The translations under genes and the position numbers were made by a program. The notes under the pieces were generated by a model that had not been told where the DNA came from, made no database searches, and was given only the letters and a program-made list of their open reading frames with translations. DNA of 47,846 bases from contig JAICXL010000010.1 in assembly GCA_025980475.1 (NCBI GenBank), forward strand, positions 1 to 47,846, read 5' to 3'. Source of the stretch: Nocardioidaceae bacterium. GTDB lineage: Bacteria > Actinomycetota > Actinomycetes > Propionibacteriales > Nocardioidaceae. Positions 1 to 47,846 of the stretch are shown here, one piece after another (the first letter of the stretch is position 1; each line of letters starts with the position of its first letter).

Positions 1-1341
1 CCGGCCACCGGGCATCGGCCGGCGGCCCAGCACCCGACCGAGGGACGCCAGTCGCTCACCGGCAGCCATCCGTCGGGAGTCGGAGAAGGCCCAGGAGGTC
101 GCCTTCATCGCCAGGGACTCAGCCTTCGGGACCCTCGACCGGTGGGCGTCGACGACCTGGGCGCGCTGGTCGACCAGCACGGTGGGAATGTCGATGCGGA
201 CCGGGCAGACCTCGAAGCAGGCCCCGCACAGCGACGAGGCGAACGGCAGGGAATCGACCTGCGGGTCGCCGTGGCCGCGCATCAGCGGGTTGAGGATCGC
301 GCCGATCGGGCCGGGATAGACCGATCCGTAGGCGTGCCCGCCGACCCGCTCGTAGACCGGGCAGACGTTCAGGCACGCCGAGCACCGGATGCAGCGCAGC
401 GCCTCCCGGCCGACCTCGTCGGCCAGGGCCCGGGTGCGGCCGTTGTCGAGGAGCACGACGTGCACCTCCTGCGGCCCGTCACCGGGCGTGACCCCCGACC
501 AGGTGGAGGTGTAGGGGTTCATCCGCTCGCCGGTCGACGAGCGCGGCAGCAGCCGCAGCATCACGCCGAGGTCGGCCCAGGTCGGCAGCACCTTCTCGAT
601 GCCCACCACGCTGATCAGGACCTCGGGCAGGGTCAGGCACATCCGGCCGTTGCCCTCGGACTCCACCACGACCAGGCTGCCGGTCTCCGCGACGGCGAAG
701 TTGGCCCCGGAGACGCCGACCTTTGCGCGCAGGAACTTCTCGCGAAGGTGATCTCGGGCGGCGGCCGCGAGTACGGCGGGCTCGTCGCTCAGGTCATCGG
801 GCGCGGGCCGGCCGGAGTCCTTCATGTGGCGGAGGAAGATCTGTCGGATCTCCGAGCGGTTGCGGTGGATCGCCGGCACCAGGATGTGGCTGGGCAGGTC
901 GTCGCCCAACTGCACGATCAGCTCGGCGAGGTCGGTCTCCCACGCGGCGATGCCCTCCTTGGCCAGCGCCTCGTTGAGTCCGATCTCCTGGGTGGCCATC
1001 GACTTGACCTTGACCACCTCGTCGGCGCCGTGACGGCGCACGATCCGGGCGACGGTCGCGTTGGCCTCCGCGGCGTCCCGGGCCCAGTGCACCACTGCGC
1101 CGTTGTCGGTCAGCGTCTTCTCGAGCCGACGCAGCTGCTCCTCCAGGTCGAGCAGCGCCCGGTCCTTGGCCGCTGCCCCGGCCACCCGCAGGTCCTCCCA
1201 GTCGGGCACCTCGGCGACGACCCTCGCGCGCTTGTCCCGGATGGTGGCGGTGGCATGGGCCAGGTTGCGACGCAGCTGGGTGTCCGCCAGCGCTTCGCGG
1301 GCCGCGGCGGGGAAGGCGGGCATGCCGACGAATGCGCTCAT
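1..1341 (-). CDS. lutB: Lactate utilization iron-sulfur protein LutB (3' end cut by window edge)
   Basis: Iron-sulfur subunit of the cytoplasmic LutABC system that oxidises L-lactate to pyruvate. The visible 447 residues start with a LUD-type domain, followed by a CxxCxxCxxxCP ferredoxin motif (C317, C320, C323, C327) and a second cysteine group, CGACFEVCP (C372, C375, C379), as expected for the two-cluster LutB family. The frame stays open to base 1, so the C-terminus lies outside; relatives are about 470-500 residues, so little is missing. The ATG at 1341 overlaps the lutA stop (ATGA), implying translational coupling. lutC is not in the window. The function is by family, and glycolate-oxidase-like relatives are less likely given the LUD/ferredoxin layout. 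Confidence 0.9.
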   Translation of the reverse strand, partial: MSAFVGMPAFPAAAREALADTQLRRNLAHATATIRDKRARVVAEVPDWEDLRVAGAAAKDRALLDLEEQLRRLEKTLTDNGAVVHWARDAAEANATVARIVRRHGADEVVKVKSMATQEIGLNEALAKEGIAAWETDLAELIVQLGDDLPSHILVPAIHRNRSEIRQIFLRHMKDSGRPAPDDLSDEPAVLAAAARDHLREKFLRAKVGVSGANFAVAETGSLVVVESEGNGRMCLTLPEVLISVVGIEKVLPTWADLGVMLRLLPRSSTGERMNPYTSTWSGVTPGDGPQEVHVVLLDNGRTRALADEVGREALRCIRCSACLNVCPVYERVGGHAYGSVYPGPIGAILNPLMRGHGDPQVDSLPFASSLCGACFEVCPVRIDIPTVLVDQRAQVVDAHRSRVPKAESLAMKATSWAFSDSRRMAAGERLASLGRVLGRRPMPGGR

Positions 1342-2075
1342 GGGCCGTCCTCCGTGCTCGCCAGCACCTCGGCCAGGTGCATCACCCGCACCCCGGACCG
1401 CTGCCGTGAGAGCAGCCCGCCGATGTGCATCAGACACGAGTTGTCGCCGGCGACCAGGACCTCCGCGCCGCTCTCGCGTACGTGCCGGGCCTTGTCAGCG
1501 CCCATCGCCACCGACGTGTCGGCGTTCTTCACCGCGAAGGTGCCCCCGAAGCCGCAGCACTCCTCCGCCTGCGGCAGGTCGACCAGCTCGAGCCCGCGCA
1601 CCGCCTCGAGCAGCCGTCGCGGCCGGTCACCGACGCCGAGCATCCGCAGGGAGTGGCAGGTCGGGTGGTAGGCAACCCGGTGCGGGAACGATGCACCCAC
1701 GTCGGTCACGCCGAGCACGTCGACGAGGAACTCGGTGAGCTCATGGACCCGCGGGGAGATCTCCCCGACGGCCTGCCCGAGGCCGGCGTCCCCCGACCGG
1801 CGGGCGACCATGGCGTGCTGGTGCCGCACCGAGCCGGTGCACGAGCCGGACGGCACCACGATCGCGTCGTAGCCCGCGAACGCCTCGACGAAGGTGCGCA
1901 CCACCGGCACCGCCTCGTCGAGGTAGCCGGTGTTCACCATCGGCTGCCCGCAGCAGGTCTGCGCGGCCGGGAAGTCCACCTCCACGCCGAGCCGCTCGAG
2001 CAGGCCGACCACCGCCTTGCCGGTCTCGGGGTAGAGCGCGTCGTTGATGCAGGTGACCAGCAGCGCGACCCTCAT
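1338..2075 (-). CDS. lutA: Lactate utilization protein LutA, (Fe-S)-binding, CCG domains
   Basis: Cysteine-rich (CCG) subunit of the L-lactate oxidation complex, which receives electrons from lactate oxidation. It has 245 residues, normal for LutA. Two CCG domains are visible: a first TCCGQP motif at C41-C42 with C79, and a second with C140, ECCGFGGTF at C173-C174, and C214. The ATG at 2075 (MRVALLV) starts directly at the conserved N-terminus; a longer in-frame reading upstream would run through the tadA terminator-like hairpin and has no family-like sequence. The gene overlaps lutB by 4 bases, so the two form an operon. A GlcF or heterodisulfide-reductase-type protein would be longer. Confidence 0.92.
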   Translation of the reverse strand: MRVALLVTCINDALYPETGKAVVGLLERLGVEVDFPAAQTCCGQPMVNTGYLDEAVPVVRTFVEAFAGYDAIVVPSGSCTGSVRHQHAMVARRSGDAGLGQAVGEISPRVHELTEFLVDVLGVTDVGASFPHRVAYHPTCHSLRMLGVGDRPRRLLEAVRGLELVDLPQAEECCGFGGTFAVKNADTSVAMGADKARHVRESGAEVLVAGDNSCLMHIGGLLSRQRSGVRVMHLAEVLASTEDGP

Positions 2076-2103
2076 GTAGCCATCCTCGCAGGCCGGTGCG
2101 AGC

Positions 2104-2127
2104 GGCGCCCCGGTTGGCTGGGGCGCC
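2104..2127 (-). terminator. Stem-loop just after tadA
   Basis: Perfect 8-bp GC-rich inverted repeat (GGCGCCCC at 2104-2111 and GGGGCGCC at 2120-2127) with an 8-nt loop, beginning two bases past the tadA stop on the minus strand and lying before lutA. There is no T-tract, so it could be a GC-type terminator or an mRNA 3'-end stabiliser separating tadA from lutAB. Confidence 0.5.
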
Positions 2128-2128
2128 C

Positions 2129-2593
2129 TCAGCCCCCCCGCTGTACGGCGAAGAACTCCTCCAGCAGGGCGGTCGACTCCCCGGCCAGCACGCCGCCGAC
2201 CACCTCCGGCCGGTGGTTGAGCCGACGGTCGCGGACCACGTCCCACAGCGATCCTGCCGCGCCGGCCTTGTCGTCGTACGCCCCGAAGACCAGGCGGTCG
2301 ACCCGCGCGAGCACGAGGGCGCCGGCGCACATGGTGCACGGCTCGAGGGTGACGACCAGGCTGCAGCCGGTCAGCCGCCACACCCCGAGGGTCCGGGCCG
2401 CCTCCCGCAGGGCGACCACCTCGGCGTGCCCGGTAGGGTCACCGTCGCGCTCCCGGACGTTGTGGCCGGAGCCGATGACCGTGCCCGACGGGTCGACGAC
2501 GACGGCGCCGACCGGCACGTCGCCGGAGCCGAGGGAGGACCGTGCCTCGGTCAGCGCAGCGTGCATCGGCGGCTCCCAGGCGGCGGCGTTCAC
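2129..2593 (-). CDS. tadA: tRNA-specific adenosine-34 deaminase TadA
   Basis: Zinc deaminase that converts A34 to inosine in tRNA-Arg(ACG) so that it reads several arginine codons. It has 154 residues, a usual size. The catalytic signature is complete: HAE (zinc ligand H56, proton shuttle E58) and PCTMC (zinc ligands C86 and C89), in the order of the cytidine-deaminase fold, followed by the TadA-type AYDDKAGAAGS and LNHRPEV segments. The ATG at 2593 overlaps the stop of the upstream partner gene (ATGA). A GC-rich hairpin follows the stop. A guanine or cytosine deaminase is less likely because the C-terminal region is TadA-like and the neighbour is the tadA-associated gene. Confidence 0.93.
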   Translation of the reverse strand: MNAAAWEPPMHAALTEARSSLGSGDVPVGAVVVDPSGTVIGSGHNVRERDGDPTGHAEVVALREAARTLGVWRLTGCSLVVTLEPCTMCAGALVLARVDRLVFGAYDDKAGAAGSLWDVVRDRRLNHRPEVVGGVLAGESTALLEEFFAVQRGG

Positions 2594-3081
2594 GCGTTCG
2601 AGAGGCCGGCCACGTCGTCGAACTTGGTGCCGAAGCCCGCACGGGTCGCGACCTCGCTGAGGATCTCCTCCGGGTAGAGGTCGAAGTCGTCCAGCAGCTC
2701 GGCGAGCTCGCTGGCCGACGTGCCCAGGTCGGTGACGATGCCGAGGTCTCCGGCCGGCACCTGCTCGTCGTCGTCCTCGACCGGCAGGCCGAGCTGGACG
2801 AACGCCGAGCGGGCCAGCGCCCAGTCGGTGGCGGCACTCGCGTCGGACAGCAGGAGCCGGACACTCGCCCCCAGGACGCGGATGATCAGCAGCCAGTCCT
2901 CGTCGACCGAGATCAGCGCGACCGCACCGGTCTCGGCCGGATAGCGTCGCAGCTCACGCGCGATCGCGTCGACCGACTCCAGCACCTCCTCGGGCAGCTC
3001 CTGGACATACCAGTCGTCCTCGTCGAGGTAGGCGACGATGGCGAGGTCGATGTCCTCGACCTCGTCGATGTCCTCGACCAT
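2590..3081 (-). CDS. tRNA adenosine deaminase-associated protein (actinobacterial)
   Basis: A 163-residue acidic protein without transmembrane segments or recognised catalytic motifs, matching by eye the actinobacterial family that sits beside tadA and is named only for that. Its biochemical role is unknown; the 4-base ATGA overlap with tadA implies co-translation and a linked job in tRNA modification. The N-terminus is very acidic (residues 1-25 rich in Asp and Glu) and further acidic clusters occur near residue 110. The ATG at 3081 was chosen because an AGGAG lies 6 bases upstream; the reading frame continues upstream but through a 13-bp tandem repeat. A conserved hypothetical is the safe alternative name. 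Confidence 0.8.
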   Translation of the reverse strand: MVEDIDEVEDIDLAIVAYLDEDDWYVQELPEEVLESVDAIARELRRYPAETGAVALISVDEDWLLIIRVLGASVRLLLSDASAATDWALARSAFVQLGLPVEDDDEQVPAGDLGIVTDLGTSASELAELLDDFDLYPEEILSEVATRAGFGTKFDDVAGLSNA

Positions 3082-3091
3082 GGCTGACTCC

Positions 3092-3122
3092 TGTGCCTCA
3101 ACGATGTGCCTCAACGATGTGC
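3092..3122. repeat. 13-bp tandem repeat in tad/upp divergent promoter region
   Basis: Two exact head-to-tail copies of TGTGCCTCAACGA (3092-3104 and 3105-3117) plus a partial third (TGTGC, 3118-3122). They lie between the diverging tadA-associated gene and upp, just upstream of the former's Shine-Dalgarno. This could be a slippage product or a pair of direct-repeat binding sites. Confidence 0.8.
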
Positions 3123-3180
3123 TGCCACCCTCGATGGTCGCAGACCCGGCGCCACGCCACCACACCTGTTTTCGATGCCC

Positions 3181-3186
3181 TAGCGT
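3181..3186 (+). promoter_or_regulatory. -10 element (TAGCGT) for upp, leaderless type
   Basis: TAGCGT matches the actinobacterial TANNNT -10 and is followed by exactly 6 bases and the upp ATG at 3193, with no Shine-Dalgarno in between. This is the arrangement of a leaderless transcript starting at the A of the start codon. No convincing -35 is visible. Confidence 0.6.
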
Positions 3187-3192
3187 GGGCGC

Positions 3193-3831
3193 ATGCGAGT
3201 TCACGTCGTCGACCACCCGCTCGTCTCCCACAAGCTCACTGCCTTGCGTGACGAGCGCACCGAGTCCCCGACGTTCCGGCTGCTGGCCGATGAGCTGGTC
3301 ACCTTGCTGGCCTACGAGGCCACTCGCGACGCGCGGGTCGAGGAGGTCACCGTCGAGACCCCCGTCGCCCCCGCTCACGGCGTCCGGCTGGCCGCGCCGA
3401 AGCCCCTCGTGGTGCCGATCCTGCGGGCCGGGCTCGGCATGCTCGACGGGATGGTGCGGCTGCTGCCGACCGCCGAGGTCGGCTTCCTGGGCATGGTCCG
3501 TGACGAGGACACCCTCAAGGCGTCGACCTACGCCGAGCGCCTGCCGGCCGATCTCTCCGGGCGGCAGTGCTATGTCCTCGACCCGATGCTGGCCACCGGC
3601 GGCACCCTGGCCGCTGCGATCCGGTTCCTCACCGACCGCGGCGCCGACCACATCACCGCGATCTGCCTGCTCTGCGCACCGGAAGGGATCGAGCGGCTCG
3701 AGCGCGAGCTCGACGGCCTGGCCGCCCCGATCACCGTGGTGACCGCGGCGATGGACGAGAAGCTCAACGAGAAGGGCTACATCGTGCCCGGGCTCGGCGA
3801 CGCCGGCGACCGCCTCTACGGCGTCGTCTAG
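3193..3831 (+). CDS. upp: Uracil phosphoribosyltransferase
   Basis: Pyrimidine-salvage enzyme: uracil + PRPP gives UMP + pyrophosphate, in the cytoplasm. The 212-residue length is typical. Landmarks are the N-terminal [13 protein letters not shown], the [12 protein letters not shown] segment, the PRPP-binding loop [12 protein letters not shown] around residues 126-137 and the C-terminal uracil-binding [12 protein letters not shown]. The ATG at 3193 fits both the family N-terminus and the TAGCGT box 6 bases upstream. The stop codon (3829-3831) directly abuts the stop of the convergent pntB, leaving no intergenic base. Bifunctional PyrR is excluded by the uracil loop and the overall alignment. 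Confidence 0.96.
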
Positions 3832-5214
3832 TCACAGTGCCTTGACGGCGTTGAGCAGCTTGCCCAACGACTCCTTGGCATCCCCGAAGAGCAACGTGGT
3901 CTTCGGGTCGAAGAGCAGCTCGTTCTCGATGCCGGCGAAGCCCGGGCGCATCGACCGCTTCAGGAAGACGATCTGCTGGGCGTCGTCGGCGTTGAGGATC
4001 GGCATGCCGTAGATCGGCGCGCCGGGAGTGGTCTTGGCGGCGGGGTTCACGACGTCGTTGGCACCGACGACGAGGGCCACGTCGGCGTGCTTGAACTCCC
4101 CGTTGATGTCATCCATCTCGACCAGCTGCTCGTAGGGCACCTGGGCCTCGGCAAGGAGCACGTTCATGTGGCCGGGCATCCGGCCGGCGACGGGGTGGAT
4201 GGCGTAGTCGACCTTGGTGCCCCGGGCGATGAGCACGTCGACGAGCTCGCGCAGGGTGTGCTGGGCCTGGGCGACGGCCAGTCCGTAGCCGGGCACGATG
4301 ATCACCCGGTCGGCGTAGCCGAGCAGGATCGCCACGTCCTCAGGGCCGGCCGACCGCACCGGACGGTCGGAGGCGACGCCGGCGCCGAGGGTGGAGCCAC
4401 CCTTCAGCGCGCCGAAGAGGATGTTGGTCACCGAGCGGCCCATGGCCCGCGCCATCAGCAGGGTCAGGAACGTCCCGGAGGCACCGACCAGGGTCCCCGC
4501 GACGAGGAGGAGCGTGTTCTGCAGGACGTAGCCGCCGGCCGCCACGGTCAGGCCGGTGAAGGCGTTGAGCAACGAGATCACGATCGGCACGTCGGCACCA
4601 CCGACCGGCAGCACCAGCAGGAGGCCGACCAGCAGGCCGAGGACGCCCAGGATGATCGCCACGGTCATGTTGGGGCCGGTGACGGTGAGCACCGCCAGCG
4701 CGACGGCCGCGATGAAACCGCCCCCGAAGAGCACGGGCAGGCCGGGGAAGACCACCGGCCGGGAGGTCATCAGCTCCTGCAGCTTGGCGAAGGTGATCGC
4801 CGACCCGGAGAAGGAGATGGCTCCGACACCGATGGTGAACGCGGTGGCGGCGAGGATGAACCAGTGGATCGACGACCCGGCCGTCAGCCGCTCCTGGAGC
4901 TCGAGCAGCGCGACCAGCGACGCCGCGCCGCCGCCGACGCCGTTGAAGAGCGCCACCATCTGCGGCATCTGGGTCATCTGGACCTTGCGCGCACCTACGA
5001 CGCCGCCGATGGCGCCGACCACGATGCCGGCCACGATCAGCCAGACGTGGCGCAGGTCGAGGTAGATGAAGGGCAGGATGATGCCCACCACCGCGGCGGC
5101 AGCGCCGATGAGGTTGCCCGTGCGGGCGGTCTTCGGGCCGGACAGGCCCTTCAGCGCGAGGATGAAGCAGACCGCGCAGGCCAGGTAGACCAGCTGCACC
5201 CAGGTCGGCGTCAC
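3832..5214 (-). CDS. pntB: Re/Si-specific NAD(P)+ transhydrogenase subunit beta
   Basis: Membrane beta subunit of the proton-translocating transhydrogenase that makes NADPH from NADH at the expense of the proton gradient. The 460 residues contain roughly eight hydrophobic helices (residues 1-270) forming the proton channel, then the cytoplasmic NADP(H)-binding dIII domain, recognisable by GYGLAVAQAQ near 300, HPVAGRMPGHMNVLLAEA and GANDVVNPAA, and the terminal FGDAKESL. It is the last gene of pntAA-pntAB-pntB, overlapping pntAB by 4 bases (ATGA). Its stop touches the stop of convergent upp, so any terminator must lie inside upp. All key motifs seem intact. Confidence 0.95.
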   Translation of the reverse strand: MTPTWVQLVYLACAVCFILALKGLSGPKTARTGNLIGAAAAVVGIILPFIYLDLRHVWLIVAGIVVGAIGGVVGARKVQMTQMPQMVALFNGVGGGAASLVALLELQERLTAGSSIHWFILAATAFTIGVGAISFSGSAITFAKLQELMTSRPVVFPGLPVLFGGGFIAAVALAVLTVTGPNMTVAIILGVLGLLVGLLLVLPVGGADVPIVISLLNAFTGLTVAAGGYVLQNTLLLVAGTLVGASGTFLTLLMARAMGRSVTNILFGALKGGSTLGAGVASDRPVRSAGPEDVAILLGYADRVIIVPGYGLAVAQAQHTLRELVDVLIARGTKVDYAIHPVAGRMPGHMNVLLAEAQVPYEQLVEMDDINGEFKHADVALVVGANDVVNPAAKTTPGAPIYGMPILNADDAQQIVFLKRSMRPGFAGIENELLFDPKTTLLFGDAKESLGKLLNAVKAL

Positions 5215-5522
5215 GCGTCGGCCCCCTTCTTCACGGCCTTGGGCTTCTTCCGGCTGAACATCTGCAGCATCCGGTCGGTGACGACGAAGCCGCCCACCAT
5301 GTTCACCGCCGCGAGCACGATCGCGATGAAGCCGACCACCAGCACCGCCGTGTTGTCGCTGGAGCCGGTGACCAGGATCGCGCCGAGCAGGATGATCCCG
5401 TGGATGGCGTTGGCCCCCGACATCAGCGGGGTGTGCAGCGTCGAAGAGACCTTGGAGATCACCTCGGTGCCGACGAAGACGCTCAGGATGAAGATCGTCA
5501 GCCAGACGACGGGTTCGCTCAC
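5211..5522 (-). CDS. pntAB: NAD(P) transhydrogenase subunit alpha part 2 (membrane)
   Basis: Small membrane half of the split alpha subunit of the proton-translocating transhydrogenase. The 103 residues form three hydrophobic helices (about 4-20, 36-54, 58-78) and a basic tail, as in the separate PntAB proteins of actinobacteria and alphaproteobacteria. It contains the conserved VISKVSSTLHTPLMSGANA segment preceding the second helix. It overlaps pntB and pntAA by 4 bases each, fixing the stoichiometric operon order pntAA-pntAB-pntB. Confidence 0.95.
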   Translation of the reverse strand: MSEPVVWLTIFILSVFVGTEVISKVSSTLHTPLMSGANAIHGIILLGAILVTGSSDNTAVLVVGFIAIVLAAVNMVGGFVVTDRMLQMFSRKKPKAVKKGADA

Positions 5523-6676
5523 GGGGTGGCCTCCTCGGTGGGCCCGTCGATCGCTTCGCGGGTGGGTTCGTGCAGGATCCTCCGGTCGTGCGTCACGCAG
5601 GCACCGGCCACGATCTCGTCGTCGAAGTCCGGTGTGAACGCAGCCGGCGCATCCTCTGACGCAGGCCGGGTCATCAGCGTGACCAGGTTGACGACGTTCT
5701 GGGCATAGAGCCGCGAGGCGGGGCCAGGCATCGAGCTCGGCACGTTCTGTCCGCCCCAGACCTGGGCGTGCCCGATCCGCACGACGCGTCCGGGCTCGGA
5801 GCCCTCGACGTTGCCGCCGGTCTCCGCGGCCAGGTCGACGACCACCGATCCCGGCTTCATCTGCTCGACCATCTCGCGGGTGACCAGCATCGGTGCCTGC
5901 CGGCCGGGCACGGCCGCGGTGGTGATCAGCGCATCGGCGGCTGCGATGTACGGCGACAACAGCTCCCGCTGTCGCGCCGCCCGGTCCTCGGTCATCTCGC
6001 GGGCGTAGCCACCGGCGCCCTCGAGCGTGTCCAGCTCCAGGTCGATCGACTGCGCCCCCATCGACCGGATCTCCTCGGCAGCGGCCGCGCGGACGTCGTA
6101 GGCCTTGACCACCGCGCCGAGCCGCTTGCAGGTGGCGATCGCCTGCAGGCCGGCGACGCCGGCGCCCAGCACCACGACCTCCGCCGGCGGGACGGTGCCT
6201 GCCGCGGTCATGTTCAAGGGGAAGAACCGCCGCAGCAGGCCGGCGGCCACGATCGCGCAGCGGTAGCCGGAGACCAGCGCCTGTGAGGAGAGCGCATCCA
6301 TCGACTGCGCCCGCGAGATCCGGGGGACCAGCTCCATCGCGAACGAGGTGACCCCCACGTCGCGCAGGTCGACCACCAGGTCGTGGGAGGAGCCCACCGG
6401 AAGGAACGAGATGGTGCTGGCTCCCTCACGCAGCCGGCGCACCCGGTCGGTGGCCAGCGGCTGCACGGAGACGACGACGTCGGCCTCCTCGATGGCCCGC
6501 TCGTCGACGGCCGCGCCGGCGTCCACGTAGGACGCGTCGTCGAACTCGGCGCGCTCGCCGGCCCCAGGCTCGACCGCGACCTCGCAGCCGAGGCCGGTCA
6601 GCTTGCCCACCAGCTCGGGCACCATCGCGACGCGTGCCTCGCCCTCGCCGGACTCCCTTGCCACTGCGATCCTCAC
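5519..6676 (-). CDS. pntAA: NAD(P) transhydrogenase subunit alpha part 1 (NAD-binding)
   Basis: Cytoplasmic NAD(H)-binding dI domain of transhydrogenase, which passes hydride to PntB. It has 385 residues, the usual length for the split alpha subunit. The alanine-dehydrogenase/PNT N-terminal domain starts at RIAVARES; the Rossmann motif GAGVAGLQAIATCKRLGA lies near 170-190 and the GRQAPMLVT and DLAAETGGN motifs follow. The GTG start at 6676 gives the family N-terminus and lies 7 bases after TAGGTT. An alanine dehydrogenase is unlikely because pntAB and pntB follow with 4-base overlaps. Confidence 0.94.
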   Translation of the reverse strand: MRIAVARESGEGEARVAMVPELVGKLTGLGCEVAVEPGAGERAEFDDASYVDAGAAVDERAIEEADVVVSVQPLATDRVRRLREGASTISFLPVGSSHDLVVDLRDVGVTSFAMELVPRISRAQSMDALSSQALVSGYRCAIVAAGLLRRFFPLNMTAAGTVPPAEVVVLGAGVAGLQAIATCKRLGAVVKAYDVRAAAAEEIRSMGAQSIDLELDTLEGAGGYAREMTEDRAARQRELLSPYIAAADALITTAAVPGRQAPMLVTREMVEQMKPGSVVVDLAAETGGNVEGSEPGRVVRIGHAQVWGGQNVPSSMPGPASRLYAQNVVNLVTLMTRPASEDAPAAFTPDFDDEIVAGACVTHDRRILHEPTREAIDGPTEEATP

Positions 6677-6683
6677 GCGTGGA

Positions 6684-6689
6684 AACCTA
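6684..6689 (-). promoter_or_regulatory. -10 element (TAGGTT) for pnt operon, leaderless type
   Basis: Read on the minus strand, TAGGTT fits TANNNT and is followed by 7 bases and the pntAA GTG at 6676. No Shine-Dalgarno separates them. It would drive all three pnt genes. Confidence 0.5.
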
Positions 6690-6776
6690 GTGCAGAGTGC
6701 GGGGCGGCTTCGCCATTTGAGATCGGACTCACCCGGGCAGGCCGGATTCGATCGATCCAGCCGCGGCTCGGGCGAC

Positions 6777-7514
6777 TCAGCCGAGCTGGGTGCCGAAGAG
6801 CACGCCGATGCCGTAGGTGATCGCCATCGCCACCAGACCGCCGCCGATGTTGCGCAGCAACGCCCGCTTCCGGTCGGCCTCACCGAAGGCCGCCGACAGC
6901 ACCCCGGTCACGGCGAGCGCGACCACGACCGCGCCGACCGTGGCCCAGATCCGGAAGCCGTCGGGGACCAGCGTGATCGTCAGCAACGGCAGCAGCGCAC
7001 CCACGGTGAACGAGATCATCGAGGCCCAGGCAGCGTGCCACGGGTTGGTCAGGTCGTCGGGGTCGATGCCCAGCTCCACCTCGGCGTGCGCCGCGAGCGC
7101 GTCGTGGGCGGTGAGCTCCTCGGCGACCTGCCAGGCAAGCTGCTTGCTGAGCCCCTTGCGGCGGTAGATCCCCGCCAGCTCGGCGAGCTCCGCCTCTGGG
7201 TCGTCGCGGAGCTCGGCACGTTCCTTGTGCAACAGCGCGCGCTCGGTGTCGCGCTGGGTGCTGACCGAGACGTACTCCCCGGTGGCCATGCTGAGCGCGC
7301 CCGCGACCAGCCCAGCGGTCCCGGCGACCAGGATCGTGTGCGAGCTGGCGGTTGCGCCCGCAACCCCCATCACCAGGCCCGCGACCGACACGATCCCGTC
7401 GTTCGCTCCGAGGACACCGGCCCGCAGCCAGTTGAGGCGCGCGCCGACGGACTCGTCGTGCGGCTCGTCGTCGTGCCAGCCGGCATGCGGCACGTCGGAG
7501 GTCTGGAAGGACAT
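6777..7514 (-). CDS. VIT1/CCC1-family membrane transporter
   Basis: Predicted iron or manganese transporter or rubrerythrin-less VIT homologue in the cytoplasmic membrane. Of 245 residues, the first helices around 28-80 carry the family signature (GANDGIVSVAGLVMGVAGA and GALSMATGEYVSVSTQ), then a hydrophilic charged metal-binding-type segment (about 85-160) rich in Glu and Asp with H-rich positions, and three C-terminal helices (about 165-245). The N-terminal tail contains several His and Asp residues (HAGWHDDEPHDE). It stands alone, divergent from the PPOX-fold gene across 143 bases with two dyads. Substrate specificity is not visible in the sequence. Confidence 0.88.
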   Translation of the reverse strand: MSFQTSDVPHAGWHDDEPHDESVGARLNWLRAGVLGANDGIVSVAGLVMGVAGATASSHTILVAGTAGLVAGALSMATGEYVSVSTQRDTERALLHKERAELRDDPEAELAELAGIYRRKGLSKQLAWQVAEELTAHDALAAHAEVELGIDPDDLTNPWHAAWASMISFTVGALLPLLTITLVPDGFRIWATVGAVVVALAVTGVLSAAFGEADRKRALLRNIGGGLVAMAITYGIGVLFGTQLG

Positions 7515-7578
7515 GGCTCCATCGTTCCCGGCGCGCGGTGCCCCTGCAACGAAGGAAAGGCTGTCCTGCGCCTCGACA

Positions 7579-7599
7579 AACAGGTCCTTGGTCCCTGTT
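7579..7599. promoter_or_regulatory. Inverted repeat AACAGG-N9-CCTGTT, possible operator
   Basis: Perfect 6-bp arms (AACAGG 7579-7584, CCTGTT 7594-7599) around TCCTTGGTC, in the divergent region between the VIT gene and the PPOX-fold gene. The centre (GGTCC-TT-GGTCCC) loosely resembles half of a DosR/DevR-type box, a family that often controls small PPOX-fold proteins in actinobacteria. The identity of the regulator is a guess. Confidence 0.4.
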
Positions 7600-7615
7600 C
7601 CACGGGCCTCGGCGC

Positions 7616-7637
7616 TGCCTAGCGTGACACGTAGGCA
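7616..7637. promoter_or_regulatory. Near-perfect 22-base dyad over the PPOX-gene -10 region
   Basis: Outer arms TGCCTA (7616-7621) and TAGGCA (7632-7637) enclose a second dyad CGTG-A-CACG (7623-7631), with one extra G at 7622. The left arm contains a TAGCGT -10-like hexamer (7620-7625). It ends 5 bases before the strong Shine-Dalgarno GGGAGGAGG (7643-7651) of the gene starting at 7658. It is either an operator over the -10 or a leader hairpin. Confidence 0.45.
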
Positions 7638-7657
7638 GGGCCGGGAGGAGGCGGGCG

Positions 7658-8071
7658 ATGGACGAGATCCACGAGCTGAGCGAGCTCGAGAGCTGGGAGG
7701 TGCTCGGCCGCAACGAGCTGGGTCGGCTGGGCTTCCACCTGCTCGACGAGGTGCACATCGTGCCGGTCAACTACGCCGGCGACGGGCGCACGCTGCTGTT
7801 CCGCACCGCGGAGGGCTCCAAGCTGCTCGGTGTGCTGCTCAACGGCAACGTCGCCTTCGAGGTCGAGGAGCTCGACGCCGAGGTCGCCCGGACCGTGGTG
7901 GTGCGCGGCGTGGCCCGCCAGCTCGGCGAGGCGGAGGCGCACCGGGCCGAGCGGGTGCCACTCCACTCGTGGGTGCCGGGCGATCGCTGTGAGGTGGTGG
8001 AGATCCGCCCCACGGTCGTCACCGGGCGAGAGCTGCCGCTGGCCAGGCCGTGGACCAGGATGCGGGCCTGA
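7658..8071 (+). CDS. Pyridoxamine 5'-phosphate oxidase-fold (Nim-like) flavoprotein
   Basis: Small FMN-binding split-barrel protein of 137 residues, the size of the NimA/PPOX-like single-domain family. It has the typical N-terminal ELESWEVLGRNELGRLGF, then VHIVPVNYAGDGRTLLFRTAEGSK (flavin-contact strand region), FEVEELD, and a C-terminal VVEIRPTVVTGRE strand. No catalytic specificity can be read; relatives are flavin reductase-like, nitroimidazole-resistance or dormancy-regulon proteins. The ATG at 7658 has a strong Shine-Dalgarno 6 bases upstream and two dyads further upstream, suggesting regulated expression. It converges on menB with only 3 bases between the stops. Confidence 0.82.
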   Translation: MDEIHELSELESWEVLGRNELGRLGFHLLDEVHIVPVNYAGDGRTLLFRTAEGSKLLGVLLNGNVAFEVEELDAEVARTVVVRGVARQLGEAEAHRAERVPLHSWVPGDRCEVVEIRPTVVTGRELPLARPWTRMRA

Positions 8072-8074
8072 TCG

Positions 8075-8992
8075 CTAGTAGTACCAGGGGAACGGCGCCC
8101 AGTCCGGGTCGCGTTTCTCGAGGAACTGGTCGCGGCCCTCCTGGGCCTCCTCGGTCATGTAGGCCAGCCGGGTGGTCTCACCGGCGAAGAGCTGCTGGCC
8201 CACCAGGCCGTCATCGATCAGGTTGAAGGCGTACTTCAGCATCCGCTGCGCTGTCGGGCTCTTGCCGTTGACGATGCGGCCCCACTCCAGGCCGACCTGC
8301 TCCAGCTCCGCGTGGGGTACCGCCCGGTTGACGGCCCCCATCCGCACGGCGTCCTCGGCCGAGTACTCCTGGCCGAGGAAGAAGATCTCCCGGGCGACCT
8401 TCTGGCCGACCTGACGGGCGAGGTAGGCCGACCCGAAGCCCCCGTCGAAGGACCCGACGTCGGCGTCGGTCTGCTTGAAGCGGGCCTGCTCGCGGGACGC
8501 CAGGGTGAGGTCGCACACGACGTGCAGGCTGTGTCCACCCCCGGCGGCCCAGCCGGGCACGAGGCAGATCACCACCTTGGGCATGAAGCGGATCAACCGC
8601 TGGCACTCCAGGATGTGCAGCCGCGCCATCTTCGCCTTGTCCACGGTGTCGGCGGTCTCGCCCTCCGCGTACTGGTAGCCGGCCCGACCGCGGATGCGCT
8701 GGTCACCCCCGGTGCAGAAGGCCCACTTCCCGCTCTTCGGTGACGGCCCGTTGCCGGTGAGCAGGACGCAACCGACGTCCCCGGAGGTGCGGGCGTGCTC
8801 GAGCACGCGCAGCAGCTCGTCGACGGTGTGCGGCCGGAAGGCGTTGAGCACGTCGGGCCGGTCGAAGGCGATCCGGACCGTGCCGTGCGCCCGCGCCCGG
8901 TGGTAGGTGAGGTCGGTGAGGTCCGCGAAGCCGGGGACGTCCTGCCACTCCGCCGGGTCGAAGATCTCCGAGACTCCGTCAAGGGCGCTCAT
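8075..8992 (-). CDS. menB: 1,4-dihydroxy-2-naphthoyl-CoA synthase MenB
   Basis: Crotonase-fold enzyme that closes the second ring in menaquinone biosynthesis, turning o-succinylbenzoyl-CoA into DHNA-CoA. It has 305 residues, similar to the longer actinobacterial MenB proteins. Diagnostic segments are KWAFCTGGDQ near residue 105, the oxyanion-hole region GWAAGGGHSLHVVCDLTLAS near 160, TDADVGSFDGGFGS near 190 and the C-terminal RDPDWAPFPWYY. The ATG at 8992 lies 8 bases after TAGCGT on the minus strand. No other men gene is adjacent. A generic enoyl-CoA hydratase is excluded by the MenB-specific C-terminus and active-site loop. Confidence 0.95.
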   Translation of the reverse strand: MSALDGVSEIFDPAEWQDVPGFADLTDLTYHRARAHGTVRIAFDRPDVLNAFRPHTVDELLRVLEHARTSGDVGCVLLTGNGPSPKSGKWAFCTGGDQRIRGRAGYQYAEGETADTVDKAKMARLHILECQRLIRFMPKVVICLVPGWAAGGGHSLHVVCDLTLASREQARFKQTDADVGSFDGGFGSAYLARQVGQKVAREIFFLGQEYSAEDAVRMGAVNRAVPHAELEQVGLEWGRIVNGKSPTAQRMLKYAFNLIDDGLVGQQLFAGETTRLAYMTEEAQEGRDQFLEKRDPDWAPFPWYY

Positions 8993-9000
8993 GGAGCGTG

Positions 9001-9006
9001 ACGCTA
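9001..9006 (-). promoter_or_regulatory. -10 element (TAGCGT) for menB
   Basis: TAGCGT on the minus strand, 8 bases before the menB ATG at 8992, without a Shine-Dalgarno in between; consistent with a leaderless or very short-leader transcript in the 57-base divergent gap. Confidence 0.5.
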
Positions 9007-9049
9007 CCCGTGGGGAATGCTGGCGCTGGCCCCCGGCGTTGGAACAAAC

Positions 9050-9496
9050 ATGACTATCGAGGGTGAATACGCTCCCAGCAGGGCCGACTGGGTCCGCAAG
9101 CAGGTGGAGAGGTTCGAGGCGTCCGACGGGGCCGAGGCCAACACGCTGCGCGACTCCGACGACCCGATCGTGGTGATCACCTCGCGTGGCGCGAAGTCCG
9201 GCAAGCTCCGCAAGAACCCGGTCATGCGCGTGGAGAGGGACGGCAACTACGTCGCCGTGGCCTCGAAGGGGGGTGCGCCGGAGCACCCGGAGTGGTTCCA
9301 CAACTTCGTGGCGAACCCGGTCGTCGAGCTCCAGGACGGCCCGGTGAAGAAGTCCTACCGGGCTCGGCTGCTGCACGGTGAGGAGCGCGCCGAGTGGTGG
9401 CGGCACGCGGTCGAGACCTGGTCGACCTATGGCGAATACCAGCAGCGCACCGCCCGGGAGATCCCGGTGTTCCTGCTCGAGCCGATCGCCGACTGA
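9050..9496 (+). CDS. Nitroreductase-family deazaflavin-dependent (Ddn-like) oxidoreductase
   Basis: A split beta-barrel protein of the Ddn family, which uses reduced coenzyme F420 to reduce quinones or other acceptors. It has 148 residues with the family's GAKSGKLRKNPVMRVE (phosphate-binding region, about 46-61), YVAVASKGGAPEHPEWFHNF (about 67-86) and NPVVELQ, followed by the RTAREIPVFLLEPI terminus. The ATG at 9050 matches the family N-terminus (MTIEGEY) better than an ATG at 9017. It is divergent from menB, which fits a role near menaquinone since Mycobacterium Ddn reduces menaquinone; that link is inference. Confidence 0.9.
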   Translation: MTIEGEYAPSRADWVRKQVERFEASDGAEANTLRDSDDPIVVITSRGAKSGKLRKNPVMRVERDGNYVAVASKGGAPEHPEWFHNFVANPVVELQDGPVKKSYRARLLHGEERAEWWRHAVETWSTYGEYQQRTAREIPVFLLEPIAD

Positions 9497-9592
9497 CCAC
9501 CCGGGGCTTGCACCCGACGTCACTTCCGGCAAGGTTGGTCGTTGTCCGTCTCGCGTGAGATGTGACCTGTCGGGGCGCGTCGTCGGGCCGGT

Positions 9593-11404
9593 TCAGGCCT
9601 CGGCGGCGCGCCCACCGCCATCCGCGGCACCATCCGCGGCACGGGCATGCTGCAGCCGCCGCGCCAGCCCGGTCGCGCGCAGCGCCTGGCGTCCGACCGC
9701 GGCGCGGACCGCCTGCTCGGTCCCGATGACCCGCACCCGCTCCTGCCCGCGAGTCAGGGCGGTGTAGAACAGCTCTCGGGTCAACAGCATGGAGGCGTCC
9801 TCGGGCAGCAGGACCGTCACGTGGCGGAACTGGCTGCCCTGGCTGCGGTGCACGGTCAGGGCGTGCGCCGTGGTCACGTCGGAGAGCCGGGCCAGGGAGA
9901 GCGTGCGCCCCCGGCCACCGTCGTCGAAGAGCGCCGAACGCTCCCCGTCGTCGTCGCCGACCACGACCCCGGTGTCGCCGTTCCACAGTTTGAGGCCGTA
10001 GTCGTTGGCGTTGACGATCAGCGGCTGGCCCGCGTAGTGGGCCGGGAACCAGTCACGGCCCTCACTGTCCTGCAGCCAATGCTCGACGCGCTCGTTCCAT
10101 CCCGCGACGCCGAAGGGGCCCTCCCGGTGCGCGCAGAGCAGCCGGTGCGCCTGCAGGCACGCCAGTGCCCCCGGGGCGTCGCCGTCGTGGGCACGTGCGC
10201 GCAGCTCGAGCGCCGGCGGCTCGACCAGCTCGCGGATCCTGTGCTCGTCTGCCGGGTCGACCAGCTCCACCGCGTCGGAACCGGCTCTGAGCAGCTGCCA
10301 CGCCAAGTCGGCGTCGCCATCTCGTACGGCGGCCGCCAGGGCGCCGATCTCGTCACCGAACCGGTGTGAGGTGCGCAGCTCGCTCAGGGGGGAGTCCGGC
10401 CGGCCAGCGAAGCCGCGGACGACGTCCTGGAGCACCGCTCCGGCCTCGACCGAGGCGAGCTGGTCGGCATCGCCCACGAGCAGCAGCCGGGCATCGGGCC
10501 GCACCGCCTCGAGCAGCCGGGCCATCAGCGTCAGCGAGACCATCGACGTCTCGTCGACCACCACGACGTCGTGCGGCAACCGGTTGCCACGGTGGTGACG
10601 GAAACGGGTGCCACTGTCGGGGCGCACGCCCAGCAGGCGGTGCAGCGTCGATGCCGTCAGCTCCTCGACCGAGGCCCGGTCGTTGGCCGGGAAGTCGGCG
10701 GCCTGCACGGCTTGCCGCAGGGCCTGCGTCAGCCGGGCGGCGGCCTTGCCGGTCGGCGCCGCCAGCGCCACCCGGAGCGGCGCGTCGGTCGTCGCGGCGA
10801 GCACGGCCAGCAGCCGCGACAGCGTGGTCGTCTTGCCGGTGCCGGGTCCGCCGGTCAGCACCGTCGTCCACCGTCGCACCGAGTCGCGGGCCGCGTCCCG
10901 TTGCTCGTCGTAGGGCGCTCCCGGGAAGAGCCGGGCCAGGGCGGCGCCGAGCCGCTCCTGGTCCACGGCAGGGGCGGTGCGCGTGACCCGGGCCAGGAGG
11001 TCGGCCACGACCGCGCCCTCCTCCTGCCAGTAGCGGTCGAGGTAGAGCAGGCTGCCCTCGAGGCGGAGCGCCTGGCCGGTCAACGGGCTCGCCGCGACCG
11101 CGGCCTGCCAATCCCCGGGTGGGAGCCAGGCGATGACATCTCCGGCCGGAAGCATCGCGGCGACCAGGTCACCGGCCGTCGCGAGGTCGAGGCACACCGA
11201 GCCCTGCCGCACCGCGCGCACGGTCAGCGCCACGGCCAGCAGCACGTCCGGCGAGGGCTCCCCACCGATCTGTCCGAGCCGCGTCGCCACGTGCACGTCG
11301 GCGGCGGTCAGCACCCCCAGCCGGTTGAGGTCGGCGAGCCGTCCTGTCGCGGTCAGCACGAGCCGGCGGTCCCAGGCGTCGACGGGTTCGAACAGCTCAG
11401 TCAC
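9593..11404 (-). CDS. recD: Exodeoxyribonuclease V subunit alpha RecD
   Basis: 5'-3' helicase motor of RecBCD, acting at double-strand breaks. It has 603 residues with a Walker A motif (TGGPGTGKTTT, about residue 180-190), Walker B-type DETSMVSL, the GDADQLASVEAGAVLQD motif and the late helicase motif TVHRSQGSQF followed by LFYTALTRG. The GTG start at 11404 lies inside the last codons of recB, an 8-base overlap, so it depends on recB translation. The C-terminal 30 residues are an Ala/Gly-rich tail. RecD2 is excluded because recB and recC precede it. Confidence 0.95.
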   Translation of the reverse strand: MTELFEPVDAWDRRLVLTATGRLADLNRLGVLTAADVHVATRLGQIGGEPSPDVLLAVALTVRAVRQGSVCLDLATAGDLVAAMLPAGDVIAWLPPGDWQAAVAASPLTGQALRLEGSLLYLDRYWQEEGAVVADLLARVTRTAPAVDQERLGAALARLFPGAPYDEQRDAARDSVRRWTTVLTGGPGTGKTTTLSRLLAVLAATTDAPLRVALAAPTGKAAARLTQALRQAVQAADFPANDRASVEELTASTLHRLLGVRPDSGTRFRHHRGNRLPHDVVVVDETSMVSLTLMARLLEAVRPDARLLLVGDADQLASVEAGAVLQDVVRGFAGRPDSPLSELRTSHRFGDEIGALAAAVRDGDADLAWQLLRAGSDAVELVDPADEHRIRELVEPPALELRARAHDGDAPGALACLQAHRLLCAHREGPFGVAGWNERVEHWLQDSEGRDWFPAHYAGQPLIVNANDYGLKLWNGDTGVVVGDDDGERSALFDDGGRGRTLSLARLSDVTTAHALTVHRSQGSQFRHVTVLLPEDASMLLTRELFYTALTRGQERVRVIGTEQAVRAAVGRQALRATGLARRLQHARAADGAADGGGRAAEA

Positions 11405-14400
11405 CGGACCACCTCCGGCTCGTGCCCGCGGACCCGTCGAGGAGGTCGGAGAGGTCCTCGACCAGCCCCACTGGCGGCCGCCACGAGAACACCCCGCACG
11501 GCCGGCCGCCGACGACCGGCGTGTCCGGGCCGCACATGCCGCGCAGGTAGAGGTAGAGCACTCCGCCCAGGTGCACCTCTGGGTCGTAGCCGGGCAGCCG
11601 CCAGCGCAGGAAGCGGTGCAGCACAACGGCGTAGAGCAGCGCCTGCAACGGGTAGTCGGAGTGCTGCATCGCGCCGGCGAGCGCGTCCGGGGAGTAGGCG
11701 GCTGCCGTCAACGGCTCGTCGCGCGGGCCCAGCCAGTTGGTCTTGTAGTCGACGACCAGGAAGCGTCCATCCACCCGCAGCACGACGTCCAGGGAACCGG
11801 TCAGGTAGCCGATCAGGTCCTGCCCGCCGAGGAGCGGCCGGGCGAGGGCATCGGCGTACGCCCGCAGCGGGTCGCCCTCGGGGAGGTGGCTCCTCAGCAG
11901 CGGCCCGATGTCACTGAGCCGGGCGACGCCGTTGGTGGCGGCACGCAGGTCGCCACCGCCCAGGGGCAGCTCGAAGTCGAGCTCGCAGAGCCGGTCGCGG
12001 ACGCCGATGTCGCGCAGCGTGGCCCCGTCTGCGAGGGGGCCGAGCGGGCTCTCGCACACCGCGACCAGGGCGTCTGCCAGCTCGTCACGGTCGAGGTCCT
12101 GCGGCCACCAGACCAGCTGCTCGTCGATGTGCCGGCGCAGCTCGGCCCGCAGGTCGCCGTCGTGCGCTGGCGCCTCCGGGTCGGTGTGCTCGAGCACGGC
12201 GTGCACCAGCGACCCGAAGGCGGCCCCGACCGGCAGCCCGGCCATCGGCGACACGGGCGCTGCCGCCACGGGCAGCACCGAAGGCATCGGCCCGAGGGCC
12301 TCGTCGTCGCGCGGCACCACCTCCGGCTCGCTGGCCACGCCGACTGCGGTCACGGCGTCGGTGACCGCGGGAGAGGAGAGCGAGGAGTACGACGTGCGCC
12401 GCCAGCTGGTGTCGACCTGGCGGTGGAACTCACGCACCGACAGCGGTGAGCGGTCGGCGGGCAGCCCTCCCGCCGGCACCGGCACCTGCTCGGCGCGGAC
12501 GACCTCGGGGCCGCCGTGCTCCTCCCAGGCGCGCAGCCAGGCGACCACCTCCCGGTCGGACGGCGGCGCGAACGACGCCGGACAGCGAGCCTCGCCCTGC
12601 CTGCGGCCGAGCAGCATCCGGTTGAGCGGCGACGCGGGCGCGTTGTTGCCCGCGGCCCACCAGGCGATCAGCCGGGACTGGGCGCGGGTCATCGCGACGT
12701 AGAGCAGCCGCAGCGACTCCCCCGCCTCCTCCTGCTTGTGGCGCTCGTCGAGCGCGCCGGGGCGGGTCGCGACGCCGCCGACGTGGACGACCCGTCGACC
12801 CTGCTCGTCGTGGTAGCGCAGCACGTCGGGCCGGTGCCCGGGGAAGCGGTCGGAGACGAACGGGAGCAGCACGACGGGGTACTGCAGGCCCTTGCTGCCG
12901 TGCACCGTCACCAGCTGGACGGCCCGGGCGTCGCTGTCGAGCCGCCGGGTCCGCTCGCCCACCCCCTCCGCGACGTGCTCCGACATCTGCTCGCGGATCC
13001 AGGACAGCAGCGCCACCACGCCGAGGCGCTCGCGGGAGGCGACCTGGTGCAGTGCCTCGGCGACGTGACGCAGGTCGGTGAGCTGGCGCTCGCCGTCGAC
13101 CAGGCCGAGCACGCGGGCCTCGAGGCCACCCCGGGCGACGGCGGTCTCGAAGACCGCGGCGACACCACGCTCGGCGAACAGGTCGAGCCACTCGCGCACC
13201 GTGGCCGACAGCTGCTCGGTGAGCAGGTCGCCCCCGGAGACCAGCGCATCGGCGGTGAGCCCGAAGAACGAGGTCAGCGCGGCAGCCCGGACACGCCCGG
13301 ACCGCGACGGCTGCTCCATCGCCTCCAGCAGCACCAGCCACTCCTCGGCGGCCGGCGTCGCGAAGACGCTGCCGCCGCCGGAGACCACCGCCGGGACGCC
13401 CACCTCGGCCAGCGCGTCCTGCACCAGCCGCAGGTGGCGGCGGCTGTGGGCGATCACCGCGATGTCACCGGCGCCCAGCGGCCGGTCCTCGAAACCGGCG
13501 TCGTCGAGCAGCCGGCGGATCTGCACGGCGACGTCTGCCGCGATGCGGGGGTTGACCACGTCGTTGACCGCGGCGAGCTTGTTGCCAGGGACGTCGAGGT
13601 CGTCGCGGGTCAGCACGCGCAGCTGGAACGCCCGGCCGGGCACCCCGGCCATCCGCGACCCGGGGTGGCAGGACTCGACCGGCCGGACCACGATCCCGGG
13701 GTCGCCGAGCTCGACCCCCTCCAGGACCGCCTGCATGGCGGCGAGCAGCGGGGCGTCGGTGCGCCGGTTCACCCCGAGGGTCTGGTGGGTCTGCGCCGAC
13801 TGCCGGGCGACCAGGTAGGTGAAGACATCACCACCGCGGAAGGCGTAGATCGCCTGCTTCGGGTCCCCGATCAACACCATCGTGGCGACCCCGCTGAACG
13901 CCCGGTCGAAGACCTGCCACTGCACCGGGTCGGTGTCCTGGAACTCGTCGACCAGGACGACCTTCCAGCGTTGCCGCATCCGGGCCCGCGCCGGGGCCTG
14001 CGGATCGATGAGCGCGTCGGCGAGCTGGCCCAGGAGGTCGTCGTAGGAGAGCACGCCCAGCCGCCGCTTGCGGAGGTCGATCTCGGTCCGGACCGCCTCG
14101 CAGAAGGCGCCCCGGACACCCTCGGGAGTCCCGGGGGCAGCGTCGGTCGGCTCGAGGCGGGCCCGGGGGTCGGTCATCGCGGCGCGGGCCAGCTTGAGAG
14201 CCTCCTTGCGCGGGAAGGTGCGGGCGTCCTCGGCGGTCGCGTGGTCGCCCAGGTAGAGGTCGTCGACCACCTCGACCAGCAGGTCGTCGAGGTCCTCGAC
14301 CAGGGTGGCGGCGGAATCGGTGTCACCGGCGACGCCCAGGCCCTTGAGGACCATGTGGCAGAACTGGTGGATCGTGACGATCGCGGCGGAGTCGAAGCTC

Positions 14401-14750
14401 GTGAGCGCTGCCCGCACCCGCCGGCACCGCCGGTCGAGCTCCTCGGCTGGGGCATCAAGCAGCGTCGCCAGCAGCTCGTCGGCCTCCGCGGCGGGTTCGC
14501 CGGCGACTGCGTCGACCAGTGCCCGCTCCACCTCCACCAGCCGGTCGCGGACCCGCTCGCGCAGCTCCTGGCTCGCGGCCCGGCCGAAGGTCACCACGAG
14601 CATCTCGTCGAGGGTGGCCTCCCCCTCCGCGACGAACCGGGCGACCAGGGCAGCGATCGTCCAGGTCTTGCCGGTGCCGGCGCTGGCCTCCAGCAGCGTG
14701 GTCCCGCGCGGCAGCGGACCGGAGATGTCGAAGACGGCGGCGGTGCTCAC
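11397..14750 (-). CDS. recB: Exodeoxyribonuclease V subunit beta RecB (helicase-nuclease)
   Basis: 3'-5' helicase and nuclease subunit of RecBCD. In 1117 residues it carries a Walker A motif (ASAGTGKT, 22-29), the UvrD-like DEFQDTDPVQW and GDPKQAIYAFRGGD motifs, VHGSKGLQYPVVLLPF, and a C-terminal RecB nuclease domain whose catalytic DYK triplet (VVDYKTNW) lies near residue 1000, with QALLYAVVLHRFLR after it. The nuclease therefore looks intact. The GTG at 14750 overlaps the recC stop (GTGA); an ATG at 14762, four codons upstream, is the alternative. The recC, recB, recD order is common in actinobacteria. Confidence 0.95.
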   Translation of the reverse strand: MSTAAVFDISGPLPRGTTLLEASAGTGKTWTIAALVARFVAEGEATLDEMLVVTFGRAASQELRERVRDRLVEVERALVDAVAGEPAAEADELLATLLDAPAEELDRRCRRVRAALTSFDSAAIVTIHQFCHMVLKGLGVAGDTDSAATLVEDLDDLLVEVVDDLYLGDHATAEDARTFPRKEALKLARAAMTDPRARLEPTDAAPGTPEGVRGAFCEAVRTEIDLRKRRLGVLSYDDLLGQLADALIDPQAPARARMRQRWKVVLVDEFQDTDPVQWQVFDRAFSGVATMVLIGDPKQAIYAFRGGDVFTYLVARQSAQTHQTLGVNRRTDAPLLAAMQAVLEGVELGDPGIVVRPVESCHPGSRMAGVPGRAFQLRVLTRDDLDVPGNKLAAVNDVVNPRIAADVAVQIRRLLDDAGFEDRPLGAGDIAVIAHSRRHLRLVQDALAEVGVPAVVSGGGSVFATPAAEEWLVLLEAMEQPSRSGRVRAAALTSFFGLTADALVSGGDLLTEQLSATVREWLDLFAERGVAAVFETAVARGGLEARVLGLVDGERQLTDLRHVAEALHQVASRERLGVVALLSWIREQMSEHVAEGVGERTRRLDSDARAVQLVTVHGSKGLQYPVVLLPFVSDRFPGHRPDVLRYHDEQGRRVVHVGGVATRPGALDERHKQEEAGESLRLLYVAMTRAQSRLIAWWAAGNNAPASPLNRMLLGRRQGEARCPASFAPPSDREVVAWLRAWEEHGGPEVVRAEQVPVPAGGLPADRSPLSVREFHRQVDTSWRRTSYSSLSSPAVTDAVTAVGVASEPEVVPRDDEALGPMPSVLPVAAAPVSPMAGLPVGAAFGSLVHAVLEHTDPEAPAHDGDLRAELRRHIDEQLVWWPQDLDRDELADALVAVCESPLGPLADGATLRDIGVRDRLCELDFELPLGGGDLRAATNGVARLSDIGPLLRSHLPEGDPLRAYADALARPLLGGQDLIGYLTGSLDVVLRVDGRFLVVDYKTNWLGPRDEPLTAAAYSPDALAGAMQHSDYPLQALLYAVVLHRFLRWRLPGYDPEVHLGGVLYLYLRGMCGPDTPVVGGRPCGVFSWRPPVGLVEDLSDLLDGSAGTSRRWSGD

Positions 14751-17700
14751 TTGTCCGGCCATCCCTGCTCGTGCTGGAGCAGCGGTGACCACACCCGGGT
14801 CGCCAGTGTGCCGAGCCCGCCGGCCTCCAGGGCGGCGATGTCGAGACCGCTGCCGAGCACACGGCAGAACGCGGGGTCGGCGCTCTCCCCGGGGAAGTTC
14901 TTCGGGTTCCACTTCCATCTGGCGTCGTTGGTCGCCTTGTGCACCGACTTCTCGCGACCCAGCGCCCAGGCACGGCCGGTGGCGACCGGGAGCGGCGCGG
15001 GCCGGCGGAGGCCGAGGTCGCGCAGCTGCATGAGCCCGCGGAGGTGATCGAGCGCGAACGCCGGGTCGACCGGACCGAGGACGGCGTGCGCGACCTGGCC
15101 GCCGGCCGCCTTGCCCACCACGTGGCCGGTCACCCGGACCCGCGGGTCGGCGGACTGGAGGGCGAGCAGGTCGATCCAGGCCGGCAGCGCGTGCTTGGCG
15201 GCGAGCCGCGACCAGGTGAGGCGGACGAGCCGGACGGAGTCGCCGTCGTCGTGCACACCACGCACCGAGCCGGAGATCCGGCGGCCACCGTCGAGCTCGA
15301 GCAGGACCTCGGGCGTCCGCGGCCGGCCCTGGCGCAACGCGGCGCTCTCGTCGAGCAGCTGCTGGGCCACGGCGATGATCCCCCGCAGCGTCTCGGGACC
15401 GAGCTCCCCCGGAGGGAGCTCACCCCGCAGCAGCTCGGCGGTGCACACCGCCTGGGGGTCGGCGCCGTCGAGGAGCGCTGTCACCACCCGATCACCGACG
15501 GCCCAGCTCTCGAGGCCGTCGAGCTCGATGGGGATCGCGTCGTGGACGTCGTCGACGTCGGCGGGGGTGGCGACGTCGAGCCGGCGCAGGAAGGCACGGG
15601 CGGGGTTCTTGAAGAAGTCGGCCAGCTCGGTGAGCGTGACGTCCCCGGCCGCGTCCTCGGGCGGCGGCAGCTCACCACCGAGGGGCTCGGGGGTGGCGCG
15701 CGGCCCGCGCGCGGCGAGCGCTCCGGCGAGCGCCGCGCGGTCGAAGCTGAACGGGCTCGGCGTGCCGAGCCCGCCGGGCACGAGGTTGCGCGGGTCGAAG
15801 GGCTGCAGCGGATGGCGCACCAGCACCTGGTCCCGCACCGGAACCGACGCCGTGCGGTCGAGGGCATCGAGCAGCTCGCCGACCGGCACCGCCGGGGGCC
15901 GCTGCTGCCCGGTGTGCTCGCTGGCCCCCGAGTAGGTGACCACCAGGCTCCCGGTCGCGGCCAGCACGGCGTCGAGGAGCAGCTGGCGGTCCTCGCTGCG
16001 CACGTCGCGCTCGCCGGTCACCGGTTCGCGGGCCAGCGCGTCGTCGCCGTCGGGCACCAGCATCCGCGGGAAGACGCCGTCGTCGAGGCCGAGCAGGCAC
16101 ACAACGCGGTGCGGGACCGAGCGCATCGGCACCAGGGTGGCGACGGTGAGGGTGCCGGTGCGGAAGTTGGCACGGGTGGGGCGCCCGGCGAGCCGCTGGT
16201 CGAGCAGCCCGCGCACGTCCGGGAGCCGCAGCCGGCACGATCCATGGTCCGCGTCGGCGAGGGCGACCAGCTCGCGGTCGAGCTGGGCGACCTGCCAGGC
16301 GTCCATCGGGGCGACGGCGGTAAGGGCCGCGACACCGTCGCGCAGCGCCCGGCTCCACTCGGCGACCGGCCCGGCTGCGTCGAGTGCGTCGATGGCGCCC
16401 TCGAGCCGGTCGATCAGCTCGGCGAACCGGCCGGCGAGGTCGACGGTGCCCGACCCGACGTCGTCGACGGGCAGGGTGCGGCCGACGGCGCGGCCGGCCC
16501 CGGGGTCGGCCATGGTGACACCGAGCAGCACCCGGTCCAGGCCGGCGCGCCAGGTGTTCTGCTCGATACCGGCGAGGTGGTACGGCGCCCGGTGCTCGCC
16601 GGTCAGTCCCCAGCGGACACCGGACTCGGCGACCCACCGGGTGAGCCGCTCGATGTCGTTGTCGTCCAGGCCGAAGCGACGTCGTACGGGCTCCTCGGAG
16701 ACCAGGTCGAGCACCTCGCTGGCCGTTACCCGGCCTCCGGCGAGGGTGACCAGGCGGGTGGCGACCTGCAGCAGCGGGTTGGTGCTGGCCAGGCCGCGGT
16801 CGGCGAGCCGGACGCGCAGCTGGTGGCCGGGGTGGTGGCCGTCATGGAGCCCGAACGCCGCCTGCACCAGCGGCGCGTAGGCCTCCACGTCAGGGCACAT
16901 CACCAGGATGTCGCGAGGCTCGAGGGTCGGGTCGTCCTCGAGCAGACCCACCAGGACCTCGCGAAGCACGTCGACCTGGCGTGCCTGGCCATGGCACGCG
17001 TGCACCTGCACGCTGCGGTCGACGGGATCGGGCGCGCGGGCGCTGCGCTCGGCCGGCGACGGGGACCGGTTGGCGCGCAGGTCGTGCTGCAGCCAGCCGA
17101 GGAGGCTGGTCGCGGCGGGCTCGGCCACCGGGGGCTCGACGGTGTCGGCCACGTCGGGCAGCAGGGCCAGGGTGCGTTGCACCTCGCGGGCGTCGCGGCC
17201 CAGCGAGGCGAGCAACGGGTGACCGACGTGCTCGGCGGAGGGATCCACCAGGCGGCGCACCGGACCCTGCGCGACCACCGGCGCCAGTGCCTGCCACAGC
17301 GCCGCGGAGGCCTGCGGCAGCCACAGGTGCACCTCGCGGACCTCACCCACCGCGGCGAGCAGCTCCACCTCGGTGACCGGCAGCCGGGTGTGGCCGAAGA
17401 GCGAGAGCCGGTCGGGCAGCTCCAGCGGGTCGCCGGCGCGGATCGCGGCCAGTGTGGCTGCGTGCCGGGCGTCCGGAGCGGGCGCGCCCACCCGCTCCGA
17501 CAACCGCTGCCACAACCGTGGCTGCCAGCACAGGTCGGGGTCCAGCGGCGAGCCGCCGCCGTCGGTCTCCGCGCCGGCCGCCCAGTCGGCCAGCAGGGCG
17601 GGCCGTTGCACGGCGTAGGAGGCGAACAGGCCCGCGAGGCGGCGCGCCACCGACCAGCGCCGGCCCTGCCGGAGCTCGAGCTCGACGCCCTCGCGGCCGG

Positions 17701-18058
17701 CGCCCAGGTGGGTGGCCAGCGTCGCGCACCAGGGTTCCCCGAGCGACGCGTCGATCACCTCCAGCAGCGGCCAGACGAAGCGGTCGGGGTCCCACGGATC
17801 GTCACGCTCGATGCCGAGCAGCAGCGCGACCAGCGACCGTGGGTTGAGGAACCTGACGCCCGCGCAGACGCCGTCACCGCCGCGAGGACCGGTGCCGAGC
17901 CGGTGCGACAGCCGCTGGGTGAGCCAGCGCTCCACCCCTTTCGCCGGGACGACCACGACTTCCTCCGCGAAGGGGTCGGGCAGGGGCGTGGCCAGCAGGC
18001 CGCCCAGGGCATCGGCGAGCGCGTCGGTGCGGTCGGCGCGATGCAGGTGGACGGTCAC
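14747..18058 (-). CDS. recC: Exodeoxyribonuclease V subunit gamma RecC
   Basis: Chi-recognition and scaffold subunit of RecBCD, with a dead helicase fold. The 1103-residue length is near the family norm. The N-terminus has the RecC-specific PAKGVERWLTQRLSHRLG (about 38-55), then RFLNPRSLVALLLGI and HLWLPQASAALWQAL; later the VDVLREVLVGLLEDDPTLEPRDILVMCPD segment and the YSGASEHTGQQRPPAVPVGELLD region match the domain-2 helicase-like fold. The GTG at 18058 is the first start that gives the family N-terminus. It is preceded by a 67-base leader that holds a hairpin and a TAGGGT box formed by the stop of the upstream small gene. Confidence 0.94.
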   Translation of the reverse strand: MTVHLHRADRTDALADALGGLLATPLPDPFAEEVVVVPAKGVERWLTQRLSHRLGTGPRGGDGVCAGVRFLNPRSLVALLLGIERDDPWDPDRFVWPLLEVIDASLGEPWCATLATHLGAGREGVELELRQGRRWSVARRLAGLFASYAVQRPALLADWAAGAETDGGGSPLDPDLCWQPRLWQRLSERVGAPAPDARHAATLAAIRAGDPLELPDRLSLFGHTRLPVTEVELLAAVGEVREVHLWLPQASAALWQALAPVVAQGPVRRLVDPSAEHVGHPLLASLGRDAREVQRTLALLPDVADTVEPPVAEPAATSLLGWLQHDLRANRSPSPAERSARAPDPVDRSVQVHACHGQARQVDVLREVLVGLLEDDPTLEPRDILVMCPDVEAYAPLVQAAFGLHDGHHPGHQLRVRLADRGLASTNPLLQVATRLVTLAGGRVTASEVLDLVSEEPVRRRFGLDDNDIERLTRWVAESGVRWGLTGEHRAPYHLAGIEQNTWRAGLDRVLLGVTMADPGAGRAVGRTLPVDDVGSGTVDLAGRFAELIDRLEGAIDALDAAGPVAEWSRALRDGVAALTAVAPMDAWQVAQLDRELVALADADHGSCRLRLPDVRGLLDQRLAGRPTRANFRTGTLTVATLVPMRSVPHRVVCLLGLDDGVFPRMLVPDGDDALAREPVTGERDVRSEDRQLLLDAVLAATGSLVVTYSGASEHTGQQRPPAVPVGELLDALDRTASVPVRDQVLVRHPLQPFDPRNLVPGGLGTPSPFSFDRAALAGALAARGPRATPEPLGGELPPPEDAAGDVTLTELADFFKNPARAFLRRLDVATPADVDDVHDAIPIELDGLESWAVGDRVVTALLDGADPQAVCTAELLRGELPPGELGPETLRGIIAVAQQLLDESAALRQGRPRTPEVLLELDGGRRISGSVRGVHDDGDSVRLVRLTWSRLAAKHALPAWIDLLALQSADPRVRVTGHVVGKAAGGQVAHAVLGPVDPAFALDHLRGLMQLRDLGLRRPAPLPVATGRAWALGREKSVHKATNDARWKWNPKNFPGESADPAFCRVLGSGLDIAALEAGGLGTLATRVWSPLLQHEQGWPDK

Positions 18059-18072
18059 CCGGGCTCACCGCG

Positions 18073-18098
18073 GAAGCTCGAGCGCAGCGAGCGGCTTC
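18073..18098 (-). repeat. Stem-loop in recC leader
   Basis: Outer GAAGC/GCTTC arms (18073-18077, 18094-18098) and an inner GCTCG/CGAGC hairpin (18076-18080, 18088-18092) with a 7-base loop, also readable as two CGAGCG direct repeats three bases apart. It sits between the stop of the 82-residue gene and the recC GTG, so it may act as an attenuator or 3'-end structure. Confidence 0.4.
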
Positions 18099-18125
18099 GT
18101 AGGGCGGTGGTCACGACACCCGACC

Positions 18126-18374
18126 CTAACCAGTGCCACCCCCCAGGCGCTGCTGCGCTGCCCAGACCTCCTCGAGCGCGGCCGCCTCGGCCTCGCCCCG
18201 GGCGCGCATCGTGCGCAGCCGGAGCTCTTCGCGGGTCGCGGCCGTCGGACGGTTGCCGACGCAGGGCCGGAGCGTCGTACGGCGCTCGAGCTCCTCGCCG
18301 TCGATCCCGGGGCCGCGGCCGCCGTAGATGCCCTCGCGGAGGGCGTCCAGCTCGGCCTGCACGTTGTGGGCCAT
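18126..18374 (-). CDS. Conserved hypothetical small protein (82 aa)
   Basis: I do not recognise this protein. It has 82 residues, is soluble and highly charged, and is predicted mostly helical: an N-terminal QAELDALREGIYG segment, a glycine-rich GRGPGIDGEELERRT middle, and a helical C-terminal half rich in Arg, Glu and Ala that could form a short coiled coil (about 48-74). One cysteine (C38) is present. Its ATG is 3 bases after the stop of the molybdopterin gene, so it is almost surely co-transcribed and possibly a partner or maturation factor of it; that is inference. Codon use (GC-rich third positions) supports a real gene. Its TAG stop forms part of a TAGGGT box upstream of recC. Confidence 0.72.
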   Translation of the reverse strand: MAHNVQAELDALREGIYGGRGPGIDGEELERRTTLRPCVGNRPTAATREELRLRTMRARGEAEAAALEEVWAAQQRLGGGTG

Positions 18375-18377
18375 CGC

Positions 18378-19868
18378 TCAGATCCCCGCCGCGTTCGCAT
18401 AGAACTGCTGGTCCTCGCGCCAGCCGCCCTGGCCCATGCCGATGTGGGCGTAGCCGTGGGTCAGCTCGATGCCGCGCACCCACTTGGTCATCTTGAAGCC
18501 GAGCTGGCTCTCCACGCGCAGCCGAACCGGGGCGCCGTGCTGCACCGGCAGCGGCCCGCCGTTCATCTCCAGCACCAGCAGTGTCTGCGGGTTGCGCGCG
18601 AGCCACAGCGGGATCGTGCTGTAGAAGAAGCCCCATCGACCCTCGCCCTCGGTCTCCCCCTTGTCGTCGAAGGCGTAGAGGGCCACCGTGTCGGCGTCGG
18701 ACATCGGCTGCACCTGGTCGAGCAGCGCGCCCAGCGGCACCCCGGTCCACTCAGCGGTGGCGGTCCAGCCCTGGATGCAGTTGTGCATGGTCACCTGGCT
18801 CTGCAGCCCCAGATCGCGCAGCTCGGCCAGCGAGAACCGGCCGGGGGCGGTCACCAGCCCGCCGACCGGGAGCCGGAAGTCGCGAAAGCCGCCGGCCACC
18901 AGCGCGTCGTACTCCGCGGACGTGGGCGGGTACCCGTTGACGCGGTGGTACGGCGAGACCGCCGCGGGGCGTCGCTGCTGCCGCGAGGTGAAGGCCCGGC
19001 TGACCACCCGCTCGAACGGGTTGACCATCCAGCCGAGCATCCGCTGGGTGCGCCGGCGGTAGCGCAGCGAGAACCAGGTGACCACGACGTGGAAGACCAG
19101 GATCAGGAAGATGCCGGTGAGGCCGACGGCGAGGGCGAGCGGGTGGCTGGCGCCGTAGCTGCCGAGCACGATCGCGGCGAACTCCTTCGGCACCCCGTGG
19201 ATGATCACCATCACCGTGTGCACGAACACGAAGGCCGCGAACGCGCACAGCCCCAGGAAGTGGATGCTGCGGGCGGCCTGCTTGCCGCCGAAGATGCGGG
19301 CGTACCACGGGAACCGGGCGAGGATCGCCGGTGACATCGCAGCCCCCGTGGCGATCTGCAGCGGACCCAGCAGGAAGACCACCGCGAAGTAGGACAGCTT
19401 CTGCACCGCGTTGAACGGTTGCCCGGGCAGCAGCGGCGGGTAGTGGAAGCTCAGGTAGCTGCCGACCGACCTGACCGCCTCGGGGAAGATCGACCAGCTC
19501 GTGGGCACCAGGTAGTGCCAGTAGCCGGTGGCGATCACCAGCGCGATGTAGGCCGCCCCGGTGACGATCCAGAACTGGATCGACATGAAGTGCCAGTGCC
19601 GGCCCAGGCCGAGGTTCTTGCGGCCGGGCAGCGCCACCGTGGACGGCCAGGCCTCCTCCTCGTCCAGCGACGACCACGGCCGCGGGTCCTCCGCGCTGAA
19701 CCGGCGTCGCGTCAGTCGCAGCCACTCCCGCCCCGGGGTGCAGTCGTCGTCCCAGTGCAGCTTGGGGAAGGCCGACAGCACCTCGAGGCCGCTGCGCGCG
19801 AGCAGCAGCATCACGAAGACGTTGAGGAAGTGGGTGACGACGACCCACCAGGGGAAGAAGTCGGGCAT
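18378..19868 (-). CDS. Cytochrome b561-type membrane domain fused to sulfite-oxidase-type molybdopterin domain
   Basis: A 496-residue fusion that puts a membrane electron carrier and a molybdenum enzyme in one chain. The N-terminal half has about five hydrophobic helices (near 8-24, 92-116, 155-177, 205-227, 246-270) with histidines suited to haem b (HFLGLC, HTVMVIIHG). The C-terminal half (about 300-496) is a sulfite oxidase/YedY-type molybdopterin domain: VNGYPPTSAEYDAL, the putative Mo-ligating cysteine C364 in HNCIQGW, WTGVPLGALLDQV, NGGPLPVQHGAPVRLR and the end of the fold. No Tat signal is seen, so the cofactor domain's side of the membrane is uncertain. Substrate unknown. It is co-transcribed with the 82-residue gene. 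The ATG at 19868 was chosen because the upstream frame is not protein-like. Confidence 0.85.
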   Translation of the reverse strand: MPDFFPWWVVVTHFLNVFVMLLLARSGLEVLSAFPKLHWDDDCTPGREWLRLTRRRFSAEDPRPWSSLDEEEAWPSTVALPGRKNLGLGRHWHFMSIQFWIVTGAAYIALVIATGYWHYLVPTSWSIFPEAVRSVGSYLSFHYPPLLPGQPFNAVQKLSYFAVVFLLGPLQIATGAAMSPAILARFPWYARIFGGKQAARSIHFLGLCAFAAFVFVHTVMVIIHGVPKEFAAIVLGSYGASHPLALAVGLTGIFLILVFHVVVTWFSLRYRRRTQRMLGWMVNPFERVVSRAFTSRQQRRPAAVSPYHRVNGYPPTSAEYDALVAGGFRDFRLPVGGLVTAPGRFSLAELRDLGLQSQVTMHNCIQGWTATAEWTGVPLGALLDQVQPMSDADTVALYAFDDKGETEGEGRWGFFYSTIPLWLARNPQTLLVLEMNGGPLPVQHGAPVRLRVESQLGFKMTKWVRGIELTHGYAHIGMGQGGWREDQQFYANAAGI

Positions 19869-19911
19869 CTCCTGACCGGGTACCCCGCCGCGGCCCGACG
19901 CAGTCAGGTGG

Positions 19912-20541
19912 TCAGCGGCGCGAGATCGAGTCCGCCAGCGCGACCAGGTGGGCCAGCCGGGCGATCTCCGAGTCGAGGATCTCCGGTCCACCCCGCCGGG
20001 CGATCACCACCAGCTGGTCCTTGCCGAGGGGGCACGCGGCGAGGAGCAGGTCGGGCCACTGCTCGAGCTCCAGCCGCGCGGCGCCCGAGAAGTCCCGCCA
20101 GCGCAGGCCGTCGGGGATCGCGGCGGGCGCCGCCGTGGTGCCGTGCACGACCACCACCCGCTCGGCGTCGCGGCGCACCCGCAGGCCCCAGTCGACCCGG
20201 AACACCACCGGCAGCATGTCGACGAGGTGGTTGGCGGCGTGCGCCGGGTCCTCGGTCATCGACTCGACCGCCTCGAGGTCGAGGAAGAGGTTGCCGCCGG
20301 CGCCGTAGCGCGAGATCCACAGCACGTCCACCCCGTCGAGCGCGTTGCAGGCGGAGACCACGCTGTCGGGCATCACCCCGGGGTCGGCCTCGAAGAAGAC
20401 GTCGTCGACCGCGCAGCCGTTGCCGGAGTGCTCGACGATCTCGATGGCGTTGATGTTGCCGCCCACCGAGCCGATCGCTGAGGCGAGCCGCCCCAGGGAG
20501 CCCGGGACGTCGGGGAGCTCCACGCGCAGCAGGTAGGACAT
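19912..20541 (-). CDS. ACT-domain protein
   Basis: A 209-residue cytoplasmic protein whose first 75 residues form an ACT domain (LRVELPDVPGSLGRLASAIG, then NINAIEIVEH and DDVFFEA), a regulatory amino-acid-binding fold. The remainder has no recognised motif: VDMLPVVFRVDWGLRVRRDAERVVVVHG followed by an LLLAACPLGKDQLVVIARRGG region that reads like a small sensory or GAF-like fold. No enzyme domain is attached, so it probably senses a ligand and acts on a partner. The ATG at 20541 has GGGAGGA 5 bases upstream. A TAGGGT box made partly of the thpR stop codon lies 29 bases before it. Confidence 0.8.
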   Translation of the reverse strand: MSYLLRVELPDVPGSLGRLASAIGSVGGNINAIEIVEHSGNGCAVDDVFFEADPGVMPDSVVSACNALDGVDVLWISRYGAGGNLFLDLEAVESMTEDPAHAANHLVDMLPVVFRVDWGLRVRRDAERVVVVHGTTAAPAAIPDGLRWRDFSGAARLELEQWPDLLLAACPLGKDQLVVIARRGGPEILDSEIARLAHLVALADSISRR

Positions 20542-20570
20542 CGGTTCCTCCCAGCTCGACGGACGCCCTG

Positions 20571-20576
20571 ACCCTA
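20571..20576 (-). promoter_or_regulatory. -10 element (TAGGGT) overlapping thpR stop, for ACT gene
   Basis: The thpR TAG stop (20576-20574) plus the next three bases reads TAGGGT on the minus strand. A short leader with the Shine-Dalgarno GGGAGGA then precedes the ACT-gene ATG at 20541. Confidence 0.4.
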
Positions 20577-21143
20577 ACCGCCGCCGAGCGCGAATGTCTC
20601 GATCGTCTCGTGGCGCGGCCGGTTGCGCGGGCCCTCCCCGAGGTACGACGCCACCAGGGCGATCTCCGCCACCGGCCACGACGGTCCGCGGTAGGCGTCG
20701 AGCAACCGGACCCACTTCGTCGCCTCGACGGGCTTCCCGGTGCGGGCCACGGTCAGGTGGGCACGGAACCTCTGCCCGCCGACGTCGACGCCCGCCCTGC
20801 CCGCCGCGGCCCGGCAGCCGGTCGCGAGCCGGCGGAGCTCCTCACGGTCGCGCTCGGCGAGGTCGAGACCGGCCCAGAGCACCTTCGCGCGCCCGACGTC
20901 GGGGAACGCGCCGCCGCCGGTGACCGCGGTGCCCATGGCCGTCCGCTTGCCCGCCGCCCGGGCCAGTCGCTCGACCAGGTCGTCCAGCGCCCGATCGGGG
21001 ACCTCCGCGAGGAAGGCGAGCGTCAGGTGCCACTGCTCGGGCACCACCCACCGGAAGTGGCCCTCGGACCGCCGCGGTTCGAGGAAGGCGTCCAGGTCGT
21101 CCACGGCCGCCTCCGAGGGCCGGACCGCCACGAACATCCGCAC
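20574..21143 (-). CDS. thpR: RNA 2',3'-cyclic phosphodiesterase (LigT family)
   Basis: 2H-phosphoesterase that opens 2',3'-cyclic phosphates in RNA ends. The 189 residues carry both catalytic HxT motifs: HLT at 39-41 (WHLTLAF) and HLT at 129-131 (RAHLTVAR), with the family N-terminus RMFVAVRPS. The start is GTG at 21143, 6 bases after TACGCT, which fits a leaderless mRNA; the ATG two codons downstream (21137) is the alternative. The physiological RNA substrate is not known for most family members. Confidence 0.92.
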   Translation of the reverse strand: MRMFVAVRPSEAAVDDLDAFLEPRRSEGHFRWVVPEQWHLTLAFLAEVPDRALDDLVERLARAAGKRTAMGTAVTGGGAFPDVGRAKVLWAGLDLAERDREELRRLATGCRAAAGRAGVDVGGQRFRAHLTVARTGKPVEATKWVRLLDAYRGPSWPVAEIALVASYLGEGPRNRPRHETIETFALGGG

Positions 21144-21149
21144 CGGTCG

Positions 21150-21155
21150 AGCGTA
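21150..21155 (-). promoter_or_regulatory. -10 element (TACGCT) for thpR, leaderless type
   Basis: TACGCT on the minus strand lies 6 bases before the thpR GTG (21143). It overlaps a palindrome that also contains the opposing box at 21161. Confidence 0.55.
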
Positions 21156-21160
21156 GGTCC

Positions 21161-21166
21161 TACGAT
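21161..21166 (+). promoter_or_regulatory. -10 element (TACGAT) facing a decayed small gene
   Basis: TACGAT followed by 7 bases and an ATG at 21174, the same layout as the intact leaderless promoters here, but no full-length gene follows. It shares the palindrome CGTAGG-T-CCTACG (21152-21164) with the thpR promoter. Confidence 0.4.
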
Positions 21167-21173
21167 CACGGCC

Positions 21174-21255
21174 ATGGAACCAGCTGGCGGCGCTCGGGAT
21201 CCAGGCCGAGCTGGCCGAGCTCGACGCCGGGCGGGAGCGGCTCCTGCTCGGCTGA
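21174..21255 (+). pseudogene. Probable remnant of a small gene, frameshifted after the ATG
   Basis: The ATG at 21174 sits 7 bases after a TACGAT box. Its own frame is arginine- and proline-rich and not protein-like, but the +1 frame from 21181 reads QLAALGIQAELAELDAGRE and ends LLLG at a TGA (21253-21255), which looks like a natural helical C-terminus with normal GC-rich third positions. I see no start codon in that frame. The simplest reading is a short or truncated gene with an indel near its start. I cannot name the family. It could also be noncoding. Confidence 0.3.
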
Positions 21256-21261
21256 GCCGGG

Positions 21262-22407
21262 CTACAGCCCGAGGTCGCGGCCGATCAGCTCCTTCATGAT
21301 CTCGTTCGAGCCGGCCCAGATCTTGGTGACCCGGGCGTCCCGCCAGGCGCGGGCGACGCGGTACTCGTTCATGAAGCCGTACCCGCCGTGCAGCTGCACG
21401 CAGTGGTCGAGCACGTCGTTCTGCACCTGGGCGGTCCACCACTTCGCCTTCGCGGCGTCGATCGGGGTCAGCTCCCCCCTGGTGTGGGCGATGACGCACT
21501 GGTCGACGTACGCCTGGGTGACCTCCACGCGCGTGACCAGGTCGGCGAGCAGGAACTTGTTGTGCTGGAACTGGCCGATCGGCTGGCCGAAGGCCTTGCG
21601 CTCCTTCACGTAGACCAGCGTCTCGTCGAGGATCTGCCGGGCGTGCGCCAGGTTGGTGATCGCCGAGCCGAGCCGCTCCTGCGGCAGCCAGGTCATCATG
21701 TGGATGAAGCCGTTGTCGAGCTCGCCGATGATGTCGGCCTCGGTGAGGCGGACGTCGGTGAAGTTGAGCTCGGCGGTGTCGGACTCGTCCTGGCCGACCT
21801 TGTCGAGCTTGCGGCCACGGGAGTAGCCAGGCGCGTCGGCGGGGACGCCGAAGAGGGTGATGCCGCGGGCCTTCTTCTCCGGTGTGGTGCGCGCGGCCAC
21901 GATGACCAGGTCCGCGGAGTAGCCGTTGGTGATGAAGGTCTTGGACCCGTTGAGCACGAAGCCGTCGCCGTCGCGGACAGCGGTGGTCCTCAGCGCCGCG
22001 AGGTCCGAGCCGCCGCTGGGCTCGGTCATCCCGATCGCGGACAGCAGCTCACCGGTGCAGAACTTCGGCAGCCAGCGCTGCTTCTGCTCGTCGGTGGTGA
22101 GGTGCACGAGGTACGGCGCACAGATGTCGGCGTGGATGCCGACGCAGGAGGGCAGCGCCATGTTGACCTTGGACAGCTCCTCGGTCAGCACCGCGTTGAA
22201 GCGGTAGTCGCCGGCTGCGGAGCCGCCGTACTCCTCCGGCACCTCCAGGCCGAGGAAGCCCTGCTTGCCTGCCTCGATCCAGAAGTCCCGCGGGATCGCC
22301 TTGTCGGCCTGGTGCTCCTCGAGGTTCGGGACCACCTGCCGCTGCAGGAACTCCCGGACGCTGTCGCGGAAGGCTTCGTGGTCCTCGTCGTAGATGGTGC
22401 GCTGCAT
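21262..22407 (-). CDS. Acyl-CoA dehydrogenase
   Basis: FAD-dependent alpha,beta-dehydrogenation of an acyl-CoA thioester, feeding electrons to ETF. The 381 residues contain the family order: N-terminal helical domain, AIGMTEPSGGSDLAALRTTA (about 125-144, FAD and substrate contact), NGSKTFITNG, the middle barrel with RLDKVGQDESDTAELNFTDV-like core, RKAFGQPIGQFQHNKFLLAD and the C-terminal QLHGGYGFMNEYRVAR plus IWAGSNEIM. At the MCAD catalytic-Glu position it has Ala (WAGS), as in long-chain/isovaleryl-type enzymes, so the base should lie elsewhere. The ATG at 22407 is 7 bases after TACGAT; an ATG at 22416 would overlap that box. Chain-length specificity is unknown. Confidence 0.92.
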   Translation of the reverse strand: MQRTIYDEDHEAFRDSVREFLQRQVVPNLEEHQADKAIPRDFWIEAGKQGFLGLEVPEEYGGSAAGDYRFNAVLTEELSKVNMALPSCVGIHADICAPYLVHLTTDEQKQRWLPKFCTGELLSAIGMTEPSGGSDLAALRTTAVRDGDGFVLNGSKTFITNGYSADLVIVAARTTPEKKARGITLFGVPADAPGYSRGRKLDKVGQDESDTAELNFTDVRLTEADIIGELDNGFIHMMTWLPQERLGSAITNLAHARQILDETLVYVKERKAFGQPIGQFQHNKFLLADLVTRVEVTQAYVDQCVIAHTRGELTPIDAAKAKWWTAQVQNDVLDHCVQLHGGYGFMNEYRVARAWRDARVTKIWAGSNEIMKELIGRDLGL

Positions 22408-22414
22408 GCCGCCC

Positions 22415-22420
22415 ATCGTA
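22415..22420 (-). promoter_or_regulatory. -10 element (TACGAT) for acyl-CoA dehydrogenase
   Basis: TACGAT on the minus strand, 7 bases before the ATG at 22407; decides the start against the ATG three codons upstream. Confidence 0.5.
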
Positions 22421-22440
22421 GATGGGCACCAGCACCGGCG

Positions 22441-23418
22441 ATGAAGCCCGTGACCGCAGTCGGAACCCTCAGCGCCTGCCTGCTGGTCGCCGGGTGCGGG
22501 CAGGTCGTCCCCGCGACCACGCCGTCGACGAACCGGGCACCCTACCTGCGGGAGAGCACCCCGCCCCCGACCCCGACGCCGACCCCGACGCCGACCCCTT
22601 CGCCGACCCCTTCGCCGACGCAGCCACCCACGCAGGCACCGGCCGATGCCTCGCCGGTGACCGGTACGCCCACGCTGACCCCCCATCCGGTGACGGCGAT
22701 CGCGACCACGCCCCCGCCGTGGCTGGGCAAACGGGTCCTGCCCCGCACCCCCGCGGGCCACGGCCGGATCGAGCCCACACCGAAGGAGCTGCGCGATCGC
22801 GAGTTCACCCTGCCCGACACGCTGCCGGAGCTGCCGGGTGCCGGGTTCGCCGCGAAGGTGCGACCCGCACCGTCCAGCGTGATCGCCCGCTCGACCTGGC
22901 GTCCCGGGTGCCCGGTCGCCGCCGACCAGCTGTCGTGGGTCCAGCTGACCTTCTGGGGCTTCGACCACGAGCGGCACACCGGCGAGCTGCTGGTGAACAG
23001 GTCGGTCGCCACCGACGTCGTCAGCGTCTTCCACGAGCTCTACCGGGACCGCTTTCCCATCGAGCAGATGACGATCACCACCAAGGCGGAGCAGACCGCC
23101 CCGCCCACCGGCGACGGCAACGACACCTCTGCCTTCGACTGCAGGCCGACCCGCGGCTCGACGAGCTTCTCCCAGCACGCCTACGGCCTCGCCGTCGACG
23201 TGGACCCCTTCCAGAACCCCTACAGCAAGGGCACCCCGCCGAACCGGGTGGTGCTGCCCGAGCTCGCGTCGTCCTACCTCAACCGCAGCTGGGACCGGCC
23301 AGGGATGATCTCGCCCGGCGGTCCGGTGGTGCGGGCCTTCGCCCGCATCGGCTGGGGCTGGGGCGGATCGTGGCACTCGCTGAAGGACCGCATGCACTTC
23401 TCGGCCAACGGCACCTGA
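22441..23418 (+). CDS. M15-family D-Ala-D-Ala carboxypeptidase-like lipoprotein
   Basis: A 325-residue cell-surface peptidase. Residues 1-19 are a short lipoprotein signal ending in the lipobox LVAGC (acylated C19). Residues about 38-75 are a Pro/Thr spacer built from repeated PTPT and PTPS units, which would lift the enzyme away from the membrane. The C-terminal half is an M15 (VanY/DacD-like) zinc domain: SQHAYGLAVDVDP gives the zinc ligands H246 and D253, and WHSLKDRMHF supplies H319 as the third, with H312 nearby. The likely substrate is peptidoglycan stem peptide. The ATG at 22441 yields the signal peptide. It precedes fusA2 by 39 bases. Confidence 0.88.
   Translation: MKPVTAVGTLSACLLVAGCGQVVPATTPSTNRAPYLRESTPPPTPTPTPTPTPSPTPSPTQPPTQAPADASPVTGTPTLTPHPVTAIATTPPPWLGKRVLPRTPAGHGRIEPTPKELRDREFTLPDTLPELPGAGFAAKVRPAPSSVIARSTWRPGCPVAADQLSWVQLTFWGFDHERHTGELLVNRSVATDVVSVFHELYRDRFPIEQMTITTKAEQTAPPTGDGNDTSAFDCRPTRGSTSFSQHAYGLAVDVDPFQNPYSKGTPPNRVVLPELASSYLNRSWDRPGMISPGGPVVRAFARIGWGWGGSWHSLKDRMHFSANGT
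22567..22614 (+). repeat. 12-bp tandem repeat coding the Pro/Thr linker
   Basis: Four in-frame 12-bp units: two of CCGACCCCGACG (PTPT) followed by two of CCGACCCCTTCG (PTPS), then a partial copy. Because the unit is a multiple of three, copy-number change would alter only linker length in the M15 lipoprotein. Confidence 0.85.
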
Positions 23419-23457
23419 CCCCTTGTGCAATCCCCCCGCGCGGAGTTTGTTTGTTCC

Positions 23458-25538
23458 ATGGCGGACAAGCACGGACGGAAGGCGACCGAACAGGACCTCG
23501 AAGCGCGTGGGCCCGACCGGATCCGCAACGTCGTCCTGGTCGGGCCCAGCCAGTCAGGCAAGACCACTTTGGTGGAGACGCTGCTCGCCTGTGCCGGCGC
23601 CGTCCCGCGCGCCGGCTCGGTGACGGAGGGAACCACGGTCTGCGACTTCGAGGACGGCGAGCAGCAGCACGGCCGGTCGATCTCGCTCGCCGTCGCCCCG
23701 GTGGTCCACGGAGGGACCAAGGTCAACCTGGTCGACACCCCCGGCTACGCCGACTTCGTCGGTGAGCTGCGCGCCGGGCTGCGTGCCGCCGACTGTGCGC
23801 TCTTCGTCGTCGCCGCCAACGACGGCATCGACGAGAGCACTCGCCAGCTGTGGCGCGAGTGCGACGAGGTGCGGATGCCCCGGGCGGTGGTGGTCACCAA
23901 GCTCGACCACGCCCGGGCCGACTTCGATGGCGTGCTTGCGTCCGCCCGGGCGGCCTTCGGCGACAAGGTGCTGCCGGTCTACCTGCCGCAGGACGAAGGG
24001 CTCGTCGGCCTGATCACCGGCGACCCGCAGGGGGAGGCGGCGCGCGAGCGCCGCGGCGAGCTGATCGAGGGCGTGATCGAGGAGTCCGAGGACGAGTCGC
24101 TGATGGACCGCTACCTCGGTGGGGAGCAGATAGCGGAGGACGTGCTCGTCGAGGACCTCGAGAAGGCGATCGCCCGAGGCAGCTTCTTCCCGGTGCTGCC
24201 GGTCTGCTCGACCAACGGCGTCGGTTGCGCCGAGCTGCTCGACCTCTGTGTCCGGGCGTTCCCGGCGCCGCCCGAGCACCTCCCGCCCGAGGTGTTCACC
24301 CCGGCCGGCAAGGCGGCCGACCCGATCGCGTGCGACCCGGGGGGCCCGCTGGTCGCCGAGGTCGTGAAGACCGCCAGCGACCCCTACGTCGGTCGGGTCA
24401 GCATCGTCCGGGTCTTCTCCGGCACCCTGGATCCGGACACCCCGGTGCACGTCTCCGGGCACTTCTCGTCGTTCTTCGGGCAGGACGGTGGCCACGAGGA
24501 CCACGACGAGGACGAGCGGATCGGCGTCCTGGCCCACCCGTTCGGCGGGCAGCAGGTGGTCACGAGCAGGGTCGTTGCCGGCGACATCGGCGCGATCGGC
24601 CGGCTCAGCCGGGCGGAGACCGGCGACACGCTCTCGGGCGTCGAGCTGCCGCTGGTGCTCAGGCCGTGGTCGATGCCGGAGCCGCTGCTACCGGTGGCGA
24701 TCGAGGCGGTCAGCAAGTCCGACGACGACAAGCTCTCCTCCGTACTGGCCCGCCTGTCCGCGGAGGACCCGAGCCTGCGCATCGAGCACAACGCCGAGAC
24801 CCGGCAGCTGGTGATCTGGGTGATGGGCGAGGCGCACGCCGAGGTCGCCCTCGATCGGCTCAGGGAGCGCTACGGCGTGGCGGTGCAGCAGGTCGAGCTC
24901 GTGGTGCCGCTGCGGGAGGCGTTCACCATGCCCAGCAAGGGCCACGGCCGGCACGTCAAGCAGTCCGGCGGCCACGGCCAGTACGCCATCTGCGACATCG
25001 AGGTGGAGCCACTGCCCGAGGGGAGCGGCTTCGAGTTCGTCGACAAGGTGGTCGGCGGCGCGGTGCCACGACAGTTCATCCCCTCGGTGGAGAAGGGCGT
25101 CCGGGCGCAGATGGAGCGCGGCGTGCGCAACGGCTACCCGGTCATAGACCTGCGGGTCACGCTCACCGACGGCAAGGCGCACAGCGTCGACTCCTCCGAC
25201 ATGGCCTTCCAGAGCGCGGGGGCACTGGCGCTGCGGGATGCGGCGGACGCGGGCTCGGTCGCGATGCTGGAGCCCTACGACGAGGTCGCCGTGCTCGTTC
25301 GCGACGACCTGGTCGGCGGGATCATGAGCGACCTCTCGGCGAGGCGCGGCCGACTGCTCGGCACGGACAAGGTCGGCGAGGACCGGACCCTGGTGCGCGC
25401 CCACGTGCCGCAGACCGAGCTGGCCCGCTACGCGATCGACCTGCGGTCCTCCACCCATGGCGCCGGCACCTTCACCCGGAGCTTCGCCCACTACGAGCCG
25501 ATGGGCGCGGACCTGGCCCGGCAGGTAGCCTCACGCCA

Positions 25539-25542
<4 letters not shown>
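23458..25542 (+). CDS. fusA2: Elongation factor G-like GTPase EF-G2
   Basis: A 694-residue EF-G paralogue with all five EF-G domains but an EF-G2-type G domain: P-loop GPSQSGKT (29-36), GRSIS in place of the switch-I RGITI, DTPGYADF (93-100) with Tyr where EF-G has the catalytic His, TKLD as the G4 motif, and CSTNGVG as G5. Domain IV (KQSGGHGQYA, GAVPRQFIPSVEKGV) and V (YDEVAVLVRDDLVGGIMSDLSARRG) are conserved. Mycobacterial and Thermus EF-G2 proteins are GTPases not required for normal translocation; the role here is unknown. Its stop overlaps the glgX start (GTGA), so it is coupled to trehalose genes. The ATG at 23458 is chosen over an in-frame GTG at 23425. Confidence 0.92.
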
Positions 25543-27709
<2,167 letters not shown>

Positions 27710-27710
<1 letters not shown>

Positions 27711-29977
27711 TGCCGGCCAGCACCTACCGGCTGCAGGTCAGCGCCGACTTCGACCTCTACGCCGCCGCCAGGCTGCTGCCCTACCTGCACGACCTCGGTG
27801 TCGACTGGGTCTACCTCTCCCCGCTGCTCGAGTCGGAGCCGGGGAGCACCCACGGGTACGACGTGGTCCGCCACGACTGCGTGGACCCTCCGCGGGGCGG
27901 CACCGACGGGCTGGACGCGCTGGCGACGGAGGCACACCGGCTGGGCATGGGCGTCCTGGTCGACATCGTCCCGAACCACGTCGGCGTCGCGACGCCGGTC
28001 AACAACCCGTGGTGGTGGGAGCTGCTCCGGGACGGTCGCGACGCCGTGCACGCCCCGGCCTTCGACGTCGACTGGGCCGCCGACGCGCGGGTGCGGATCC
28101 CGGTCGTCGGCGACGACGACCAGCCGTCCGAGGACGGGCCGATCCACGAGCTGTTCGTGGCGGAGGGGGAGCTGCGCTACCACGACCACCGGTTCCCGTT
28201 GGCGCCCGGCAGCTGGGCGGACGGCGACGACGCCAACGCCGTCCACGACCGGCAGCACTACCGACTGGCCAACTGGCGCACGGCCGACGACCAGCTGAAC
28301 TATCGGCGGTTCTTCGCGGTGAACAGCCTCGCGGCAGTGCGGGTGGAGGACCGCGACGTGTTCGAGCAGAGCCACGTGGAGATCCGCCGCTGGATCACCG
28401 ACGGCCTCGTCGACGGCCTGCGTGTGGACCACCCCGACGGGCTGCGGCACCCCGGGGCCTACCTCGAGGAGCTGGCCGGGCTGACCGATGGCGGCTACGT
28501 CGTGGTCGAGAAGATCCTCGAGCCCGGCGAGCACCTGCCGGCGTCCTGGGCCACCGCCGGCACGACCGGTTACGACGCGCTCGGCCACGTCGACCGGGTA
28601 CTCACCGACCCGGCCGGCGAGGAGCCGCTGACCCGGCTGGCGCCCGCCGACTACCGCGAGCTGGTGCACGGCACCAAGCGTGCCGTGGCCGACGGGATCC
28701 TGCAGTCCGAGGTGCGCCGGATCGCCCGCGACGCCGGCCTCGACCGCCCCGAGGCCTACGACGCGGTCGCCGAGCTGGCGGCCGGCTTCCCGGTCTACCG
28801 CTCCTACCTGCCGGAGGGACGGGCCCACCTCGCCGAGGCGTTCGCGCGCGCCCGTGACCGGCGACCCGGCCTGGCGGGGGTCTTCGACGAGCTGGAGCCG
28901 GTCCTCTCCGATCCGGTGCATCCGGCGGCATGGCGCTTTCAGCAGACCAGCGGCATGGTGATGGCCAAGGGCGTCGAAGACTGTGCGTTCTACCGCTACC
29001 CCCGGTTGACCTCGCTCAACGAGGTCGGTGGCGACCCCGGTGTCTTCTCGATGACCGTGGAGGAGTTCCACCACGCGATGACGGTCCGGCAGGCGCACTG
29101 GCCACAGGCCATGACGACCCTGTCCACCCACGACACGAAACGCGGTGAGGACGTCCGGGCGCGGATCGCCGTCATCGCGGAGAAGCCGCAGCGCTGGACC
29201 GCCGGGCTCGAGCAGCTGCTGTCACTCGCGGAGCTGCCCGACGCCGGGTTCGGCAACCTGCTCTGGCAGGCGGTCGTCGGCGCCTGGCCCGCCTCGCGGG
29301 AGCGGTTGCACGGCTATGCGGAGAAGGCGATGCGCGAGGCCGGTGACCGCACGACCTGGACGGCACCCGACGAGACCTACGAGACGGCGGTGCACCGTGC
29401 CGTCGACGCGTCGTTCGACGACGCCTCGGTCCACGCGCTCGTCGAGGAGCTGGTCGCCGACCTGGCCGGCCCGGGCTGGAGCAACGCCATCAGCGCCAAG
29501 GTGATCGCGCTGACCATGCCCGGCGTGCCCGACGTCTACCAGGGCAGCGAGCTGTGGGAGCAGAGCCTGGTCGACCCGGACAACCGCCGGCCGGTGGACT
29601 TCGCGGAGCGGGCCCGGATGCTCGCCTCCCTGCCCGACCGGGAGCCGGTCCCCGTCTCCGCGGCTGCCAAGCTGCAGCTCACCGCCGTCGCCCTGCGGCT
29701 GCGACGGGACCGGCCGGCGCTGTTCACGTCGTACGACGCCCTCACCGCCACCGGACCCGCCGCGGGGCACGTCATCGCCTTCGACCGCGGCGGCGCCGTG
29801 ACCGTGGCGACGCGGCTGCCGGTGGGCCTGGCGGCGCGGGGCGGGTGGGACGGCACCGCGCTCGCGCTGCCGGAGGGCACCTGGGCCGACGCGGTGACGG
29901 GGCGGACCTTCTCCGGTGACGCCCCGCTCGCGCACGTGGTCGCCGAGCACCCCGCGGCGATCCTGGTGCACCAGTGA
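27710..29977 (+). CDS. treY: Maltooligosyl trehalose synthase TreY
   Basis: GH13 enzyme that isomerises the reducing-end alpha-1,4 bond of maltodextrins to the alpha,alpha-1,1 bond of trehalose. The 755 residues begin directly with the family start (PASTYRLQ). Catalytic residues are D240 (RVDHPDG), E267 (VVVEKIL) and D475 ([10 protein letters not shown], the TreY-type motif). DIVPNHVG marks region I. It overlaps glgX by one base and treZ by four, so translation is coupled. Together with GlgX and TreZ it makes trehalose from glycogen. Confidence 0.96.
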
Positions 29978-31713
29978 GGGGCCGGTTCGACGTCTGGGCG
30001 CCGATCCCGTCCCGGGTCCGGTTGAGCGTCGGCGAGGCGGTCGTCCCGATGGAGCAGGGCGACGACGGCTGGTGGACGCCGACCGACTCGGTGCCCGACG
30101 GCGAGGTCGACTACGGCTACCTGCTCGATGACCGTCCGGAAGCACTCCCCGACCCTCGCTCACGCCGCCAGCCGTACGGGGTGCACGAGCGCTCGCGGAC
30201 CTTCGACGCGGCGTCCATCGGCTGGACCGACTCGGGCTGGACCGGGCGGCAGCTCGCCGGCGCCGTCGTCTACGAGCTGCACGTCGGCACGTTCACTTCC
30301 GAGGGCACCCTGGACGCCGTGCTGGGCAAGCTGGACCACCTGCGCGACATCGGCGTCGACTTCCTCGAGGTGATGCCGGTCAACGCGTTCAACGGCCGCT
30401 GGAACTGGGGCTACGACGGGGTGCTCTGGTCGGCGGTCCACGAGGAGTACGGCGGCCCGGCCGCCTACCAGCGGCTGGTCGACGGCTGCCACGCCGCCGG
30501 CATCGGCGTCGTCCAGGACGTCGTCTACAACCACCTGGGCCCGTCGGGGAACTACCTGCCGCTCTACGGCCCCTACCTCTCCACGTCGGGAAGCAGCACC
30601 TGGGGCTCGCACGTCAACCTCGACGGCGCGGGCTCACCGGAGGTGCGGCGCCTCATCCTCGACAACGTCGCGATGTGGCTCGACGACTACCACGTCGACG
30701 CGCTGCGCCTCGACGCGGTGCACGCGTTGGCGGACCGGTCGCCGGTGCACCTGCTGGAGGAGATGGCGGTCGAGGTGGGGGCGTTGTCGTCGTACCAGGG
30801 TCGGCCGCTCACGCTGATCGCCGAGTCCGACCTCAACGACACGCTGCTGGTGCGCCCGCGCGAGGCGGGTGGCTGGGGGCTGGACGCGCAGTGGAGCGAC
30901 GACTTCCATCACGCCGTGCACGTGGCGCTGACGGGAGAGACCAGCGGCTACTACGCGGACTTCGAGCCGCTGTCGGCACTGGCGAAGGTGTGCGAGAAGG
31001 GCTTCTTCCACGACGGGACCTGGTCGTCCTTCCGTGACCGCGCGCACGGCCACCCGGTCGACACCGCACACATGCCGACGTGGCGGCTGGTGGTCTGCAA
31101 CCAGAACCACGACCAGGTCGGCAACCGCGCCCGCGGCGACCGGCTGTCGGATCCCTCTCCCGGGCACCTCGACGACGACCAGCTTGCCTGCGCGGCGCTG
31201 CTGACGCTGGCCGGGCCGTTCTCGCCGATGCTCTTCATGGGCGAGGAGTGGGCCGCGTCGTCACCGTTCTGCTTCTTCACCTCCCACCCGGAGCCGGAGC
31301 TCGGCAGGGCGACCGCCGAGGGGCGGATCAAGGAGTTCGAGAGGATGGGCTGGGACCCTTCGGTCGTCCCGGATCCGCAGGACCCGGCGACGTTCCAGCG
31401 CTCGAAGCTGGACTGGGACGAGGCGTCGACCGGGCGGCACGCGGTCGTGCTCGAGTGCTACCGCCGGCTCGCCGGGCTGCGGCGGACGATCCCCGCGCTG
31501 ACCGATCCGTCGTTCGCCTCCACCTCCTGCACCGTCGACGGCCGGGTGTTCACGATGCAGCGCGGGGACGTGCTGATGGTCGTGAACTTCGGCGACGGTC
31601 CCGCCAGCCTGCCGGCCGGTTCGCGCGCGGTCGTCTTCGAGACGCCGTCGGGGGTGTCCCTCACCTACGGCTCGCTGTCGCTGCCGCCGCACGCGGGTGC
31701 GCTGCTCCGCTGA
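29974..31713 (+). CDS. treZ: Malto-oligosyltrehalose trehalohydrolase TreZ
   Basis: Releases trehalose from maltooligosyl trehalose. The 579 residues hold an N-terminal CBM48-like domain ([15 protein letters not shown]), the GH13 barrel with [17 protein letters not shown]247 (RLDAVHAL) as nucleophile, E284 (IAESDLND) as acid/base and D380 (QNHDQVGNR). [10 protein letters not shown] is TreZ-typical. The GTG at 29974 overlaps the treY stop (GTGA). It is the last gene of the unit; a compound hairpin follows 17 bases after the stop. Confidence 0.96.
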
Positions 31714-31730
31714 CGCGACACGCCCGGAAC

Positions 31731-31771
31731 TGCCGAGGAAAGGTGCTGGATATCAGCCTCGATCCTCGGCA
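31731..31771. terminator. Compound inverted repeat between convergent treZ and GNAT genes
   Basis: Perfect 9-bp arms TGCCGAGGA (31731-31739) and TCCTCGGCA (31763-31771). Inside, a second stem GCTG/CAGC flanks GATAT, separated from the outer stem by symmetric 5-base internal loops. It lies between two gene ends, so it is likely a bidirectional terminator although no T-tract is present. Confidence 0.6.
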
Positions 31772-31778
31772 CAAGCTC

Positions 31779-32276
31779 TCAGCGCAGCCGGCGGGTCATC
31801 ATCAGCACCGCGTCGTCGTCGATCGGGATGCTCGCGCCGGGTGTCACGGGCGACCAGTCGTACACCACGCCACGTCCGTCGGGGAGGTAGCCGCGCTGCA
31901 CGTACATCCGCTGCGCCGGCCCGTAGTCGGCGTAGAGCCCGACGCCGATCCCGGCCACGTCGGAGCGCTCGCCGACGATCCGCTCCGCCTCGTCCATCAG
32001 GGCGGTCGCGATGCCGCGACGGCGGAAGCCCGGCACCACGTTCAGGTCGGAGATCTCGGGAATGCCCGCCTCGACGAAGGGCTCGTACGACGACCGCCAC
32101 AGCACCGTGACATGGCCCGCGAAGATCTCGTCGGCCTCCGCCACCAGCACCGGCCGGTCGCCTGCGGACTGCTCGGCGAGGTAGCGCTCGAACAGCGCCA
32201 CCGTCTTGGCCCAGCCGAGCTCGGCATAATGAGCAGCCATCACGGGCGGGTCCTCCGCGCGCATCGACCGGATCAC
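31779..32276 (-). CDS. GNAT-family N-acetyltransferase
   Basis: A 165-residue single-domain acetyltransferase. It shows the GNAT core: FAGHVTVLW (beta 4), ISDLNVVPGFRRRGIATALMDEAE containing the acetyl-CoA pyrophosphate loop RRRGIA, and YGPAQRMYVQRGYLPDGRGVVYD near the end. The acceptor is not readable. The GTG at 32276 starts the family-like VIRSMRAED; an ATG four codons later is possible. It lies 10 bases downstream of the membrane partner of the sigma factor on the same strand, so may belong to that transcript. Confidence 0.85.
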   Translation of the reverse strand: MIRSMRAEDPPVMAAHYAELGWAKTVALFERYLAEQSAGDRPVLVAEADEIFAGHVTVLWRSSYEPFVEAGIPEISDLNVVPGFRRRGIATALMDEAERIVGERSDVAGIGVGLYADYGPAQRMYVQRGYLPDGRGVVYDWSPVTPGASIPIDDDAVLMMTRRLR

Positions 32277-32286
32277 ACCCCCATTC

Positions 32287-32916
32287 TCACTGCTGGTGGT
32301 AGACCTGCGGCCCGGCCGGCCCCTCACACGTGCCCCCGGCGATCGAGCTCGGCACCGACCACTGGTTCAGCGCCTTGCACGTCGGCACCGCCTGGCTGCC
32401 GATCAGCTGCCGCCAGGTGCCGTGGGGGGTGCCCCAGATCGCGACGTAGCCGCCCGGGCAGTCGTTGACGGCGCCCTTCGCGAAGCCGGCCGAGCTCCAG
32501 GCCTGCACCGAGATCGAGCCGCCGCCGCTGGAGCAGCTGGTGCCCTTCGGCACCTGTCCGGCCACGAAGGCACGGAACACCTGGCTGGTGCCGTGCAGCT
32601 GGTCGGCGTCGGCCGGGCCGGTCACCGTCACGCCGTCGCCCGGGTAGTGGACCAGCCGCGGCCCAGGCGGAGTGGTCGGCTGGATCGCGATCCGGTCGTT
32701 GCCCTGCGGGCCCCCGGACGGCAGCGTCACCCCGAGGACGATGCCGGTCGCGACCGCAGCAGCGGCCAGGATGGTGGCTCCGACCCTGCGGCGGGTGCGG
32801 ATGCGGCGCCCTCGCCGTACCACTGCGCCGGTCAGGTCGGCGACGGGCGCGAAGGCGGCGTTCTCCTCGAGCGAGTCGCGGAGCAGCCGCTCCAGGACGT
32901 CCTCCTGCTGGCTCAT
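32287..32916 (-). CDS. Single-pass membrane protein encoded with the sigma factor (putative anti-sigma)
   Basis: A 209-residue protein with a cytoplasmic N-terminal segment (1-44), a very basic stretch RRGRRIRTRRR, one transmembrane helix (about 45-65) and an outside domain of about 140 residues with four cysteines in short motifs (SCSSGG, NDCPGG, PTCKAL, GTCEGP) that could form two disulfides. It begins inside the end of the sigma gene (ATGA overlap), the usual layout for a sigma factor and its membrane regulator. The N-terminal segment lacks a recognisable zinc anti-sigma HxxxCxxC motif, so the anti-sigma role is inference from context only. Confidence 0.65.
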   Translation of the reverse strand: MSQQEDVLERLLRDSLEENAAFAPVADLTGAVVRRGRRIRTRRRVGATILAAAAVATGIVLGVTLPSGGPQGNDRIAIQPTTPPGPRLVHYPGDGVTVTGPADADQLHGTSQVFRAFVAGQVPKGTSCSSGGGSISVQAWSSAGFAKGAVNDCPGGYVAIWGTPHGTWRQLIGSQAVPTCKALNQWSVPSSIAGGTCEGPAGPQVYHQQ

Positions 32917-33494
32917 CGCCGTCCTCCTCTCGGGTCCAGGTCCTCGGGCATCCGGCCGCGCAGCACCTGCAGCGCCCGGTGGGTCTGGCTCTTCACGGTC
33001 CCCACCGAGCAGCCGAGCACCTCGGCGGTCTGCGGTTCCGTGAACCCCTCGTAGTAGCGGAGCACCACGGCGGCCCGTTGCCTGGGCGGCAGCTCGCGGA
33101 CCAGCTCGAAGAGCACCGTCTTCGTCTCCCGGTCCAGCTGGTCCTCCGGGGCGGCGGCCTCGGGCCCTGACTCGGGCACCGGCGTGGAGAGCGCCTCGCT
33201 GGACCGCTCCCGGCGCTTCCACGGCCGCCGCAGCAGGTTGATGTGCTCGTTGACGATCGCCCGGCGCACGTAGGCGTCGAGGGCACCTCGGTCGCACAGC
33301 CGTCCCCAGGCGAGGTAGGTCTTCACCAGCGCGGTCTGGACGACGTCCTCGGCGGTCTGCCGATGGCCGGTCACCAGGTAGGCGAACCGCAGCAGCGCCG
33401 CCTGGCGGCCCGCGACGAAGTCGACGAACTCGCGCTCGCCCTCACCGCGAGGCTCCGACGCCTGGTCGGCCTCCTGCTGGTCGGTCGTGGTCAT
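32913..33494 (-). CDS. SigE-family (ECF-type) RNA polymerase sigma factor
   Basis: A 193-residue ECF sigma factor. Region 2 spans about 23-92 (FVDFVAGRQAALLRFAYLVTG, AEDVVQTALVKTY, with the AYVRRAIVNEHINLLRR helix) and region 4 about 125-182 (LPPRQRAAVVLRYYEGFTEPQTAEVLGCS, then GTVKSQTHRALQVLR). This FVxxRxxALLRxAYLLTG type is abundant in actinomycetes. A start at GTG 33509 would lie 7 bases after the -10-like CGTGTG and is a serious alternative to ATG 33494. It is co-translated with the membrane protein downstream; its targets cannot be read, but its own promoter has an ECF look. Confidence 0.88.
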   Translation of the reverse strand: MTTTDQQEADQASEPRGEGEREFVDFVAGRQAALLRFAYLVTGHRQTAEDVVQTALVKTYLAWGRLCDRGALDAYVRRAIVNEHINLLRRPWKRRERSSEALSTPVPESGPEAAAPEDQLDRETKTVLFELVRELPPRQRAAVVLRYYEGFTEPQTAEVLGCSVGTVKSQTHRALQVLRGRMPEDLDPRGGRR

Positions 33495-33513
33495 GTGCAC
33501 CCCGCTCACAGGG

Positions 33514-33546
33514 GATCACACGGACCGCAGGGGGCAGATGGTTGCC
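33514..33546 (-). promoter_or_regulatory. ECF-type promoter GGCAACC-N17-CGTGTG upstream of the sigma gene
   Basis: On the minus strand GGCAACC (33546-33540) carries the AAC of ECF -35 elements; 17 bases later comes CGTGTGATC (33522-33514) as -10. The layout suggests autoregulation by the encoded sigma factor. Confidence 0.45.
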
Positions 33547-33553
33547 TCGGGTC

Positions 33554-34153
33554 TCAGGAATTCAGCAGCGTCTCGAAGTCGACGACATCCTCGAAGGGAT
33601 CCGTACGACGACCAGCGGGGCGCCCGCTGACCAGCGCAGCGAGCTGGCCGGCCGCCCTCTCGATCCTGGTGGCCAGCTCGCCGACGACCGAGCCCCCGCT
33701 GCCCCAGTCCTCGGACGCGGCGAACACACCGGTCGGGACGACGACGGCCTTGAGGTAGCTGAACATCGGGCGCATCGCGTGGTCGAGGACCAGCGAGTGC
33801 CGCGCCGTGCCGGCGGTGGCCGCCACCAGCACCGGCACTCCCTCGAGCGCACCAGAGTCGAGCACGTCGAAGAACATCTTGAACAGCCCCGAGTAGGAGG
33901 CGCTGAAGACCGGCGTGACCGCGATCAGGCCGTCTGCGGAGGCTACCTTCTCGATCGCCGCGGGCAGCTCACCGGCCGGGAAGCCGGTCGCGAACGCGTT
34001 GGCCAGGTCGTGGGCCAGCGGGCGCAGCTCGATGACGTCGACGACCGTGTCGGGGCCCAGCTGCGCGACCGTCGCGTCGGCGAGGAGGTCGGCCAGCAAC
34101 CGCGTCGACGACGGCTCGGACAGCCCCGCGGTGACGACGGCAAGGCGGCTCAT
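33554..34153 (-). CDS. CE1759-family FMN reductase
   Basis: NAD(P)H-dependent FMN reductase of 199 residues with a flavodoxin-like fold (LAVVTAGLSEPSSTRLLAD as the FMN phosphate loop; VTPVFSASYSGLFKMFFDVL; ATAGTARHSLVLDHAMRPMF). It belongs to the family found next to CE1758-type luciferase-like enzymes, to which it would supply reduced FMN. It overlaps the LLM gene by 4 bases (ATGA), so the two form an obligate pair. Substrate of the pair unknown. Confidence 0.88.
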   Translation of the reverse strand: MSRLAVVTAGLSEPSSTRLLADLLADATVAQLGPDTVVDVIELRPLAHDLANAFATGFPAGELPAAIEKVASADGLIAVTPVFSASYSGLFKMFFDVLDSGALEGVPVLVAATAGTARHSLVLDHAMRPMFSYLKAVVVPTGVFAASEDWGSGGSVVGELATRIERAAGQLAALVSGRPAGRRTDPFEDVVDFETLLNS

Positions 34154-35253
34154 GAGCGCACCTCTGCGGGAGCCGCCTCCACAGGGGCCGCTGACAGCGG
34201 CGAACCGTGGGCCGGCGGGTCGGACGGCACGTCAGCCGGACGGAGCGCCTCGAACTGCGGGCGCAGCGACTCGACGACCTCACCGAGCAGGTCGAGCTGC
34301 TCGAGCACGGTCTTCTGCGGCAGGCCGGCGTGGTCCATCAGGAACAGCTGACGCTGGTAGTCGCCGACGTACTCCCGGAAGCCCAGCGTCCTCTCGATCA
34401 CCTGCTGCGGCGAGCCGACGGTCAACGGCGTCTGCGCGGTGAACTCCTCCAGCGACGGGCCGTGGCCGTAGACCGGGGCGTTGTCGAAGTACGGCCGGAA
34501 CTCCCGCACCGCGTCCTGGCTGTTGCGGCGGATGAACGCCTGGCCGCCGAGCCCGACGATCGCCTGCGCGGCGGTGCCGTGGCCGTAGTGCTCGAACCGG
34601 CGGCGGTAGAGCCCGATCATCCGTTCGGTGTGCGAGGCCGGCCAGAAGATGTGGTTGGCGAAGAAGCCGTCGCCGTAGTAGGCCGCCTGCTCGGCGATCT
34701 CCGGGGACCGGATGGACCCGTGCCAGACGAACGGCGGGTTGCCGTCCAGCGGGCGCGGCACCGAGGTGAACCCCTGCAGCGGCGTGCGGAACCGGCCCTG
34801 CCAGTCGACGTTCTCCTCGCGCCACAACCGGTGCAGCAGCGCGTAGTGCTCGATCGCCAGCGGGAGGCCCTGGCGGATGTCCTTGCCGAACCAGGGGTAG
34901 ACCGGCCCGGTGTTGCCGCGGCCCATCATCAGGTCCATCCGGCCGTCGACGAGGTGCTGCAGGGTCGCGTAGTCCTCGGCGATCCTCACCGGGTCCGTCG
35001 TGGTGATCAGCGTGGTGCTCGTCGACAGCTTGATCCGCGACGTCTGCGCGCCGATGTAGGCGAGCGTCGTGGTCGGCGCGCTCGGGATGAACGGTGGGTT
35101 GTGGTGCTGCCCGGTCGCGAAGACGTCCAGGCCGACCTCCTCGGCCTTCCTGGCGATCGCGACCGTGTTCCTGATCCGCTCGTGCTCGGTCGGCGTCGCG
35201 CCGTTCGTAGGGTCGGTGGTCAGGTCACCGACGGTGAAGATCCCGAACTCCAT
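34150..35253 (-). CDS. LLM-class flavin-dependent oxidoreductase, CE1758 family
   Basis: Luciferase-like TIM-barrel monooxygenase of 367 residues using FMNH2 and O2. It has the N-terminal MEFGIFTVGDLT, the HHNPPFIPSAPTT segment near 50, TSTTLITTTDPVRIAEDYATLQHLVDGR and the MMGRGNTGPVYPWFG stretch typical of CE1758 proteins. The C-terminal 40 residues are Ala/Pro-rich and probably disordered. It is co-translated with the FMN reductase. Upstream, an 18-bp palindrome lies 20 bases before the ATG, so transcription is likely controlled by a dimeric repressor. Confidence 0.9.
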   Translation of the reverse strand: MEFGIFTVGDLTTDPTNGATPTEHERIRNTVAIARKAEEVGLDVFATGQHHNPPFIPSAPTTTLAYIGAQTSRIKLSTSTTLITTTDPVRIAEDYATLQHLVDGRMDLMMGRGNTGPVYPWFGKDIRQGLPLAIEHYALLHRLWREENVDWQGRFRTPLQGFTSVPRPLDGNPPFVWHGSIRSPEIAEQAAYYGDGFFANHIFWPASHTERMIGLYRRRFEHYGHGTAAQAIVGLGGQAFIRRNSQDAVREFRPYFDNAPVYGHGPSLEEFTAQTPLTVGSPQQVIERTLGFREYVGDYQRQLFLMDHAGLPQKTVLEQLDLLGEVVESLRPQFEALRPADVPSDPPAHGSPLSAAPVEAAPAEVRS

Positions 35254-35272
35254 GGCTGCCTCTCGCTCGATA

Positions 35273-35290
35273 TCGTTGAATCCTCAACGA
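35273..35290. promoter_or_regulatory. 18-bp palindrome upstream of LLM gene, likely operator
   Basis: TCGTTGA (35273-35279), four bases, TCAACGA (35284-35290): perfect 7-bp arms, directly upstream of a TATCGA -10-like hexamer and the LLM gene ATG at 35253. Size and symmetry fit a MarR- or TetR-type dimer; no such regulator gene is adjacent. Confidence 0.6.
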
Positions 35291-35304
35291 AGCACTCGGG
35301 CCGG

Positions 35305-35626
35305 CTATTCCTCGAGGAAGCCGACGAGGGCCTCGGCCAGCGCCTCGGGGTTCTCCTCGGCCGACGAGGTCGCCGGTGACGGCCCGCTTGGACTGCTGCG
35401 CGTGGTCGGGCCGCACCTCGGCCTTGCCCGACCGGCCGTAGCCGCGCATGTCCGGACAGACCACCGAGTAGCCGGCCTCGACAAGCCGCGGCGCCACCCG
35501 GTGCCACGTCGCGCCGGTGCGCGGGTGGCCGTGCAGGAGCAGCACCGGAGCGCCGACGCCACCGTGGCGCACCCGCAGCTCCACCTCGCCCACGTCGACC
35601 CGCTCGTCGACGAACCCGTCGAACAC
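35305..35626 (-). pseudogene. Alpha/beta hydrolase (haloacetate-dehalogenase-like) with large internal deletion
   Basis: From the GTG at 35626 the frame reads a normal alpha/beta hydrolase N-terminus: VELRVRHGGVGAPVLLLHGH (oxyanion HGH), TWHRVAPRLVEAGYSVVCPD and MRGYGRSGKAEVRPDHAQQS, then KRAVTGDLV. At about 35365-35372 it jumps into a different frame carrying a typical family C-terminus, AEENPEALAEALVGFLEE, ending at TAG 35305. Only about 107 codons remain of an expected 280-300, so the lid, the nucleophile elbow and the catalytic Asp/His are gone. The gene starts 4 bases after the potassium channel stop. Deletion plus frameshift makes it non-functional. Confidence 0.8.
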
Positions 35627-35630
35627 CCGC

Positions 35631-36389
35631 TCACCCGGCCCGTCTGTCCGGGCCGCGCTCGCCGAGCTCCCGCCGCAACGCCCGGATCTCCTGCTGCAAC
35701 CGGTGCACGTCCTCACGCGTGGCCGTCTGCTGCGCCTCGCCGATGTCGCGCACGCGGTCGACCAGCCACGAGGCGAACGTCGCGGTCACCACGCCGATCA
35801 GCGCCACGCCGCACATCATCAGCCCGGCGGCGATGAGCCGGCCGGTGGTGGTGACGGGGTACTGGTCGCCGTACCCCACCGTCATCATCGTCACCAGCGC
35901 CCACCACAGCGAGTCCCCGAACGTCTCGATGTTGGCGCCTGGCTGCCCACGCTCGGCGCTGAGCTCCGCCACGGAGGCGACGTAGGTGACCAGCGCCGTC
36001 GCGCCGACGACATAGGTGGCCACGCGCCCGCGCAGCGAGTTGCCCGCCCGGCGGTTGAGCACGGTCAGGAGGGTGATCAGCCGAAGCAGCCGCAGCGGAC
36101 GGAGGATGGGGAGCACGACCACTGCCAGGTCCAGCAGGTGCTTCCTCACGAAGCGGCGCCTGTCGTCGGCCAGCACGAGCCGGACCACGTAGTCGACGGC
36201 GAACACCACCCACGCCGCCCAGGTGATCGCCCAGCAGAAGTGCCGCCACGGCGCGCTGAGCCGGGGGTCCAGGACGGGCCAGCTCCAGGCCAGGAGGAAC
36301 GCGAGAGCCGCCACGGTCAGCGGGTGGTCCGCCGCCCGCTCCCAGCGCAGGCGTTGCCGCTCGCCGGGATCGCCGGGGTTCTCGGTCAC
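35631..36389 (-). CDS. Voltage-gated-type potassium channel protein
   Basis: A 252-residue cation channel. The K+ selectivity filter TVGYGD is at 170-175 after the pore helix SLWWALVTMM. Before it are hydrophobic segments near 25-40, 50-72, 86-97, an S4-like stretch with Arg every third residue (LRPLRLLRLI, R97, R100, R103) and 123-142; the inner helix is 183-210. The tail 212-246 is a probable coiled coil (REDVHRLQQEIRALRREL) for tetramerisation. The GTG at 36389 was chosen; the only longer start is a TTG at 36422, which falls inside a palindrome. Confidence 0.88.
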   Translation of the reverse strand: MTENPGDPGERQRLRWERAADHPLTVAALAFLLAWSWPVLDPRLSAPWRHFCWAITWAAWVVFAVDYVVRLVLADDRRRFVRKHLLDLAVVVLPILRPLRLLRLITLLTVLNRRAGNSLRGRVATYVVGATALVTYVASVAELSAERGQPGANIETFGDSLWWALVTMMTVGYGDQYPVTTTGRLIAAGLMMCGVALIGVVTATFASWLVDRVRDIGEAQQTATREDVHRLQQEIRALRRELGERGPDRRAG

Positions 36390-36413
36390 TCCGGGACGTT
36401 GCCCGATGTGCGG

Positions 36414-36431
36414 CCGGCTCAATCGAGCCGG
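36414..36431. repeat. Perfect palindrome CCGGCTC-N4-GAGCCGG
   Basis: 7-bp arms (36414-36420 and 36425-36431) with AATC between, in the divergent gap between the channel gene and the HNH remnant. It could be an operator for the channel or the relic of a terminator. Confidence 0.5.
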
Positions 36432-36433
36432 TC

Positions 36434-37085
36434 GTGGTTCCGCTGCAGCGCCGCAGCGTCGGGACGTCCCACGGGACCCGGTTCCGGCACCTGGCCTACC
36501 GCGAGCTCGGTGCCACCGGGCTTGCGGTCGACGAGGACGCTCCCGCCGAGCTCGGCATCAGCCTGGCTCTGTCCTGCGGGGCGGCACGCAGCCTGATGGC
36601 CGAGGCGATCGACCTGGTCCATCGGCTTCCCCACACCTGGACCGCCGGCGGGCGAGGTGGAGGCATGGGTGGCCGCCGGATCGCCCGCCTCACCCGCGAG
36701 CTGACCGACCAAGCCGCCGGCTGGGTCGACGACCAGCTCACCGGCTGCCTGACCAGTCTCCCGGTCGGCCGGCCGGTGGCCCTGGCCGAAGCCAAGGCGA
36801 CCGCCGCCGACGCCGCCGACGCCTCCCAGGACCAGACCCACCCGGGCAACCTCGGCAAGCTCACCCGCAGCCACCACCGGATCAAGACCCACGCCCCCGG
36901 CTGGCGCACCTGGCAGCTCGACGACCACACCCACCTCTGGCGCACCCCCCCCCGGCCGCTACCGCATCACCGACCAGACCGGCACCCATCTCGTCGAGAC
37001 CGCCGACACCGGACCACCCGGGCCGCCGAAGACCACCAGCCCCCTCGAACGACAGCTCACCACCCTCATCGCCGCCGCGGCGTAG
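36434..37085 (+). pseudogene. DUF222/HNH endonuclease (13E12-type) remnant with deletion and C-tract frameshift
   Basis: The first 130 codons resemble the DUF222 domain (AARSLMAEAIDLVHRLPHTW, RRIARLTRELTDQAAGWVDD). It then jumps in frame to the C-terminal part of the HNH domain (PGNLGKLTRSHHRIKTHAPGW), so roughly the central half, including the first HNH His, is missing compared with the usual 400-450 residues. A run of nine C at 36945-36953 shifts the frame: removing one C restores WRTPPGRYRITDQTGTH and a natural end at TAG 37085. The beginning is also atypical, so the 5' end may be lost. These repeats are multi-copy in actinomycetes and often decay. Confidence 0.75.
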
Positions 37086-37095
37086 CCCCGCAGTG

Positions 37096-37127
37096 GGAGC
37101 ACCCTCAGTGGTCCGATCAGGCGCTCC
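37096..37127 (-). terminator. Stem-loop downstream of the intradiol dioxygenase
   Basis: GGAGCACC (37096-37103) pairs with GGCGCTCC (37120-37127) with a single mismatch and a 16-base loop, starting 9 bases after the dioxygenase stop on the minus strand and just past the HNH remnant on the plus strand. Confidence 0.4.
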
Positions 37128-37135
37128 GCTCGCCT

Positions 37136-37987
37136 TCAGGCGCCTGCCGGCGCCAGCACGACATCGAAACGCACCCGGGAGCCCTCGCTGGTGCGCTCGA
37201 ACTCCTTCACCAGCGACGCGCGGACCCCGAAGACAGCGTCGCTGTCGAGCAGCTCGTCGCCCTTCACGAAGATGTGCGTCACCAGGGTCCGGAGACCGTC
37301 GGCGCTGACCATGAAGTGCAGGTGGGACGCCCGCATCGGGGAGCGACCGGCCGCCTCGAGCAGCCTGCCGACAGGTCCGTCGTGCGGGATCGGGTAGGGG
37401 GTGGGGGTGAGCGCCCGGAAGGCGAAGCGCCCCTGGTCGTCGCTGAACAGGTGCGCCCTGGCGGCGACGCGGCCGTCGTCGTACTGGACGTCGTAGCAGC
37501 CCTCGAGGTCGGCCTGCCACACCTCGATCCGGGCGCCCGGCACCGCGCGGCCGTCCGTGTCGGTCACCGACCCCTCCACCAGGCAGGGCTCCCCGGGAGC
37601 GCCGCCCGCAATGTCGTCCCCGAGCTCGGCCCGCGGCGATCCCTCGACGAAGAAGGGACCGAAGACGGTCGCCTCCGTGGCTTCGGCGTACGCCGGGTTG
37701 TTGACCGTGATCGTTTGCATCGACGCCCCGAGCACGTCCGAGAGCAGCACGAGCTCCTGGCGTCGGTCGTTGGTGATGCGCCCGGCCTCGGTGAGGAACT
37801 CGATCGCCTGCCGCCACTCCTCCTCGGTCAGTCGGACCTCGCGCACGAAGTCGTGCAGGTGTCGCACCAGCGCCTGCAACAGCTGCCTCAGCCGCGGATC
37901 GGGGGTGTCGTCGAACGAGGCCACCACCCGGTCGAGGAGCTCCTGCTCGCGCGCCGACTGGCCCTCGGCCGGGGATCCGTTGTCCAT
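37136..37987 (-). CDS. Intradiol ring-cleavage dioxygenase, hydroxyquinol 1,2-dioxygenase type
   Basis: Non-haem Fe(III) enzyme that splits a catechol-type ring between the hydroxyls. In 283 residues it has an N-terminal helical dimerisation domain (1-100) and the catalytic beta sandwich with ligands Y165 (CYDVQYDD), Y198 (PYPIPHDG), H222 and H224 (ASHLHFM). [23 protein letters not shown] and [20 protein letters not shown] resemble hydroxyquinol rather than catechol 1,2-dioxygenases; the product would be maleylacetate. Maleylacetate reductase is not in the window. It is divergent from a PcaF-like thiolase. The ATG at 37987 is 6 bases after TAGCGT. Confidence 0.88.
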
Positions 37988-37993
37988 GACCGC

Positions 37994-37999
37994 ACGCTA
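37994..37999 (-). promoter_or_regulatory. -10 element (TAGCGT) for the intradiol dioxygenase
   Basis: TAGCGT on the minus strand 6 bases before the ATG at 37987. It is the mirror image of the box for the divergent thiolase; the arms ACGCTACG and CGTAGCGT are an exact inverted repeat with a 15-base spacer. Confidence 0.6.
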
Positions 38000-38018
38000 C
38001 GACGCCGGCAGGTGCGCG

Positions 38019-38024
38019 TAGCGT
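38019..38024 (+). promoter_or_regulatory. -10 element (TAGCGT) for the thiolase
   Basis: TAGCGT followed by 7 bases and the thiolase ATG at 38032, without Shine-Dalgarno; leaderless layout. Confidence 0.6.
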
Positions 38025-38031
38025 CGGATCC

Positions 38032-39216
38032 ATGACTGACGCCTTCGTCTACGACGCTGTCCGGACGCCCTTCGGCAGGTTCAACGGCGGCCTGGCCAGG
38101 GTGCGTCCCGACGACCTGGCCGCCACCGTGCTGAAGGCCGTCGTCGAGCGGACGCCGGAGCTGGCCGAGTACCCGGTCGACGAGGTGGTGCTGGGAGACG
38201 CGAACCAGGCAGGTGAGGACAACCGCAACGTGGCCCGGATGGCGCTGCTGCTGGCCGGCTACCCGACCACGGTCCCGGCGAGCACCGTCAACCGGCTGTG
38301 CGGGTCGAGCCTGGACGCGGCGATCGTGGCCTCGCGCGCGATCGAGACCGGCGACGCCGAGGTGGTCCTCAGCGGCGGTGTCGAGTCGATGACCCGGGCG
38401 CCGTGGGTGCTTCCCAAGCCGGAGCGGGCATTCCCGGCCGGCAACACCACGGCAGTCTCCACGACGCTGGGCTGGCGGCTGGTCAACACTGACATGCCGC
38501 CGGAGTGGACGGTGTCCCTGGGCGAGGCCAACGAGCAGCTGCGCGAGGAGCTCGGGATCTCCCGGGAGCGCCAGGACGAGTTCGCCGCGCGCTCGCACCG
38601 GCTCGCCGACGAGGCCTGGACCGGCGGCTTCTACGACGACCTCACCATCCGGGTCGAGGGCACCGACCTGGCCCGCGACGAGTCGATCCGGCCGGACAGT
38701 ACCCCGGAGGTGCTGGCCGGCCTGAAGCCGAGCTTCCGCCCGGACGGGTCGATCACCGCCGGCAACGCCTCGCCGCTCAACGACGGCGCCTCTGCGGTGC
38801 TGCTCGGCTCGGAGCAGGCGGCCGCCCGGCTGGGCCGGGAGCCGATCGCCCGGATCGCCGGACGCGGCGCCTACGCCCTCGAACCGCACCGCTTCGGCCT
38901 CGCGCCCGTCGAGGCCGCCAACCGTGCCCTGCAACGCGCAGGCATCGACTGGGGCGACGTCGGCGCCGTCGAGCTGAACGAGGCCTTCGCCGTGCAGTCG
39001 CTCGCCTGCATCGACGCCTGGAAGGTCGATCCCGAGACCGTCAACACCCGCGGCGGCGCGATCGCCATCGGCCACCCGCTCGGTGCCTCCGGCGGACGGA
39101 TCCTCGGCACGCTGACGAAGGTGATGCGCCAGGACCGGGTGCGCTGGGGCGTCGCGGCGATCTGCATCGGCGTCGGCCAGGGCCTGGCGGTCGTCCTCGA
39201 GAACCCGAACGCCTGA
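38032..39216 (+). CDS. pcaF: Acetyl-CoA C-acyltransferase, beta-ketoadipyl-CoA thiolase type
   Basis: Thiolase that cleaves 3-oxoadipyl-CoA to succinyl-CoA and acetyl-CoA, the last step of the beta-ketoadipate route. The 394 residues carry the nucleophile Cys in NRLCGSSLDAA (about residue 90), GGVESMTRAPWV, NEAFAVQ, GGAIAIGHPLGASGGR (catalytic His) and the second Cys in AAICIGVGQG. The N-terminus FVYDAVRTPFGRFNGGLA and the stretch GEDNRNVARMALLLAGYP are PcaF-like. The divergent hydroxyquinol-type dioxygenase supports this. Other degradative thiolases (FadA) remain possible. Confidence 0.85.
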   Translation: MTDAFVYDAVRTPFGRFNGGLARVRPDDLAATVLKAVVERTPELAEYPVDEVVLGDANQAGEDNRNVARMALLLAGYPTTVPASTVNRLCGSSLDAAIVASRAIETGDAEVVLSGGVESMTRAPWVLPKPERAFPAGNTTAVSTTLGWRLVNTDMPPEWTVSLGEANEQLREELGISRERQDEFAARSHRLADEAWTGGFYDDLTIRVEGTDLARDESIRPDSTPEVLAGLKPSFRPDGSITAGNASPLNDGASAVLLGSEQAAARLGREPIARIAGRGAYALEPHRFGLAPVEAANRALQRAGIDWGDVGAVELNEAFAVQSLACIDAWKVDPETVNTRGGAIAIGHPLGASGGRILGTLTKVMRQDRVRWGVAAICIGVGQGLAVVLENPNA

Positions 39217-39287
39217 CCCCAAGACCAGCACGCCGGCGACCCGTCGAGCCCAGCAGGCCCACGGTGTCCACGCCCAGGTGAGGCGGG

Positions 39288-39665
39288 TCAGCGGGACTGC
39301 CACAGCCCCATCAGGTTGCCCTCGACGTCCTTGAAGTACGCCGCCCAACCCATCCCGCCGACGTCCTGGCGGCCGAGCACGGTCATGCCGCCGAGGGCCT
39401 CGATCTTCGCCAGCGCCGCGTCGATGTCGTCGACGTCGATGGTGATCACCGGTCGGTCGGTCGGGCTCTCGCGTTTGAGCATCCCCCCGCCGATGTAGCC
39501 CGTCTCGGCGGGGAAGCCGCTCGTGTCGACCGGGCCGGTCTGCACCATCGAGTAGTGCAGGTCGGGGATCTCCGCGATGGCCCACCCGAAGGCATCGCGG
39601 TAGAAGGCGCGAGCCCGGTCCCCGTCGTCGAAGGGGATCTCGAAATGTACGACGCGTCCACTCAT
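39288..39665 (-). CDS. VOC-family (glyoxalase/bleomycin-resistance fold) protein
   Basis: A 125-residue protein of the vicinal oxygen chelate superfamily: VHFEIPFDDGDRARAFYRDAFGW as the first babab module, VITIDVDDIDAALAKIEALG and the end AAYFKDVEGNLMGLWQ as the second. H7 and E9 in VHFEI occupy the usual first metal-ligand positions and the FKDVEGNLMGLWQ segment the last. Its substrate is unknown. The ATG at 39665 lies 6 bases after TACGCT. It is divergent from the PH-domain genes. Confidence 0.88.
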   Translation of the reverse strand: MSGRVVHFEIPFDDGDRARAFYRDAFGWAIAEIPDLHYSMVQTGPVDTSGFPAETGYIGGGMLKRESPTDRPVITIDVDDIDAALAKIEALGGMTVLGRQDVGGMGWAAYFKDVEGNLMGLWQSR

Positions 39666-39671
39666 GGGCCC

Positions 39672-39677
39672 AGCGTA
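39672..39677 (-). promoter_or_regulatory. -10 element (TACGCT) for the VOC gene
   Basis: TACGCT on the minus strand, 6 bases before the ATG at 39665; partly inside the palindrome TAGGGC-G-GCCCTA (39676-39688). Confidence 0.6.
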
Positions 39678-39686
39678 GGGCGGCCC

Positions 39687-39692
39687 TAGGGT
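39687..39692 (+). promoter_or_regulatory. -10 element (TAGGGT) for the PH-domain operon
   Basis: TAGGGT followed by 7 bases and the GTG at 39700; back to back with the VOC-gene box, sharing the palindrome 39676-39688. Confidence 0.6.
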
Positions 39693-39699
39693 TGGGCGC

Positions 39700-40182
39700 G
39701 TGCCCGTCCTGCGAGAACCCGGACAGCGCGTGTCCACCAAGGCACGCGCGGTGTGGACGGTCACCGCTCTGGTGCAGGCCGTGCTGGGCGCCGCGATCCT
39801 GGTCGTCCTCGTCCTCGCCTGGCAGCTCTTCGCGATGCCGTGGTGGGGCTGGCTGGCCTATGGGGCCGTCGCGGCCGGATACGTCGCGGCGATGCCGGCC
39901 TTCCGCTACCGCGTGCATCGCTGGGAGAGCACCGAGGAGGCGGTCTACACCCAGACCGGGTGGCTGACCCGGGAGCGCCGGATCGCGCCGATGTCACGGG
40001 TGCAGACCGTCGACCTCGAGCAGGGCCCGCTGAGCCGGCTGCTCGGCCTGGCGGCGGTGACGGTCACCACGGCGTCCGCGGCCGGCCCGGTGAAGATCGA
40101 GGGGCTGGACTTCACGGTCGCCGAGCGGTTGGTCGACGAGCTGACCCGTCGTACCTCTGCCGTCGCCGGGGACGCCACGTGA
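39700..40182 (+). CDS. PH-domain (bPH2/DUF304) membrane protein, YdbS-like
   Basis: A 160-residue membrane protein with two N-terminal helices (about 18-40 and 45-62) and a cytoplasmic bacterial PH (bPH2) domain that runs from about 65 to 160: FRYRVHRWESTEEAVYTQTGWL, ERRIAPMSRVQTVDLEQGPLSRLLGLAAVTVTTASA. This is the YdbS partner in the YdbS-YdbT arrangement, linked in Bacillus to tolerance of class-II bacteriocin-type peptides and in general to membrane stress; that role is by family only. The GTG at 39700 fits the leaderless promoter. It overlaps the next gene by 4 bases (GTGA). Confidence 0.86.
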   Translation: MPVLREPGQRVSTKARAVWTVTALVQAVLGAAILVVLVLAWQLFAMPWWGWLAYGAVAAGYVAAMPAFRYRVHRWESTEEAVYTQTGWLTRERRIAPMSRVQTVDLEQGPLSRLLGLAAVTVTTASAAGPVKIEGLDFTVAERLVDELTRRTSAVAGDAT

Positions 40183-41651
40183 TCCAGGCGCAGCCTGCAG
40201 CCGCCCAGTGGACTCGCCTCGACCGAAGGATGCTGCTGGTGCACCCGGTCAACGAGGTGGTCCGCTTCCTGCCCCTGGTCATCGGGGTGTTCTTCCTGGG
40301 CAGCAGCACCGACGGCAACACGTGGTGGCACGCGCTGGGCTTCGTGGTCCCGATCGGGCTCGGTGTGCTGCGCTACCTGACCACCAGCTTCCGCATCGGT
40401 GAGCAGCAGCTCGAGCTGCGCCGCGGCCTGCTGAGCCGCAACGTGCTCACCGCGCCGCTGGACCGCGTGCGCACCGTCGAGCTGACCTCGTCCCCCATCC
40501 ACCGGCTGCTCGGCCTGGCGCGCGTGCAGATCGGTACCGGCAGCGCCAGCAAGTCCGGTGAGCAGAGGTTCGTGCTGGACTCGCTCGGCCTGGCCGACGC
40601 CCGGCTGCTGCGCGCCCGGCTGCTCCACCGCGCCGCCGAGGAGGTGGACACGGCGGCGACCCCCGAGGACGACACGCTGCTGAGGCTCGACCCGTCGTGG
40701 ATCCGCTATGCGCCGCTGACCACGTCCGGCATCGTGATCGCCCTGGGCTCGCTGGCGTTCCTCAGCCAGTTCGCCGACAACGCGGTCAACACGCTGGCCA
40801 ACGAGTCCAGCCTGCGCGAGCGGGTGCACGCCCTGCCTCTCTGGGCAGCACTGCTCTCGGGCGTGGTGGCTGCGGCCGTGGTGGTGTCGGTGCTGGCGAT
40901 CCTCGGCTACGTGCTGACCAACTGGGGCTTCACGCTCTCGCGCGACCCGCTGGGCCGGTCCTACCTCGTGCGGCGGGGCCTGCTGACCACGCGCGAGACC
41001 AGCATCGAGCGCGAGCGGGTCCGCGGCCTCGAGATCCACGAGCCGCTCGGCCTGCGGCTCGCCGGGGCCGGCCACCTCGCGGCGATCGTCACCGGTCTCG
41101 ACCGCAGGTCGAGGGGCAGCACACCGGTGGTGCCGCCCGCGCCACGTCGCGTGGTCATCGGCGTCGGCGAGGTGCTGCTGGCCCACCAGGGCCCCTTCAC
41201 CGCGGCCCTGGTGCCGCACGGCCCGAGGGCGCGCCGGCGTCGCTGGATGCGGGCACTCTCCGCCGCCTCCGTGGTGCCGCTGCTGGTCGCGCTGGGGGCG
41301 GGGTTCCTCGGGTGGGCCTGGTGGTTGCTCCTGCCCGCGGTGCTGGCCTGGCCCGTCGGGGCCTGGCTCGCCCGGGATCGCTACGCCCGGCTCGGCCACG
41401 CGCTGACCCCCGACTACCTGGTGCTGCAGCGGGACTCCTTCCGCGGCCGCCGCGACGCCCTCCAGCGGGCGGGGATCATCGGCTGGAACATCCGGCAGAC
41501 CTACTTCCAGCGCCGCGCCGGGCTGGTCACCCTCACCGCGACGACCGCCGCCGGCAAGCAGGCCTACCACGCGGTCGACATCCCCGAGCAGCTCGCGATC
41601 GAGCTCGCCGACGCGGCGGTGCCGGGGCTGCTGGTCCCGTTCCTGGGCTGA
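40179..41651 (+). CDS. PH-domain (bPH2/DUF304) membrane protein, YdbT-like
   Basis: A 490-residue membrane protein with three bPH2 repeats separated by pairs of helices: repeat 1 about 68-155 (FRIGEQQLELRRGLL, APLDRVRTVELTSSPIHRLLG), repeat 2 about 250-345 (FTLSRDPLGRSYLVRRGLL, ERERVRGLEIHEPLG), repeat 3 about 400-485 (LTPDYLVLQRDSFRGRRD, RAGIIGWNIRQTYFQRR). Helix pairs lie near 25-60, 185-250 and 350-390. It is co-translated with the YdbS-like gene. Its stop is 6 bases from the convergent SDR gene's stop. Confidence 0.86.
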   Translation: MIQAQPAAAQWTRLDRRMLLVHPVNEVVRFLPLVIGVFFLGSSTDGNTWWHALGFVVPIGLGVLRYLTTSFRIGEQQLELRRGLLSRNVLTAPLDRVRTVELTSSPIHRLLGLARVQIGTGSASKSGEQRFVLDSLGLADARLLRARLLHRAAEEVDTAATPEDDTLLRLDPSWIRYAPLTTSGIVIALGSLAFLSQFADNAVNTLANESSLRERVHALPLWAALLSGVVAAAVVVSVLAILGYVLTNWGFTLSRDPLGRSYLVRRGLLTTRETSIERERVRGLEIHEPLGLRLAGAGHLAAIVTGLDRRSRGSTPVVPPAPRRVVIGVGEVLLAHQGPFTAALVPHGPRARRRRWMRALSAASVVPLLVALGAGFLGWAWWLLLPAVLAWPVGAWLARDRYARLGHALTPDYLVLQRDSFRGRRDALQRAGIIGWNIRQTYFQRRAGLVTLTATTAAGKQAYHAVDIPEQLAIELADAAVPGLLVPFLG

Positions 41652-41657
41652 GGCCCG

Positions 41658-42407
41658 CTAGACGATCCGCCGCAGCAGGGGCAGCGGCGCGTGCTTCAGC
41701 AGGTGCTTCATCGGCTCCCACGGCAGCGTCGGCACGCACGCGGAGGCCTTCTCCTTCTCGATCGCGTCGACCATCGCCCGCACACCCTTCCCGGTGCTCA
41801 CCATCATCGGCTGACTCAGGTGCTCGTTCATCTCGGTGGCGATGTAGCCGGGGTAGAGGACGGTGACCCTGATCGGCGTGCCGTGGAGCTCGGCGCGCAA
41901 CCCCTCGGCCAGCATCGCGACGCCGGCCTTGCTCGCGGCATAGGTGGTCATCGACCTCGGCATCCCGCGCATCGCCGACATCGAGCTCACCACGACGAGA
42001 TGGCCCGCCCCTTGGGCGCGAAAGATCTCCATCGCCGCCTCGAGCTGGGCGAGCGCCCCCACGAAGTCGGTGACCGCGGTCGCCCTGTTGGCGTCGTACC
42101 TCCCGGTGCCCAGCGGGGCGCCCTTGCCGATGCCGGCGTTGACCACGACCCGGTCGACGGTCCCGAACGACTGCTGGAAGGCCCGGAAGACCTCGAAGAC
42201 AGCCTCGTCGTCGGTCACGTCCAGCGGCCGCACCTCGACGCGACGGTCCGGGTGCTCGGCGGTGATCTCGGCCTCGAGCGCGTCGAGGTTCGCGGTGCGA
42301 CGCGCGCACAGCGCCAGGTCGTGGCCGAGCGCGGCGAACTGTCGCGCCATCTCGGCACCGAGCCCGCTGCTGGCGCCGGTGATCAGGATCGTGTGGCGGT
42401 GGGGCAT
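41658..42407 (-). CDS. SDR-family NAD(P)-dependent oxidoreductase
   Basis: Classical short-chain dehydrogenase of 249 residues: cofactor loop TGASSGLG (10-17), ARR after beta 2 suggesting NADPH, VNAGIG, catalytic Ser in VVVSSMSAM and YAASK. The C-terminal EKEKASACVPTLPWEPMKHLLK tail resembles the group of actinobacterial SDRs that follow lipid or CoA genes. It is 9 bases downstream of the histidine phosphatase but has its own TAGGGT box formed from that gene's stop, so it can be expressed separately. Confidence 0.88.
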   Translation of the reverse strand: MPHRHTILITGASSGLGAEMARQFAALGHDLALCARRTANLDALEAEITAEHPDRRVEVRPLDVTDDEAVFEVFRAFQQSFGTVDRVVVNAGIGKGAPLGTGRYDANRATAVTDFVGALAQLEAAMEIFRAQGAGHLVVVSSMSAMRGMPRSMTTYAASKAGVAMLAEGLRAELHGTPIRVTVLYPGYIATEMNEHLSQPMMVSTGKGVRAMVDAIEKEKASACVPTLPWEPMKHLLKHAPLPLLRRIV

Positions 42408-42413
42408 GGGCAG

Positions 42414-42419
42414 ACCCTA
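42414..42419 (-). promoter_or_regulatory. -10 element (TAGGGT) built from the phosphatase stop codon
   Basis: The TAG stop of the phosphatase (42419-42417) plus GGT forms TAGGGT, followed by 6 bases and the SDR ATG at 42407. There is no Shine-Dalgarno, so the SDR mRNA would be leaderless. Confidence 0.55.
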
Positions 42420-43040
42420 GCGATAGCTGGTCAGGCCCGGTTCGCCGTCCAGGTGGCTGTGGTCGTTGAAGGAGACCAGCGTCAGGCCACGCCGCCCGCT
42501 GACCACCCGGGTCACGCCGGTGTTGACGACCACGGGCGCCAGCCGGCGGTAGCTGTCGGTCCCGGCCGCCAGCAGGTGCGCCACCACCCAACTGACCGGC
42601 CCGCCGGAGGTCACCACCACGACGGTGCCCGCGCCGGCGGCGGCGCGTTCGAGCGCCCTCTCCACCCGGCCGGTGAACGCCGCGAACGACTCGGCGTAGT
42701 CGTCGTCGCCCGCGATCCACCGGTCGGTCGCCGCCTCGAACCAGGCCTGGAAACCCAGTCCCTGCTGGGGATGGCGGGACAGCACCTCGAGGTGGTCCAT
42801 CTCGTCCCAGTCGGGGTCACACTGCGGCGACAGGTCCCAGCCGGCCGACTCGGCGAGGATCTCGGCAGTACGCCGCTGCCGCACCATCCGGCCGTGCAGC
42901 AGGGCGGAGGGGAAGACGCCGCGCGCCGCGAACGACGCGCCCAGCACCGCGGCCTGGCGCTCGCCGAGCGCCGACAGCACGTCGTAGTCGTCGCCGCCGA
43001 ACGACGCCTGCCCGTGCCGGACGAGGAGCAGCTGGCCCAT
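42417..43040 (-). CDS. Histidine phosphatase (phosphoglycerate-mutase-like)
   Basis: A 207-residue branch-1 histidine phosphatase: VRHGQAS with the phosphorylated His H9 at the start, HGRMVRQRRTAEILAE with the second Arg, and VVVVTSGGPV in place of the more usual xxSHGG near residue 150, so the late catalytic His seems replaced (TSGGP). In branch-1 enzymes that His binds phosphate, so activity may be altered. Its ATG overlaps the kinase stop by one base. In this operon it could remove phosphate from an intermediate or by-product of the kinase; that is inference. Confidence 0.85.
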   Translation of the reverse strand: MGQLLLVRHGQASFGGDDYDVLSALGERQAAVLGASFAARGVFPSALLHGRMVRQRRTAEILAESAGWDLSPQCDPDWDEMDHLEVLSRHPQQGLGFQAWFEAATDRWIAGDDDYAESFAAFTGRVERALERAAAGAGTVVVVTSGGPVSWVVAHLLAAGTDSYRRLAPVVVNTGVTRVVSGRRGLTLVSFNDHSHLDGEPGLTSYR

Positions 43041-44104
43041 CAGGTCAGGGAGTCGCAGCGGTGCACGAGGTACTCCGCCGCCGGGCCGAAAATCGCGAAC
43101 GCCTCGTTGGTGGTCTGCCGGTGGAAGTAGCGGTAGTAGATCTGCTGGGCGATCACCGCGAGCCGGAAGAGCCCGTAGACCTCGTAGAACCGCCACTGCT
43201 CCGGTGTCACCGGGAGGCCCATCGCCTCGGTGTAGTAGCCGACGACCTCGGCACGGCTGAGCATCCCGGGCAGGTTCGTCGGCTGCCGGCGGAACTCGCG
43301 GAAGAACGCGTCGTCGTCGTCGTTGATCCAGTAGGCCAGGGTGCCACCGAGGTCCATCAGGGGGTCGCCGAGGGTCGCCATCTCCCAGTCGAGGACACCG
43401 ATGACGCGGGTGGGATCGTCGCGGTCGAGCACGAGGTTGTCGAAGCGGAAGTCGTTGTGGATCAGGCAGTTCGCCACGTCTGGTGGCTGCTCGGCGGCGA
43501 GCCACGCCATCACCCGCTCGCCCTGCGCGTCCCGGTCGGGGCCGATGTCGTCGGTGTGGGCGTTGCGGAACCGGGCCGACCAGCCGTCGACCTGCCGGCG
43601 GACGTAGCCGGTGCCCTTGCCGAGCGCGGCGATCTCCGGGATCGCGGTGTCGACCCGGTGCAGCGCGACCAGCACGTCCAGGGCGTTCGTGCAGAGTCGT
43701 CGTACGCCTGCCTCGTCGAGCTCCACGCCCGGCGGCAGGTCTCGCCGCGGGATCAGTCCCTCGATCCGCTCCATCACGTAGAACTCCGAGCCGATCACCG
43801 TCTCGTCCGTGCAGAGGGCGACCATCTCCGGCACCAGCCCGAAGGGCTCGGCGAGCGCCGACTGGATCCGGAACTCCCGGCCCATGTCGTGGGCGCCCCT
43901 CGCCTTCCGTCCCGAGGGCGGCCGGCGCAGGATCAGGTCCGCGTCACCGGCGCGCAGTGAGTAGGTCAGGTTGGACGCACCCCCCTTGAACTGCCGCACG
44001 TCGACGTCGCCGACGAGCCTGACGCCGACCGCCGCCAGCCAGGCCCGGACCGCCTCGACGTCGAAGGCGTCCTCGTCGCGGACCGGGCCGGCGCCCTCGA
44101 TCAC
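43040..44104 (-). CDS. APH-family phosphotransferase (ACAD10/11-type kinase)
   Basis: A 354-residue protein-kinase-like small-molecule kinase. The nucleotide-loop QFKGGASNLTYSL (38-50) and LILRRPP (58-64) are followed by the catalytic loop LIHNDFRFDN with D218 and N223, and the metal-binding D239 in GVLDWEMATLGDP. This FKGGxSNLTY subgroup is found fused to or beside acyl-CoA dehydrogenases (ACAD10/ACAD11, LvaA) where it phosphorylates hydroxyacyl-CoA; aminoglycoside resistance is unlikely. The GTG at 44104 overlaps the SDR stop and the gene abuts the phosphatase start, so the four genes are translated together. Confidence 0.88.
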   Translation of the reverse strand: MIEGAGPVRDEDAFDVEAVRAWLAAVGVRLVGDVDVRQFKGGASNLTYSLRAGDADLILRRPPSGRKARGAHDMGREFRIQSALAEPFGLVPEMVALCTDETVIGSEFYVMERIEGLIPRRDLPPGVELDEAGVRRLCTNALDVLVALHRVDTAIPEIAALGKGTGYVRRQVDGWSARFRNAHTDDIGPDRDAQGERVMAWLAAEQPPDVANCLIHNDFRFDNLVLDRDDPTRVIGVLDWEMATLGDPLMDLGGTLAYWINDDDDAFFREFRRQPTNLPGMLSRAEVVGYYTEAMGLPVTPEQWRFYEVYGLFRLAVIAQQIYYRYFHRQTTNEAFAIFGPAAEYLVHRCDSLT

Positions 44105-44847
44105 AGCTGCTCCAGCTTCTCCGCCTGCGCCCGCATCACCGCGTCGTAGGCAGCCCGGTCGTGCTGCTTGAGCGCCCACGCGTCGCGTGCGGCCTGGTCG
44201 GGCAGGATCACCTCGTCGCCGCGCTCCATGCCCTCGAGCACCGCCGCCGCGATGTCGTCAGCGCTGGTCGGGCTCTCCTCGACCAGGCGGGACACCACCG
44301 CGCCGAGCGCCGCGTCGGCCCCCTGCATCGACGCCATCAGGTTGGTCCGGAAGTACGACGGACAGACCACGCTGGCGCGGATGCCGTGGGACGCGAGCTC
44401 GTGCCCGATCGTCTCGGTGAAGGCGACGACGCCGGCCTTCACCGCGTTGTAGGAACCCATCCCAGCAGGGTGCACCAGCCCGGCGAGCGAGGCGACGTTG
44501 ACGATGTGGCCGGAGCGCTGCTGCTTGAGCATCGGTACGAAGATCCGGGTGCCGCGCACGACGCCGAAGAGGTTCACCGAGGTGATCCACTCCCACTCCG
44601 CCAGCGTGGCCACGTCGACCCGGCCGCCCCCGGCGACACCGGCGTTGTTGACCAGCACGTCCAGGCCGCCCCAGTGCGCGGCGACCCAGTCGCGGGCCGC
44701 AGCCCAGTCGTCGTCGGAGCGCACGTCGAGGTGCCGGTCGGAGGGCGGGGCCACGTCGCAGGACAGCACGTCGTCGCCACGCGCCCGGAACCGCTCGACG
44801 AGCGCGGCCCCGAGCCCGGACGCGCCGCCCGTGACCAGGACCCTCAC
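44101..44847 (-). CDS. SDR-family NAD(P)-dependent oxidoreductase in the ACAD/kinase operon
   Basis: Short-chain dehydrogenase of 248 residues with TGGASGLG (6-13), CDVAPP after beta 2 (acidic Asp, suggesting NAD), VNNAGVAGG, catalytic Ser in NVASLAG and Tyr-Lys in SYNAVKAG. It overlaps the dehydrogenase stop (GTGA) and the kinase start (GTGA). In an acyl-CoA pathway it could oxidise a hydroxyacyl-CoA or reduce a keto group before phosphorylation. Substrate not readable. Confidence 0.9.
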   Translation of the reverse strand: MRVLVTGGASGLGAALVERFRARGDDVLSCDVAPPSDRHLDVRSDDDWAAARDWVAAHWGGLDVLVNNAGVAGGGRVDVATLAEWEWITSVNLFGVVRGTRIFVPMLKQQRSGHIVNVASLAGLVHPAGMGSYNAVKAGVVAFTETIGHELASHGIRASVVCPSYFRTNLMASMQGADAALGAVVSRLVEESPTSADDIAAAVLEGMERGDEVILPDQAARDAWALKQHDRAAYDAVMRAQAEKLEQL

Positions 44848-46094
44848 GCGTGCTTGCCGATCTCGAGCTTCGCGACGACGCCGCGGTGCACCTCGTCGGG
44901 CCCGTCGGCCAGCCGCAGCGACCGGGCGTTGGTCCACATCGCGGCCAGCGGGAAGTCCGAGGACAGCCCGCCGCCGCCGTGCAGCTGGATCGCCATGTCG
45001 ATCACTCTCTGGGCGACGTTGGGGACGACCACCTTGATCTGGCTGACCTCCGACAGCGCGTTCATCGGGCCACCGACGTCGAGCTTCCAGGCGGCGTTGA
45101 GCACGAGCAGCCGGGCCTGGTCGATCGCCATCCTGGCCTCGGCGATCCGCTCCTGGTTTCCGCCGAGCTTGACCAGCGGCCGGCCGAACGCCGTGCGCGA
45201 CAGCCCCCGCTTCACCGCCAGCTCCAGGGCCACCTCGGCCTGCCCGATGAGCCGCATGCAGTGGTGGACCCGGCCCGGGCCGAGCCGGCCCTGGGCGATC
45301 TCGAAGGCCCGGCCCTCGCCGAGCAGGATGTTCGACGCCGGCACCCGCACGTCGGTGAACGACACCTCGCCGTGGCCGACCGGCTCGTCCTGCATCGCCA
45401 TCGTGTCCAGCAGCCGCTCGACCTTCACACCCGGGGTGTCCAGCGGCACCAGCACCATCGTGTGGCGGTGGTGCCGGTCGGCCTCAGGGTCCGAGAGTCC
45501 CATGAAGACGAGGATCCGGCAGTCCGGGTGGCCGACCCCGCTCGACCACCACTTGCGGCCGTTGATCACCACCTCGTCGCCCTCGACGACCGCGGTGGCC
45601 TGCATGTTGGTGGCGTCGGAGGAGGCGACGCCGGGCTCGGTCATCGTGAACGCGGAGCGGATCCGGCCGTCGAGCAGCGGCTCGAGCCACTGCGTCTTCT
45701 GCTCGTCGGTGCCGTACCTCAGCAGCACCTCCATGTTGCCGGTGTCGGGCGCGTTGCAGTTCATGGCGTACGGCGCGATGCTCGTCGCCCGGCCCATCAG
45801 CTCGGCCAGTGGAGCGTAGTCGGTGTTCGACAGGCCTTCGCCGCCGTGGGTGCCGAACCGGCGGGCGTAGTCACCGGCGTGCTCCACCGGGAGGAAGAGG
45901 TTCCACAGCCCCCGCTCGCGCGCCTTGGCGCGCAGCTCGGTCATCAACGGGTGCTCGGTCCACATCTCCGGCGTGCCCCGCCGAGCCATCAGGTCGCGGT
46001 GGTAGCCCTCCTCGCGCGGGGCGATCTCGGCGTCGACGAAGTCGGCGACGAGGTCGGAGAGCTCCTGGGCGCGCGGCGAGAGCGAGAAATCCAT
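44844..46094 (-). CDS. Acyl-CoA dehydrogenase, ACAD10/ACAD11-like
   Basis: FAD enzyme of 416 residues. FTMTEPGVASSDATNM (around 148-163), NGRKWWSSGVGHPDC, TMAMQDEPVGHGEVSFTDVRVP and RTAFGRPLVKLGGNQERIAEARM are the ACAD11-type sequence. At the position of the MCAD catalytic glutamate the protein has D397 within LADGPDEVH, which is typical of this subgroup and suggests chemistry other than simple alpha,beta oxidation. In the LvaC/ACAD11 family it eliminates phosphate from a 4-phosphoacyl-CoA. First gene of a coupled operon with SDR, APH kinase and phosphatase. The ATG at 46094 is 6 bases after TAGGGT. Confidence 0.9.
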   Translation of the reverse strand: MDFSLSPRAQELSDLVADFVDAEIAPREEGYHRDLMARRGTPEMWTEHPLMTELRAKARERGLWNLFLPVEHAGDYARRFGTHGGEGLSNTDYAPLAELMGRATSIAPYAMNCNAPDTGNMEVLLRYGTDEQKTQWLEPLLDGRIRSAFTMTEPGVASSDATNMQATAVVEGDEVVINGRKWWSSGVGHPDCRILVFMGLSDPEADRHHRHTMVLVPLDTPGVKVERLLDTMAMQDEPVGHGEVSFTDVRVPASNILLGEGRAFEIAQGRLGPGRVHHCMRLIGQAEVALELAVKRGLSRTAFGRPLVKLGGNQERIAEARMAIDQARLLVLNAAWKLDVGGPMNALSEVSQIKVVVPNVAQRVIDMAIQLHGGGGLSSDFPLAAMWTNARSLRLADGPDEVHRGVVAKLEIGKHA

Positions 46095-46100
46095 GGTCGA

Positions 46101-46106
46101 ACCCTA
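46101..46106 (-). promoter_or_regulatory. -10 element (TAGGGT) built from the DUF4012 gene stop codon
   Basis: The TAG stop of the DUF4012 gene (46106-46104) with GGT gives TAGGGT, then 6 bases and the dehydrogenase ATG at 46094; probable leaderless promoter of the four-gene operon. Confidence 0.55.
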
Positions 46107-47846
46107 GTCACCGCAGCTGGATGGCGCGGTGGCACGGTTGGCGGTCTCCTCGGCGGTCGGTGTCGAGGTCAGCACGGGGTCACCGGTCTGGTGCCTTCCG
46201 GAGCGCATCCGGCTCGTGACGACGACCCGCTGGCCGGGCCGGAGCAGCACCGGCACGCTGGTCACCTGCCGGTCCTGCTGCCGGTCGGCGGTGACCGTCA
46301 CCGGCCGGCCGTCGATCCTCACCGAGGTGATCGCCCCTCCAGTGGGACCGTAGAGCCAGGCGTTGACCCGCATGGAGCCCAGCGGCGCGTAGGTTCCGGG
46401 CCCGGTGACGTACGGCGACAGCATGGCGGCGTCCTTCGGGGCGGTGGAGCCGAGCACGACCCGGGAGCGCAGCTGCTGCACACCCGACGGCGCACAGCCC
46501 GTCGAGCGGAGCTGCGACCGGAGCCGCAGGTAGAACTCCATCTTGGTGGCGGTCGCGTCGTCGAGGTAGACGCCGACCTGCGGTGCGCCGCCGGACCCGT
46601 CGGGCAGGGCGCCGGACAGCCTGGTGCCGTCCAGCGCACGCTGCTCGCGGGCGTGCCGCGACCAGACCAGCACGCGGCCGCGGTCCACGGCGGTGACCAG
46701 GCCCTGGGTGACCTGGCGCGCGTCACCTTGACCGCGGGTCACCCCTTTGAAGACGGCCCGCGCCGCGGCGTTGAAGAAGTCGTTCTGCAGCTGGCCGTCC
46801 TGGATGGTCCGGTAGACCCGGTTCAGCAGCGTGGGCACGACGTTGGCGCCGGTCAGCGTGGTGCGCCGGCCCCGGAACTGCACCGGCACTGGGCCGGTGC
46901 CGTCGAGCACGTGCGCCAGCGCGACGGGGTCGACGGCGACCACTCCGTCGACCCGGACGTGGTGGTCGCGTCGCAGCAGCGTGGCGGCCATCCTGGCCAC
47001 GTCGGGGTAGTCGGGGTCGAAGTTCATGTCCCGGAAGTCGGTGCCGAGGTCGGAACCGTAGAGCGCCTTCACCCCGGCCGGCAGCGGCACGACCGGTCGC
47101 GGGAGCGGCGGCATGTCGGTGTCCGCTCCCTGCAGGCCCATCCGGATCCGGCCGTGGTCGGCGTGCAGCACGGCCCAGGACCCCGCCATCCCGCCGGTTG
47201 CGCGGATCTCGGCGTTGTTCTGCACCAGCAGCAGGTAGGACCGGGGGCCGTGAGCGCCGAGCATCACCGGCAGCACGCGCAGCGCCGTCGACGCGGCGTC
47301 GGCGGCTCCCCGGGCCGTGGCGACCTGCGACTGCAGGTGCCGGTAGGTGTCCCGGACGGGCCCGAGCACGTCGGCGGGGTCGATGGTGGCCAGGCTGCGG
47401 TGCGCGGCGTCGAGAGCCGTGGCCGCCCGCGCCACCGACGGAGCCAGCGCCTGCATCGGCGCGAGCCGCAGGGCCCCGTGGCGGGGGGCGAAGGCGCCGT
47501 GCGTGAGCGCTCCGGCCAGCCGGGTGGCCGCTGGGAGCGCGTCGTTCGCGACCAGGTCGATGCTTCCCGCCGCCGTCTGCACGGCCCGGAAGGTCCCCCC
47601 GACGAACGGTAGCCGTCCGGCCAGCCACCACAGTGGTCCGTCGGAGCGGTGGTGCGCCCGGTCTGCACTGCGCTGCAGGTCGGCGACCGTCGACGTGGCC
47701 CCCGCGACGTCGCCCTGGCGCAGCTGGTCCTCGAGCTGTCCTGCCTGCGACCGCGCGGTGGTCAGGGCGAGACCGGCGGTGACCACCTCGAAGGCGAAGA
47801 ACCCGGCCACGACAACCACGACGGCGGCTGCTCCGAGGAGCAGCCG
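46104..47846 (-). CDS. DUF4012 membrane-anchored protein (5' end outside window)
   Basis: A DUF4012 protein, a family with no assigned enzyme activity, found in actinomycetes near surface-polysaccharide genes. At least 580 residues are visible. The frame stays open to the right edge and the first visible residues (RLLLGAAAVVVVAGFFAFEVV) are a transmembrane helix, so the true start lies outside; a GTG at 47819 is inside that helix. The bulk is extracytoplasmic: an N-terminal helical part (SQAGQLEDQLRQGD), then PRSYLLLVQNNAEIRATGGMAG, typical of DUF4012, and DGVVAVDPVALAHVLDGTGPV. It shares no operon overlap with the dehydrogenase but its stop makes the next promoter's -10. Confidence 0.88.
   Translation of the reverse strand, partial: RLLLGAAAVVVVVAGFFAFEVVTAGLALTTARSQAGQLEDQLRQGDVAGATSTVADLQRSADRAHHRSDGPLWWLAGRLPFVGGTFRAVQTAAGSIDLVANDALPAATRLAGALTHGAFAPRHGALRLAPMQALAPSVARAATALDAAHRSLATIDPADVLGPVRDTYRHLQSQVATARGAADAASTALRVLPVMLGAHGPRSYLLLVQNNAEIRATGGMAGSWAVLHADHGRIRMGLQGADTDMPPLPRPVVPLPAGVKALYGSDLGTDFRDMNFDPDYPDVARMAATLLRRDHHVRVDGVVAVDPVALAHVLDGTGPVPVQFRGRRTTLTGANVVPTLLNRVYRTIQDGQLQNDFFNAAARAVFKGVTRGQGDARQVTQGLVTAVDRGRVLVWSRHAREQRALDGTRLSGALPDGSGGAPQVGVYLDDATATKMEFYLRLRSQLRSTGCAPSGVQQLRSRVVLGSTAPKDAAMLSPYVTGPGTYAPLGSMRVNAWLYGPTGGAITSVRIDGRPVTVTADRQQDRQVTSVPVLLRPGQRVVVTSRMRSGRHQTGDPVLTSTPTAEETANRATAPSSCGD

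Follow-up and report, generated by a model that had tools for sequence, protein, structure and literature searches.

A candidate 4-hydroxyacyl-CoA phospho-isomerization operon with an atypical histidine phosphatase in a Nocardioidaceae bacterium

The window, by which we mean the whole stretch of 47,846 nucleotides that was analyzed (contig JAICXL010000010.1), contains a compact group of minus-strand genes. A preliminary description had listed four overlapping genes at 42417–46094, and all four were confirmed: an acyl-CoA dehydrogenase (ACAD) of the ACAD10/11, LvaC type (44844..46094, ATG at 46094, 416 aa; Pfam domains PF02771/PF02770/PF00441); an SDR, here SDR1 (44101..44847, GTG at 44847, 248 aa), which overlaps the ACAD stop in the sequence GTGA; an APH-fold kinase of the ACAD10/11 type (43040..44104, GTG at 44104, 354 aa; PF01636, 167 bits against a cut-off of 23.2), joined to SDR1 by another GTGA; and a protein of the histidine-phosphatase fold, here HP (42417..43040, ATG at 43040, 207 aa; His_Phos_1, PF00300, 83 bits, cut-off 21.7), which overlaps the kinase gene in TGATG. 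A fifth gene of the conserved set had been overlooked. This gene, SDR2 (41658..42407, minus strand, ATG at 42407, 249 aa), lies 9 nt past the HP stop and matches NCBIfam NF006099 with 385.9 bits (cut-off 253); the Pfam match of the SDRs is adh_short (PF00106). Pfam identified no CoA ligase or hydratase among the five genes, which makes the earlier proposal of a self-contained route doubtful. No second kinase or ACAD of this kind was found in the genome of the window when 6–10 candidates were scored, a depth at which matches were possibly missed.

The residues originally named in the kinase (D218/N223/D239) and the ACAD (D397, in LADGPDEVH) had been read correctly. D397 puts an Asp where the catalytic Glu is expected. 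Residues R270, R275, H278, R281, and D397 correspond to R626, R631, H634, R637, and D753 of ACAD11, in which Asn stands at the position of the catalytic Asp in structure 8v3v (PMC12440821; this paper, PMC11342911, and PMC6692424 are cited throughout from excerpts). The ACAD signature residues, including D397, the Arg/His/Arg phosphate cluster, and R275, were present in 35 of 35 aligned rows, comprising the window and the best ACAD of 34 HP loci, with only matches of at least 300 bits admitted. Against solved structures the ACAD scored 592 bits with 4hr3, 384 bits with ACAD11 (8v3u), and 141 bits with the best MCAD; ACAD11 is the closest solved relative with a studied function. In the kinase, the catalytic Asp and Asn and the metal Asp (D218, N223, D239) were intact, as they were in all 43 rows (the window plus 42 loci, at least 150 bits), and its matches were 9o56 (222 bits), 3dxp (162), and the kinase domain of ACAD11 in 8v3v (151). 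Because both proteins carry the tested signature residues of ACAD10/11, a route by phosphorylation and phosphate elimination is well supported by homology, as the pairing with LvaA and LvaC suggested at the outset had implied. Judged from these residues, the chemistry of the pair is very probably that of ACAD10/11.

A kinase tree was used for its topology; its labels for presence or absence of HP, which were based on a crude distance and on stop-to-stop ORFs, mislabel several rows. The ACAD11 kinase, on a long branch, grouped with the kinases of loci L152, L153, L123, L126, L127, and L156 (support 100/100) and fell outside the clade of window-type kinases in this tree, which held no LvaA sequence. 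The whole sister group of 17 rows had support of 96/60. The assumption that LvaB is a DUF6285 (PF19802) protein was dropped as unsupported, because the kinases beside DUF6285 are separate and their partner ACAD is unlike that of the window. An APH relative adjoined DUF6285 in 9 of 10 loci, and the eight DUF6285-side kinases in the tree formed a clade of their own (100/100). The sole full-length partner ACAD read, at L108 (a gene that L165 also contains), was 31% identical to the window ACAD and fit neither signature pattern; the others were fragments or, at L112, a variant, RLGPGRIFHAMR, with no APH gene in the stretch. DUF6285 was found in 5 of 38 HP genomes, and these loci may constitute a third kinase/ACAD system.

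The window operon resembles the lva operon of Pseudomonas putida KT2440 in encoding a kinase, an Asp-type ACAD, and an SDR within a single operon, and would share with it a route through a phosphorylated 4-hydroxyacyl-CoA. The lva operon as described in the excerpts (PMC6692424, PMC11342911, PMC12440821) includes LvaB and, as its CoA ligase, LvaE, with no mention of an HP; the window operon, in contrast, adds an HP and a second SDR, and its five genes include no LvaE-like acyl-CoA ligase. As described, the KT2440 operon works without an HP (PMC6692424). LvaD, an SDR, carries out the reduction of levulinyl-CoA to 4-hydroxyvaleryl-CoA (PMC6692424), and by analogy it is plausible that an SDR prepares the substrate here. 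In the levulinate cluster of Pseudomonas citronellolis LA18T, homologues of lvaA, lvaC, and lvaD lie close to a histidine phosphatase gene, as in the window, although the gene order, compared by description, is different; no lvaB was reported as found in that cluster (PMC6692424). Habe et al. (2019) noted that the phosphatase gene is beside lvaA, guessed at its role, gave PP_1680 as its best KT2440 match (32%), and called for its functional analysis; the excerpts make no mention of its catalytic residues (PMC6692424). Among the papers listed in searches of the open-access literature, judged partly by titles and the beginnings of abstracts, this was the only one that tied a histidine phosphatase to the route. 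The phosphatase had been thought the less described part of the operon; that view nearly holds, one paper having reported it and proposed a role for it, but the gene set to which it belongs is widespread.

In animals, ACAD10 and ACAD11 act as kinase and then as ACAD on 4-hydroxyacyl-CoA. Each animal protein is a single gene product; the kinase and ACAD of the window are separate genes. LvaC is 62% identical to the ACAD domain of ACAD10 and 56% identical to that of ACAD11 (PMC11342911), and ACAD10 or ACAD11 alone converts the phospho-intermediate to 2-enoyl-CoA in vitro (PMC11342911, PMC12440821). ACAD10 has in addition a HAD phosphatase-fold domain that lacks one catalytic residue. Mutating this domain increases the activity of the kinase, and its own phosphatase activity is negligible (PMC11342911). 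The partner in the window has the histidine phosphatase fold instead of the HAD fold, so any resemblance between the two would be convergent.

The predicted structure of HP (AF2 pLDDT 95) aligned with PGAM5 and PhoE over 172–187 residues (VIA Z 22.4–22.9, rmsd 2.2–2.9), placing it in the histidine phosphatase superfamily by both prediction and comparison. With members of branch 1 (PGAM5, PhoE, CobC, phosphoserine phosphatase) it shares the fold, the RHG motif, the second Arg, and the acid Glu; it departs from them at the second catalytic His, where the alignment with CobC shows Ser145 instead. The window HP retains R8 and the nucleophile H9 of the RHG motif, R54, and E80, and these four residues were present in 109/109 and 49/49 readable HP rows. 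Ser occupied the position of the second His in every row of both sets, which partly overlap; identical rows were dropped from them, but they include the window HP, further reads of that same gene, and some genes that had already appeared in earlier sets, and one fragment with a gap at residue 145 was left out of the 109. The pattern by which HP loci were selected spans residues 8–17 and thus excludes residue 145. H196 is also conserved. Readable paralogues of HP in the same genome had His at the position of Ser145 in 8 of 8 cases (8 of the 9 other loci, L193 being excluded as apparently in the wrong frame). The invariance of the nucleophile, both Arg residues, and the acid Glu fits a working active site; from the alignment, phosphatase activity may nevertheless have been lost with the second His.

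The preliminary description had called for a search of genomes for the gene order. The order ACAD-(SDR)-APH-HP-(SDR) recurs in Actinomycetota and in alpha-, beta-, and gammaproteobacteria, and in diverged form in Deinococcus. Neighborhoods were compared in the best 80 of 558 HP loci, picked by the residue 8–17 pattern and similarity, so percentages drawn from them are not population rates. Clustering of all ORFs of at least 130 aa in these 80 loci gave families found in 25 (HP), 17 (APH), 17 (SDR2), 13 (ACAD), and 11 (SDR1) genus labels, the HP count being 25 by construction. Because these five lead the recurrent families and the next reached only 6 genus labels, the gene set is more than chance. 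The gene immediately upstream of HP was APH in 42 of these best 80 loci (18 genus labels), and no APH match was present in the fetched stretch of 36 of the 80, a few of the stretches being short. HP also adjoined a second, ACAD11-side kinase set, at L123, L126, and L127 by the tree and at L232, L233, and L235–L237 by similarity. In at least two genomes (G128 and G822), two or more HPs lay close to different kinases. No gene fusion among HP, APH, and ACAD was found in 148 loci.

Co-occurrence was tallied in 296 genomes of the actinobacterial class. A kinase match (E ≤ 1e-38) was present in 51 of 52 HP genomes and in 146 of 244 without HP; an ACAD match (E ≤ 1e-75), counted by eye, was present in 50 of 52 and 135 of 244, respectively. 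These tallies, like the Fisher tests, ignore phylogeny, and with 6–10 candidates scored per genome some matches may have escaped them. HP and a window-type kinase occurred together in 21 of the 296 genomes, with the genes adjacent in 17 of the 21. Of the HP genomes, 38 were searched by way of named loci, and all 38 had a kinase at E ≤ 1e-30. The idea that HP is an obligate kinase subunit was dropped because 19 of 40 genomes having a window-type kinase gave no HP match, at 6–10 candidates scored per genome, and because HP is also found away from kinases. In the order that holds Marinobacter, 192 of 390 sampled genomes had an HP; APH was missing within 1.5 kb at 4 of the 30 best-scoring HP loci and within about 5 kb in 3 of 19 further regions picked by hand.

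From gene order, residues, conservation, and co-occurrence, we infer that the operon would feed 4-hydroxyacyl-CoAs to β-oxidation. The SDRs would set the oxidation state at C4 (keto or hydroxy) or its stereochemistry, and the kinase would place a phosphate on the 4-hydroxyl of the acyl-CoA. In the ACAD, Arg270, His278, and Arg281 would hold this phosphate and Asp397 would act as base, with FAD, and elimination of the phosphate would yield 2-enoyl-CoA. For HP we infer an accessory role: it probably acts on phosphate esters by means of His9, Arg8, Arg54, and Glu80, in a pocket remodeled by Ser145, and would limit or repair phosphorylated acyl-CoAs or acids left uncleared by the ACAD. We consider this combination, a phospho-isomerization operon with an atypical accessory HP, somewhat more probable than its negation. 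That HP belongs to the kinase/ACAD pathway is likely; whether it is catalytically active on a phosphorylated metabolite of that pathway we regard as evenly balanced.

The main alternatives concern HP. It could be a degenerate regulatory phosphatase that slows phosphorylation by binding the kinase or the phosphoacyl-CoA, with no turnover of its own, a role that has been proposed for the HAD domain of ACAD10. The Ser in all readable sequences, the behavior of the ACAD10 domain (PMC11342911), and the co-occurrence of separate HP/kinase sets within some genomes agree with this; yet a mere binder need not keep His9, Arg8, Arg54, and Glu80 invariant, no fusion of HP to APH or ACAD was seen among the 148 loci, and some HPs have no kinase nearby, and we hold the regulatory reading to be unlikely, though of appreciable probability. 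HP might instead serve the two SDRs or acyl-CoA catabolism in general, for example on a phosphorylated upstream substrate, with the kinase as one context among several. Groups of SDR1, HP, and SDR2 without a kinase or ACAD nearby, in Aeromicrobium, Mumia, and Nevskiales, do suggest that HP may serve SDRs or acyl-CoA metabolism more widely. An SDR1 or SDR2 relative more than 40% identical lay near HP in at least 14 of 38 loci without APH upstream (an unusual HP placement escapes this test), and other HP neighbors included FadB-like genes ending about 10 nt (L057) and about 90 nt (L034) before HP, an acyl-CoA ligase 88 nt upstream (L182), and an ACAD 0.6 kb downstream (L020). Against such a general role, all but one of the 52 HP genomes of the class keep a kinase of the family somewhere, and HP is usually adjacent where the kinase is of the window type (17/21); we give it a similarly low but appreciable probability.

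Productive removal of phosphate from 4-phosphovaleryl-CoA, which Habe et al. proposed for P. citronellolis, draws on the position of the HP gene beside an lvaA homologue in a levulinate-related cluster where lvaB was reported as not found (PMC6692424). Simple hydrolysis of a 4-phosphoacyl-CoA by HP would, however, merely reverse the kinase step, regenerating the 4-hydroxyacyl-CoA; the animal enzymes convert the phospho-intermediate unaided (PMC11342911, PMC12440821), and every residue mapped to the phosphate-elimination step is present in the window ACAD. This makes the proposal quite improbable. Still more improbable is an ordinary acyl-CoA dehydrogenase operon accompanied by a small-molecule kinase of unrelated function: the parts carry generic names in annotated records, but the Asp for Glu change and the phosphate cluster are found in 35/35 ACAD rows.

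The proposed accessory role of HP is reminiscent of the degenerate HAD domain of ACAD10. We tentatively suggest, as an idea on the doubtful side, that phosphatase-fold partners lacking one catalytic residue joined the 4-hydroxyacyl-CoA kinase/ACAD module on more than one occasion, with the Ser145 HPs acting as a dedicated phosphoacyl-CoA valve or sensor; in that reading the bacterial HP and the animal HAD domain were recruited because phosphoacyl-CoA needs checking.

The gene set itself is neither one-off nor undescribed. What is new, as far as the alignments indicate, is the Ser at the second catalytic His across all readable HPs of the set, which defines a histidine phosphatase subfamily with a conserved and unexplained change in its catalytic core. 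The phosphatase-like domain of ACAD10 poses a puzzle, since its mutation makes the kinase more active and yet it has next to no phosphatase activity of its own (PMC11342911). The bacterial HP offers a counterpart that is a protein of its own, encoded in an operon and open to genetic separation, which makes the need for a phosphoacyl-CoA safety valve directly testable on small proteins and by gene deletion. A function would follow for a protein common in the Marinobacter order, and, if true, a phosphoacyl-CoA valve or sensor would be a new function in the histidine phosphatase superfamily.

The preliminary description of the window reported four minus-strand genes joined by GTGA, GTGA, and TGATG overlaps, and each of these was found on re-reading. 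The acyl-CoA dehydrogenase gene (ACAD; 44844−46094, minus strand, by ORF reading) overlaps a short-chain dehydrogenase gene (SDR1; 44101−44847, minus strand; GTGA), which overlaps the gene for the APH-fold kinase (APH; 43040−44104, minus strand; GTGA), which in turn overlaps the gene for a 207-residue protein of the histidine phosphatase fold (HP; 42417−43040, minus strand; TGATG). The residues previously assigned (D397 of the ACAD; D218, N223, and D239 of the APH) were also correct. The operon is larger by a fifth gene, a second short-chain dehydrogenase gene (SDR2; 41658−42407, minus strand) starting 9 nt past HP. Upstream, a DUF4012 gene (46104−47819) ends 9 nt before ACAD; such a gene also lies upstream of ACAD in loci L028 and L030 (Marmoricola, Nocardioides marmoriginsengisoli). 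On the opposite strand, 2.4 kb beyond the operon, is a thiolase gene (38032−39216) of the acetyl-CoA C-acyltransferase subfamily (TIGR01930, 414 bits). The source genome totals 2.76 Mb in 114 contigs, one of which is the window; its scored candidates included no further kinase of this type at E ≤ 1e-38 and no further ACAD of this type at E ≤ 1e-75.

In sequence comparisons with PDB entries, the window ACAD scored 384 bits against ACAD11 and 141 bits against the best MCAD; its closest match was 4hr3, a "putative acyl-CoA dehydrogenase" (592 bits). According to the available text of one study, D753 is the catalytic base of ACAD11, the 4-phospho group is modeled as salt-bridged to R626, H634, and R637, replacement of these residues abolishes the ACAD step, and the substrate is oriented by R631 (PMC12440821). 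All five residues were identical in 35/35 aligned ACADs (the window ACAD and 34 from HP loci, with matches of at least 300 bits). The window APH matched the ACAD11 kinase domain with 151 bits, and the kinase catalytic residues were kept in 43/43 aligned APHs. Enzymes of this family are described as forming a 4-phosphoacyl-CoA with the kinase and eliminating its phosphate with the ACAD to give a 2-enoyl-CoA (available parts of PMC11342911 and PMC12440821). From the family assignment and this known chemistry, we therefore predict the same reaction for the window pair; the phospho-intermediate route proposed earlier for this core is thus probably right, as far as homology goes.

The AF2 model of HP (pLDDT 95) has the histidine phosphatase fold and superimposed on PGAM5 and PhoE with VIA Z scores of 22.4–22.9 (rmsd 2.2–2.9 over 172–187 residues). 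The second His is part of the catalytic core of this superfamily, and alignments with CobC and PGAM5 were consistent with that placement. In the profile alignment, the CobC residue opposite Ser145 of HP (VTSGG) was the second catalytic His (VSHQG). Three partly overlapping sets, each including the window protein, all had Ser at this position: 81/81 in the first, 109/109 readable rows in an enlarged set taking in alpha-, beta-, and gammaproteobacteria and Deinococcus, and 49/49 in a further set. R8, H9, R54, and E80 were invariant throughout, and His196 near the C-terminus was nearly so (80/81, 105/110, and 49/49). Paralogues from this superfamily encoded elsewhere in the window genome kept the second His in 8/8 readable cases, a ninth being misread. 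Because the nucleophile and acid are invariant, these results suggest an active site that is working but altered. A search of the open-access literature for loss of the second His in histidine phosphatases found none.

To examine the spread of the operon, a profile was built from 12 actinobacterial HPs, and 80 HP loci, the best of 558, were taken from named records. When the ORFs of these best 80 loci were clustered among themselves, the families found in most genus labels were HP, APH, SDR2, ACAD, and SDR1. APH was the gene immediately preceding HP, with the same orientation, in 42 of the 80, covering 18 genus labels; a close ACAD (>50% identity) was upstream in 29 of these 42 and an SDR nearby in 33. 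Marmoricola, three Nocardioides, and the gammaproteobacterium Zhongshania share the complete window order, ACAD-SDR1-APH-HP-SDR2. Among plasmid-collection records found through their HP, 10/11 had HP beside a kinase. The kinase was upstream in seven (Deinococcus radiodurans, Ideonella, Azospirillum, Pseudoalteromonas, Streptomyces, a Rhodobacteraceae bacterium, and Acinetobacter baumannii, the last an unannotated record with genes read by similarity), and HP was upstream in three (Caballeronia, Azoarcus, and Sulfitobacter). In Cupriavidus metallidurans HP was present and a kinase match was absent within the fetched stretch; four more records, found through their kinase, had no annotated HP within 4.5 kb. 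Locus L124 (NZ_CP064203.1), labelled an A. baumannii plasmid, is 3.97 Mb and probably a chromosome, with ACAD-APH-HP-SDR2 by similarity. A LysR-type regulator recurred in gammaproteobacterial HP loci as an 18-member cluster from 6 genus labels, assigned by Pfam on its representative only (L096, 3522−4478), and the records of Ideonella, Azospirillum, and Pseudoalteromonas each annotate one adjoining ACAD; such a regulator is what one would expect of an inducible catabolic operon.

In a tree of 97 kinases the window-type clade was set apart from the others, and the ACAD11 kinase domain, on a long branch, joined six bacterial kinases with 100/100 support; three of the six (Caballeronia, Azoarcus, and Sulfitobacter) neighbor HP. 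In the order containing Marinobacter, HP was present in 192/390 genomes, some with two to four copies, and APH lay within 1.5 kb in 26 of the 30 best HP loci and was present in 16 of 19 further hand-picked HP regions. Five of these regions (L232, L233, L235, L236, and L237) had the order HP-ACAD-APH, their kinase being more similar to that of Caballeronia, and at least two genomes with this arrangement, that of L232 and that of L236/L237, also carried the window-type set. HP probably belongs to the kinase/ACAD pathway, and we regard as the best evidence this recurrence beside two kinase groups, in differing orders, and as separate sets within a single genome. DUF6285 (PF19802) genes adjoined an APH relative in 9/10 loci (L108−L117), and the 8 DUF6285-adjacent kinases in the tree formed a separate clade, possibly marking a further kinase/ACAD system.

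Among 296 genomes sampled from the same actinobacterial class, a window-type kinase (E ≤ 1e-95) was found in 40, HP in 52, and both in 21; the two genes were adjacent in 17 of the 21 and on separate contigs in the remaining 4. At E ≤ 1e-38, which brings in kinases ~34–41% identical, a kinase was present in 51/52 genomes with HP vs. 146/244 without (Fisher p 2e-9, uncorrected for phylogeny); for ACAD (E ≤ 1e-75) the values were 50/52 and 135/244 (p 1e-9, likewise uncorrected). Because the kinase often occurs without HP and HP almost never without a kinase in these genomes, HP is an accessory and not a core part of the route. At 15 kinase loci taken from genomes that had no HP or carried it at another site, ACAD was within 80 nt in 10 and behind two SDRs in 1.

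The preliminary description regarded the phosphatase as the less described member. This was fair, in that a single match was found in the open-access literature searched (partly by title or opening of the abstract), although its presence is not new: in Pseudomonas citronellolis a histidine phosphatase gene lies between lvaA and lvaC homologues, with no lvaB homologue found in the cluster, and its product was suggested to remove phosphate from 4-phosphovaleryl-CoA, the authors calling for functional analysis (Habe et al. 2019, PMC6692424, available text). Judged from sequence, our verdict is that the window operon probably encodes the lva/ACAD10-11 route plus a widespread, atypical phosphatase-fold accessory.

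The substrate of HP may lie elsewhere in acyl-CoA metabolism, since HP is also found with the two SDRs alone or close to genes for a FadB-like protein, an acyl-CoA ligase, or another ACAD. SDR1, HP, and SDR2 occurred together, with a kinase/ACAD match absent in the stretch, at L044, L061, L065, L067, L070, L071, L072, L090, L093, and L099 (Aeromicrobium, Mumia, Nevskiales, and LLX17; L061 and L065 have gaps of 0.5–0.7 kb, and the stretch is short for L044 and L061). In some Nocardioides, HP is downstream of a FadB-like gene (enoyl-CoA hydratase/3-hydroxyacyl-CoA dehydrogenase). The distance is ~10 nt in L057 and ~90 nt in L034, rising to 0.7 kb at both L041 and L058 and to 2.7 kb at L063. Within the pathway, hydrolysis of 4-phosphoacyl-CoA would merely reverse the kinase, and we therefore favor a valve or repair role, in which HP would clear phosphoacyl-CoA or phospho acids unusable by the ACAD, e.g., those of the wrong stereoisomer or position, and CoA would be freed. 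In 3T3L1 cells fed 4-hydroxyhexanoate, 4-phosphohydroxyhexanoate was measured alongside its CoA ester; in ACAD10, the kinase is restrained by a HAD domain in which one catalytic Asp is missing and phosphatase activity is negligible (PMC11342911, available text). If HP is such a valve, ACAD10 with its HAD domain and the bacterial operon with HP would be independent answers to the same problem.
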